This document shows positions 1 to 49,971 of a stretch of DNA of 49,971 nt, piece after piece. Position 1 is the stretch's first letter; each line of letters opens with the position of its first letter. The translations under genes and the position numbers were made by a program. A model generated the notes under the pieces. The model saw nothing but the letters and a program-made list of their open reading frames with translations, searched no databases and was not told where the DNA came from. The stretch is from Comamonas jiangduensis (lineage in GTDB: Bacteria; Pseudomonadota; Gammaproteobacteria; Burkholderiales; Burkholderiaceae_C): positions 1-49,971 of the forward strand of contig NZ_CADEPJ010000200.1 in NCBI RefSeq assembly GCF_902829245.1, read 5' to 3'.

Positions 1-647
1 CTGTGGTAGCGGTCCACCCAGGCTTTGTCCGCAGGCCAGCCTTTGCTCCAGGCCAGTTCGTTGAGTTTTTGCCCTGTGGTGCCCGTGCCCACCCGTCGCT
101 TAAAGCGCGAGAGCAGGTCAAAATTCTGCGCCACAAAATCCAGCATAGCGGGCTTCATGGCATCGTGCGCAATCAGCGCCACGGTCTGGTTTTCAAAGTC
201 ATGAAAGCGATCGGCATTGCGGTCGCGCGCCAAGCCTGCGTGCATGCGCTCCATCTCCACCCAGTCGCGCGCCGTGGCCACGGTAGAGATAAAGGGCTTG
301 CCGTGAATCACGCACTGGCGCTTCAAAGCCAATGCTTCCGGGAAGATGGAGGATGGATCGACCGGGTCGGTCAGGTAAATGGCGCCATCCAGCGTGCGCC
401 CCTCGCCCATGCCCACCACCTCAGCCACCAGCTTCATCAGCCCGCCTTCGCGGCCATAGGGGTAGCGCACCAGGTTGCTGTAGCGGTGCATCATGTTGGC
501 GGCGGCAATCGCATCGTAGGTGCGGCCCACAGCGTGCAGGCCCAGGTTCAGCTCGCGCATGCCGGATTCACAGGCGCGCAGCAGCGCAAACAGTGCGGCA
601 TCTTCGGTTTGGTGGTGGAGTCGGTTCGCAGCAAGGCCTAACAGCAT
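1..647 (-). CDS. mgsA: Methylglyoxal synthase, tandem-domain form (3' end outside window)
   Basis: Methylglyoxal synthase converts dihydroxyacetone phosphate to methylglyoxal and phosphate in the cytoplasm, a bypass of lower glycolysis. About 215 residues are visible; the C-terminus lies beyond base 1. Residues 155-205 carry the start of a canonical domain: ALIAHDAMKPAM (the HD-containing first strand) and the phosphate-binding GTGTTG. Residues 1-150 are not a random extension: RYPYGREGGLMKLVAEV followed by DGAIYLTDPVDP and a PFISTVATA segment lines up with the second half of the E. coli enzyme (GGDQQ, IFFWDP, ATNVATA), so this reads as a degenerate first copy. It lacks the catalytic Asp of GGDQ. 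The ATG at 647 has AAGGAA about nine bases upstream; a GTG at 653 is the alternative start. The family call is firm; the tandem-domain reading is my own alignment by eye. Confidence 0.85.
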   Translation of the reverse strand, partial: MLLGLAANRLHHQTEDAALFALLRACESGMRELNLGLHAVGRTYDAIAAANMMHRYSNLVRYPYGREGGLMKLVAEVVGMGEGRTLDGAIYLTDPVDPSSIFPEALALKRQCVIHGKPFISTVATARDWVEMERMHAGLARDRNADRFHDFENQTVALIAHDAMKPAMLDFVAQNFDLLSRFKRRVGTGTTGQKLNELAWSKGWPADKAWVDRYH

Positions 648-966
648 GGTCACATATTCCTTCACAACAGCGCGTTCTTGAGTTCGTGATTGACGCGCGC
701 ACAGAGCATAGACCCAAACACCGGCCCCCGGAATGACGGCCGCTGGCACCCGGTGCGGCGTATGCCCAAGGCCTGCCGCCCATGCCAGAAAGCCGCATGG
801 CGCCTGCAGCGCTGTAAAAATTCATAGCTACCAGCGCTTTCCCTATCTACATCAACGCCTTTTTTGGCAAGTGTGCGAACTAAGCGACACCACGCCAAAT
901 TGCTTCTGCTAGCCTGCACACGCCGCTGATCGGTGGCACTTTATTGGCTCTCTGGTATCGGTTTTT
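648..966. other. Intergenic region between mgsA and the Bcr-type fragment
   Basis: No convincing gene is present. The two flanking genes diverge, so their promoters must lie here, but I cannot identify clear -35/-10 pairs. Around 811-875 there is a half copy of the dispersed repeat seen elsewhere in this window (ATAGCTACCAGCGCTTT followed by a T-rich stretch), without an obvious second arm. Confidence 0.5.
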
Positions 967-1270
967 GTGTCTGCTTCTTCCTCTTCTGCCGTGGCATCGC
1001 CTGCGGCCATGTCGCCCGTTTTTGTCATTGGCTTGCTCGCGCTGCTGCTGGGCTTTCAGCCGCTGACGACCGATCTGTACCTGCCCGCCATGCCGTTGCT
1101 GGCGCAGCAGCTCGATGCCTCTGTCGCCCAGACCCAAAGCACGTTTTACACCCTGATCCTGGCGTTTGGCTGCTCACAACTGGCCTGGGGGCCCGCGTCC
1201 GACCGCTGGGGCCGTCGCCCCATCTTGCTGGCAGGCATTGGCCTGTATGTGCTGGCTTGTGCTGCCTGCG
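967..1270 (+). pseudogene. Bcr/CflA-type MFS drug transporter, N-terminal fragment
   Basis: About the first 100 residues of a major facilitator of the Bcr/CflA drug-resistance subfamily. The first membrane segment is followed by the family's PLTTDLYLPAMPLLAQQL region, then a second segment (LILAFGCSQLAWGPASDRWGRRPILL) containing the cytoplasmic DRWGRR loop that marks MFS proteins. The reading frame continues past about 1270, but the protein stops resembling a transporter there and the opposite strand encodes a dehydrogenase instead. A full-length member has about 400 residues, so three quarters is missing. The start is uncertain: GTG at 967 or ATG at 1009, neither with a strong ribosome binding site. 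Confidence 0.8.
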
Positions 1271-1904
1271 CTGGTGTCAGCAGCGCAGGCATGTGGAAGT
1301 CATTCTGTGCAGTCAGCGGCGTGGCCACAAAACCCGGGTTGACCACACTCACTGCCACCCCCTTGGGGCGCAAATCCAGAAACAGTGTCTCCGCCAGATT
1401 GATCAAAGCGGCCTTGGTTGGCCCATAGGCCAAGCTCTGCGGCAGTCCACGCAAGCCAGCTACGCTGGCCACCAAACTGAGGTGGGGTGCGCGGCCATCG
1501 CGCGCTGCGCTCAGCATGGCGGGCACCACCGCAGCCACCACATGCAAAGCCCCGGTCTGGTTCACTTGCTGGTGGCGCAACAACTCATCCAAATCCATTG
1601 CATCGGCACGCATAGGCTTGTAGTAGCCTGCGCAATAGCACACCAAATCCAAGCTACCTTGTGCATTCAGTTGCTGCGCTGCGTGTTCCACGGCCTCGCG
1701 ATCTGTCACATCCAGGGGCAGCGCCTGGCTACCTGGGTGCTGCGCCACAAACTCCATCAAAGGCGCCTGCTGCCTTGCAGAAATAATCACTTGCGCTCCC
1801 CGCGCATGCAGCGCTTCTGCCAGCGAGCGGCCAATGCCTGTGGAAGCGCCAATCAGCCAGACGCGCTGGCCTTGCCAATTGGTAATGCGAGGGTTGAGCG
1901 ACAT
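1254..1904 (-). pseudogene. Short-chain dehydrogenase/reductase, C-terminally truncated
   Basis: An NAD(P)-dependent oxidoreductase of the classical SDR family. Residues 18-27 hold the cofactor motif (GASTGIG), residue 146 is the likely catalytic Ser (LVASVAG) and Y160 with K164 form YGPTK. About 217 residues remain and the usual last 30-40 are missing: after TPAQAAQA near base 1254 the frame runs into sequence that encodes the Bcr-type transporter on the other strand. It begins 11 bases after the DUF3833 gene and would be the fourth gene of that operon. Substrate is unknown; the neighbours suggest membrane-lipid modification. Confidence 0.85.
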
Positions 1905-1915
1905 AGGCCTTCTCT

Positions 1916-2452
1916 TTAAACCTTGGTGAATGAAAGCAATACTTCGCCCAAGCGAATGCCAAACTTACTCATGGTGGCGCGATTGAGCATGACGTGGTCA
2001 TCCATCAAAAACATCCAATCATCAAATTGCACTTCGTACACACTGCCGTCCACAGGCAAGCGCAAGGTGTAATTCCAGCGGAAGGCGTTGCCAGAGGTTT
2101 GCCCCTGCGCCTCACCCACCACATCATCGGCCCGCCCGGTGTAGCGGCCGTCAGCATGCTTGGTCAAACGCCATACGCGGCGTTCGGTGCTGCCATCCGC
2201 ATAGCTAAAGTGCTCATCCAGCACGCCCTGGTTGCCTTCCCAGTGGCAGTCCATGACCACCGTAAAACGTCGGGCTACGGCACCATCACGCTTTTGAAAA
2301 ATGCCGTGTGCCAACACACGGCCATTGAAATAGCGATCCAGCTCCAGGAGCGGTTTTTGCTGCACATAGTCACTCACCTGCGGGCCTGCACACCCTGCTA
2401 GCATTGCCACACTTGCCAGGCCTGCTATCAATAAAGTACGACGTTGGTTCAT
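1916..2452 (-). CDS. DUF3833-family lipoprotein
   Basis: A 178-residue protein of the DUF3833 family. It begins with a lipoprotein signal peptide (LLIAGLASVAMLAGC, lipobox LAGC around residue 20), so it should be anchored to a membrane from the periplasmic side. The body is beta-rich, with conserved segments GRVLAHGIFQ, WRLTKHADGRYTG and FDDWMFLMDDHVMLNRA. The ATG at 2452 overlaps the stop of the upstream transporter by four bases and is preceded by GGAGG, which indicates translational coupling. As I recall, DUF3833 genes usually travel with a chalcone-isomerase-like protein, an SDR and a cyclopropane-fatty-acid-synthase-like methyltransferase in operons linked to lipid modification or singlet-oxygen response in other proteobacteria. 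The methyltransferase is not in this window. Confidence 0.85.
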   Translation of the reverse strand: MNQRRTLLIAGLASVAMLAGCAGPQVSDYVQQKPLLELDRYFNGRVLAHGIFQKRDGAVARRFTVVMDCHWEGNQGVLDEHFSYADGSTERRVWRLTKHADGRYTGRADDVVGEAQGQTSGNAFRWNYTLRLPVDGSVYEVQFDDWMFLMDDHVMLNRATMSKFGIRLGEVLLSFTKV

Positions 2453-3753
2453 GATGGATACCTCCTGTCCGATGCCGGTAAAGACTCCCGGCGGATTAGC
2501 AACACATACAGCAACAGCGCAGCCAGTAATTTGAGCGCACAAGGCACCAGGGCATAGGCCCACGCCAGATGCTGCAACGCTTGTTCATCTTGACTGCCTG
2601 GTGCATAGCCAAGCCACTGCAGCAGCGGCAATACTGCACCCGCAGCCAGTGCCAGGTTGAGCTTGGTGGCCAGGCTCCACCAGCCCAAGTAAGCCCCATC
2701 GCGGCTACCCTGCGCACCTTGCCACTCAATCAACCGCGCTAACAAGGCGCCAGGCAAGGCCAGGTCCGCACCTAAAGCCACACCTGTCAGTGCACAAATT
2801 AGGGCAAAGGCTGGAATCTGCCCTGTACCCAAACCTGCAGTCCAGGCAAAGCAGACCACGGCCAGCAACATGCCCAACAACCAACTCCGGGCCAGCCCTA
2901 GATGGCGCACCACGCGCAGCCACAACGGCATAGAGGCCGCAGCGCATATGAAATACAGCACCAGAAAAACCGCCGTAGCTTCTTCACTGGCACGCAGCCG
3001 GTCTTGCGCAAAAAACAGCATGAGAGCGGCAGGGATAGCACTGGCAATACCGTTGCTCATGAACACGGCCAACAACCGTCTAAACGCAGATTGCGCCAAG
3101 GGTTGCCACACCGAGATCGCCGCTTGCGGCGAGCCATGCAAAGGAACAGGCTGTGGCGCACGCCACCACAGTGCCCACCCCAAGAACAAGGCCACGCCAA
3201 ATACGGCCAGCATGGCCTTCGGCCCCCAAACAACCGACAAACCCGAAGCCGCAATGACGCCTGCCAGCCCCAGGCCCTCACGCCAAGCCACAATCCGACT
3301 GCGTAGCAAGTCATCGCCTCCCAGACGTACCCCCCAGGCTTGGTGAGTAATTACCAACAGACTGTGCGCCATACAGGTCAGCAGCAAGCCACTGACCAGC
3401 CACACCGCCAATCCGGCTTCCTCCGTCACTGCCGGAAAAAACAAACCCGTCATGCCCAGCCATTGAAACAGCGCCGCAGCGCCGCCCACCAGCCACACTG
3501 CGCGGGCCGTTCGGGCAAACAATGCGTCGCTGGCACGCCCCAGCCAAGGTTCGACCACGGCATCCACCAGTCGCACTGCCATCAGCAAAGCCCCCACGGT
3601 GGCGAGCGACAAGCCAAAACTGCGCGCATAGTGATTGGGGAGTACCACGTACAAAGGCAGTGCAGCAAAGGCCAGTGGGAAGCCCAGTAAGCCATAGGTC
3701 AAGCCAGAGCGCCAGGGCAGCGCATCTGACACGGATGCATCAGGGGTGCTCAT
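2449..3753 (-). CDS. MFS transporter of the GPH/MFS_2 (sugar:cation symporter-like) group
   Basis: A 434-residue integral membrane protein with about twelve hydrophobic segments. It resembles the glycoside-pentoside-hexuronide:cation symporter branch of the major facilitators (a melibiose-carrier-like fold): an early LYVVLPNHYARSFGLSL segment, a DAVVEPWLGRASD loop after the second helix and a SRIVAWREGLGLAGVIAAS stretch mid-protein. Its substrate here is unlikely to be a sugar; paralogues in DUF3833/chalcone-isomerase operons are thought to act in envelope lipid traffic, which is an inference. It overlaps its neighbours by four bases at both ends, so the three genes are translated as a coupled set. 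No frameshift is apparent. Confidence 0.85.
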   Translation of the reverse strand: MSTPDASVSDALPWRSGLTYGLLGFPLAFAALPLYVVLPNHYARSFGLSLATVGALLMAVRLVDAVVEPWLGRASDALFARTARAVWLVGGAAALFQWLGMTGLFFPAVTEEAGLAVWLVSGLLLTCMAHSLLVITHQAWGVRLGGDDLLRSRIVAWREGLGLAGVIAASGLSVVWGPKAMLAVFGVALFLGWALWWRAPQPVPLHGSPQAAISVWQPLAQSAFRRLLAVFMSNGIASAIPAALMLFFAQDRLRASEEATAVFLVLYFICAAASMPLWLRVVRHLGLARSWLLGMLLAVVCFAWTAGLGTGQIPAFALICALTGVALGADLALPGALLARLIEWQGAQGSRDGAYLGWWSLATKLNLALAAGAVLPLLQWLGYAPGSQDEQALQHLAWAYALVPCALKLLAALLLYVLLIRRESLPASDRRYPS

Positions 3754-4346
3754 GGCACCGCCCTACCAAGACCTGCCAGTAAGGCACTGCGCAAACCAGG
3801 CTCTGAAGTTTGTGGCGACAGCCAGATACCAAAAAAGTAGCGTGCCAGCTCAGGGTCATTGATCGTGCCCAGAGGTTGCCCCCCACGCCACAGCTGCATC
3901 CCTTGGCCAGGCAGGTACAAGCCCGTGAGCTTGTCGCCCGGCTGCACGTCAGGCAACCACTGCGCCAACTCTTGCGTCCAGCGGTGCGCTAATTCTTCAC
4001 CCAACCTGCGCTGGCGTTGCATTTCTTGGACAGAGCGTTGCGCAATCGCTTTTCCAGTGAAAGCCCGGTGGTAAATCAGCTCCAGCGCCAAAGGGTGTTG
4101 GCCAAATGCTTGCGCATCGAATTCTGGGCCTACCCATAAGAGCGCATCGTAAATCCGCAAGCCCAAAAAGCGCATTTGCCCTTGTCCTGCCAGACGTGGC
4201 TGCAGCACCGCCTGCTGTACCGCAGCCGATGGGGTGGTCTCTGGCGTGGCGAGGGCCACTCCAGTGGGGGCAGCCCCCCAGACTGCACACGCCACACTCC
4301 ATTGCAACAGCACACACTTCAATGAATAAATTCGGTGTTTAAGCAT
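3750..4346 (-). CDS. Chalcone isomerase-like protein
   Basis: A 198-residue protein of the bacterial chalcone-isomerase-like family (Chalcone_3 type). The body contains LAGQGQMRFLGLRIYDALLWVGP near residue 55, the typical opening of the fold, followed by ALELIYHRAFTGKAIAQRSVQEM and DKLTGLYLPGQGMQLW. The N-terminal hydrophobic stretch (LLQWSVACAVWGAAPTGVALA) looks like a signal peptide, so it is probably periplasmic. Bacterial members generally lack flavonoid-cyclase chemistry and may bind fatty acids. The ATG at 4346 has AGG-type spacing; a TTG two codons earlier is less likely. It is the first gene of the operon and starts only 50 bases after the chemoreceptor gene, so read-through from there is possible. 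Confidence 0.85.
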   Translation of the reverse strand: MLKHRIYSLKCVLLQWSVACAVWGAAPTGVALATPETTPSAAVQQAVLQPRLAGQGQMRFLGLRIYDALLWVGPEFDAQAFGQHPLALELIYHRAFTGKAIAQRSVQEMQRQRRLGEELAHRWTQELAQWLPDVQPGDKLTGLYLPGQGMQLWRGGQPLGTINDPELARYFFGIWLSPQTSEPGLRSALLAGLGRAVP

Positions 4347-4396
4347 ATGCAACCTGCCTTAAAAGCTATGGTTTTAGATGCAGCGTGACAGAGCCA

Positions 4397-6048
4397 TCAC
4401 GTCTGAACTGTCTGTAACTTGGTGATTCGCGCCGCAGCGGCGTTGCGCAGCGTTGCAGGGGCAAGTGCTGGTGCAGTGCCCTGCAAACGATGCGCTGGCA
4501 AGTGGCGTGATTCATAAGCACTGTCCCCCCCCGTTAAGCGAAATACGCGTACCGCGGCCCCCAACTGTGCGGCTTGGTGTCGCAAAGCTTGGGCTGCAGC
4601 AGCACTTTGCTCCACCATGGCAGCGTTTTGCTGCGTGGCTTGGTCCATTTGCGTAATGGCTTCACCCACCTGCGCCACACCAGAGCTTTGCTCGTGGCTG
4701 GCCGCACTGATTTCACCCATGATGTCCGTCACGCGGCGAATGGCACCCACCATATCTTGCATCGTGCCTCCGGCCTGATCGGCCAAAGTGCTGCCATTTT
4801 CCACACGCTCCAAGCTGGTGGTAATGAGGTCTTTGATTTCCTTGGCCGCATCGGCGCTGCGTTTGGCCAGCGCACGCACTTCACTGGCCACCACCGCAAA
4901 GCCACGCCCTTGCTCGCCCGCACGGGCTGCCTCCACCGCAGCGTTCAACGCCAGAATATTCGTTTGGAAAGCAATGCCATCAATCACATTGATGATGTCG
5001 GCAATGCGGTGGCTGCTGGCACTGATGCCCTTCATGGTGTCCACCACCCGCTCGACCACAGTACCGCCTTGCTGCGCCACATCCGAAGCGCTGAGGGCCA
5101 GTTGATTGGCAGTTTGGGCGTTGTCCGCGTTTTGGCGCACGGTGACGTTCAACTGCTCCATGCTGGCGGCTGTCTCTTCCAGGGCACTGGCTTGGCTCTC
5201 GGTGCGCATCGACAAATCCGCATTACCTTGCGCAATTTCGCTGGAAGCGTGCAGCATTTCGGCCGATGCCGTCTGCACCTGCTGCACCAGCTCACGCAGC
5301 GACTGGCGCATGCCCTGCAGCTCCGCCATCAAGCCCAAAGGCTTGCCCACCCGTTGGTCATCCGATAAATCTCCATCCGCCACACGGCGCAATGCGGCGC
5401 TCGCGTCTGCGGGGTCTCCGCCCAACTCTTGGCGCATGGTACGCACCATCACCCACAGCAGCGCTGCAGCGACCACCACGGCCAGCAACGCCAAGCCTGC
5501 TGACCACCACTGCATGCGCTGCGCCGCACTGCGCGTTGCTTCATGCGAAGCCTGTGCAGCTTCGCGTGCAGCCTGCAATTGCTGCAGCAGCGCACCACGC
5601 AACTCGCGCCATGCAGGCGTTTCGTTCGCCTTCAGCGCCGCTGTTGCCGCCTGCTGGTCTTGGCTGGCAAGCACCACCACTTTGTCTTGCTCACTGACTG
5701 CGCGGTGCGCAGTGCTTGCAGCTTGCCCACGGCGTCTTCCAGCGCCGTGCCTTGCACCCGCCGACGCACATCGGCGTAAGCGCTGTCGTAAGCATCACGC
5801 GCACCACGCAGGTTCTGCACTGCCTGCTGGTCGGCGGGGTTGAGCACGATGTTGCGCACCGCCTGCCCCGACTGCAAACCTTGTGCATACAGCTCTTGCA
5901 GCTGCGTCACCACCGCTTGGTCGCTGGACAGATAGGCATCGAAGTCAGACTGGGTCCGCGTGAGCCCCCACAGACTGCTCAGCAAGGCCAACACAAAAAG
6001 CACTGCAGGAGCAGCCGTACAAAAAATTAAACGAGAGCTAAAACGCAT
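4397..6048 (-). CDS. Methyl-accepting chemotaxis protein (one frameshift)
   Basis: A chemoreceptor of about 550 residues that reports to the CheA kinase. It has an N-terminal membrane segment ([21 protein letters not shown]), a periplasmic helical ligand-binding domain with [16 protein letters not shown] (four-helix-bundle Tar type), a second membrane segment ([22 protein letters not shown]), a HAMP region ([10 protein letters not shown]) and the signalling hairpin with [19 protein letters not shown] and [19 protein letters not shown]. The C-terminus lacks a NWETF-like methylation tether. The reading frame breaks near 5695-5703: LQALRTAQ continues one frame over as [16 protein letters not shown], consistent with one missing base. 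An FNR-type box lies just upstream. Confidence 0.88.
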
Positions 6049-6357
6049 GACTCAAGAGAATGAACAAATAATTGATATGCATCAAAAGAAAAATAGATAC
6101 ATACAGCAAGTGCCCAAAGTGGGGGCTGCGCGATTATGGATGTGTTATGAGATTTTTTCTGCGCCTGCACGCAATCTGTAGCACCGCAGTGCGCCACGGT
6201 GGGGCCGGCTGGCTGAACCGGCCGTGTGTTTTATGCATGCGCAAAGCAGCATGGTCACTGCTTTGGCATTCAAGCCTGAGCGCTCATCAGCCCTGATAAC
6301 GCACACAGCCGCGATGCGGCTCCATGCCTTTTGCTTGCGCCCTCACGTGGCCGCCGA
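6049..6357. other. Intergenic region between serine hydrolase and chemoreceptor
   Basis: About 300 bases without a credible gene. Besides the FNR-type box at 6072-6085 it contains an AT-rich promoter-like stretch (6049-6165) and a GC-rich hairpin at 6202-6222 (GGCCGG, nine-base loop, CCGGCC). The hairpin is followed on the plus strand by GTGTGTTTT and has no T-run on the minus strand, so it is not a clear terminator for the hydrolase gene that ends at 6358. Confidence 0.45.
6072..6085. promoter_or_regulatory. FNR/Anr-type box upstream of the chemoreceptor
   Basis: The sequence TTGATATGCATCAA is a perfect TTGAT-N4-ATCAA palindrome, the consensus for FNR/Anr/Dnr-type CRP-family regulators. It lies in an AT-rich stretch 24 bases before the chemoreceptor ATG at 6048. 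Being so close to the start codon it would overlap the promoter or 5' leader, which fits repression better than class II activation. Binding is inferred from sequence only. Confidence 0.55.
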
Positions 6358-7556
6358 TCATTGCGCGGGCGCCTGCCGCTCTTCGTCCATCGCTTTTTGC
6401 ACTTCACGATAAAAAATTTCGCGCGCTTCGGTGGCTTGGGGGACGCGTGCCCCACCGGCCCAGTTGGCGTTCGACACTATCACCAGTTGACGATGGGGGT
6501 CGATAAAAATGCCTTGCCCAAAAATGCCGCGGGCCGCATAGCTGCCGTCGTCATAGGTCCACCACTGATAGCCATACCCTCGCCCCGGCAGACCATCGTC
6601 GCGCGCTTGGTGGTCGCTTGCGCCCACCAGTCGTCAGGCACGATGCTTTGGCCATTCACTTTCGCACCATTCAGGATAAACAGCCCCATGCGGGCGTAAT
6701 CGCGGGTGAGGCCTGCAGGCAGCAGCCGCCAATTTCCTTGCCGGTTTTGCTCAAAATCCAGGTGGCCTGTTGCTCCATGCCTGCGGGCCCCACACCTTCT
6801 CGGCAAGGTAGGTGGCCAGCGGCTTCTTGGTAGCGCGCTGCACCAGCGTGCCACCAAATTGGTCTCCCCGTGCTGTAGTGCCAGCGGTTCGGGCGGCGCT
6901 GCGCGCGGGAGCTGGCGCATATAGCTCACCAGCGCTTCCACGCCCGGCTCAGGCTGGTGGTTGTTGAACTTGGCCACATCTGAATTGGGGTCCGCATAGT
7001 CTTCGTTCCACTGCACCCCCGAGGTCATGGTCAGCAACTGCCGCACACTGACATCGTCATATGCAGAGCCTTTCAGCTCCGGGATGTAGACGCTGACCTT
7101 GTCGTCCAAACTTTGAATAAAGCCATCCATGACTGCAGCGCCCAGCAAGGTGGAAGTGAAGGATTTGGCCACCGAAAAACTGGTCCGACGCCCTGCGCCA
7201 TCAAAGCCCAGGCGGTGGCGATCCAGCCGCAGCTTGCACTGGGGCACCACCAACAGGGCTGCACTGCGCTGGCCTGCTATAGCATCCACATCCAGCTTGA
7301 GCTGAAGCGGAGCGCCCAGCGGCAAAGGCGAAGGGCTTGCACTGGCTGGCACCACATTGACCTTGGCCAGCACAGGCAGCCGATCCAGTGCGCGAAAAGC
7401 AGCATCGCGCTGCGACTGCGTCCAGAACAAGATATCCCGGTTGGTGGGCACGGTGGCCAAAAGCCCGCGCGTCTCCTTGTCCAGACTGAACCAGCCGCCC
7501 ACGCCAGCCGCAGCCACCACCACCAAAGTCCCCAACACCCATTTCTTCACAGCCAA
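6358..7556 (-). CDS. Beta-lactamase-fold serine hydrolase (several frameshifts)
   Basis: A penicillin-binding-protein-like serine hydrolase (class C beta-lactamase / 6-aminohexanoate-dimer hydrolase type). An N-terminal anchor (WVLGTLVVVAAAGVGGWFSL) precedes the catalytic SVAK tetrad (SxxK) and the region TMTSGVQWNEDY typical of the family. The second half is scrambled by frame changes between about 6600 and 6900. Read across frames it gives HYSTGETNLV, then LVQRATKKPLATYLAEKVWGP, LTRDYARMGLFILNG, GLPGRGYGYQWWTYDDG and GIFGQGIFIDPHRQLVIV. At least five single-base changes are needed, more than in any other gene here. The likely start is TTG at 7556 with AAGGAG six bases upstream; GTG at 7550 is the alternative. 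Substrate unknown. Confidence 0.8.
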
Positions 7557-7939
7557 GACGGTCTCCTTAGATTCGAGGAAAGCCGCCACCAAGGCGTGGG
7601 GCGCGCATTGCAACATTTGCGCCATTGCGCTGTTTGCACCACCCAAGCTGCGCTGTCTTTCCTGAGCCTTCAATGTGCATGTTCTCAGGATTGCCGCCTA
7701 CTGGCGTTTTCCTTCGCCATGCATCGACTTCGCCCCGCAAGCCCGCAGACACCCCACAACGGTCAGTACAAGAAGGCGGTGAGACTGGGCAGCAGGTCAT
7801 ACGGCTGCGTGGAGCAACCTGAGCAGGAAGCTCAAATTACCTTTGCCGCCACCGCTTTCATATTCAAAAAAATAGCTGCCAGCGCTGACTGGATAAGCGC
7901 TGGCAGCCAATTTAAGCCCCATAAAAGCAGTCTAAAAAA
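7557..7939. other. Intergenic region downstream of sbcB
   Basis: No supported gene. The part next to sbcB holds a hairpin element (listed separately). The remainder presumably contains the promoter of the serine hydrolase gene, but I see no convincing promoter pair. Confidence 0.45.
7860..7925. repeat. Dispersed inverted-repeat element, copy 1 (3' of sbcB)
   Basis: A perfect 12-bp stem, GCTGCCAGCGCT (7875-7886) and AGCGCTGGCAGC (7896-7907), with a nine-base loop. It is the shortest copy of the AGCT..AGCGCT family and sits 33 bases past the sbcB stop codon, with an A-rich flank on its distal side. It probably acts as a transcription terminator for sbcB. Confidence 0.7.
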
Positions 7940-9382
7940 CTAGACCTCTGGCACCACCGCTTCGGCCCAGTCATACAGCGCACCCAAAATTTCTTCGGCA
8001 CGCTCGTCGTCCACGGTTTCTTGCAAGGCATCCACCTCGGCAAACATTTGCTGCGCCGTGCGGGCACCACCCTCGCCGTGGATCAGCGCGGCGGCGCAAC
8101 GCTGCTGCCAGCGGGCAGTTTCTGCAGCGCTAAGGCTCTCAGGCCAATTGCGGGCGCGCCAGCGGAACACCAGTTCGGCCAGCCTGGCATCGTCAAACCC
8201 GGTTTTATCGACGGCCAGCTCTTGCGGGTTGAGCGCTCGCAACTGCGTCAGGCGACGGCGGTCTGCGGGGTTCACAAAACCGTTGTAGAGGTCTTGGTCT
8301 ACATCCTGCGGGCCATGGCCTTCCAGACGGCTGTACACCTGCTTCCACAGCACACTCATGTCCGGCAGGGCACGCGCTTTCACGGCGTTGTCAATGCACG
8401 CCTGCATGTCGATGCCCCAGCGCGCCGCCATCTCTGGCGTCAGCGTTTTGAGGTTGCGCACCACCATGGGCGATTTGTTGATGTGGATGCCCTTGATGGG
8501 CAGGCGCGTGATGCCTTCGGGCAGGTCTGCCGTTTTGGTGAACATGCGCAGGCGCAGGGTTTCAGCGTCCAAGCTGGCCAGCTCGCTGGGGTCGGCCTGC
8601 AAGTCCCAGCAGATCATTTCGTTTTTGTTGGTGGGGTGCTGGGCCAGCGGCCACATCACGGCAATGCAGCCGCGCTGGGGCGGGATCATGCCACTCACAT
8701 GCAAGAACGGGCGCGCATCAATTTGCTCGGCCGGCAGGCCCATCTCGTGCAGCACCTTGTCTTTTGCGCAGGCCAAAGGCAAATTCAAACAGCTTGGGCT
8801 GGCGATCACGAATCAGCCGCGCCAGCGGTGGTGGCGCGCACGTCGCTGAGCGCATCGTGCGCCTGATCGTGCGCCAAGCCGTTGGCGCGGGCCAAGTCTT
8901 CAAGCTTGAAGCTGGGGCTGCCGTCTTCCTTGGTGGGCCACTGAATGCCCTGCGGGCGCAGGGCATAAACCATGCGCACCACGTCCAGCAAATCCCAGCG
9001 GCCACAGTCGTTTTGCCATTCGCGTGCATACGGATCGATCAGGTTGCGCCAAAACAGAAAGCGCGTCACCTCGTCGTCAAAGCGGATGGTGTTGTAGCCC
9101 ACGCCCACGGTGCCGGGCTGGGTGAAGGCGGCCTCGATCTGGCGCGCAAAAGCATCTTCGGGCACGCCTTGCTCCAGGCACTGTTGTGGGGTGATGCCCG
9201 TGATCAGGCAGGATTCAGGGCTAGGCAGGTAGTCAGGCGCTGGCTGGCAATACACCATGATCGGCTCACCGATCTCGTTGAGCTCAAGTCCGTGCGAATG
9301 GCCGCAAACTGCGCGGGCCGATCATAGCGGGGTTGGCACCAAAGGTTTCGTAGTCGTGCCAGAGAAATGTGTGTTCAACCAT
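7940..9382 (-). CDS. sbcB: Exodeoxyribonuclease I (several frameshifts)
   Basis: Exonuclease I degrades single-stranded DNA 3'-to-5' and acts in mismatch repair and recombination. The protein would have about 480 residues. The N-terminus MVEHTFLWHDYETFG carries the DxE of the DEDD exonuclease motif; FDDEVTRFLFWRNLIDPYAREWQ and RWDLLDVVRMVYALRPQGI match the E. coli protein closely; LARANGLAHDQAHDALSDV carries the third motif. At least four single-base losses break the frame: near 9335 (a shortened C run after GAN), near 9292 (TTGGAG reduced to TTGAG), near 8822 and near 8768 (a shortened A run in LRKKDK). Corrected, the gene is full length, so I regard it as a functional gene with sequence errors. 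Confidence 0.9.
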
Positions 9383-9474
9383 GGGGTGGGAGTATGCCTG
9401 TTTGCCGCCGCCACGCAGGTGTTGCGCGTGGGGTTTGAACTACCCCGGCAAAGGGGCAAGGCTAGGAAGCAGAA

Positions 9475-9568
9475 AAAAAAAGAGCAGCTAGCGCTTGATT
9501 TACTTAGCTTTCAGGTAGTTTTATTGCTGAAATCATTGCTAGACAGGCGCTGCAAGCTATTTTTTTAT
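9475..9568. repeat. Dispersed inverted-repeat element, copy 2 (3' of cls)
   Basis: A nested inverted repeat between cls and sbcB. The outer arms are A8-GAGCAGCTAGCGCTT on the left and GGCGCTGCAAGCTATTTTTTT on the right; the centre contains a second pairing (GCTTTCAGGTAG against TTGCTGAAATC). It directly abuts the cls stop codon at 9569 and has an A-tract on one side and a T-tract on the other, the layout of a bidirectional terminator. Confidence 0.65.
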
Positions 9569-11022
9569 TTACAGCAGCGGTGACATCAGCCGTGCAGCGG
9601 AATCGCCCAGCCGCTGCCAAAAACTCTGGGGCCGCGCATAACCCACACGCCGCGCGTGCTTGAGGTCTTCCACAAACTGCTGCTCCAGCTTGGCTGCAAA
9701 CGCCTCGCCATACACCACGGCACAGACTTCGTAGTTCAGGCGAAAGCTGCGGTTGTCAAAGTTGGCAGTGCCGATGATGCCGACCATATCGTCTACCACC
9801 ATGGTTTTTGAGTGCAGCATGCTGCGGTGGTACTCAAACACCTTCACGCCACACGTAATCAACTCGTCAAAATACGAGCGCGCCGCCGCCGTCACCACCC
9901 GGGAATCTGATTTTTCAGGCACCAGCAAGCACACATCCACGCCGCGCAACGCCGCATTAGTCAACGCCAGCATGGCCGCTTCCGTCGGCACAAAGTACGG
10001 CGTGGTCAACCACAAGCGCTTGTGCGCAGCGTGAATGGCTGACACATGCACGCGGTGGATGGCTTCCATGCTGCTGTCGGGCCCAGAAGCCATGATTTGC
10101 ACCACCTGATTGCCATCGGGCAAATCTGGCAGCAAAGCGTTGAAATCCGCAGGTTCATTTTTGCGGTTGTAATCCAGCGCATAGCTCCAGTCTTCCAAAA
10201 AGACGGTTTGCAGCCAGTTCACCACCGGGCCTTCCAGGCGCACATGCACATCGTGATAGGCGTCCTGCAAGATGCGTTTGTCTTCTTCGTCGGTGATGTT
10301 AACGCCGCCGGTGTAGCCAATGGCGCCATCAATCACCACAATTTTGCGGTGGGTGCGAAAGTTGATGACAGGGCGCACGCGCCGCCCAAATTTGGTGGGG
10401 TGAAACAGCGCGAACTCACCGCCCGCCGCTTCCAGCGTTGCATAGTATTTGCGAGACAGTCTTTTGGAGCCCAGCGCATCCACCAGCAGCCGCACCGTCA
10501 CCCCTTCTCGCGCTTTTTGGCACAGCAGCGCAATCAAGCGCAGCCCGGTCCATCAGGCTCAAAAATGTAGTATTCGAGATGGATGTGGTCTTTGGCCTCA
10601 CGCACGGCATGCATGATGCTGTCGAAAGTGGCAGCGCCACCGACCAGCAGCTCCACCTTGTCCGCTGTGCTGACGGGAAAGTTGGTGGAAGCCGTGACCA
10701 GCTTGACCACCTGGTGCAAGCGCTCCGGTGCCGCAGGCACCTTCTCTTTGAGGCGCGCAATGCTGGCGCGCACGCGCGAGCGGCGGCGGCTGCGCAAACG
10801 ACGCAGGCGCTGGCGCTTCAAGCGCCGTGGACCCAAAAAATAATAAATACCAATGCCCGCTACCGGCAGCACCGCCATCGACAGCAGCCAGCTCAAGGTG
10901 GCGACCGGCGCACGGCGCTGTAGCAAAATCCACACGCCAACAATCACAACATACAGTGACCAGGTAACAGACAGGATCAGCATGACATGTTCATGCGTGA
11001 ACCACTGCGTGATTGCCTCCAC
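9569..11022 (-). CDS. cls: Cardiolipin synthase (one frameshift)
   Basis: A phospholipase-D-superfamily enzyme that condenses phosphatidylglycerol into cardiolipin at the inner membrane; about 484 residues. Two N-terminal membrane segments (LILSVTWSLYVVIVGVWILL and LSWLLSMAVLPVAGIGIYYFLG) are followed by a basic linker. Two HKD motifs follow, each with HxK(x)4D: THRKIVVIDGAIGYTGG and LHSKTMVVDDMVGIIGTANFD. The GTG start at 11022 has AGGAGGA just upstream. The frame breaks near 10550, where EYYIFEPDG should continue as TGLRLIALLCQKA; one base appears to be missing in the GATGGACC stretch. E. coli has three paralogues and I cannot assign this one to ClsA or ClsB with certainty; the membrane segments favour ClsA type. 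Confidence 0.9.
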
Positions 11023-11089
11023 ATCTCCTCCTGCGCGGTATTGGTAACGCCGACTGTATCCTGCTTGGGCACCTTCCAAGGCCAGCCAT

Positions 11090-11121
11090 AAAAAAACCGA
11101 CAGCTTATCGGCTGTCGGTTT
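11090..11121 (-). terminator. Rho-independent terminator of clpA
   Basis: The hairpin ACCGACAGC-TTATCG-GCTGTCGGT (11096-11119) is followed on the minus strand by a run of T (A-run at 11089-11095 on the plus strand). It lies 16 bases after the clpA stop. Confidence 0.85.
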
Positions 11122-11136
11122 GGGGTGCAGTTCGGT

Positions 11137-13474
11137 TTATTCCGAAGCAGTGGCCTGCTGCGGCTCTGCCGGCTCGGAGTTGCCCTCTGGCTTGGGCAAT
11201 GGCGTGATCTCCAAGATCACATCGCCCTTGCCTTCATTGGCCTCGGCGTCCCAGTCCACTTCCAGACGTCCGCCATCCACCAAGCGACCAAACAGCAACT
11301 CATCAGCCAGCGAGCGGCGGATGGTGTCCTGAATCAGACGCTGCATGGGGCGTGCGCCCATCGCAGGGTCAAAGCCCTTGGCCGCCAAGTGCTTGCGCAG
11401 CTTGTCGCTGAAGGTGACTTCCACCTTCTTCTCGCCCAGTTGATGCTCCAGTTGCAGCAAGAACTTGTCCACCACCCGCAAAATGATTTGCTCATCCAAG
11501 GGCTTGAAGCTGACGATGGCGTCCAGACGGTTGCGGAACTCTGGAGTGAACAGACGTTTGATGTCCGCCATTTCATCGCCCGGTTGCTTCTGGGTGGTAA
11601 AGCCCATCACCGACTTTTGCATGGCCTCTGCGCCGGCATTGGTCGTCATGATGACGATGACGTTGCAGAAATCTGCTTTGCGGCCATTGTTGTCCGTCAG
11701 CGTGCCATGGTCCATCACCTGCAGCGCACGTTGAAGATGTCGGGTGCGCCTTCTCGATTTCGTCCAGCAGCAGCACCGAGTGCGGCTTTTTGGTTACCGC
11801 TTCGGTCAGCAACCCGCCTTGGTCGTAACCCACATAACCCGGAGGCGCGCCAATCAAACGGCTGACTGCATGGCGCTCCATGTACTCCGACATGTCAAAG
11901 CGGATCAAATCCACACCCAAGATGTAAGCAAGCTGCTTGGCCGCTTCTGTTTTACCAACGCCTGTGGGGCCGCTGAACAAGAAGGAACCAATCGGCTTTT
12001 CGGGCTTGCCCAAACCGGAGCGTGCCATCTTGACCGCTGAGGCCAGCACTTCCAGCGCCTTGTCTTGGCCAAACACCACGCTCTTGAGGTCGCGCTCCAG
12101 CGTTTGCAGCTTGCTGCGGTCGTCGTTGGAGACGTTCGCAGGGGGAATGCGTGCAATCTTGGCCACGATATCTTCGATCTCGGCGCGCGTGATGGTGCTC
12201 TTGCGGGTTTCAGGCGTTTTCACGCGCTGCGCTGCGCCCGCTTCGTCAATCACGTCAATGGCCTTGTCAGGCAAATGGCGGTCATTGATGTACTTGGCCG
12301 ACAACTCCGCAGCCGCTTGCAGCGCTTCTGCGGCATATGCCACACCGTGGTGCTCTTCAAATCGGGGCTTCAGACCTTTGAGAATTTCAATGGTCTCAGG
12401 CACAGTGGGCTCTACCACGTCTACCTTCTGGAAACGACGTGACAATGCCGAGTCTTTCTCGAAAATGCCCCGGTATTCCGTGAAGGTGGTGGCACCAATG
12501 CACTTGAGCTGACCGCTGGACAGCGCGGGCTTGAGCAAGTTGGAAGCATCCAGCGTACCGCCAGAGGCCGCGCCCGCACCAATCAGGGTATGGATTTCGT
12601 CGATAAACAAAATCGCATTGGGCTTGTCGCGCAGGGTTTTGAGCACGCCTTTCAAGCGCTGTTCAAAGTCACCGCGGTACTTGGTGCCAGCGAGCAAAGC
12701 GCCCATATCAAGCGAGTACACCACCGCTTCGGACAGCACTTCAGGCACTGTGCCTTCAGTGATGCGCCATGCCAAGCCTTCGGCAATCGCAGTCTTGCCC
12801 ACACCTGCTTCACCCACCAGCAGCGGGTTGTTCTTGCGACGGCGGCACAGGATCTGAATCGTGCGCTCCACCTCGTATTCGCGACCGATCAGCGGATCAA
12901 TCTTGCCCTCTTTGGCTGCCTGATTGAGGTTTTGGGTGTACTGCTCCAGCGGAGAAGCTTTCTCCGCACGCTCAGCACCCATACCTCCTTCTTCGCCTTC
13001 CGCCGCCGAATCTGCCTTGGCAGGCTCAGGCGGGTCGCTCTTGCGAATACCGTGGGCAATGTAGTTGACAACATCCAGACGTGTCACACCCTGCTGGTGC
13101 AGGTAGTAGACAGCGTGTGAGTCTTTCTCGCCAAAAATAGCTACCAATACGTTAGCGCCTGTGACTTCCTTCTTGCCATTGCCTGTGGACTGCACATGCA
13201 TGATGGCGCGCTGGATCACCCGCTGAAAACCCAGCGTCGGCTGTGTATCGACCTCTTCGGTGCCAGACACTTGGGGTGTGTTGTCTTTGATGAAATTGCT
13301 CAGCGAAGCACGCAAATCATCGATATTGGCTGAGCAGGCACGCAATACATCTGAGGCGCTGGGATTGTCCAGCAGCGCCTGCAGCAAATGTTCAACGGTA
13401 ATGAATTCGTGGCGCTGCTGACGAGCTTCCACAAATGCCATGTGCAAGCTGACTTCCAGTTCTTGGGCAATCAT
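11137..13474 (-). CDS. clpA: ATP-dependent Clp protease ATP-binding subunit ClpA (frameshifted)
   Basis: The AAA+ unfoldase that feeds substrates to ClpP; about 780 residues. The N-terminal Clp_N repeat domain begins [31 protein letters not shown]. The first AAA module has Walker [14 protein letters not shown] near residue 225 and [11 protein letters not shown]; the second has [13 protein letters not shown] near residue 505 and [12 protein letters not shown]. Two single-base losses lie close together at about 11742 (shortened C run after EKAHP) and 11725 (GTGCTGCTG read as GTGCGCTG), after which [15 protein letters not shown] resumes. The gene follows clpS by 62 bases in the usual clpS-clpA operon. 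Confidence 0.95.
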
Positions 13475-13536
13475 GTACGAACTCCTTTGTGCTTGCGGTT
13501 TATGAGACTGTGTGTATAGGTCGGGGCGAACACCAT

Positions 13537-13896
13537 TTATTCAATAGGCTCGCTCACAGCTTGCAAGGGGTGCCCTGCCTGCTGCGCAGCTTGCAATACC
13601 TGCTCTACTTTGGTGGCTGCAATATCGCGGGTATAGACGCCGCATACGCCGCGCCCATCTAGATGGATTTTGAGCATGATTTGCGTCGCCTGTTCCCTGT
13701 CTTTACTAAAGAATTCTTGTAATACCATGATCACGAACTCCATCGGAGTGAAATCATCATTGAGCATGACGACTTGGTACATCGGAGGTGGCGCAATTTT
13801 TTGAGTGCGCCGCTCCATGACAACCGAGTTGCCATCATCCTCGTGAGAGATTTGGTCTGGCGAAGAAGGACGGTATGGAGGTTCTTGGGTAGCCAT
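13537..13896 (-). CDS. clpS: ATP-dependent Clp protease adaptor ClpS
   Basis: The N-end-rule adaptor that delivers substrates with bulky N-terminal residues to ClpA; 119 residues from the chosen start. The conserved core [25 protein letters not shown] contains the N-degron pocket residues (NDD and the following TPMEFV). [23 protein letters not shown] is the typical C-terminal half. I chose the ATG at 13896 (MATQEPP) because relatives begin there; an in-frame ATG three codons upstream (MKF) and another further out are possible, and none has a strong Shine-Dalgarno sequence. clpA follows in the same direction. Confidence 0.93.
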
Positions 13897-14014
13897 GAAT
13901 TTCATTCTAGCGATCAGCCCATGGTCATTCTTCATAGAGTCATCTGGGCTGGCAAAGGGAGGTTTTGAGCAATCTCTTGTAGGACGGCATGGGTTCCAGG
14001 ACTACACGTCGCTG

Positions 14015-17000
14015 TTAAGCGCCCCGCCAGACAATCTGGCAGCCCGTATTCCCAACTTCGGCCCGCCATGCGGCCAATGCAGCATCGCTGGGATAGAACT
14101 TGTGTTTGTCCCCGACGTCAAGCTCAGCCACTGCAGCCACGCCCTGCGCTTCACAGCGCACACCCAGCCGTATCTTGAGGCCATGGCGCAGCTCGCCCTC
14201 CTCGGCATACTCCAGCTTCGCCGGGAACTCGCGCAGTATGCGCAAGACATCGGGAACTTTGTGGACAGCATCTACTTGCAAATAGCGTGCAAAACGGCAG
14301 CGGGCATCTGCCAAGCCCAGCACTTTTTGCGCCTTGACCCGCAAACCACCACTGAAATGGTCGTGCTGGACGCGGCCGGTGATGACGACAAACTCGTCAT
14401 CTTTGAGCAAGTCACTGTGGGTATTGAGGGTGGCCTCATCAATCGACGCCTCCAACACAGCAGTTTTGTCGTCCAGTTTAAAGAGACAAAGCTTGCCACG
14501 CTGGCCGTTGATGACGCGCAAATCACTGACAATGCCCGCCAGCAACTGCGGCTCGCGGCTATCACCTAACTCGCTCAACGGTGTACGAATGAAGTTGCGC
14601 ACCTCATGCTCCACCTCATCAAACAAATGTCCTGAGAGATAAAAACCAACTGCCGTTTTTTCTTGCGTCAGCCGCTCCTTCACCCCCCATGGCAACACCT
14701 CCGCCAAGGCCGGCTCCTGGTTGCTCGAACCCTGCGCATCATCGCCCATCATGTCAAACAAGCCGCCTTGGTTGGCATTGGCCAGCTGCGCATTTGCATA
14801 ATCAAACGCGGTATCGATGGATGCCACCAACGCCGCCCGATCCAGATGAATCCTGTCAAAAGCACCTGCTTTAATCAGTGCTTCCAAAGTACGCTTGTTG
14901 AGCTTGGTGCGATCCACGCGGGCGCAGAAGTCACACAAGCTCTTGAAGGGGCCTTTGACATGTGCATCAGGTCCCACGCCATTGCCCTCCCGGGCAGCCA
15001 CAATCGCCTCAATGGCATGCTGACCTGTACCTTTGATCGCACCCAGCCCATAGCGAATGACCTTGTCGGTCACAGGCTCGAAGCGGTAGAAGCCTCGGTT
15101 CACATCGGGCATTTCAAAGCTCATGCCCATCTTCAAAGCATCTTCAAACAACACCTTGAGCTTGTCGGTGTTGTCCATTTCCACGGTCATATTGCCGCAA
15201 TAAAACTCAGCGGTGTAGTGCACCTTGAGCCATGCCGTATGGTAGGCCAGCAATGAATAAGCAGCGGCGTGCGACTTGTTGAAGCCGTAGCCCGCAAACT
15301 TCTCCATCAGGTCAAACACTTCGCCCGCTTTGTGCTCATCAATGCCTTGTTTGGCAGCGCCTTCGCAGAAAGTGGCGCGGTGCTTGACCATCTCCTCCAC
15401 TTTCTTTTTACCCATCGCACGGCGCAACAAGTCCGCACCACCCAGCGAGTAACCACTCAGCACCTGTGCCGTCTGCATCACCTGCTCTTGGTAAACCATG
15501 ATGCCGTAGGTCTCAGACAGCACCTTCTCTACCAGCGGATGCGGGTACTCAATCACCTCGCGACCATGCTTACGCGCCACAAACGATGGAATCAGGTCCA
15601 TAGGTCCGGGGCGATACAAAGCGTTCAAGGCGATCAAGTCTTCCAGTCGTGATGGCTTCGCATCACGCAGCATGCCTTGCATACCGCGCGATTCAAACTG
15701 GAATACCGCTTCTGTTTTACCTTCCTGGAAGAGCTTGTAGGTGGGGTAGTCGTCCAAGGGAATTTCTTCAAACTTGAAGTTCTCCTGCCCCTTGTGGCGC
15801 TTGATGATGAATTCGCGCGCAATTTCCAAAATGGTCAAAGTTGCAAGACCCAAAAAGTCGAACTTGACCAGACCAATTTGCTCCACGTCATCCTTGTCCA
15901 ACATCGCCACCGCTGACTCGCTGCCCGGCTGCTGGTACAAAGGACAAAAATCCGTCAATTTACCCGGCGCAATCACCACACCACCGGCGTGCATGCCGAT
16001 GTTGCGAGTCATGCCTTCGAGTTTTTGGGCAAGCTCAATCAGACTTTTGACGTCTTCTTCTTGCTCAATGCGCTGCGCCAGCAAAGGCTCAGCCTCAATC
16101 GCGTAGGTGTATTTATCACCCTCTTTTTTGGGGTTAGGTGGGTATTTCAGCGTAACGTGCAGGCCGGGCTTATTGGGAATGAGCTTAGAAATACCATCAC
16201 AGAAGGTATAGCTCATGTCCATTGCGCGCCCGACGTCACGGATCACCGCGCGCGCTGCCATGGTGCCGAAGGTCGCAATTTGGCTGACCGCATTGCGTCC
16301 ATAGCGGTCTTTGACATAGTCAATTACCCGGTCACGATTGGCTTGGCAAAAGTCCACGTCAAAGTCAGGCATGGACACACGCTCTGGGTTCAAGAAACGC
16401 TCGAACAGCAGGTTGTAATAAATCGGATCCAGGTCGGTAATCTTCAGCACATACGCCACCAAAGAGCCTGCACCCGAGCCCCGGCCCGGCCCCACAGGGC
16501 AGCCATTGTTTTTGGCCCAGTTAATGAAGTCTGCCACGATCAAGAAATAGCCAGGGAAGCCCATCTTCAAGATGATGCCCAGCTCAAACTCGAGGCGCTC
16601 CACATACTCAGGCCGCTTCTGGCTGCGCAAAGCGGCATCGGGGAACAGCAATCTCAGGCGGTCTTCCAAGCCTTCGTAAGATGCACGACGAAAGTATTCT
16701 TCAATCGTCATATTGCCCGGCGCAGGAAAATCAGGCAGGTAATAGGTGCCCAGCTTGAGCATCACGCTACAGCGGCGTGCAATTTCCTGCGTGTTTTCAA
16801 CCGCCGATGGAATGTCAGCAAACAGCGCCTCCATATCGGCGCTGCTTTTGAAATACTGCTCACGTGTGAAGCGGCGTACCCGACGAGGATTGGCCAGCAC
16901 CTCACCCTCAGCGATACAAACCCGCGTTTCGTGAGAATCAAAGTCTACAGGCTTAGCAAACTGCACCGGGTGCGTCGCCACCACGGGCAAATTCAGTCGA

Positions 17001-17563
17001 GCTGCCAATTGCACCGTGTGCGCCACCACACCTTCATCTTCTGCTCGGCCTGCACGCTGCACCTCCAAATAGAAGCGGTGCGGGAACATGCCTGCCAACT
17101 GCAACGCCAAATCAGCGGCGCCTTGGGTGTCACCGCGCAGCAATAACTGCCCCACAGGCCCCGCGTTGGCTCCGGAGAGCAAGATCAAGCCTTCGCCAAG
17201 TTCTTGCAACCACTGCCATTTGAAAAATGGCTGAGCCTGTACTTTGGAGACATTACCTGTCCAGCCGCGCGCCAGAATTTCTGAAAGATTGTGATAGCCC
17301 TGCTGACTTTGCACCAAAACCAGCACACGACTGGTTTCACTGTCTGGGCCCCAGCCTTCCATATTGAGCTCTGCGCCCAAAATAGGTTTTACGCCCTTGC
17401 CACGCGCAGCTTTGTAGAATTTCAAGCTGCCGAACATATTGTTCAAGTCAGTAATGGCCAATGCTGGCTGTCCATCAGCCGCTGCGGCATTGACGACATC
17501 ATTGATACGGCAGGTTCCGTCAATGACGGAAAACTCGGTGTGCAGACGCAGGTGAACAAACAT
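14015..17563 (-). CDS. dnaE: DNA polymerase III alpha subunit
   Basis: The replicative polymerase subunit; 1182 residues, full length and without an apparent frameshift. It starts with a PHP domain (MFVHLRLHTEFSVIDGTCRI). The catalytic palm motif PDFDVDFCQANRDRVIDYV lies near residue 400, and the helix-hairpin-helix and OB-fold regions follow (LLAGIVSDLRVINGQRGKL near the C-terminus). I chose the ATG at 17563 because it gives the standard MFVHLRLHTE N-terminus; longer frames upstream extend into the divergent bamD promoter region. The gene is divergent from bamD. Confidence 0.96.
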   Translation of the reverse strand: MFVHLRLHTEFSVIDGTCRINDVVNAAAADGQPALAITDLNNMFGSLKFYKAARGKGVKPILGAELNMEGWGPDSETSRVLVLVQSQQGYHNLSEILARGWTGNVSKVQAQPFFKWQWLQELGEGLILLSGANAGPVGQLLLRGDTQGAADLALQLAGMFPHRFYLEVQRAGRAEDEGVVAHTVQLAARLNLPVVATHPVQFAKPVDFDSHETRVCIAEGEVLANPRRVRRFTREQYFKSSADMEALFADIPSAVENTQEIARRCSVMLKLGTYYLPDFPAPGNMTIEEYFRRASYEGLEDRLRLLFPDAALRSQKRPEYVERLEFELGIILKMGFPGYFLIVADFINWAKNNGCPVGPGRGSGAGSLVAYVLKITDLDPIYYNLLFERFLNPERVSMPDFDVDFCQANRDRVIDYVKDRYGRNAVSQIATFGTMAARAVIRDVGRAMDMSYTFCDGISKLIPNKPGLHVTLKYPPNPKKEGDKYTYAIEAEPLLAQRIEQEEDVKSLIELAQKLEGMTRNIGMHAGGVVIAPGKLTDFCPLYQQPGSESAVAMLDKDDVEQIGLVKFDFLGLATLTILEIAREFIIKRHKGQENFKFEEIPLDDYPTYKLFQEGKTEAVFQFESRGMQGMLRDAKPSRLEDLIALNALYRPGPMDLIPSFVARKHGREVIEYPHPLVEKVLSETYGIMVYQEQVMQTAQVLSGYSLGGADLLRRAMGKKKVEEMVKHRATFCEGAAKQGIDEHKAGEVFDLMEKFAGYGFNKSHAAAYSLLAYHTAWLKVHYTAEFYCGNMTVEMDNTDKLKVLFEDALKMGMSFEMPDVNRGFYRFEPVTDKVIRYGLGAIKGTGQHAIEAIVAAREGNGVGPDAHVKGPFKSLCDFCARVDRTKLNKRTLEALIKAGAFDRIHLDRAALVASIDTAFDYANAQLANANQGGLFDMMGDDAQGSSNQEPALAEVLPWGVKERLTQEKTAVGFYLSGHLFDEVEHEVRNFIRTPLSELGDSREPQLLAGIVSDLRVINGQRGKLCLFKLDDKTAVLEASIDEATLNTHSDLLKDDEFVVITGRVQHDHFSGGLRVKAQKVLGLADARCRFARYLQVDAVHKVPDVLRILREFPAKLEYAEEGELRHGLKIRLGVRCEAQGVAAVAELDVGDKHKFYPSDAALAAWRAEVGNTGCQIVWRGA

Positions 17564-17613
17564 GCCCGCATTGTAGGAACACACTGCACCTTGCGCCCCA
17601 ACTTCTTTGCATG

Positions 17614-17629
17614 CCCATATCAATATGGG
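17614..17629. promoter_or_regulatory. Perfect palindrome between dnaE and bamD
   Basis: CCCATAT-CA-ATATGGG is a perfect 7-bp inverted repeat with a two-base centre. It sits just upstream of the bamD -35 hexamer and about 50 bases before the dnaE start, in the only spacer between two divergent genes, which is the layout of a protein operator. No regulator can be named from sequence. Confidence 0.4.
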
Positions 17630-17641
17630 GCCGCACAAAGC

Positions 17642-17670
17642 TTGCGATCCGAAAGATTTAGCCCTATACA
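17642..17670 (+). promoter_or_regulatory. Sigma-70-type promoter of bamD
   Basis: TTGCGA and TATACA hexamers separated by exactly 17 bases, directed toward bamD. The predicted transcription start near 17677 leaves a leader of about 50 bases before the ATG at 17731. Confidence 0.65.
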
Positions 17671-17730
17671 ATGCAGCACGCATTGCAGACGCTTCCTCAT
17701 GCAGTGGAAGCAGTCGCCTCACTAGAACTT

Positions 17731-18555
17731 ATGACAAACCCTGTCCGAAAGCTGTTCGCCATGCCGCGCATTTCACGTCCTGTTCTTGCCGTTGTTTTTG
17801 CAGCGGGCCTGTTGGCTGGTTGTTCCTCGACCAAAGAAGATCCAACTGCCAACTGGACCCCAGACCGCATCTACACCGAAGCACGTGACGAAGTTCAAGC
17901 TGGCGGCTTTGATAAAGCAGTGCCGCTGTTTGAAAAACTGGAAGGCCGTGCTGCAGGCACGCCACTGGCACAGCAAGCGCAAATTGAAAAAGCCTACGCA
18001 CAGTACAAAGCCGGCGAAAAAGAACAGGCCCACGCTACGCTGGATCGCTTCATCCGCCTGCACCCAGCCAGCCCCGCGATTGACTATGCGCTGTACCTCA
18101 AGGGTTTGGTGAATTTCAACGACAACCTGGGCATGTTCGCGTGGCTGTCACGCCAGGACTTGTCTGAGCGCGACCAAAAAGCCGCCAAGGATTCCTACCA
18201 GTCTTTCAACGAACTGGTGACACGTTTCCCTCAGTCACGCTACGCACCTGATGCGCGCCAGCGCATGACCTACATTGTCAACTCGCTGGCCCAGTATGAG
18301 GTTCACGTGGCGCGCTACTACTATTCGCGCGGCGCCTACGTGGCAGCGATTGCGCGTGCGCAAACCGCACTAGCGGACTACCAAGGTGTTCCGGCCACCT
18401 TAGAAGCCTTGGACATTCTGATTAACTCCTACGACAAGTTGGGCATGAATGATCTGCGCGATGACGCCAAGCGCGTGCGTGACAGCAACTACGCCAACAC
18501 GCCCGATGCAACCCAGACACCAGGCAAAAAAGATCCTTGGTGGAAGTTTTGGTAA
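17731..18555 (+). CDS. bamD: Outer membrane protein assembly factor BamD (lipoprotein)
   Basis: An essential lipoprotein of the BAM complex that inserts beta-barrel proteins into the outer membrane; 274 residues from the ATG at 17731. The signal peptide MPRISRPVLAVVFAAGLLAGC has lipobox LAGC. The tetratricopeptide-like body carries EKAYAQYKAGEKEQAHATLDRFIRLHPASP and a DYALYLKGLVNFND segment, then DLSERDQKAAKDSYQSFNELVTRFP typical of BamD/ComL. An ATG at 17761 gives a more conventional signal peptide length and is a real alternative start. The good promoter immediately upstream supports independent transcription. Confidence 0.95.
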   Translation: MTNPVRKLFAMPRISRPVLAVVFAAGLLAGCSSTKEDPTANWTPDRIYTEARDEVQAGGFDKAVPLFEKLEGRAAGTPLAQQAQIEKAYAQYKAGEKEQAHATLDRFIRLHPASPAIDYALYLKGLVNFNDNLGMFAWLSRQDLSERDQKAAKDSYQSFNELVTRFPQSRYAPDARQRMTYIVNSLAQYEVHVARYYYSRGAYVAAIARAQTALADYQGVPATLEALDILINSYDKLGMNDLRDDAKRVRDSNYANTPDATQTPGKKDPWWKFW

Positions 18556-18705
18556 ATCGCACTCTGACATAACCAGCCGTAGGCTCGAACCACATGCAGC
18601 ACACAGGCAGCCATTGATGCAAAACACGGGAATTGGGCAGACTAATTGCCGTTTTCCCTTAAAGCGCTTTGAAATACTGCTATAGTTAGCGCTTCGAACA
18701 AAGAC

Positions 18706-18782
18706 AGGCGCATAGCTCAGTTGGTTAGAGCACCACCTTGACATGGTGGGGGTCGTTGGTTCGAATCCAATTGCGCCTACCA
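18706..18782 (+). tRNA. tRNA-Val (GAC)
   Basis: A 77-nucleotide cloverleaf with acceptor arms AGGCGCA/TGCGCCT, anticodon loop TTGACAT (anticodon GAC, valine), T-loop GGTTCGAATCC and an encoded CCA end. An extended -10 like element (TGCTATAGT, 18678-18686) lies about 20 bases upstream; its -35 is weak. Confidence 0.97.
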
Positions 18783-18810
18783 GACACTACAAGCACAAAC
18801 AGCTTGTTAA

Positions 18811-18838
18811 AAAATCCCGCTTCATGCGGGATTTTTTC
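18811..18838 (+). terminator. Rho-independent terminator of tRNA-Val
   Basis: AATCCCGC-TTCAT-GCGGGATT followed by TTTTC. It lies about 30 bases after the tRNA; the left arm is preceded by an A-run, so it may also end the dinG remnant transcript. Confidence 0.85.
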
Positions 18839-18882
18839 TTTAGAGCCGGATCGCTGACCGCTACTACAAGCTAAAGCTGCTT

Positions 18883-20156
18883 CTAAGCACCATCTTGCGA
18901 TGCTGCACCACGCTCATCCGCATCACCGCATGCAGGATTTGCCACAGCCTCACCGGTTGCCAGCGCCTGCAGTGCAGCCTGCCATGCGGCAACGGTGCCG
19001 ATTCTGCGCATAGGCGGCAAAGCTTGCACCAACCGTTTACCGTAACCCTTGGTGCGTAGCCTAGTGTCGGCCACCACCAAAATCCCACGGTCTGTCTCGC
19101 GGCGAATCAACCGCCCTGCCCCCTGCTTGAGCGCCATGGCGGCTTCGGGCAGCATGTAGTCGCCAAAAGGGCTGCGGCCCACCACCTCCAACTGGCGTGA
19201 GCGGGCCTCGACCAGCGGGTCATCAGGTGGCGGGAAAGGCAATTTATCAATCACCACCAGTTGCAGCGCGTCACCCGGAATGTCTACCCCCTCCCAGAAG
19301 GTCGAGGACGCCACCAGCACGCATCCACGCCCATTCACCACACCAGCACGAAAGCGCTCCATCAACGCATGCTTAGGGCCTTGGCCTTGCACCAGTACAT
19401 CAATCGGCTCAAACATGCCAAAGCGCTGCTGCAGTTGTGCACCAATTGCGTCCAGGGCTTTGAGTGTGGTGGTGAGCACCAACGTTCGCCCCCCCAAGGC
19501 CTGCGCACCATCACCCGCTAGTTGGGCGACAGCTGCACTGTGCGCTGCTTGCTGCGCAGGCTCGGGGAAATCTTCAGGCACGTACAACACCGCCTGGTGC
19601 TGGTAGTCAAAAGGGCTCTCCACCCTCAGCACCTGTGCATTGCGCAGGCCGCAGGTTTCAGTGAACCAGCGCAAATCTTCGTCGTCCCCCAAGGTGGCGG
19701 AGGTAAAGATCCACGCTTTTTGCGGGTCTGGCAATGCCTCTTCCTCCTGCGCCTGCCCCATGTGCTCGCGCATCAGCCGGGCAATACTCAAGGGCGACTC
19801 CATCAGTCGCAGGTGCTGGCGCTGCACCTCCAGCCAGCGCACCGCATCGTCAGGTACGGGCTGTGCAAAGCTTGCCAATTGGGAGAGCAAGCGCGCCCCG
19901 CGCTCATACAGTGGAATCACCGCATGGGCTGTTTCTGCAACCTGGGCCAGTGCCATCAGCAGCGCACGCAAGGACTGCCCCACACCGTGCAAGCCGCGCC
20001 GCCAAGCGGCCTCCGACAAGGTTTCAGGCGCAGCCCCCAGCCAGCGCAAGCGCGTGCCGGGCGGGCTGGCCGCGCCCACCGCACGCCATTCATTGATGGC
20101 CTGCTCCAGCTGCCCCAGTAGTTGCATCCAGTCTGCCAAACCACGCGCATGCGTCG
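18883..20156 (-). pseudogene. dinG: ATP-dependent helicase of the DinG/YoaA family, C-terminal remnant
   Basis: About 424 residues matching the C-terminal portion of a superfamily-2 iron-sulfur helicase (DinG/YoaA/XPD group). Helicase motifs present include WIFTSATL (motif III-like), VLTTTLKALDAI, VASSTFWEGVDIPGDALQLVVIDKLPF (motif V region) and LKQGAGRLIRRETDRGILVVAD (motif VI). Walker A, the DEAH box and the iron-sulfur cysteines, which should precede this part, are absent. Just upstream (near base 20153) the sequence becomes the start of guaA in a different frame. The product could not be an active helicase. Confidence 0.85.
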
Positions 20157-20260
20157 CAGGGGTGAACTTCGCAGTACACATGGGCTTCGCGCACGCGGCG
20201 TGCGATCAGCTGAGTGACTTGCGAACCGAAGTCAAGAATCAGAATCTTGTCATGTTGCAT
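20153..20260 (-). pseudogene. guaA: GMP synthase, N-terminal 36 codons only
   Basis: The first 36 residues of glutamine-hydrolysing GMP synthase: [19 protein letters not shown] followed by [13 protein letters not shown] is the family signature start of the class I glutamine amidotransferase domain. After the Asp codon at 20153-20155 the sequence turns into dinG in another frame, so the amidotransferase Cys, the ATP-pyrophosphatase domain and the dimerisation domain are all missing. Its place after guaB fits the common guaB-guaA order. If the deletion were real the cell would depend on salvaged guanine. Confidence 0.85.
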
Positions 20261-20295
20261 GGTGTGATCCAAAGGCAAGAGGAAGAAAAATCCGT

Positions 20296-20730
20296 TCAAA
20301 AATCCGCTGCAGCCAAGAGCGTGATTCCACGCTGCTGCGCTGCAGTGATCTGGGCAGGATCGAATGTTGCCAGCGGCAGTTTGAGGGACTGCGCCAGCCA
20401 CAAATAAGCGGCGTCGTACACGGGCAACCCGGTGTCCAACGCCACGTCCAGCACGGCTTTGTGCTGGGCGGGAGCCAAATCATGCAATTCGACACGGTGG
20501 CGAATGGCTTCCAGCACACCCCACAGCCCTTCGACCGAGCTGTGCGGAATACGCCCACTATTGACACCCGAGGCAATCAAATTGCCGCATTCCCACTGCC
20601 ACAGGTTGGGGGCTTGCGGATCCACCTCATGGCGGCGAATACGGGTGTACAGGCGCTGCGTGTCGCTACTGGCGTTGTCAGGCAGCAGCCAGGCAGCGGT
20701 GACAGAGGCATCCATGACAAAGGCACTCAT
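20296..20730 (-). CDS. VapC-type PIN-domain toxin
   Basis: A 144-residue PIN-domain protein, the likely RNase toxin of a type II toxin-antitoxin pair. The four acidic positions of the PIN active site are visible: D7 in [12 protein letters not shown]47 in [10 protein letters not shown]106 in [10 protein letters not shown] and D124 in ATFDPAQ. Its ATG overlaps the antitoxin stop by four bases, which indicates translational coupling. The pair lies between guaB and guaA. No frameshift is seen, so both genes look intact. Confidence 0.9.
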
Positions 20731-20987
20731 GCTTGGCTCCGCCCTGCCTGGCGCAATGCAACTACAGTTTCTGTAGCTGGAAGCGCCCGTACTGTCTGCT
20801 GCAACGCCTGAATTTGTTCCAATTCACGGGCAATCTGCTCATCGGTAATCACGGGGCGACGGCGCACGGGCAGCATGCGCACCACCTCTTTGCCATGGCG
20901 CGTAATGCGCACCTCTTCTCCCTGCTCAACCAGTTCGATCAAGGCAGAAAAACGGGTTTTGGCTTCGTAGATACCAACAGATTGCAT
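20727..20987 (-). CDS. Phd/YefM-type antitoxin paired with the VapC toxin
   Basis: An 86-residue antitoxin of the Phd/YefM family. The N-terminal DNA-binding part reads MQSVGIYEAKTRFSALIELVEQGEEVRITRHGKEVVRMLPV, which matches the family (EAK..FS.L...V..GE.V.ITR.GK.V). The C-terminal half is Gln-rich and would wrap the toxin. I chose the ATG at 20987 because the family begins with this methionine; an upstream extension adds only hydrophobic residues encoded by the terminator-like region. Autorepression is expected and repeated motifs lie directly upstream. Confidence 0.88.
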   Translation of the reverse strand: MQSVGIYEAKTRFSALIELVEQGEEVRITRHGKEVVRMLPVRRRPVITDEQIARELEQIQALQQTVRALPATETVVALRQAGRSQA

Positions 20988-21000
20988 AGGTAGAAACAAA

Positions 21001-21074
21001 AAAATCTGGCCCAAGCCAGTAGCTCAGACCAGATTTTAGCATTCTGACCAGAATAAGGGTATTCAGGCCAGATT
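21001..21074. promoter_or_regulatory. Operator/promoter region of the toxin-antitoxin pair
   Basis: Three copies of a CAG(A/G)CCAGA-like motif stand about 18-20 bases apart: CAGACCAGATT at 21026, CTGACCAGAA at 21044 and CAGGCCAGATT at 21064. The middle one is part of the near-palindrome ATTCTGACCAGAAT. A further inverted pair, AAAATCTGG (21001-21009) with CCAGATTTT (21029-21037), could also fold as a weak terminator for guaB. TAAAAT on the minus strand near 21033-21038 is a possible -10 lying between the repeats. Confidence 0.5.
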
Positions 21075-21086
21075 CAGCACAGACCC

Positions 21087-23199
<2,113 letters not shown>

Positions 23200-23244
23200 C
23201 ACCCGTTGGCAAAGCGCCGAAGGCCAAGCCCCCAGCAAACCGGA

Positions 23245-23559
23245 TCAATAGCCGGCTTTGCTATGGGCGCGGCGGCTGGCAAACAGACCTGCACTGCGCG
23301 CACCTTGCTTGGCAAAACGCTCTCGACGCGCCACCTTGGGGTCTACTTTGAGCGGCTGGTAAACCTCTACACGATCACCGGTTTGCAAGGCTTGATCCAG
23401 CGCTTTCACACGCCCCCAAATACCGCAGCTTTGCGCGCTGTGCAGCGTCAAATTACAGGCTCGCAGTGCATCTTGCAAACAAGCGCCCGGCTCCAGTTGC
23501 ACGGCTTGCTCTTGCAGTTGACCTTGGGTATGGACCCATACGACGTTGATACGCAGCAT
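23245..23559 (-). CDS. rnfH: RnfH-family ubiquitin-fold protein
   Basis: A 104-residue member of the RnfH/UPF0125 family with a beta-grasp fold. Characteristic segments: QAVQLEPGACLQDALRAC, GIWGRVKALDQALQTGDRVEVYQPLKVDPKVARRERF. The start at 23559 follows the ratA stop by 10 bases, giving the frequent ratA-rnfH pair next to smpB. The biochemical role is not settled in the family. Confidence 0.9.
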   Translation of the reverse strand: MLRINVVWVHTQGQLQEQAVQLEPGACLQDALRACNLTLHSAQSCGIWGRVKALDQALQTGDRVEVYQPLKVDPKVARRERFAKQGARSAGLFASRRAHSKAGY

Positions 23560-23569
23560 GTAGCGCCTC

Positions 23570-24006
23570 TCACCCGTAGACTTTTTCTGCGCGCTTGATG
23601 AACGCATCCACCATGGAGTTGGCAATACGGTCAAAGATGGGGCCAATCAGCGTCGCAATTGCCATGCTGTCAAAGCCGTAATCCAGTTGCAGCTCAACTT
23701 TGCAGGCGCGCTGTGAACCATCTCCGACCGGGTGAAAAATCCAATGCCCTTCCAGGCGCGAAAAAGGCCCTTTCACCAACCGCATGCTGATCTTGTGCTT
23801 GCCCTCATGCACATTGCGGGTGACGAAGGATTTTTTGAGCGCCCCCATGGACATCCCACTTCGGCCGTCATGCCCTTTTCGTCCTGCTCCAGCACTTTGT
23901 GTGTGAGCACCAGGGCAAAACTCCGGATAGCGTGCCACGTCGGTCACCAGGGCAAACATTTCTTCAGGGCTATACCAAATGAGGACGGACTTGTTGACGT
24001 TTTCAT
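23570..24006 (-). CDS. ratA: RatA-family START-domain protein (internally frame-garbled)
   Basis: A START/coenzyme-Q-binding-like protein of the RatA (YfjG) family, described in E. coli as an inhibitor of 70S ribosome association. Recognisable parts are NKSVLIWYSPEEMFALVTDVARYPEF, MSMGALKKSFVTRN and LQLDYGFDSMAIATLIGPIFDRIANSMVDAFIKRAEKVYG. An uninterrupted frame exists, but it hides three single-base losses between about 23857 and 23922: the stretch after YPEF should read LPWCSHTKVLEQDEKGMTAEVG. A fourth loss in an A run near 24000 puts the true start (expected MKNVNKSVLIWY) at the ATG at 24006. Divergent from smpB. Confidence 0.85.
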
Positions 24007-24155
24007 GAAAGCACAAAGCCAGCGCAGCTGAACCTTGGGGCATTGTGATGCCATACCGGTTACTGGGCTGGAGAAACTAGAATTGCTGCTTAAGCGGAGA
24101 AACGCCCATTGTAGGTAGAGCCCGGCATCTGCGGGTCACCCGCTCAGAAAGACCC

Positions 24156-24628
24156 ATGGCAAAAAACCAGAAGCACCATCGCGCATCGCGGAAAACAAGA
24201 AGGCCGCGTTCGACTATTTCTTTGAAGAGCGCCACGAGGCAGGCATTGTGCTGCACGGCTGGGAAGTCAAGGCCCTGCGCAGTGGCAAGGCGCAAATCAG
24301 CGAAGGCTACGTCATCATCAAGGAAGGTGAGCTGTACCTGATTGGCTGCCAGATCCAGCCGCTCAAAACTGCCTCCACCCACGTCACCCCCGATGCAGCA
24401 CGCATCAAAAAACTGTTGATGAAAAAAGACGAAATTCGTCGCCTCATCGGCAAGGTAGAGCAAAAAGGCTACACGCTAGTGCCCACCAAACTGTATTGGA
24501 AAAACGGTTTGGTCAAGTGCGATGTAGCGCTGGCCAAGGGCAAGGCCGAGCACGACAAGCGCGATGTCATCCGTGACCGAGAAGGCAAGCGCGAAGTAGA
24601 GCGCGCCATGAAGAGTCGCCACCGTTAA
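24156..24628 (+). CDS. smpB: SsrA-binding protein SmpB (one frameshift)
   Basis: Binds tmRNA and brings it to stalled ribosomes; about 157 residues. The ATG at 24156 starts MAK, and after one missing A in the A-run at 24161-24166 the expected continuation is [44 protein letters not shown]. The remaining frame is conserved throughout ([74 protein letters not shown]). Divergent from ratA-rnfH, a common arrangement. Confidence 0.94.
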
Positions 24629-25045
24629 AACGACCATCAAAAAAAAGAGCTACATGCGCACGTCAGCACTAGGTTTCCAAGCCATAAAAGCCCAAAAACC
24701 TTGCAAAGACTGCGCAAGCAGCTCTTTATCTCATAGCGCCGGTCAACTTTGCTTGCGCTTGGTACACCCTCTCTCCCAGCGCGCCTTACGCCTTTCACTC
24801 GCTAGCCTGCCGTCAATCACGACGCAGTTCCTGCATGCATACGGAGACCCAAGGCAAGGCCTTCACCCTGCTCCACATCGCACGCTCAAAGCAGCGGTAG
24901 CACTGGCCTTGCGGCTGCGCTTGGAGGATTGAGGCAGCCTACAAATCCACGCGCATCCAGGCCGTGGATTCAGGCGCTTGCAATCAAAGCCAGCAGGTGC
25001 CGCCCCCCGTACGCACAGGTGCACAGGGCACCAGCACAGAGCCTG
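24629..25045. other. Intergenic region between convergent smpB and the hydrolase gene
   Basis: About 417 bases with no gene I can support. The first hundred bases are a dispersed repeat element (listed separately). The rest has open frames, but none resembles a protein family I know. Confidence 0.5.
24640..24732. repeat. Dispersed inverted-repeat element, copy 3 (3' of smpB)
   Basis: Outer arms AAAAAAGAGCTACATGCGCA on the left and TGCGCAAGCAGCTCTTTATCT on the right; the centre pairs GGTTT against AAACC-like sequence less well. It begins 12 bases after the smpB stop codon in a convergent spacer. Confidence 0.6.
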
Positions 25046-26141
25046 CTAGTCACGCAAGGCTTGCAACGGGTGAGAGTGCGCAGGCCAGGGGCTGACAAAA
25101 AATGCACGCCACAGCGCTTCTGGCACATCCTCAATCCGTGCAGGGTTCCATTGCGGGTTGTGGTCTTTGTCCACCGCCAGTGCACGGATGCCTTCCACCG
25201 TTTCGCTCTGGCCCGGGCGCAGGTAAAAGCAGTGGCGCACCATGTCGCGCTCCATGCGCAAATCCGTCGCCACATCCATGCTGCGCGCCCGGCGAATTTG
25301 CTCCAGCACCACGAACAGCATCAACGGCGAGCGCTTGCGCAGTGCGGCTGCGGTAGCTTGCGCCCATTCGCTGGCGTTATCTGCCTCCAGCGCATCGATC
25401 ATGGCCTGTACTGTGGGCAGACCAAATACGCGATCAATCTCCGCCGTGCTGCGCGCAGCACCCGGCGCTTGGCGGGCGGTGTGCGCTTGCACAAAAGCTT
25501 GCACCGCGTCGCCGCCGTCAAAGCTTTGCGCAGCCAGCGCGTCCCACAGTGCCGCCTGCTGCGCAGCGGGCAGAAAAGCATCCGCCAGATTGAACGCCAG
25601 GGCATCGGCCGCACCAATGGTGTCGCCGGTCAGCGCCAGCCACTCTCCCACCGCACCGGGGCAGCGCGAGAGAAAATACCCCCCACCAACATCGGGGAAC
25701 AGACCAATGATGGTCTCGGGCATGGCCATCTTGGTCTTTTCGGTCACGATGCGCATGCTGGCACCTTGGCTAATCCCCATGCCACCGCCCATGACGATGC
25801 CATCCATAAAGGCGATATACGGCAGGGTAGGTAAAGATCAGGTGGTTGAGCGCGTACTCTTCGGTAAAAAAGTCTTCCAGCTCAGGGTTCCCCGTGCTGC
25901 CGGCCTGGTGCAAAAAGCGAATGTCGCCACCTGCGCAAAAATGCCCAAACACACCTTCTTTGCTGCTGCCGCGAATGGCCACGGCCAGCACCTGCGGGTC
26001 ATCTTTCCACGCCAGCAACTGGGCCAGCAAATCGCGCACCATGCCCAACGACAGCGCGTTGATGGCCTTGGGACGGTTGAGCGTGATAAAGCCGACGCGG
26101 CCACGTACTTCAGCCAGAACGTCTGCGGTAATTTCGGACAT
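25046..26141 (-). CDS. 3-hydroxyisobutyryl-CoA hydrolase-like protein of the crotonase family (one frameshift)
   Basis: A crotonase-superfamily enzyme of about 365 residues, most like 3-hydroxyisobutyryl-CoA hydrolase of valine catabolism. The N-terminal half has VGFITLNRPKAINALSLGMVRDL and HFCAGGDIRFL, which forms the CoA/oxyanion region. The second half has MDGIVMGGGMGISQGASMRIVTEKTKMAMPETIIGLFPDVGGGYFLSRCPG. The length beyond 350 and the C-terminal part (QSETVEGIRALAVDKDHNPQWNP) separate it from simple enoyl-CoA hydratases of about 260 residues. The frame breaks near 25825: FTYP should run into LPYIAFMDGIVMGGG. Confidence 0.85.
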
Positions 26142-26266
26142 GGTGTTTTGCTCCCTTGGGGTGTCTCCAACAAAGCACGCACCATACCGCAGCGCAGTCA
26201 CTCACTTTGTCACCCACGCTGCATTCCTAGGACAAACGATAGGTCTACACCAACGGAGTACAGACG

Positions 26267-26295
26267 CAAAAAAGGCCGCACAAGGCGGCCTTTCC
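26267..26295 (-). terminator. Rho-independent terminator of typA
   Basis: The stem AAAGGCCGC/GCGGCCTTT (26271-26279 and 26285-26293) has an A-run on its left side, which is a T-run on the minus strand, and lies about 55 bases past the typA stop. Confidence 0.75.
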
Positions 26296-26349
26296 GAATG
26301 TGGTGTTGGGGCGGCTTGACTGGCAAACCGCCGCAGCACCGCAATTCAA

Positions 26350-28175
26350 TTACGCGTCACGCGAAGCACGCTTGCGGTCGTGTTCCTTCAGGTGACGCTT
26401 GCGCACGCGCAAGCTGGTGGGAGTGATTTCCAGCAACTCGTCGTCTTCGATGAATTCCACACCGTATTCCAACGACAGATCGATAGGAGGCGTGATCTTG
26501 ATCGCGTCTTCCTTGCCGGACACGCGGAAGTTGGTCAGCTGCTTGGTACGTGTGGCGTTCACCACCAGGTCGTTGTCACGGCTGTGGATGCCGATGATCA
26601 TGCCTTCGTACACGGGGTCGCCAGCCTTCACGAACATGCGGCCGCGGTCGTCCAGCTTGCCCAAGGCGTAGGTGAAGATTTCACCGTCGTCCATGGAGAT
26701 CAGCACACCGTTCTTGCGGCCACCGATGTCACCCTTATGGGGTTCGTAGCTGTCGAAAATGTTGGAAATCAGACCAGAGCCACGCGTCAGGTTCAGGAAT
26801 TCGTTGGTGAAGCCGATCAGACCACGCGCAGAATGCGGTATTCCAAACGTACACGGCCGCGTCCATCGGGTTCCATGTTCACCAGCTCGCCCTTGCGCTC
26901 GCCCAGGGCTTGCATCACGCCACCTTGGTGTCCTTCTTCGATGTCGGCAGTCACCAGCTCAATAGGCTCATGCTTCACACCGTCGATTTCTTGCATCACG
27001 ACGCGGGGCTTGGACACTGCCAGCTCGTAGCCTTCACGGCGCATTTCTTCCAGCAAGATGGTCAGGTGCAATTCACCACGGCCAGACACTTCAAAGATAC
27101 CGTCTTCATCGGTTTCCTTGACGCGCAGCGCTACGTTGGAGCGCAGTTCCTTTTGCAGGCGATCCCAGATCTGACGGCTGGTCACAAACTTGCCTTCACG
27201 ACCTGCCAGGGGCGAGGTGTTCACGCAGAAGTTCATGGTCAATGTGGGCTCGTCAATCTTCAGCATCGGCAGCGGCTGGGGATTGGCAGGGTCCGTCACG
27301 GTTTCGCCGATACCGATGTTTTCGATACCGCTGATCAGCACGATCTCGGAAGGACCAGCTTCCGTAGCCTGCACGCGATCCAGACCTTGGAAAGTGTGCA
27401 CTTGGTTGATCTTGCCGGTATAAGCCTTACCGTCAGGACCTGCCATCACAGCCACTTGCTGGCCGGGCTTGAGCGTACCTTGGGTGATACGACCCACGCC
27501 GATACGGCCCACGAATGTGGAGTAGTCCAGCGCGGACACTTGCAGCTGCAAAGGCGCATTGGCATCGCCCTGCACCGCTGGCACGTGTTCCAAAATGGTC
27601 TCAAACAGGGCCGACATGTCGGGGCCCCACTGAGCGCCGGGCTCGCCCTCTTCCTTGGAAGACCAGCCATTGATGCCCGAGGCGTACACCACCGGGAAGT
27701 CCAGTTGCTCGTCGGTAGCACCCAGCTTGTCAAACAGGTCGAAAGCGGCGTTGATCACCTTGTCGGGGTTGGCACCGGGCTTGTCCACCTTGTTCACCAC
27801 CACGATAGGACGCAGGCCCAGAGCCAGTGCCTTCTTGGTCACGAAGCGCGTCTGGGGCATGGGGCCTTCTTGCGCGTCGATCAGCAGCACCACACCGTCC
27901 ACCATGGACAGGGCGCGCTCCACTTCACCACCGAAGTCCGCGTGGCCGGGTGTGTCGAGGATGTTGATGTGGGTGTCCTTCCAGGACACGGCACAGTTCT
28001 TGGCCAAGATGGTGATGCCGCGCTCACGTTCGATGGCGTGGTTATCCATCACGGTGTCGACGACTTTTTCGTGCTCGGCAAATGTGCCGGAAGAGCGCAG
28101 CAGCTGGTCCACCATGGTGGTCTTACCATGGTCAACGTGCGCGATGATCGCAATGTTGCGGATTTGTTTGCTCAT
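26350..28175 (-). CDS. typA: Translational GTPase TypA/BipA (one frameshift)
   Basis: A ribosome-binding GTPase involved in 50S assembly and stress adaptation; about 608 residues. G motifs: [15 protein letters not shown] near residue 12, [14 protein letters not shown] and [11 protein letters not shown]. The EF-G-like domain III segment is [28 protein letters not shown]. The frame breaks near 26828 where EYRI should continue [29 protein letters not shown] appears as ATTCTGCG. The C-terminal domain then resumes ([36 protein letters not shown]). It is 24 bases downstream of truB in the same direction. Confidence 0.95.
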
Positions 28176-28199
28176 AATGTTTCCAAATGACCGTGCTTT

Positions 28200-29165
28200 T
28201 CAAAGGCGCGGCGTGGCTTCCACAATTTGTTGAATTTCTAGGGGGCTGAGCAGGCGATCAGGAATCAGCTCCCCGCTTGTGATGTGTGCCACACCCAACA
28301 AAGCGGGCGGCGCATCTCCATACACGGCAACGGCCTCGGCATCGGGCCAGTCACCTCGGCGGCGCAAACCGGTCAAAAAACGACCACTTTCACGCGCATC
28401 CAACGTCACACGGGTATGGGCATGCAGCAGACAATCTGCTGGCTGCACATAGGCCATGCGCTCTTCCTCGGGCATGTTGATCAATGCATCTAAGCTGACG
28501 CAACGATCCACACCAATGCCGCCCGTATCGGTTCGGCGCAGCGAACGCAGGTGAGCGCCACAACCAAGCGCCTCCCCCACATCCTCTGCCAATGTTCGAA
28601 TATAAGTGCCTTTGCTGCAAGTTACCGTCAGTTGCAACGCATCGCAGCCGTCCGCATCCTTGCACAAAATGATGTCAAGTGCATGAATGGTCACGTCGCG
28701 TGCAGGGCGTTCCACCTCTATGCCAGCGCGCGCATACTCGTACAGGGCTTTGCCATCTTTTTTGAGGGCACTGTACATCGGCGGCACTTGGCTGATAGGG
28801 CCGGTAAAGCGCTGCTGCACCTGTGCCAGCACCTCAGGGGTGATAGCGGACAGATCCACCGGGCGCTCGCGCACCACGTCACCTTCAGCATCGGCCGTGG
28901 TAGTGACCTGGCCCAAACGGGCCACTGCAATATAGGTTTTGGCAGCTTCAAGTTGCAGCTGGCTGAACTTGGTGGCCGCTCCAAAACACAACGGCAGCAC
29001 GCCGGTGGCCAGAGGGTCCAAAGTTCCAGTATGCCCGGCCTTTTCAGCGCGCAACAACCACTTCACCTTCTGCAAAGCGTCATTGCTGGAAAGGCCCAGC
29101 GGTTTATCGAGCAGCACTACCCCATGCACAGGGCGCCGCTGCACCCGTGTGCGCGTGGCATTCAT
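28200..29165 (-). CDS. truB: tRNA pseudouridine-55 synthase
   Basis: Makes pseudouridine 55 in the T-loop of tRNAs; 321 residues, intact. The catalytic Asp is D50 in AGHTGTLDPLATGVLPLC. KPLGLSSNDALQKVK, YSALKKDGKALYEYARAGIEVERPARDVTI and CSKGTYIRTLAEDVGEALGCGAHL are the other family blocks; a C-terminal PUA-like segment follows. It starts two bases after the rbfA stop, so the two are translationally coupled. Confidence 0.96.
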   Translation of the reverse strand: MNATRTRVQRRPVHGVVLLDKPLGLSSNDALQKVKWLLRAEKAGHTGTLDPLATGVLPLCFGAATKFSQLQLEAAKTYIAVARLGQVTTTADAEGDVVRERPVDLSAITPEVLAQVQQRFTGPISQVPPMYSALKKDGKALYEYARAGIEVERPARDVTIHALDIILCKDADGCDALQLTVTCSKGTYIRTLAEDVGEALGCGAHLRSLRRTDTGGIGVDRCVSLDALINMPEEERMAYVQPADCLLHAHTRVTLDARESGRFLTGLRRRGDWPDAEAVAVYGDAPPALLGVAHITSGELIPDRLLSPLEIQQIVEATPRL

Positions 29166-29167
29166 GC

Positions 29168-29548
29168 TTATTGGGCCTCTTCAGGTCCGCGTGACGCCAC
29201 AGCCTTGGCAATCAAGGCGTTCATGTCGGCAGCACGCTCTGTCGTGCGGTCGTAAATGAAGTGCAGCGTGGGAACCGTGTGAATGTGCAAACGCTTGAAC
29301 AAGCCGTTGCGCAGAAAACCTGCCGCTTGGTTCAAGGCCTTTTGGGATTCATCTGGATCACCAATGAGCAAGCTAAAGAAGACTTTGGCGTGCGCATAGT
29401 CGGGCGTGACTTCCACGCTTTGCAAGGTGACCATGCCTACGCGCGGGTCCTTCAACTCGCGGGCGATCAGCTCCGACAGATCACGCTGGATCTGGTCAGA
29501 GACTTTAAAGCTGCGGTTAGGCGCAGCAGATTTACGTTTAGGTGCCAT
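29168..29548 (-). CDS. rbfA: 30S ribosome-binding factor A
   Basis: A small KH-fold factor needed for late 30S maturation; 126 residues. Diagnostic segments: [43 protein letters not shown] and [21 protein letters not shown]. It lies between infB and truB as usual, separated from infB by a repeat element. Confidence 0.95.
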
Positions 29549-29551
29549 TAA

Positions 29552-29637
29552 AATTAGGAGCTTGTAGCGCTAGTCAGATAAGGGTTTGAAAGCCTTTCGA
29601 CCTTCAAACCCTTTATTCATCAGCGCTGGCAGCTATG
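29552..29637. repeat. Dispersed inverted-repeat element, copy 4 (between infB and rbfA)
   Basis: The outer arms are AGGAGCTTGTAGCGCTAGT and CAGCGCTGGCAGCTATGG. Inside is a strong second stem, AAGGGTTTGAA against TTCAAACCCTT, around CTTTCGACC. The element ends three bases from the infB stop codon and lies inside the infB-rbfA-truB operon, so as a terminator or RNA-processing site it would attenuate expression of rbfA and truB. Confidence 0.7.
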
Positions 29638-29639
29638 GT

Positions 29640-32486
29640 TTACAGCGTACGCGCGATTTCCTTGATTTCGAACACTTCCAACACATCGCCTTCGCGGATG
29701 TCGTTGTAGTTGCGCAGCTTGATACCGCACTCGAAGCCTTCCTTGACTTCCTTGACGTCGTCCTTCAGACGGCGCAGCGATTCGATTTCGCCGGTGTAGA
29801 TCACCACATTGTCGCGCAGCAAACGGAAGTGTGCATTGCGAACCACATGACCTTGGGTGATGTAGGAGCCCGCAATCGTGCCAATCTTGGTCGCCACAAA
29901 CACGGTGCGAATCTCGGCCATACCGATGATTTCTTCGCGCTTCTCAGGAGCCAGCATGCCGGACATGGCGGACTTCACTTCATCTACCGCATCGTAAATG
30001 ATGTTGTAGTAACGCAGGTCCACGTCGTTGCCTTCAGCCGTCTTACGGGCTTGGACGTCAGCACGCACGTTGAAGCCAATGATGATGGCCTTGGAAGCCA
30101 GCGCCAGGTTGACGTCGGACTCGGAGATACCGCCCACGCCCGAGTACACAATCTGCACCTTGACTTCGTCGGTCGACAGCTTGAGCAGCGAGGCAGCCAG
30201 AGCTTCCTGCGAGCCTTGCATGTCGGCCTTGATGATCAAAGGCAGCACCTGCACTTCGCCAGCGCTCAAATCGGCAAACATGTTCTCAAGCTTGGCCGCT
30301 TGTTGCTTGGCCAGCTTGGTGTTGCGGAACTTGCCAGCGCGGTAGGTGGCAATTTCACGGGCACGGCGCTCATCGGCCATCACCATGAAGTCGTCACCCG
30401 CCTGAGGCACGTCCGACAGACCCTGGATTTCGACAGGAATCGAAGGACCGGCTTCCTTGGTTTGCTTGCCGTCTTCGTCCAACATGGCACGTACACGGCC
30501 ATAAGTTTGACCAGCCAGCACCACATCGCCCACCTTCAGCGTACCCGACTGCACCAGCACGGTAGCCACCGAGCCGCGGCCCTTGTCCAGTTGCGCTTCG
30601 ATCACCAGCCCCTTGGCCGATGCATCCACAGGCGCCTTGAGCTCCATCACTTCCGCTTGCAGCAGTACCTGCTCCAAGAGCTCGTCGATACCCATACCGG
30701 TCTTGGAAGACCCCGCCACGAAGGGCGAATCACCGCCGTACTCTTCAGGCAACACCTCTTCCACCACCAGCTCTTGCTTGACCTTCTCGGGGTTGGCTTC
30801 GGGCTTGTCGGCCTTGGTAATAGCCACCACGATAGGTACGCCAGCCGCCTTGGCGTGCTTGATAGCTTCCTTGGTCTGGGGCATCACGCCGTCGTCGGCC
30901 GCACACACCAGAATCACGATGTCGGTGGACTGTGCGCCACGGGCACGCATGGCGGTAAACGCCTCGTGGCCGGGAGTGTCCAAGAAAGTGACGATACCGC
31001 GTGGGGTTTCCACGTGGTAAGCACCAATGTGCTGGGTAATACCACCAGCTTCACCAGAAGCCACACGCGAGCGACGGATGTAGTCCAGCAGCGAGGTCTT
31101 ACCGTGGTCCACGTGACCCATCACGGTCACCACGGGTGCACGTGGCAACAACTCGCCCGTGTACTTGGATGCATCTTCTTCGCTGAACGCTTCAGGAGAA
31201 TCCAGCGCCGCCACCTTGGCGGTGTGGCCCATTTCCTCCACCACAATCATGGCGGTGTCTTGGTCCAACGGCTGGTTGATGGTGACCATCTGGCCCATCT
31301 TCATCAGCACCTTGATCAGCTCGGAAGCCTTGACCGCCATCTTGTGGGCCAATTCGGCCACAGTGATGGTTTCTGGCACCGAGATTTCCAAAGCGCGGAA
31401 CTCTTGCTGCTGCTGGTTTTGATGCTGGTCATTGCGATCGCCCCGACGGCCACCGCGTGGACCACCGCGCCAGCTCGAGCGGCCTACGCCACCAGAGCTA
31501 TCGCCACGGGTCTTGATTTCTTTCTTCTTGCCTGCGTCATTACCCCAGGTCGAAGACAACTTAGAAGACTTAACTTCCTTGTCCTTGCCACCACGGTTAG
31601 CCGTCGAAGACTCTTTCTCCTTGGCAGTGGCTGGTGCAGCGCCCTTGGCATCCTTGGCAGGTGCTTTCTTGGCATCTGCTGCTGGAGCGACTACAGCCTT
31701 CTTGGGCTCTTCAGGCTTCTTGGCAACCAGCACCTTCTTGGGCGCAGCCATCATCGCGCGAATCGCTTCAGCTTCTTGCAAAGCCTTGCGACGGCGATCA
31801 TCCAGATCCTTGGCACGTGCAGCTTCTTCTGCCGCACGTTGGCGCGATTCTTCCTCGGCCTTAGCGCGTGCTTCTGCTTGCGCCTTGGCACGGGCCTCTG
31901 CGAATGCTGCATTGTTTTCAGCAACTTCCTTCGCAGCTTCCTTGGCTTGACGCGCCTTGGCGGCCTCTGCTGCTGCGTAAGCAGCAGCGCGCTCTTCCGC
32001 CTCACGCTCCTTGCGTGCACGGTCTTCGCGCTCTTCTCGCTCTTGGCGCTCGCGCACCAACTCAACTTCTTCTTGACTAATCATCTCTGCTTGCTTGCGG
32101 GCCTCTTCCTCGCGGCGTACCAACTCTTGAGAAGCTTGCGCAGCTTGAGCAGAACGGGCTGCAGCCTCTGCAACCACCTCGGGGGCATCGTCACGTTTGA
32201 TGAAAGTACGCTTTTTGCGCACTTCCACTTGAATGGTGCGGGCTTTGCCAGTGGCATCAGCCTGCTTGATCTCGCTGGTCGACTTTTTCGTCAGCGTGAT
32301 CTTCTTTTTGCTGTCATCAGAGCCATGGCTGGCTTTGAGGTACGACAGCAGTTTTTGCTTATCAGCTTCCGTCAACGCGTCGGTGCTGGAATTCTTCCCA
32401 ACGCCTGCGGCTTTGAGTTGTTCCAACAGAGTCTCAGGGGATTTTTTAAGTTCGTTAGCGAACTCGGCAACAGTGTTCAAAGACAT
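29640..32486 (-). CDS. infB: Translation initiation factor IF-2
   Basis: Places fMet-tRNA on the 30S subunit; 948 residues, intact. The N-terminal IF2_N domain ([27 protein letters not shown]) is followed by a long charged coiled-coil/linker rich in Ala, Glu, Lys and Arg (about residues 110-370). The GTPase begins near residue 455 with [16 protein letters not shown], then [17 protein letters not shown] and [12 protein letters not shown]; the C-terminal fMet-tRNA-binding domain ends at the stop. The ATG at 32486 has GGAG four bases upstream. It follows the nusA stop by 24 bases. Confidence 0.97.
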
Positions 32487-32510
32487 ATCTCCGTTCGATC
32501 CTCCTGACCC

Positions 32511-33205
32511 TTATTCCTGACCGTCGGTGAACCAATGTTCACGCGCCTTCATGATCAAAGCCTTGGCTTCGTCTTCGGTTTGACCGGTCAATTCGGTCAG
32601 TTCATCGATGGCCAAATCGGCCAAGTCATCACGAGTCAACACGCCACCAGCAGCCAACTTGGCCACCAGTTCAGGTGTCAAACCTTCCAGGTCACGCAAC
32701 TCTTGCGAGACACCGCTTACGCTTTCTTCTTGAGCAATCTCCATGGTCAGCAGCGCATCCTTGGCACGGGCACGCAACTCAGCCACAGTTTCCTCATCAA
32801 AAGCTTCAATTTCCAGCATCTCAGACAGCGGCACATAAGCCACTTCTTCCAAGCTGCCAAAGCCTTCTTCTACCAGGATGCCAGCCAGCTCTTCATCCAC
32901 ATCCAGCTTTTCCATGAAGAGCTTGCGTGCAGAGTCTGTCTCTTCAGCTTGCTTCTGAGCAGATTCGGCCGCATCCATGATATTGATCTTCCAGCCCGTC
33001 AGGTCCGAAGCCAAACGCACGTTCTGACCACCACGGCCAATCGCGATAGCGAGATTTTCCTCATCTACCACCACATCCATGGCGTGCTTTTCTTCATCCA
33101 CAACGATAGAAGAGACATTCGCCGGAGCCAAGGCCCCGATCACAAATTGCGCAGGGTCTTCAGACCACAACACAATGTCCACACGCTCACCCGCCAACTC
33201 CGTAG
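32511..33205 (-). pseudogene. nusA: Transcription factor NusA, C-terminal half only
   Basis: About 231 residues of the roughly 490 of Nus[30 protein letters not shown] begins the second KH region, [31 protein letters not shown] is the KH2 core, and two acidic C-terminal AR repeats follow ([41 protein letters not shown] and [31 protein letters not shown]). The N-terminal RNA-polymerase-binding domain, S1 and most of KH1 are replaced, in frame, by the ABC permease YejE. rimP, which normally precedes nusA, is also absent. NusA is essential or near-essential in most bacteria. Confidence 0.9.
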
Positions 33206-34172
33206 CCCCCCTTTGGCTGAGCAACTCGCCCAGGCTGGGGGTGCCGGGCGGCACCCCCAGACCCAGAAAGTCCAGCGAAGTCAGCGCCAAAATGGCGGCG
33301 CTCATGCGAAAGGGCAAAAAGGTGACCACGGGCGTCAAGCTGTTGGGCAAGATATGGCGCCAGATGATTTGCCCATTGGGCACACCCAGCGCCCGTGCGG
33401 CTTTCACATAGTCCAGCTGGCGGTTGCGTAAAAACTCGGCGCGCACATAGTCGGACAGCCCCATCCAGCCAAACAGACTCAGCAGCACCAGCAGCAAGCT
33501 GATGCTGGGCGCCAGCACGGCGCTGAAGATGATGAGCAGATACAGCTCCGGCATAGAGCCCCAAATTTCAATAAAGCGCTGAAAGGCCAAGTCCGTCTTG
33601 CCCCAAAAAGCCCTGGATAGCGCCTGTAATGACACCCAACACACACCTACCACCGTCAGCGCCAGTGCAAACAGCACGCTGACGCGAAACCATAGAGCAG
33701 CTGCGCCAAGCAAATCGCGCCCACGGTCATCCGTGCCCAGCCAGTTGGCGGCCGAAGGCAGTGCAGGGTTGGGAGACTGCGCAAAATAGTTGATGGTGTC
33801 CGTGCCGTAGCGGTTGATGGGGAACAGCGCCCAGTTGCTGCCCTTTTGCAACTGCTGCTGAATGAACGGGTCGAGGTAGTCGGTGGGCGTTGCAAAGTCG
33901 CCGCCAAACACGGTTTCCGGGTAGTCCTTCAGCAAGGGAAAGTAAGTCTGGCCTTCGTAGCGCACGATCAGCGGTTTGTCGTTGCTCACCACTTCGGCGC
34001 ACAGGCTCAGCACCACCATCACGCAAAAAATCACCAGGCTGTAAAAGCCCAGCTTGTTGCGCTTGAAGCGCTGCCACGCGCGCTGGCTGGGCGACACCGA
34101 GCGCGCTGGAACTGCGTCACGCGCTTCTATAGATATAGCTGCTTGCGCAGACTGTGCTTGCGTTAGAGCCAT
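33206..34172 (-). pseudogene. yejE: ABC transporter permease YejE, truncated and fused to NusA
   Basis: About 320 residues of the second inner-membrane permease of a microcin C/oligopeptide-type ABC importer. Membrane segment [22 protein letters not shown] near residue 42, then the family's [11 protein letters not shown] and [11 protein letters not shown], and the permease EAA loop [24 protein letters not shown]. After [15 protein letters not shown] (near base 33215) the frame passes without a stop into NusA; the last membrane part and yejF are missing. Between about 33590 and 33710 the residues ([23 protein letters not shown]) do not fit the family, but a shifted frame gives AQLLYGFRVSVLF and [11 protein letters not shown], so compensating indels are hidden here. 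Confidence 0.85.
34120..34172. repeat. Repeat-like sequence encoding the YejE N-terminus
   Basis: On the minus strand the first codons of yejE read through GCTCTAACGCAAGCACAG, TCTGCGCAAGCAGCTATA and TCTATAGAAGCG, resembling one arm of the dispersed AGCT(G/T)C..GCGCT repeat family, with a partly self-complementary centre (GCTTGCGCAGACTGTGCTTGCG on the plus strand, an imperfect pairing). The first dozen residues of YejE ([16 protein letters not shown]) may therefore be repeat-derived. Confidence 0.35.
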
Positions 34173-34175
34173 ATT

Positions 34176-35203
34176 TCAATCAAATTTCACACGGGGATCG
34201 ACCCAGACGTAGCACAGGTCGCTGATGAGCTTGGTGACCAAGCCGATCAGGGTGAACAGGTACAGCGAGCCCAGCACCACCGGGTAGTCGCGGCGAATCA
34301 CACTTTCATAGCTGAGCAGGCCCAAACCATCGAGCGAGAACAGCGTCTCAATCAGCAGCGAGCCCGCAAAAAACGCACCGATGAAAGCGGCCGGAAAGCC
34401 GGTGATGATGGGAATCAGCGCATTGCGAAACACGTGCTTGTACAGCACTTGCTTTTCACTCAGCCCCTTGGCGCGGGCTGTGAGCACGTATTGCTTACGG
34501 ATTTCTTCCAAAAATGCATTCTTGGTCAGCATGGCCGTCACGGCAAAACTGCCTGCCACCATGGCCGTCACCGGCAGGGCGATGTGCCACAGGTAGTCCA
34601 CCACCTTGCCCAGCAGGCTCAACTCGTCCCAGTTGGCCGAGGTCAGCCCGCGCAACGGAAACCACTGCAGCTGCCCGCCAAAAATCACCAGCAGCGCCAC
34701 GCCCAGCACAAAACCCGGAATGGCATAGCCAATCAAGATCAACAAGGTGGTCACCAGGTCAAAGCGCGAACCGGCGCGCACCGCCTTGGCCACGCCCAGC
34801 GGCACGGCCACCAGGTAGCTGATGAAAACGTCCACAACCCCAGGCTGATGGACACCGGCAGCTTCTCGGCAATCAGCGCCCACACCGGCTTGTTCTGGAA
34901 GAAGCTCTGGCCCAGATCAAAACGCGCAAACTGCCCCAGCATTTGGAAAAAACGCTCGTGCGCAGGCTTGTCAAAACCGTACAGGGCTTTGATCTGCTCG
35001 ATACGTTGCGGGTCCACCCCCTGCGCGCCGCGGTAGGCCATGCCACCGCCTTCGGCACCAGCGCCCGCACCGGCCTTGGCCTCGGCCAGGTACTGTTCCA
35101 CCGGGCCACCGGGCACAAACTGGATCACCATAAAAGTGAGCAGCAGCACCCCCAGCAGCGTAGGCACCATAAGCAAAATACGCTTGAGGATATAGGCGAA
35201 CAT
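34176..35203 (-). CDS. yejB: ABC transporter permease YejB (one frameshift)
   Basis: First inner-membrane permease of the YejABEF-type importer for peptide/microcin C; about 342 residues. The N-terminus MFAYILKRILLMVPTLLGVLLLTFMVIQFVPGGPVEQYL is typical of DppB/YejB permeases; the insert rich in Gly and Ala (AKAGAGAGAEGGG) is also seen in relatives. The EAA loop is YVLTARAKGLSEKQVLYKHVFRNALIPI. The frame breaks near 34830: SLGLWT should continue into a FISYLVAVPLGVAKAVRAGS segment. Its start is three bases after the yejA stop and its stop is three bases before yejE. Confidence 0.9.
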
Positions 35204-35206
35204 GGC

Positions 35207-37053
35207 TTACTGCCCCCCTTTGCGCAGTGCAGCAGCGGCAGTGTCTGCCGTGAGCGGTGGCATGCGCGCCCACCACGTATCGATCACCCAGCCTTCACCG
35301 CTGGAATAGGGCGGAATCACAGCCGGGTGCTCCAGGCGCCACTGGTTGTAGGCCATGCGGTGCGTGTTGGCCGACCACTGCGGAATCAGGTAGTGGCCGT
35401 GGGCAATGGCACGCTCCAGCGCATGGCAGGCGGGCAGCAGCTGCTCCTGCGTCTTGGCCGAGACCATGGCATGGATGAACGCATCCACCGCTTTGCTTTT
35501 CACACCGGGGAAGTTGCCCGAGTCTTCCTGGTCTGCCGCCGCGCTGCCAAACAAATCGGCAAACTCCTGGCCCGGATTGTTGGTGCCTTGGTAGGCAATG
35601 CTGGTGATGTCGAAGTCAAACTTTTGCAGGCGCTGCTGGTAGAGCGCAAAGTCCACGGCACGGTATTTCAGCTCAATCCCCAGTTTTTGCAGATTGCGCT
35701 GCCAGGGTGCCACGGTGCGCTGGCCGCCTTCGCCGCTGTCCATGTATTCCAGCACCAGCGCCTGGCCATCGCTGTTGCGCAGCACGCCGCCTTGCACCGT
35801 CCAGCCTGCTGCGGCCAGCAATCCTTGGGCTTTGCGCAGGTTATCGCGCAAGCTGCTGTCGCCATCGGTGCGTGGCGGTACGGTCATCGGGCCAAACGCA
35901 GCGGGCGGCAGCACATCCCCGAAAGGCTGCATCAAGGCCAACTCTTGGGGGGACGGGCTGCCCGTGGTCTGGCACACGGTGTTGCCAAAATGCCATTCAC
36001 GCGCTGGTAGGCGCCGTAGAACATCTGGCGGTTCATCCATTCATAGTCCAGCGCCAGGCCCAGCGCTTCGCGCACACGCACGTCTTGCAAAAAAGGCCTG
36101 CGCGTATTGAGTACATAACTTTGAAAGCCCGTGGGCAGCTTGTGCGCGAACTCCCCTTTGACCAACTCCCCCGTGCGGAATTTGCGCCCATCCACCCGGC
36201 GCGCCCAATCACCTGCGCTGAAAAAGCGCATCAAGTCAAACTCTCCGGCCTTCAGCGCTTCCAGCTTGGCGGTGTTGTCTTTGTAAATTTTGACGCTGAT
36301 ACGGTCAAAGTTGACCGTACCCCGGCGTACGGGCAAATCTCTGGCCCAGTAATGGGCATCGCGCACATAGGTGATGTCTTTGCCAAAGCGCACGGGGCCG
36401 ATTTTGTAGGGCCCGCTGCCTATGGGCGTGTCCATCACCACTTCGTTGAAAGGCTTGCCTGCCCCCCAGTCGCGGCTAAAAATCGGCAAACCGCCGACGG
36501 TCAATGGCAACTCGCGGTTGGGGGACCGGAAGGTGAAACGCACGGTACGGTCATTGAGCACCTCACACGCAGCAACCTCCGCCAGCATGGTTTTGTAACC
36601 TGGGGAAGTGTGGGGACCCACCAGCGTTTCGTAGCTGTGCTTCACATCGTGTGCCAGCACCTGCTTGCCATCGTGAAAGCGGGCCTGCGGGCGAATCCGG
36701 AACGTGGCCGACAAGCCATCGGCTGCCACGGTCACATCTTCGGCCAGCAAACCATAGCCGGTGGCCGTTTCGTCCATGCTGCCCGTGAGCAAGGTGTCAA
36801 ACATCAAGTTGGACAAATACGCCGGCGCACTGCCTTTGATGGTGAAGGGGTTGTATTTGTCAAAGGTGGAGGTGCGCAGATTGCTCGCCAACCGCAACTC
36901 CCCACCTTTCGGGGCTTGCGGGTTCACATAGTCAAAGTGCGCAAAGCTCTGCGCATATTTGGGCTGGCCCCACAAAGCATAGGCGTGGTCAGCCCAAGTG
37001 GGGGTCACCGTAGAGGCTCCTGCGAGCAAGAAACAAAACTTCCAAAAGCGCAT
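35207..37053 (-). CDS. yejA: Periplasmic peptide-binding protein YejA (one frameshift)
   Basis: Family 5 extracellular solute-binding protein of the YejABEF importer; about 615 residues. A signal peptide ([21 protein letters not shown]) precedes [35 protein letters not shown], the family's typical start. [41 protein letters not shown] is the signature block. One T is missing near 35988 (expected [20 protein letters not shown]). I chose the ATG at 37053 because it begins the signal peptide. The gene is divergent from fabI, with yejB and yejE following at 3-base spacing. Confidence 0.92.
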
Positions 37054-37152
37054 GAGACAATTCTGCACCACAGCGGCCCGCCGCCCTGCTTTTTTTGCTT
37101 CACGCAAAACCACGCGGCCGGCCATCGACGTATTTCCTCAAGGAGAAGAACA

Positions 37153-37953
37153 ATGGGTATTTTGACCGGCAAGAAGCTGCTGATTACGGGCGTGCTGTCC
37201 AACCGTTCCATCGCTTACGGCATCGCCAAAGCCTGCCACGAACAAGGAGCAGAGCTGGCTTTCAGCTATGTGGGCGAGCGCTTCAAAGACCGTATCACCG
37301 AGTTTGCCGCGGAGTTTGACTCCAAGCTGGTGTTTGACTGCGATGTGGCCGACGACGCGCAAATCGAAGCCATGTTCAAGGGCCTGGGCGAAGCCTGGGG
37401 CACGTTTGACGGCTTTGTGCACTCCATCGGTTTTGCACCCCGCGAAGCGATTGCGGGCAACTTCCTGGACGGTCTGAGTCGCGAATCCTTCAAGATCGCC
37501 CACGATATCAGCGCCTACAGCTTCCCCGCCATGGCCAAGGCGGCCCTGCCTTACCTGAACGACAGGTCCTCGCTGCTGACGCTGTCGTACCTGGGTGCCC
37601 TGCGCTCCATCCCCAACTACAACACCATGGGTCTGGCCAAAGCGTCGCTGGAAGCTTCTGTGCGCTACCTGGCCGAAGCCGTAGGCCGCACCGCAGATGG
37701 CCGCGCCATCCGTGCGAATGGCATTTCTGCAGGCCCCATCAAGACCTTGGCCGCCTCGGGCATCAAGGACTTTGGCAAGCTGCTGGGCCGCGTGGCCGAT
37801 GCAGCCCCCCTGCGCCGCAACGTGACCATTGACGATGTGGGCAACACCGCCGCTTTCTTGCTGTCGAACATGGCCTCGGGCATTACCGCAGAGATCACCT
37901 ATGTGGACGGTGGTTTCAGCCAGACAGCCGGCCTGTCTGCAGACCAAGTCTAA
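37153..37953 (+). CDS. fabI: Enoyl-[acyl-carrier-protein] reductase FabI
   Basis: NADH-dependent last step of each fatty-acid elongation cycle; 266 residues. The N-terminus [27 protein letters not shown] holds the SDR-like cofactor motif. The active-site set is Y146, Y156 and K163 in [23 protein letters not shown], the exact FabI spacing. [22 protein letters not shown] and [14 protein letters not shown] close the fold. AAGGAGAAG provides a strong ribosome binding site. Intact; a terminator follows. Confidence 0.97.
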
Positions 37954-37978
37954 AAACTCCGCACACGCTGCTGCCCCA

Positions 37979-38014
37979 AACCCTGCAGGTCCATTGGCCT
38001 GCAGGGCCTTTTTG
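37979..38014 (+). terminator. Rho-independent terminator of fabI
   Basis: The stem CCCTGCAGG/CCTGCAGGG (37981-37989 and 37998-38006) with an eight-base loop, followed by CCTTTTTGCTTTTTT. Confidence 0.9.
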
Positions 38015-38196
38015 CTTTTTTTATTAGGCCAATTGCTGTGCATCCCCTCTACCCCAGGCGGCAACCACGAAGGTTTGCGGGGAATTTACGCCCACCAAAA
38101 CAAGAATGAATCGCATCTAACGACAATCAGTGATTGACTGACACCGCTGCCGCACAACCACTATCACGCTGCACTGACCACTCTGGATAAGCACTT

Positions 38197-39135
38197 ATGA
38201 AAAAGAACGCTGCCTCAGATACGCACACCCCTCTGAGCGTGGGCGTGCTTGGCATCAAGCACAGCGTGCGCTTGTGGGTCGGTTTTGCCATCTCTGTGGC
38301 AGGTATTTGGGCGCTATTTAGCATGTTCTGGAGCTATGCGCAGCAGCAACCCGTCGTGCTTCAAGCCTTGGGCGGCGGCATGGTCGCGGCCTTTGCGACC
38401 GCCTTGGGAACCGTGCCTGTCATGTTTTCCCACAGCATGAGTGCGCGCACCCAGGACACCTTGTTTGGTTTTGGTGCGGGAGTGATGCTGGCGGCCTGTG
38501 CGTTCTCACTCATCCTGCCCGGTATGGAGGCTGTGCGTAGCCAAGCGTTGTTTGGCGGCTCCGATAGCGCTGCGGCGTTGGTAATCGGTGCCGCCATCTT
38601 GCTGGGCGCTGCCGTCATGCTGCTGATGGACCGCTTGCTGCCCCACGAGCACTTTATCAAGGGCCGTGAAGGCATGGATCTGGACGCGGCACGGCGCCTG
38701 CAACGCACTTGGCTGTTTGTGTTTGCCATCACCTTGCACAACCTGCCAGAAGGCCTGGCAATTGGCGTTGGCTACGCCAGTGATGGCATGGCAGGCAATG
38801 CCTTGGCCACGGGCATTGCCATCCAAGACGTACCCGAGGGTTTGGTGGTTGCCATGGCGTTGCTGACGGCAGGCTACAGCCGCAAAGTATCTGTGACGCT
38901 GGGCATGCTCAGTGGCTTGGTGGAGCCTGTCGGTGCCGTACTGGGTGCTGCCGTGGTCAGCGCATCGGCAGGCATTTTGCCGTGGGGGCTGGGCTTTGCC
39001 GCAGGTGCCATGCTGTTTGTCATCAGCCACGAAATCATTCCCGAATCACACCGCAAAGGCCATGAAACCTTTGCCACCGGCGGCCTGATGCTGGGCTTTG
39101 TGCTGATGATGGTGATGGACACCGCTTTCGGCTAG
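38197..39135 (+). CDS. ZIP-family metal transporter
   Basis: A 312-residue membrane protein of the ZIP (GufA-like) family that takes up divalent metal ions, most often zinc. Metal-binding helices carry [14 protein letters not shown] (about residues 180-190) and [25 protein letters not shown] is the later conserved helix. There are seven to eight hydrophobic segments plus an N-terminal extension containing one more. The ATG at 38197 has GGATAAG upstream. An inverted repeat TCAGT-GATTG-ACTGA lies at 38127-38141 and could be an operator, though it is not a textbook Zur site. Intact. Confidence 0.9.
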
Positions 39136-39195
39136 CGCCTGCCCCGTGCACCCTGCGCTTGCACGGCGGGGGGCTGAACAAAAAAAACAGGCACT

Positions 39196-39344
39196 ATGAA
39201 ACCAACCAAATCAGCCTGGGCAGCGGCACCAACAATATCGCTAATCGTGCATTGATCGTGCATGCTGACCCTGACGACTACACCACCCAACCCACAGGCA
39301 ACGCTGGGGCGCGACTGGCCTGCGGGGTCATTCAACCGCAGTAA
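39196..39344 (+). pseudogene. sodC: Cu/Zn superoxide dismutase remnant
   Basis: The C-terminal 30-40 residues of a periplasmic Cu/Zn superoxide dismutase: [32 protein letters not shown] contains the conserved His/Asp region, the active-site Arg and the disulfide Cys of ACGV. The upstream sequence does not encode the rest of the enzyme. An ATG at 39196 begins [16 protein letters not shown] in another frame, which could be the original signal-peptide start, so the locus looks like a sodC gene with its middle (about 400 bases) removed near 39240. The N-terminal half of this interpretation is uncertain; the C-terminal match is good. Confidence 0.7.
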
Positions 39345-39414
39345 CAAGCCATCGCTGGCGGCAACGGCGCGCCGAGTAGCAGTTGCGCCCCAGAGCCAAC
39401 ACGCCTCCACACCC

Positions 39415-39448
39415 TAAAAAACCGACATCTTGGACTGTCGGTTTTTTA
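39415..39448 (+). terminator. Rho-independent terminator after the sodC remnant
   Basis: The stem ACCGACA/TGTCGGT (39421-39442) has an eight-base loop, an A-run on the left and TTTTTT on the right, so it can work in both directions. Its stem resembles that of the clpA terminator. Confidence 0.85.
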
Positions 39449-39636
39449 CTTTTTTTGGCATCTAACGCAGATACAGCAAGCGCAGACAGCTATGTTTTTC
39501 TTACCTATCAAACAACGCCTTGCACCGCAAGCCTCTGGCGGCGCATACCCCTGCATGCAACATAGCCTTGTACGGCCATCGACGACGCAGGCGCGAACTC
39601 AGACAATGGCGACCATCGCATCTGCAGGCTTTGTTT

Positions 39637-41511
39637 GTGCAATCTGAAAAATCATCGTTGGCCGCCCTCACCCTTGGTGCTTTGGGCGTGGTGTATGGCG
39701 ATATCGGCACCAGCGTGCTGTATGCGCTCAAAGAAGTTTTTAGTTCTGGCCATGTCGCGCTCACCACGGCCCATGTGTACGGTGTGCTGTCGCTGGTGGT
39801 GTGGACAGTGACGGTCATCGTCTCACTCAAATACGTCACCTTGGTGCTGCGCGCTGACAACCGTGGGGAAGGCGGCCTGGTGGCCATGCTGGCATTGGCA
39901 GCGAGCGCCGTAGAAGGCCACCCGCGTTTGCGCCGCTGGTTGATGGCCATTGGTATTTTTGGCACCTGCCTGTTTTACGGCGACGGTGTGATTACCCCGG
40001 CAATTTCCGTGCTGTCGGCCGTGGAAGGGTTGGCGGTGCTCTCCCCCCGTTTTTCCTCGGCGGTGGTACCGCTGACTTTGCTGATTTTGTTCGTGCTTTT
40101 TGCGGTGCAAAAGCGCGGTACCGCCGGCATTGGCCGCTGGTTTGGCCCCATCATGGGGCTGTGGTTTCTCAGCCTGGCTGCATTGGGCTTTTGGCACATT
40201 GCCCAGCATCCGCAAATTTTGTGGGCCCTCAGCCCCCACTATGCGTTCGCATTTGTGTGGGAGGAGCCGGGGGTGGCATTTTTGCTGCTGGGCGCCGTCG
40301 TGCTGTGCGTCACAGGTGCTGAAGCGCTGTATGCAGACTTGGGCCACTTTGGCAAACGCCCCATTCGACAAGCGTGGTTTGGCGTTGCCATGCCCGCACT
40401 GCTGATCAATTACCTGGGCCAAGGGGCTTTGCTGCTGCAGCAGCCCGATGCCGTCAGCAACCCCTTCTTTGCCATGGCACCACGCGCCCTGCTGCTGCCC
40501 ATGGTGGTGCTGGCCACGGCGGCTACGGTGATTGCCTCGCAAGCGCTGATTACAGGCGCATTCAGCGTCACCAAACAGGTCATACAGCTGGGCTATCTGC
40601 CGCGCTTGCAAGTGCTGCACACCAGCGAAACAGACACGGGCCAGATTTATCTGCCTTTGGTGAACTGGGGGCTGTGCGCAGGCATTGCGCTGGCCGTCAT
40701 TTTCTTCCAGTCCTCCGGTGCTTTGGCTGCGGCTTACGGCATTGCAGTCACGCTGGACATGCTGATCACCACCGTGCTGACCTTCTTTGTGGTGCGCTGG
40801 GGCTGGAAATACCCGCTGCTGCCCATCGCTGCAGCCACCGCCTTTTTCCTGGCCGTGGATGTGAGCTTTTTTGCCTCTAATTTGCTCAAGCTGACCGATG
40901 GGGGCTGGTTCCCGCTGGCCATTGGCGCAGGCATGTTTTTGCTCATTCGCACCTGGCATACCGGGCGCGAGTTGGTGCTGCAATCATTGCGGCCACACGC
41001 CCTGCCTTTGATCGATTTTTTAACCATGCTGCGCCGCGATAGCGTCACCCGCGTGGAAGGTACGGCGGTGTTTTTGTCTTCCCAAGTAGGCACCGTGCCC
41101 AGTGCTTTGCTGCACAACCTCAAACACAACAAGGTGCTGCATGCCCGCAATGTTTTCGTCACGGTGCGCAACCACGAAGTCGCCCACGTACCGTCGGACA
41201 GCCGAGCAACCGCGCATGACCTGGGCCACGACTGCTGGCAGGTGGTGCTGCACTTTGGCTTCAAAGATGAGCCGCATGTGCCCAATGCCCTGAAGCTGCT
41301 GTCTCTCAAAGGTGAGTTGCCCAAGGCCTCTGTGATGGAAACCAGTTACTTTCTCTCGCGCGACATCATCGTGGCGCAGCATGGCCGTGGCATGGCGCTG
41401 TGGCGCGAAAAACTGTTTGCGCAGATGTACCGTAACGCCAGCTCTGCTGCAGATTTCTTGCATCTGCCCAACCGCAATGTGGTGGAACTGGGCAGCCAAA
41501 TTGTGATTTGA
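39637..41511 (+). CDS. kup: Kup-family potassium:proton symporter
   Basis: Low-affinity potassium uptake at the inner membrane; 624 residues from the GTG chosen here. The N-terminus has [28 protein letters not shown], the family signature GDIGTS. About twelve membrane segments follow (for example [24 protein letters not shown] and [25 protein letters not shown]), then a cytoplasmic C-terminal domain (HVPNALKLL...[13 protein letters not shown]). The start is uncertain: GTG at 39637 has GCAGG about eight bases upstream; longer frames begin at 39520 but add an Arg-rich stretch unlike relatives. Intact. Confidence 0.93.
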
Positions 41512-41691
41512 GACGCGGTGCGGCGCACCGCGCGCCCCACACTGCACCCACCTACGCATACGCTCCTGTACCAGCAACACACAGCGCAGTGCGTGCGTTG
41601 CCTGCACATCCGACTGTGCAGGCAGGTCAACTTTCTCCAACAACCAGACCAGCGGACTAGCCAGCAGCGCCACATTTTTTATGCTGCAGCC

Positions 41692-42561
41692 ATGTTGCGT
41701 CGCACTTACTTGCTCGGTTTTGTTGCCTTCAGCGTGCTGGTGTGCGCCCCTGCGCACGCACAAGGGTCGACACTCACCCTGGCGAACGGCTATCACCCCG
41801 GCTTGAACCTTGCCCACTACTGGGTCAGTGAAAAATACGATGGCATTCGCGCCCACTGGACAGGCCAGCAATTGCTCAGCCGCCAGGGCATTCCGATTGC
41901 TGCTCCGGCATGGTTCACCCACCACTGGCCCAGCACAGCGCTGGACGGTGAGTTATGGGCCGGCCGCGGCCAGTTTGCAGCCGTGCAATCGACCGTGGCA
42001 CAAGGCGCTGTCGACGAAGCCGGTTGGCGTGCTGTACGCTATATGGTGTTTGATGTGCCCGGGCATGCTGGCAACTTGGTGCAGCGCCAGCAGCAGTTGC
42101 AGCGCAACGTGCGCGCCATTGGCCAAAGCTGGGTGCAGCAGGCACCGCAATGGCAGGTGACCAGCCACGAGGCGCTGATGCGCCAGTTGCGCAGCGTGAG
42201 CCAGCAAGGCGCCGAAGGGCTGATGCTGCGCCGTGCCGACAGCCCCTACCGCGCAGGCCGCAGCGATGACCTCATCAAACTCAAACTGTTTGACGATGCG
42301 GAAGCCGTGGTGGTGGCCCACCTGCCCGGCAAAGGCAAATACCAAGGCATGACGGGCGCGCTGCTGGTGGAGCTGCCCGGCGGGCAGCGCTACAAAATAG
42401 GCAGGGGCTTGAGCGACGCAGACCGCGCCAACCCGCCCCCGGTTGGCAGCACCATCACCTATCGCCACAACGGCTCCCACCCCAGTGGGTTGCCGCGCTT
42501 CGCCCGCTACTGGCGTGTGCGCGGCGAAGCTTCAGCTCCCGCCTCCAGCCCGGATCGATAA
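41692..42561 (+). CDS. Secreted ATP-dependent DNA ligase (LigE-like)
   Basis: A 289-residue minimal ATP-dependent DNA ligase with a signal peptide (MLRRTYLLGFVAFSVLVCAPAHA, cleavage near residue 23). Nucleotidyltransferase motifs: K48 in SEKYDGIRAHW (the adenylated lysine, KxDGxR), LDGELW near residue 84, EGLMLR and DDLIKLK, then a short OB domain (GMTGALLVELPGGQRYKIGRGL and GSTITYRHNG). The family (LigE type, known from Haemophilus, Neisseria and relatives) is believed to act in the periplasm, perhaps on DNA during uptake or in biofilms. It is distinct from the NAD-dependent replicative ligase, which is not in this window. Confidence 0.9.
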   Translation: MLRRTYLLGFVAFSVLVCAPAHAQGSTLTLANGYHPGLNLAHYWVSEKYDGIRAHWTGQQLLSRQGIPIAAPAWFTHHWPSTALDGELWAGRGQFAAVQSTVAQGAVDEAGWRAVRYMVFDVPGHAGNLVQRQQQLQRNVRAIGQSWVQQAPQWQVTSHEALMRQLRSVSQQGAEGLMLRRADSPYRAGRSDDLIKLKLFDDAEAVVVAHLPGKGKYQGMTGALLVELPGGQRYKIGRGLSDADRANPPPVGSTITYRHNGSHPSGLPRFARYWRVRGEASAPASSPDR

Positions 42562-42654
42562 AAAAGAGAGCTTGCAGCGCTTATATCTAGAGGGTTTCAG
42601 ATGCTTTAACACCTGAAAACCAAGCAAGACAAGCGCTACAAGCTCTTATTTTTA
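42561..42654. repeat. Dispersed inverted-repeat element, copy 5 (between ligase and decarboxylase)
   Basis: The clearest full copy. Outer arms are AAAAAGAGAGCTTGCAGCGCTT and AAGCGCTACAAGCTCTTATTTTT; an inner stem pairs GGGTTTCAG with CTGAAAACC. It starts at the ligase stop codon and lies between two convergent genes, with an A-tract on the left and a T-tract on the right, so it fits a bidirectional terminator. Confidence 0.8.
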
Positions 42655-42695
42655 AGCCTTCGCACATTGGCCAAGGCTTTGACTGCGGCAGCTAT

Positions 42696-45094
42696 TTACT
42701 TCGCTGCGCCCCCGGTGGACTTGGCAGCAGGCTTGCGCACGGGCGACTTGGCGCGGGGTGCCACAGCCTTCTTGGCAGCGGGTTGGGGCTTGTCTTGCAC
42801 CACGCAGTCTGCGTAGTAGCGCACTTCACCCTTGTCGTCTTCGATCTCCACCAGACCGTGGATATCGGTTTCAAAGCCGGGCACTCCTTGGCAAATTCGC
42901 GGGCGAACAGCAGGTAGTCCACGATCTTCTTGTTGAAGACTTCACCGGGAATCAGCAACGGAATGCCGGGTGGGTATGGTGTCACCAAACCCACGGTGGT
43001 GCGGCCCACCAAGTGGTCGATCTCCACGCGCTCGGTCTTGCGCTGCGCAATGTGGGCGTAGGCGTCCGATGGCTTCATCGCAGGCTGCAAATCCGACAGG
43101 TACATCTCCGTCGTCAGGCGGGCGATGTCGTACTTGGCGTACAGCTCGTGCACATGCTGGCACAGGTCCTTGAGGCCCATGCGCTGGTAGCGGCGGTGCT
43201 GCTGCACGAACTCGGGCAGGATGCGCACCAGCGGCTGGTTGCGGTCGTAGTCGTCCTTGAACTGCTGCAGCGCCGTCAGCATGGTGTTCCAGCGACCCTT
43301 GGTGATGCCGATGGTAAACATGATGAAGAACGAGTACAGGCCGGTCTTCTCGACCACCACGCCGTGCTCGGCCAGGTACTTGGTGACGATGGAGGCGGGA
43401 ATGCCGGTGTCGGCAAAGTCGCCGTCCAGGTCCAGGCCAGGCGTGACGATGGTGGACTTGATAGGGTCCAGCATGTTGAAGCCGTCGGCCAAGTCGCCAA
43501 AACCGTGCCAGTTGTCGAATTCCTTGCCGTTCTTTTTCTTGGACTTGGTCTTGGGCGCAGCATCCTTGCCGCGGATGATCCAGTCGTCCGCACGGCCAAC
43601 GCCCTCTTCGGCCAGCTTTTCCGGGCCCCAGACCTGGAACCACCAGTCGTCGTCGCCAAACTCATCGTCCACCTTGCGCATGGCGCGGCGGAAGTTCAGC
43701 GCTTCCAGGATGGACTCTTCCACCAGCGCTGTGCCGCCGGGCGGCTCCATCATGGCGGCGGCCACGTCGCAGCTGGCAATGATGCTGTACTGTGGGCTGG
43801 TCGAGGTGTGCATCAGGTACGCCTCGTTGAACAGGTGGTGGTCCAGCTTCTCGTTCTGAGAATCCTGCACCAGCACGTGCGAGGCCTGGCTGATACCGGC
43901 CAGCAGCTTGTGGATGGACTGCGTGGCGTACACCACCGACTCTTTCGGGCGCTGGCGCTTCTTGCCCATGGCGTGGTAGGTGCCATAGAAGGGGTGGAAG
44001 GCCGCGTGCGGCAGCCACGCCTCGTCGAAGTGCAGGTTGGCTACGTAGCCGTCCAGCATGTTCTTGATGGTCTCGGTGTTGTAGAGCACGCCGTCGTAGG
44101 TCGACTGTGTCAGCGTCAGCACGCGCGGCTTGACAGCATTGGCGTCCACACCCTTGAGCAAGGGGTTGGCGGCAATCTTGGCCTGGATGGATTCCACGCT
44201 GAATTCGCTTTGCGGGATCGGGCCGATGATGCCGAAGTGGTTGCGCGTGGGCTTCAAGAACACCGGAATCGCACCCGTCATGATGATGGAGTGCAGGATG
44301 GACTTGTGGCAGTTGCGGTCCACCACCACCACGTCGCCAGGGGCCACGGTGTGGTGCCAGACGATCTTGTTGGAGGTGGAGGTGCCGTTGGTCACAAAGT
44401 AGCAGTGGTCGGCATTGAAGATGCGTGCGGCATTGCGCTCAGATTCACCAATCGCGCCGTTGTGGTCCAACAGCTGGCCCAGCTCTTCCACGGCATTGCA
44501 CACGTCAGCGCGCAGCATGTTCTCGCCGTAGAACTGGTGGTACATCTGGCCCACGGGCGTCTTCAGGAAGGCCACGCCCCCGGAGTGACCGGGGCAGTGC
44601 CAGCTGTACGAGCCGTCTTCGGCATAGTCCAGCAAGGCTTTGAAGAACGGCGGCTGCACGCTTTCCAGGTAGGCCTTGGCTTCTCGGATGATGTGCTTGG
44701 CCACGAACTCGGGCGTGTCCTCGAACATGTGGATGAAGCCATGCAACTCGCGCAGGATGTCGTTGGGCAGGTGGCGGCTGGTCTTGGTCTCGCCGTAGAT
44801 GTAGATCGGCACCTCTTCATTTTTGCGGCGCACTTCGCCAATGAAGCTGCGCAGGCTGTGAATGATGGGGTCGTCGTTGTCCCCGGTCAGCTCTTCGTCG
44901 TCTATCGACAAGATGAACGCGCTGGCGCGACTTTGCTGTTGCGCAAACTGGCTCAGGTCACCATAACTGGTCACCCCAAGGACTTCAAAGCCCTCATCCT
45001 CAATGGCCTGCGCCAGGGCGCGGATGCCCAGACCAGACGTGTTGTCGGAGCGGTAATCCTCGTCGATGATGACGATGGGAAAACGGAATTTCAT
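42696..45094 (-). CDS. Arginine/lysine/ornithine decarboxylase, PLP-dependent (frameshifted near the C-terminus)
   Basis: A large fold-type I amino-acid decarboxylase of about 800 residues, with an N-terminal response-regulator-like wing (MKFRFPIVIIDEDYRSDNTSGLGIRALAQAIEDEGFEVLG). The PLP core has WHCPGHSGGVAFLKTPVG, FVTNGTSTSNKIVWHHTV, FDEAWLPHAAFHPFYGTYHAMG and the lysine anchor in ATQSIHKLLAGISQASHV. The frame changes at about 42880 (one C missing in TGCCCGGC), after which the true end is GFETDIHGLVEIEDDKGEVRYYADCVVQDKP plus an Ala/Lys/Pro-rich tail. I cannot say which of the three amino acids is the substrate. The ATG at 45094 has AAAGGG upstream. Confidence 0.9.
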
Positions 45095-45245
45095 GCGCAA
45101 CCCTTTGCAATCGGGAACAATAAAAATCAGATAGGCGCGCAGTGTAAGTAATATCTAGTGCGGGGCCAGAAAATACTGGTTCATTTCCTACATCTAGAGG
45201 CAGTATCACAACTGCCCCACACATTGAAACAAAGGGAGGCAGGCC

Positions 45246-45666
45246 ATGGAGCCAAGCACTTGGTGGTGGGTACTGACCGGCTGCGTCATCGTCGCAGAGC
45301 TACTCACCGGCACCATTTATCTGTTGCTGGTCGCAACGGGAATGGCGGCGGGCGCCATCGCAGCACACCTGGGCCTGAGCATGCCCCTGCAAATTTGTGC
45401 CGCCGCAGCCGTTGGCGTGCTGTGCGTGCTGGTGTTTAAACGCATTCGCCGCCACAAACCCGAGCTGCCCACCACGGCCAATCCTGACATCAACCTCGAC
45501 ATTGGTGAAACCCTGCATGTCCCCGAGTGGAACAGCGACGGCACGGCCCGCATCCCCTACCGCGGCAGCCAATGGACGGTCGTGCTGCGCCGGCAGCCTG
45601 CCTGCACCAGGTTTATACCGCGTGATTGAGGTGCAAGGCAGTCGTCTGATCGTGGACAAAGCGTAG
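45246..45666 (+). CDS. NfeD-like membrane protein (one frameshift)
   Basis: A short NfeD-family protein of about 140 residues: two or three hydrophobic segments (VLTGCVIVAELLTGTIYLLLVATGMAAGAIA and MPLQICAAAAVGVLCVLVF) followed by a small OB-fold (TLHVPEWNSDGTARIPYRGSQWTVVL). The frame breaks near 45590; LRR should be LRPGSLPAPGLYRVIEVQGSRLIVDKA. AGGGAGG six bases upstream is a strong ribosome binding site. It precedes the SPFH protein by about 60 bases, the classic NfeD-stomatin pair of membrane-microdomain proteins. Confidence 0.88.
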
Positions 45667-45727
45667 ACCCGCTTACGCTTGTCCTTTCTTCTTTTTCACT
45701 GTTGTCTATCCAACCAAGGTCTGGTCT

Positions 45728-46645
45728 ATGGAAATCGCCATTATTCTTTTTGTGATCGCTATCGTTTTCGTATCGATGGCCGTCAAAATCGTTCCCCAGC
45801 AACATGCGTGGGTCAAAGAGCGATTGGGCAAATACGCAGGCACATTGGGCCCCGGTCTGCGCATCATCATTCCGTTTGTGGAAAAAGTCGCCTACAAGCA
45901 CAGCCTCAAGGAAATCCCGCTGGATGTGCCCAGTCAGGTCTGCATTACGCGCGACAACACCCAGCTTCAGGTGGACGGCATCCTGTACTTTCAGGTCACC
46001 GACCCCATGCGTGCCAGCTACGGCTCGTCCAACTACATCATGGCAGTCACGCAACTGGCGCAAACCTCGCTGCGCAGCGTGATCGGTAAGCTGGAGCTGG
46101 ACAAAACCTTTGAAGAGCGCGACATGATCAATGCCCAGGTCGTCAATGCGATTGACGAAGCCGCGCTGAACTGGGGCGTGAAAGTGCTGCGTTATGAAAT
46201 CAAGGACTTGACCCCCCCCAACGAAATTCTGCGCGCCATGCAGGCCCAGATCACCGCCGAGCGCGAAAAGCGCGCGCTGATTGCCGCCTCCGAAGGCCGC
46301 CGCCAGGAACAAATCAACATCGCCACTGGTGAGCGCGAAGCCTTCATTGCACGCTCCGAAGGTGAAAAGCAGGCCGCCATCAACAAAGCGCAAGGTGATG
46401 CCACGGCCATCACTACCGTGGCAGAAGCTACCGCCCAAGCATTGGAACGCGTAGCCGCCGCCATCCAGCACCCTGGCGGCGAACAAGCCGTGCAGTTGAA
46501 AGTCGCTGAAAGTGCGGTCAAGGCCTATAGCAAAGTGGCACAAGACGCCAACACCACACTGATCGTGCCCAGCAATATTTCTGAAGTTTCTGGCCTGATT
46601 GCCTCCGCGATGCGGGTGGTGCAGCAGGGCGGAAAGTCCAGCTGA
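45728..46645 (+). CDS. SPFH/Band 7 protein (paraslipin, QmcA-like)
   Basis: A 305-residue membrane-anchored SPFH protein. One N-terminal membrane segment (IAIILFVIAIVFVSMAVKIVP) leads into the Band 7 domain (QQHAWVKERLGKYAGTLGPGLRIIIPFVEKVAYKHSLKEIPLDVP). A long coiled-coil helix (AREKRALIAASEGRRQEQINIATGEREAFIARSEGEKQ-like segment) follows, with a C-terminal QLKVAESAVKAYSKVAQDANTTLIVP. Members scaffold lipid microdomains and modulate membrane proteases. Paired with the NfeD gene. Intact. Confidence 0.93.
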   Translation: MEIAIILFVIAIVFVSMAVKIVPQQHAWVKERLGKYAGTLGPGLRIIIPFVEKVAYKHSLKEIPLDVPSQVCITRDNTQLQVDGILYFQVTDPMRASYGSSNYIMAVTQLAQTSLRSVIGKLELDKTFEERDMINAQVVNAIDEAALNWGVKVLRYEIKDLTPPNEILRAMQAQITAEREKRALIAASEGRRQEQINIATGEREAFIARSEGEKQAAINKAQGDATAITTVAEATAQALERVAAAIQHPGGEQAVQLKVAESAVKAYSKVAQDANTTLIVPSNISEVSGLIASAMRVVQQGGKSS

Positions 46646-46729
46646 TTCGAGGCAGCATGCAGGTGGCTGCTAGCGTTAGAACCAGGGCACACAGTCTGAG
46701 TACTGACCACGCAGACTGCTAATCCACCA

Positions 46730-46757
46730 ACGGGCCCACAGGGGCCCGTTTTAATTA
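46730..46757 (+). terminator. Rho-independent terminator of the nfeD-SPFH pair
   Basis: The stem ACGGGCCC/GGGCCCGT (46730-46749) with a four-base loop, followed by TTTTAATT. Confidence 0.85.
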
Positions 46758-46868
46758 CTGCGCCCGTCGCCTAGGCCATACATCAAACGCATCGTTGTCC
46801 ATGCGGGGTGCACCGGCTTGCACATAGCCGGTGTTACCAAAGCGATGACTTAAGCGCCGCCGTTAGAA

Positions 46869-46905
46869 ACAAAAAAGCCCCAGTGCATTGCTGTACTGAG
46901 GCTTA
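46869..46905 (-). terminator. Rho-independent terminator of tRNA-Ser
   Basis: The stem AGCCCCAGT/ACTGAGGCT (about 46876-46903, one mismatch) has an A-run at its left, which is a T-run on the minus strand. It lies about 65 bases past the tRNA. Confidence 0.7.
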
Positions 46906-46970
46906 ACGTCTTGATTTTGCTAGTGATGCTGTGTTGAAGCTTGGAAGACTTCAGCATCAAAAGATGTATC

Positions 46971-47061
<91 letters not shown>

Positions 47062-47313
47062 GGAAGCTGAAATTCTAACGTGCTTTTGACGCGCTCATCC
47101 ACAAAGCGCGCACTTTTTTGAAGAAACAGGCGTTTTTTCATCTTCTACAGCTACGTGCACAGTTTCTTGACGGCTACGAGTGTGCAAAGGCAGATTGCCC
47201 AGGGCCACAACCGCGCACGTTTTGCGACAAACAGGTACAGTGCCCCACTTTGGGCGGGCGAAATGGCCTGCCCATGCCCCAACTGCCACCCTCTTCACTT
47301 GCACATCGATTGA

Positions 47314-47987
47314 ATGACTGTTCCAGCTTTGCCCATCTTGTACTCTTTCCGTCGCTGCCCCTATGCCATGCGTGCGCGTTTGGCGCTTGCCCATGCGGGG
47401 CTGGCATGTGAGTTGCGCGAGATCAATCTGCGCAACAAGCCACAAGCGTTGCTGGAGGCATCACCCAAAGGCACGGTGCCCGTGCTGGTGCTGCAAGATG
47501 GGCGCGTGATTGAGCAAAGCCTGGAGATCATGTTGCATGCGCTGCAATCCAAAGATCCCGATGGCTGGCTGGCCCCTACCCAAGGTACGCTGGAGGACAT
47601 GCTGGCCCTGATTGGCCGCAACGACAGTTTTTTCAAGCAAGCACTGGACCGCTGCAAATACCCTGAGCGCTACACTGCCGAAGCGGTCAACCAAGCGCAA
47701 ACCGATGCGCTGACTTGGTTGGCTGATCTGGATGCGCAACTGGCCGAGAGCGGCTACCTGTTTGGTATGAACCCCAGCTTGGCCGATATGGCGCTGCGCC
47801 CCTTGTGCGCCAGTTTGCGCGCATTGATGAGGCGCAGTGGGCCGAGCAGCCTTGGCCGCATCTGCAAGACTGGTTGCAGCGCTGGATTGATTCGGCCTTG
47901 TTTGCCGAAATCATGGAAACCTATCCGGGCTGGTTACCCGGCACCACAGGCCCTGCCTTCAGCACCGACAGCGTGGAGTCGGATTAA
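47314..47987 (+). CDS. Glutathione S-transferase (one frameshift)
   Basis: A soluble glutathione S-transferase of about 224 residues. The thioredoxin-fold N-terminal domain reads PILYSFRRCPYAMRARLALAHAGLACELREINLRNKP, with a CPYAMR motif as in the omega/beta-like bacterial branch. SPKGTVPVLVLQDGRVIEQSLEIM is the glutathione-binding loop (VPVL, cis-Pro, ESL-like). The frame breaks near 47797: GMNPSLADMAL should continue into PFVRQFARIDEAQWAEQPWPHLQDWLQRWIDS. No obvious link to its neighbours. Confidence 0.88.
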
Positions 47988-48036
47988 GACATCCACGCGC
48001 ACCTGTGCAGCGGCAGCGGTGAAAGGACTGCACCCT

Positions 48037-48067
48037 AGGCACTTGAACCACCTTCGAAGTGCCTTTT
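48037..48067 (+). terminator. Rho-independent terminator of the glutathione S-transferase gene
   Basis: The stem AGGCACTT/AAGTGCCT (48037-48044 and 48057-48064) followed by TTT; it lies in the convergent spacer with the beta-lactamase gene. Confidence 0.7.
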
Positions 48068-48083
48068 GGGATGGCCTGACGAT

Positions 48084-49004
48084 TTATGCCTGCTGCTGGT
48101 GCTTCCACCACTGCGCCACCAGGGCACCTGCCTGGGCCAAGATTGCGTCTCGTGCGGCGTCATCTACTGACTGCGCACCAGTCAAGTACGCCGCCACCAC
48201 CAAAGGTGCAGCCGCTGGCTTGGGCCAGACCAGCACCACGTCATTGGCAGTGCCGTTCACTCCAGTACCGGTTTTGCCACCCACTTTCCAATCTTGAGGC
48301 ATGCCTGCGCGCAAACGCTTGTTGCCCGTGGGACTGGCCAGGAGCCATTGCTGCAGCAGCGCCTGCTGTTTAGGTTTAAGCCATGCGTTTGGCCCCGGCT
48401 GCATCAAGCCCAGCATGCTGCCTGCCATGGCCTGGGGCGTCGTGGTATCACGCACATCACCGGGCAGCGCGGTGTTGAGATCAGGCTCATAACGATCCAG
48501 GCGCGTGTCATCGTCGCCCACCGCGCGCAACCACTGCGTCAAGCCGGCAGGGCCGCCTTGCAGTTGCAGCAGCAAGTTGGCGGCGGTGTTGTCACTGACC
48601 GTGACGGCGGCGGCGCACAGCGCCTGTACGGTCATGCCCGCGCCATCGGCATGCGGCTGTGTCAGCGGCGAATAAGGCACCAGCGCTTGCCGGCTGTAGC
48701 GCACGGTGTGCGCCAAATCCAAAACACCTCGCCCCGCCAAATCCAGCACCTGCGCGACCAGCAGGCTTTTGAAAGTGCTGCACATGGGAAAGCGCTCAGC
48801 GCTGCGGTACGCCAGGCATGGTTTGCTGCCCCACTGCTGGGCATACAGCCCCAGTCGTCCGCCGCTTTGTGACTCCAGTTGCGCCAATGCCTGCTGCCAG
48901 CGGCTGGCTGCGCTGGTGCCGTGGGGTGGCGCTGGCACAGTGCAGCCAGCGATGCCACCTAGCCCCAAAAGCCAGGCCATTTGCAAGCAGTTTCTGCGAT
49001 CCAT
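48084..49004 (-). CDS. Class A beta-lactamase, lipoprotein-type signal
   Basis: A 306-residue class A serine beta-lactamase. All four motifs are present: S76-T-F-K79 (Ambler S70xxK), S137-D-N139 (SDN), E173-P-D-L-N177 (E166xxLN) and K244-T-G (KTG). A Cys directly before the active-site Ser (MCSTFKS) is shared with several chromosomal class A enzymes. The N-terminus MDRRNCLQMAWLLGLGGIAGC has a lipobox (IAGC) and a twin-arginine pair, so it may be a Tat-exported, membrane-anchored enzyme. The ATG at 49004 has AAAGGA seven bases upstream. No LysR-type regulator gene is adjacent. Substrate range cannot be read from the sequence. Confidence 0.92.
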   Translation of the reverse strand: MDRRNCLQMAWLLGLGGIAGCTVPAPPHGTSAASRWQQALAQLESQSGGRLGLYAQQWGSKPCLAYRSAERFPMCSTFKSLLVAQVLDLAGRGVLDLAHTVRYSRQALVPYSPLTQPHADGAGMTVQALCAAAVTVSDNTAANLLLQLQGGPAGLTQWLRAVGDDDTRLDRYEPDLNTALPGDVRDTTTPQAMAGSMLGLMQPGPNAWLKPKQQALLQQWLLASPTGNKRLRAGMPQDWKVGGKTGTGVNGTANDVVLVWPKPAAAPLVVAAYLTGAQSVDDAARDAILAQAGALVAQWWKHQQQA

Positions 49005-49083
49005 GTCACATCCTTTCGTGAATATCCAAAGACCATGGCGACCATAGCGCGCAGAAAAACCCATCGTCCGTCTACGGTGAAAG

Positions 49084-49182
49084 AAAAAGAGAGCGCCTAG
49101 CGTTCACCAAAGCTTCATTTCAATGCAAAAACTCTTTGAAACCTTTGCATTACCTGCGCTAGCCGCTTCTATTTTTATTTTT
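49084..49182. repeat. Dispersed inverted-repeat element, copy 6 (3' of rluE)
   Basis: Outer arms are AAAAAGAGAGCGCCTAGCG and CGCTAGCCGCTTCTATTTTT; an inner stem pairs AATGCAAA with TTTGCATT. Its right end overlaps the last codons of the pseudouridine synthase gene. Confidence 0.65.
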
Positions 49183-49900
49183 TCTTGTTGAACCACGCGC
49201 CAGGGCGGCGCGGTGCCGCGGTTGGCTGGCCCCACTTGCGTGGCTGCGTTGCTGGGCTGCGCGCTTCACGCACATAGCGCACGGGTACACCACTGGCAGT
49301 CGTTGCCTCGGCAGCATCGCCATCGGGATTGGTTGTGGTGGTGCCCCACCGGATCTCTTCACGGGCAATGGCGCGCCACTGGCCCAGCGGCAAATCACCG
49401 AGTTCCAGATTGGCAATGCTGCGGCGAACCAAGCGCAGCGTGGGATGGCCTATGGCCGCTGTCATTTTGCGCACCTGGCGGTTTTTACCCTCCACCACGG
49501 TGATGGCCAGCCACACGTCTTGCACGCTTTTGCGCACACGCACAGGCGGATCGCGGGGCGCTACGTCAGGCTGCGGGTCCAGCATCTGCACTTCGCAGGG
49601 CAGCGTGGTGTAGTCCTCAATGCGCAGCCCATCGCGCATGCGCTGCAGCGCAGCTTCATCGGGTACCCGCTCTACCAGCGCCCAGTAGGTTTTGGGCTTT
49701 TGGTTGCGCGGATTGAGCAATTGCTCAATCAACGGCCCGTCATCGGTCAGCAGCAGCAAGCCTTCAGAATCTTTGTCCAGCCGCCCGGCCGGATACACCC
49801 CTTTGGGCAGATCAAACTCCGCCAGCGAACGTGCGCCATCCTCTGGCGTGAACTGCGACAGAACGCCATACGGCTTGTGAAAGAGGATGTACTGAGGCAT
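49175..49900 (-). CDS. 23S rRNA pseudouridine synthase of the RluE/RsuA group
   Basis: A 241-residue pseudouridine synthase. MPQYILFHKPYGVLSQFTPEDGARSLAEF is the family start; the catalytic Asp lies in PAGRLDKDSEGLLLLTDDGPL, and GKNRQVRKMTAAIGHPTLRLVRRSI is the RNA-binding/active-site block. There is no S4 domain, which points to the RluE-type branch (pseudouridine 2457 in E. coli), though RluB/F paralogues remain possible. The C-terminal tail is Pro/Arg/Lys-rich. The ATG at 49900 gives the conserved start. Intact. Confidence 0.88.
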   Translation of the reverse strand: MPQYILFHKPYGVLSQFTPEDGARSLAEFDLPKGVYPAGRLDKDSEGLLLLTDDGPLIEQLLNPRNQKPKTYWALVERVPDEAALQRMRDGLRIEDYTTLPCEVQMLDPQPDVAPRDPPVRVRKSVQDVWLAITVVEGKNRQVRKMTAAIGHPTLRLVRRSIANLELGDLPLGQWRAIAREEIRWGTTTTNPDGDAAEATTASGVPVRYVREARSPATQPRKWGQPTAAPRRPGAWFNKKK

Positions 49901-49971
49901 ACCCAAAAAACCAACTTGCAAAACATGCGATTGTGGGCCACAAGCAAAAGCCCCGGCATGCAGTACATACC

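Follow-up and report, generated by a model that had tools for sequence, protein, structure and literature searches.

Why does a methylglyoxal synthase (MGS) gene encode some 150 residues ahead of the part that looks like MGS, and what could this extension do? The question is raised by a stretch of 49,971 nucleotides from Comamonas jiangduensis (hereafter, the window), which is an entire contig (C200) of a source genome of 2.76 Mb in 322 contigs, 75.45% complete. At positions 3-647 of the reverse strand, ORF reading gives a single open frame of 215 residues with an ATG start and no stop codon, and the gene overruns the contig end. Its features are as follows, with window coordinates and with single residues numbered as in E. 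coli MgsA.

3-647, reverse strand: two-domain MGS-like protein, visible 215 residues (open frame); about 74 C-terminal residues are cut off by the contig end
210-647, reverse strand: N-terminal MGS-like domain without the MGS catalytic residues, residues 1-146 (hhalign, PDB profile search, NF003559)
513-530, reverse strand: VGRTYD, counterpart of the T-G-T-T-G phosphate loop (T45 to V in 40/41, T47 to R in 40/41, T48 kept in 41/41)
438-464, reverse strand: YPYGREGGL, counterpart of SGPxGGD (Asp71 to Leu in 41/41 N-domains)
318-368, reverse strand: DPVDPSSIFPEALALKR, counterpart of DPxxxxPHxxDxxALxR (without His98; Glu for Asp101; Asp91 and Arg107 retained)
3-191, reverse strand: first part of the canonical MGS domain, residues 153-215 (NF003559, 3.5e-9 on a 69-residue piece, window 3-209)
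153-170, reverse strand: AHDAMK, that is His19, Asp20 and Lys23 of E. coli MgsA (each in 41/41 C-domains)
72-89, reverse strand: GTGTTG, phosphate loop of the canonical domain (T45, T47 and T48, each in 41/41)

In a scan of genome contigs we found 29 loci at 71-92% identity over residues 1-215 or 3-215, hosted by Comamonas, Delftia, Acidovorax, Diaphorobacter, a Comamonadaceae bacterium and MAGs titled Proteobacteria, and also by Pseudoxanthomonas, Stenotrophomonas and one Lysobacteraceae genome. Read to the stop codon and counted from the matched position, these relatives have 286-294 aa, and a full length of about 289 aa is expected from those of the Comamonas type. The missing C-terminus, which the original prediction had hoped to recover, could be supplied from relatives but not from the source genome, where it has no match and the sole match to the protein spans residues 1-214. 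A PF02142 search of that genome gave matches at C40 and C67 and missed the two-domain gene itself, and a Pfam scan of the window protein and of its two parts returned no MGS match (a chance row, Peptidase_M24_C on the C piece, had an E-value of 0.081). It is extremely improbable that chance resemblance, or an assembly artefact in the window, explains the two-domain gene. The contig is indeed a fragment of an incomplete genome, and the similarity of the neighbouring transporter gene to its relatives ends near 1256-1269, but the two-domain frame is held open in 29 other loci and in further genomes, one of the loci (L012) being a complete-chromosome record; relatives with the same two-domain frame rule this explanation out.

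The transporter gene is a matter of its own. Around 967-1270 the window carries a Bcr/CflA-type MFS transporter frame (the family was named on the relative L003), divergent from the MGS gene, as it is in related Comamonas. Near 1256-1269, where DNA similarity to relatives ends, the frame continues into an antisense short-chain dehydrogenase (identified by eye) whose C-terminus is missing too. The remainder of the transporter has its best match on another contig (G000:C115:4942-5892, residues 94-410, 78% identity), where it is joined to a Rieske oxygenase (also by eye). The junction between transporter and dehydrogenase is either a misassembly or a real rearrangement.

Homology of the N-terminal domain to MGS

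The profile search proposed for the N-terminal 150 residues turned out positive: an hhalign comparison of 17 N-domains with 19 single-domain MGS proteins gave a probability of 96.8% (E 2.8e-10) over 119 columns, with N columns 4-136 facing MGS 9-127. Against all PDB chains, the N-domain profile listed 12 sequences within E 10; MGS accounts for ten of them and fills the first seven ranks, 1wo8 being the best chain (E 2.1e-5). Ready-made family models pick up the N-domain more weakly: NF003559 aligns its positions 13-128 (of 145) with the N-domain of the window at E 2.5e-4, and among 17 diverse N-domains it reports 15 within E 10, the best at 4.9e-6. Furthermore, a profile built from 26 single-domain MGS proteins scored all 21 N-domains tried, at 7.4-30.3 bits, and reported none of the 21 reversed copies; 1050 shuffled copies reached at most 5.1 bits. 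The resemblance is beyond chance, since 21 of 21 outscore the best of these shuffles. In the opposite direction, the N-domain profile scored 25 of the 26 single-domain MGS proteins at 8.8-26.6 bits (the one not listed is L047), against at most 5.7 bits for 1040 shuffles, and in a genome scan it matched the canonical MGS of genome G105 (E 3.2e-4).

Significant profile similarity to MGS runs along the whole N-domain, which places it in the MGS-like superfamily. Judged by these profiles, the MGS-like domain formed by the N-terminal ~140 residues is complete. The alignment by eye of the original prediction, which had matched this part to the second half of the MGS fold, was right about the resemblance and about the motifs it quoted (EGGLMKLVAEV, GAIYLTDPVDP and FISTVATA are all present) and too narrow in its extent, as the match covers the whole domain.

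Structure models were also computed. The full-length model (24 rows) has a mean pLDDT of 73.4 and a pTM of 0.78, with residues 1-10, 66-68, 81-89, 95-101 and 259-261 under pLDDT 50 and with ten-residue pLDDT means of 39 to 89 in the first 150 residues. Its two halves show strands and helices in matching order. In the PDB, at E up to 0.001, this model finds 26 chains of MGS (best 3.9e-8) besides a single carbamoyl phosphate synthetase, and its VIA Z to MGS is 14.0-15.7, the PDB matches lying mostly over the C half. The model of the N-domain alone is poor (pLDDT 59.3, pTM 0.54). With this low-confidence model Foldseek returned nothing at E up to 0.001, and MGS was absent among the 50 rows shown; VIA gave Z values of 3.0-4.4 to MGS chains, its first six rows being of MGS fold at 3.6-4.4, a range that VIA itself rates as common.

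Residues, selection and origin of the two domains

Residue counts were made on 41 two-domain genes (37 distinct N cores and 39 distinct C cores), the window gene excluded; a larger count of 43 N and 40 C rows held duplicates (L069 = L022 and L072 = L012) and led to the same conclusions. The canonical part, which had been predicted to start near residue 155, begins at about residue 153, with ALIAHD at 157-162 and GTGTTG at 187-192. An excerpt of the MGS literature (PMC1877815) names three catalytic residues, H19, D71 and H98, and assigns substrate recognition to D91 and D101 and binding to the amide of G66. All six residues on that list are kept by the C-domain in 41/41 genes; the window sequence stops before G66, so that all except H19 rest on the relatives. 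D20, K23, T45, T47, T48, S65 and R107 are likewise kept in 41/41. By contrast with single-domain MGS, where N113, A117 and N119 are found in 25, 26 and 26 of 26 proteins, the C-domain has Asn at 113 in 1/41, Ala at 117 in 5/41 and Asn at 119 in 0/41. The NF003559 equivalog cut-off of 84 is passed by four of five full-length proteins (98.7-105.2 bits, the lowest value being that of L003), with L082 just under it at 83.5, and in the genome scan by 11 of the 13 two-domain genomes besides the source (G267 reaches 81.4 and G007 79.9 bits); the cut window gene scores 53.6. Scores fall below two further cut-offs, which are model cut-offs and not biochemical criteria: 67.8-91.7 bits for five proteins against 146.9 for TIGR00160, and 13.9-15.1 bits for four proteins against 24.1 for Pfam PF02142.

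The N-domain presents a different picture. The loss of the catalytic Asp and of the GTTG loop, noticed in the window, holds across the family: Asp71 is Leu in 41/41 N-domains, with Asp in 41/41 C-domains and 26/26 single-domain MGS, and the loop has changed to GRT-x in 40/41. Beyond these, the N-domain lacks Lys23 (0/41), Thr45, Ser65 (0/41) and His98, whose position is occupied by Ile, Thr, Val or Leu in 41/41, while the position of Asp101 holds Glu in 40/41 and Asp in 1/41. As to the set needed for an active MGS (H19, D71, H98), D71 and H98 are each found in 0/41 N-domains, and the counterpart of His19 is His in 36/41, in an alignment made uncertain by a four-residue insert. On the other hand, T48, G66, G69, G70, D91, P92, A104 and R107 are each retained in 41/41, and residues such as A18 are retained as well. 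We take the canonical phosphate contacts to be K23, T45, T47, T48, S65 and G66; the N-domain keeps T48 and G66 of these six, with conserved Arg and Lys nearby in sequence. For G66 alone is this assignment backed by the paper (PMC1877815).

Among 17 N-domains, 26 residues are invariant: 17 Gly, Pro, Cys or non-polar ones, and nine that are polar or charged (R9, T43, R61, Y91, D94, D97, S100, K109 and R110). Most of these nine fall in counterparts of active-site loops; R42, a basic residue like R61, K109 and R110, is almost invariant in the same 17-row set. Pairwise dN/dS (Nei-Gojobori, 21 pairs in three groups) was 0.026-0.166 for the N-domain and 0.023-0.206 for the C-domain, rough values as dS is near or above 1 for many pairs, and mean pairwise identity in a wide set of 20 proteins was 59% for N and 64% for C. 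N and C stand in one frame in 22 of 24 entries for N-domain loci (several entries repeat one gene), the other two being the cut window gene. Genes read in relatives found by other routes are fused too, and among the uncut genes read the N-domain is always joined to a C-domain. These values indicate that the N-domain is under purifying selection about as strong as the C-domain and is not decaying. The first domain had been called degenerate; diverged but conserved describes it better. Profiles together with the pattern of catalytic residues, missing from N and retained in C in all 41 genes, bear out the proposed fusion of a pseudoenzyme to an enzyme, and comparative sequence data support a conserved N-domain within it.

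The claim of a tandem duplication did not fare as well. The N-domain profile reaches 26.6 bits on single-domain MGS but no more than 7.3 bits on the C-domains of the same proteins, little above the best shuffle at 5.7, which opposes a recent duplication. In shallow, Comamonas-centred alignments, hhalign of N (A2) against C (A3) followed the expected diagonal with a probability of only 2.4%. The N-domain is closer to single-domain MGS (24% identity) than to its own C-domain (19%), and each half thus seems to have departed from the single-domain form in a direction of its own. In a tree of 68 domains, N-domains, C-domains and single-domain MGS each fall on one side of a branch, with supports of 100/100, 99/96 and 80/78; the tree program cautions that N and C join through long branches and that L082_N is very long. 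Identity to single-domain MGS over E. coli residues 14-60 and 61-107 is 43% and 43% for C and 22% and 30% for N, whereas over 108-125 it is higher for N (25%) than for C (18%), a hint of complementary loss between the two. Fusion of two older paralogues would fit as well as an ancient duplication after which both copies diverged.

Possible role of the N-terminal domain

The explanation we favour, tentatively and at close to even odds, is a two-domain MGS whose N-domain acts as a regulator that binds an anionic metabolite and stands in the place of a neighbouring subunit. The C-domain would turn dihydroxyacetone phosphate (DHAP) into methylglyoxal and phosphate. The N-domain would sit where the neighbouring subunit stands in the MGS oligomer and tune the C-domain from there, an idea that builds on what we presume to be the oligomeric state of E. 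coli MGS. Its ligand would probably be an anionic metabolite, either phosphate or a sugar phosphate, bound in a remodelled pocket to which the R-T loop, the G-x-x-GGL loop and the conserved KR pair contribute; the whole would be a built-in allosteric switch, akin to the MGS-like domain of carbamoyl phosphate synthetase. The suggestion that the first domain serves allosteric or phosphate sensing is plausible. In its boldest form, which we regard as possible though rather doubtful, the protein is a self-regulating MGS in which an ancient dead sister domain replaces every second subunit and became the dedicated metabolite sensor of the DHAP-to-methylglyoxal bypass.

What tips the balance from scaffold to sensor are the nine polar or charged residues among the 26 invariant ones of the N-domain: they lie mostly in counterparts of active-site loops, where a pure scaffold has no need of them. 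The sensor is weakened by the disappearance from the N-domain of most of the presumed canonical phosphate contacts, and by the 17 other invariant residues, Gly, Pro, Cys or non-polar, which fit a scaffold too. That the N-domain is a structural partner only, a non-binding pseudo-subunit that provides an oligomer interface and folding support in a pseudo-oligomer with half the active sites, after complementary degeneration of the two domains, seems unlikely, even though A18, G66, G69, G70, A104 and R107 are retained and N is closer than C to single-domain MGS at E. coli 108-125, C being closer in the two preceding segments. We consider it quite improbable that the N-domain is a second enzyme, which carries out another reaction with a related phosphorylated compound as its substrate: the Asp91 counterpart (41/41), Glu at Asp101 (40/41), the His19 counterpart (36/41, alignment uncertain), Arg and Lys nearby and a dN/dS about as low as that of the C-domain would suit it, but two of the three residues called catalytic in the excerpt of PMC1877815, Asp71 and His98, are lost in 41/41 and a new catalytic dyad is not obvious.

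The C-domain itself could have changed its trade. Its position on an own branch (99/96), its scores below the TIGR00160 cut-off and the Pfam MGS gathering score, and the absence in most genes of N113, A117 and N119, (nearly) invariant in single-domain MGS, all speak against an MGS and for a protein that has left MGS chemistry altogether, with a C-domain acting on another substrate. We nevertheless judge this very unlikely, as H19, G66, D71, D91, H98 and D101, the residues named in that same excerpt (PMC1877815), are kept in 41/41 and four of the five full-length proteins scanned score above the equivalog cut-off of NF003559.

Several known systems can be set beside a regulatory N-domain. MgsA (EC 4.2.3.3; NF003559, TIGR00160; b0963 in E. 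coli) resembles the C-domain in motif order, active-site residues and model fold; unlike MgsA, the present protein has two MGS-like domains per chain, the first without catalytic residues, and its C-domain, besides scoring under the TIGR00160 cut-off, is in most genes without N113, A117 and N119. The product of MGS is toxic and its synthesis has to be controlled; in known MGS phosphate control belongs to the catalytic oligomer itself. The IMP cyclohydrolase domain of PurH is an MGS-like fold within a fusion protein, and PurH chains 7mgq and 1zcz match our full-length model with VIA Z of 7.9 and 7.5, but that domain is catalytic, with other chemistry. In CPS1, according to excerpts of PMC4655335, the MGS-like domain is an allosteric domain that binds N-acetylglutamate. 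The MGS-like domain of CarB and CPS1 is alike in being a non-catalytic MGS-like fold fused to an enzyme, and offers a model of regulation (PMC4655335, excerpts); it differs in being C-terminal and in regulating an unrelated enzyme, where ours is N-terminal and fused to an MGS domain.

A limited search of open-licence literature found no description of a two-domain pseudoenzyme-enzyme MGS, nor of control of MGS by a sensor domain. The family name and, as annotation, the function of the C-domain are already known; the two-domain build is the new part. If the regulatory reading is true, catalysis and a second site lie on different domains, separable by simple deletion or point changes, and the protein is a clean case of enzyme-to-pseudoenzyme evolution within one chain. 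In part of the Burkholderiales and some Xanthomonadales, a gene that bears the name methylglyoxal synthase should not be presumed to act as E. coli MgsA does.

Distribution and gene neighbours

NF003559 matched 43 of 300 genomes of the window's order, the Burkholderiales as judged from its Comamonas relatives: 14 with the two-domain gene (source included), 27 with single-domain MGS (one of them truncated at a contig end) and two with long frames of 1056-1060 aa, presumably CarB. No separate single-domain MGS was found among the matches in the 14 two-domain genomes, which makes the two-domain protein probably the MGS of the cell, although by chance no more than about one overlap would be expected in 300 genomes. 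The N-domain profile had 17 true matches in 399 genomes of the order, six in 369 of the class and 11 in 398 of the phylum, all 11 belonging to the same class or nearer. The order scan had given 19 matches, two of which were left out: in G105 the profile matches locally inside a single-domain MGS, and the G299 protein is, by eye, of ThiF/MoeB type.

Twenty-two loci were compared with a crude gene finder and clustering. None of the neighbours is common to all 22, the widest cluster covering 6/22, which is weak evidence as the finder overlooked the two-domain gene itself in 3/22 (L030, L073 and L078). In genome G500 (L082:3567-7733), edd (952.6 bits, TIGR01196) and eda (245 bits, TIGR01182) are followed by the two-domain MGS, which in this locus bears an extra C-terminal part of about 230 residues; the best PDB match of that part has an E-value of 1.2, and the Pfam rows on the whole chain are MGS only. 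The products of edd and eda feed the triose-phosphate pool. At L078:6416-8188 a KefC-like potassium efflux gene (444.5 bits, model cut-off 752) adjoins the two-domain MGS convergently, and one gene of the same cluster occurs in the same-genus L080. Entner-Doudoroff and Kef neighbours fit methylglyoxal metabolism. In L070 the two-domain MGS is preceded by iscS, hscA and fdx, with the same clusters in L068 and L079; these neighbours speak neither way on a role as MGS.

A scan of viral contigs gave no relatives of the two-domain gene. Plasmids gave 51 matches in 72,556 records, of which one spans most of the query: a 310-aa protein of Acidovorax sp. DW039 at 52.8% identity, annotated plainly as methylglyoxal synthase. 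At L109:4935-5867, on a 365-kb Acidovorax plasmid, the two-domain relative is followed by an IS30 family transposase.
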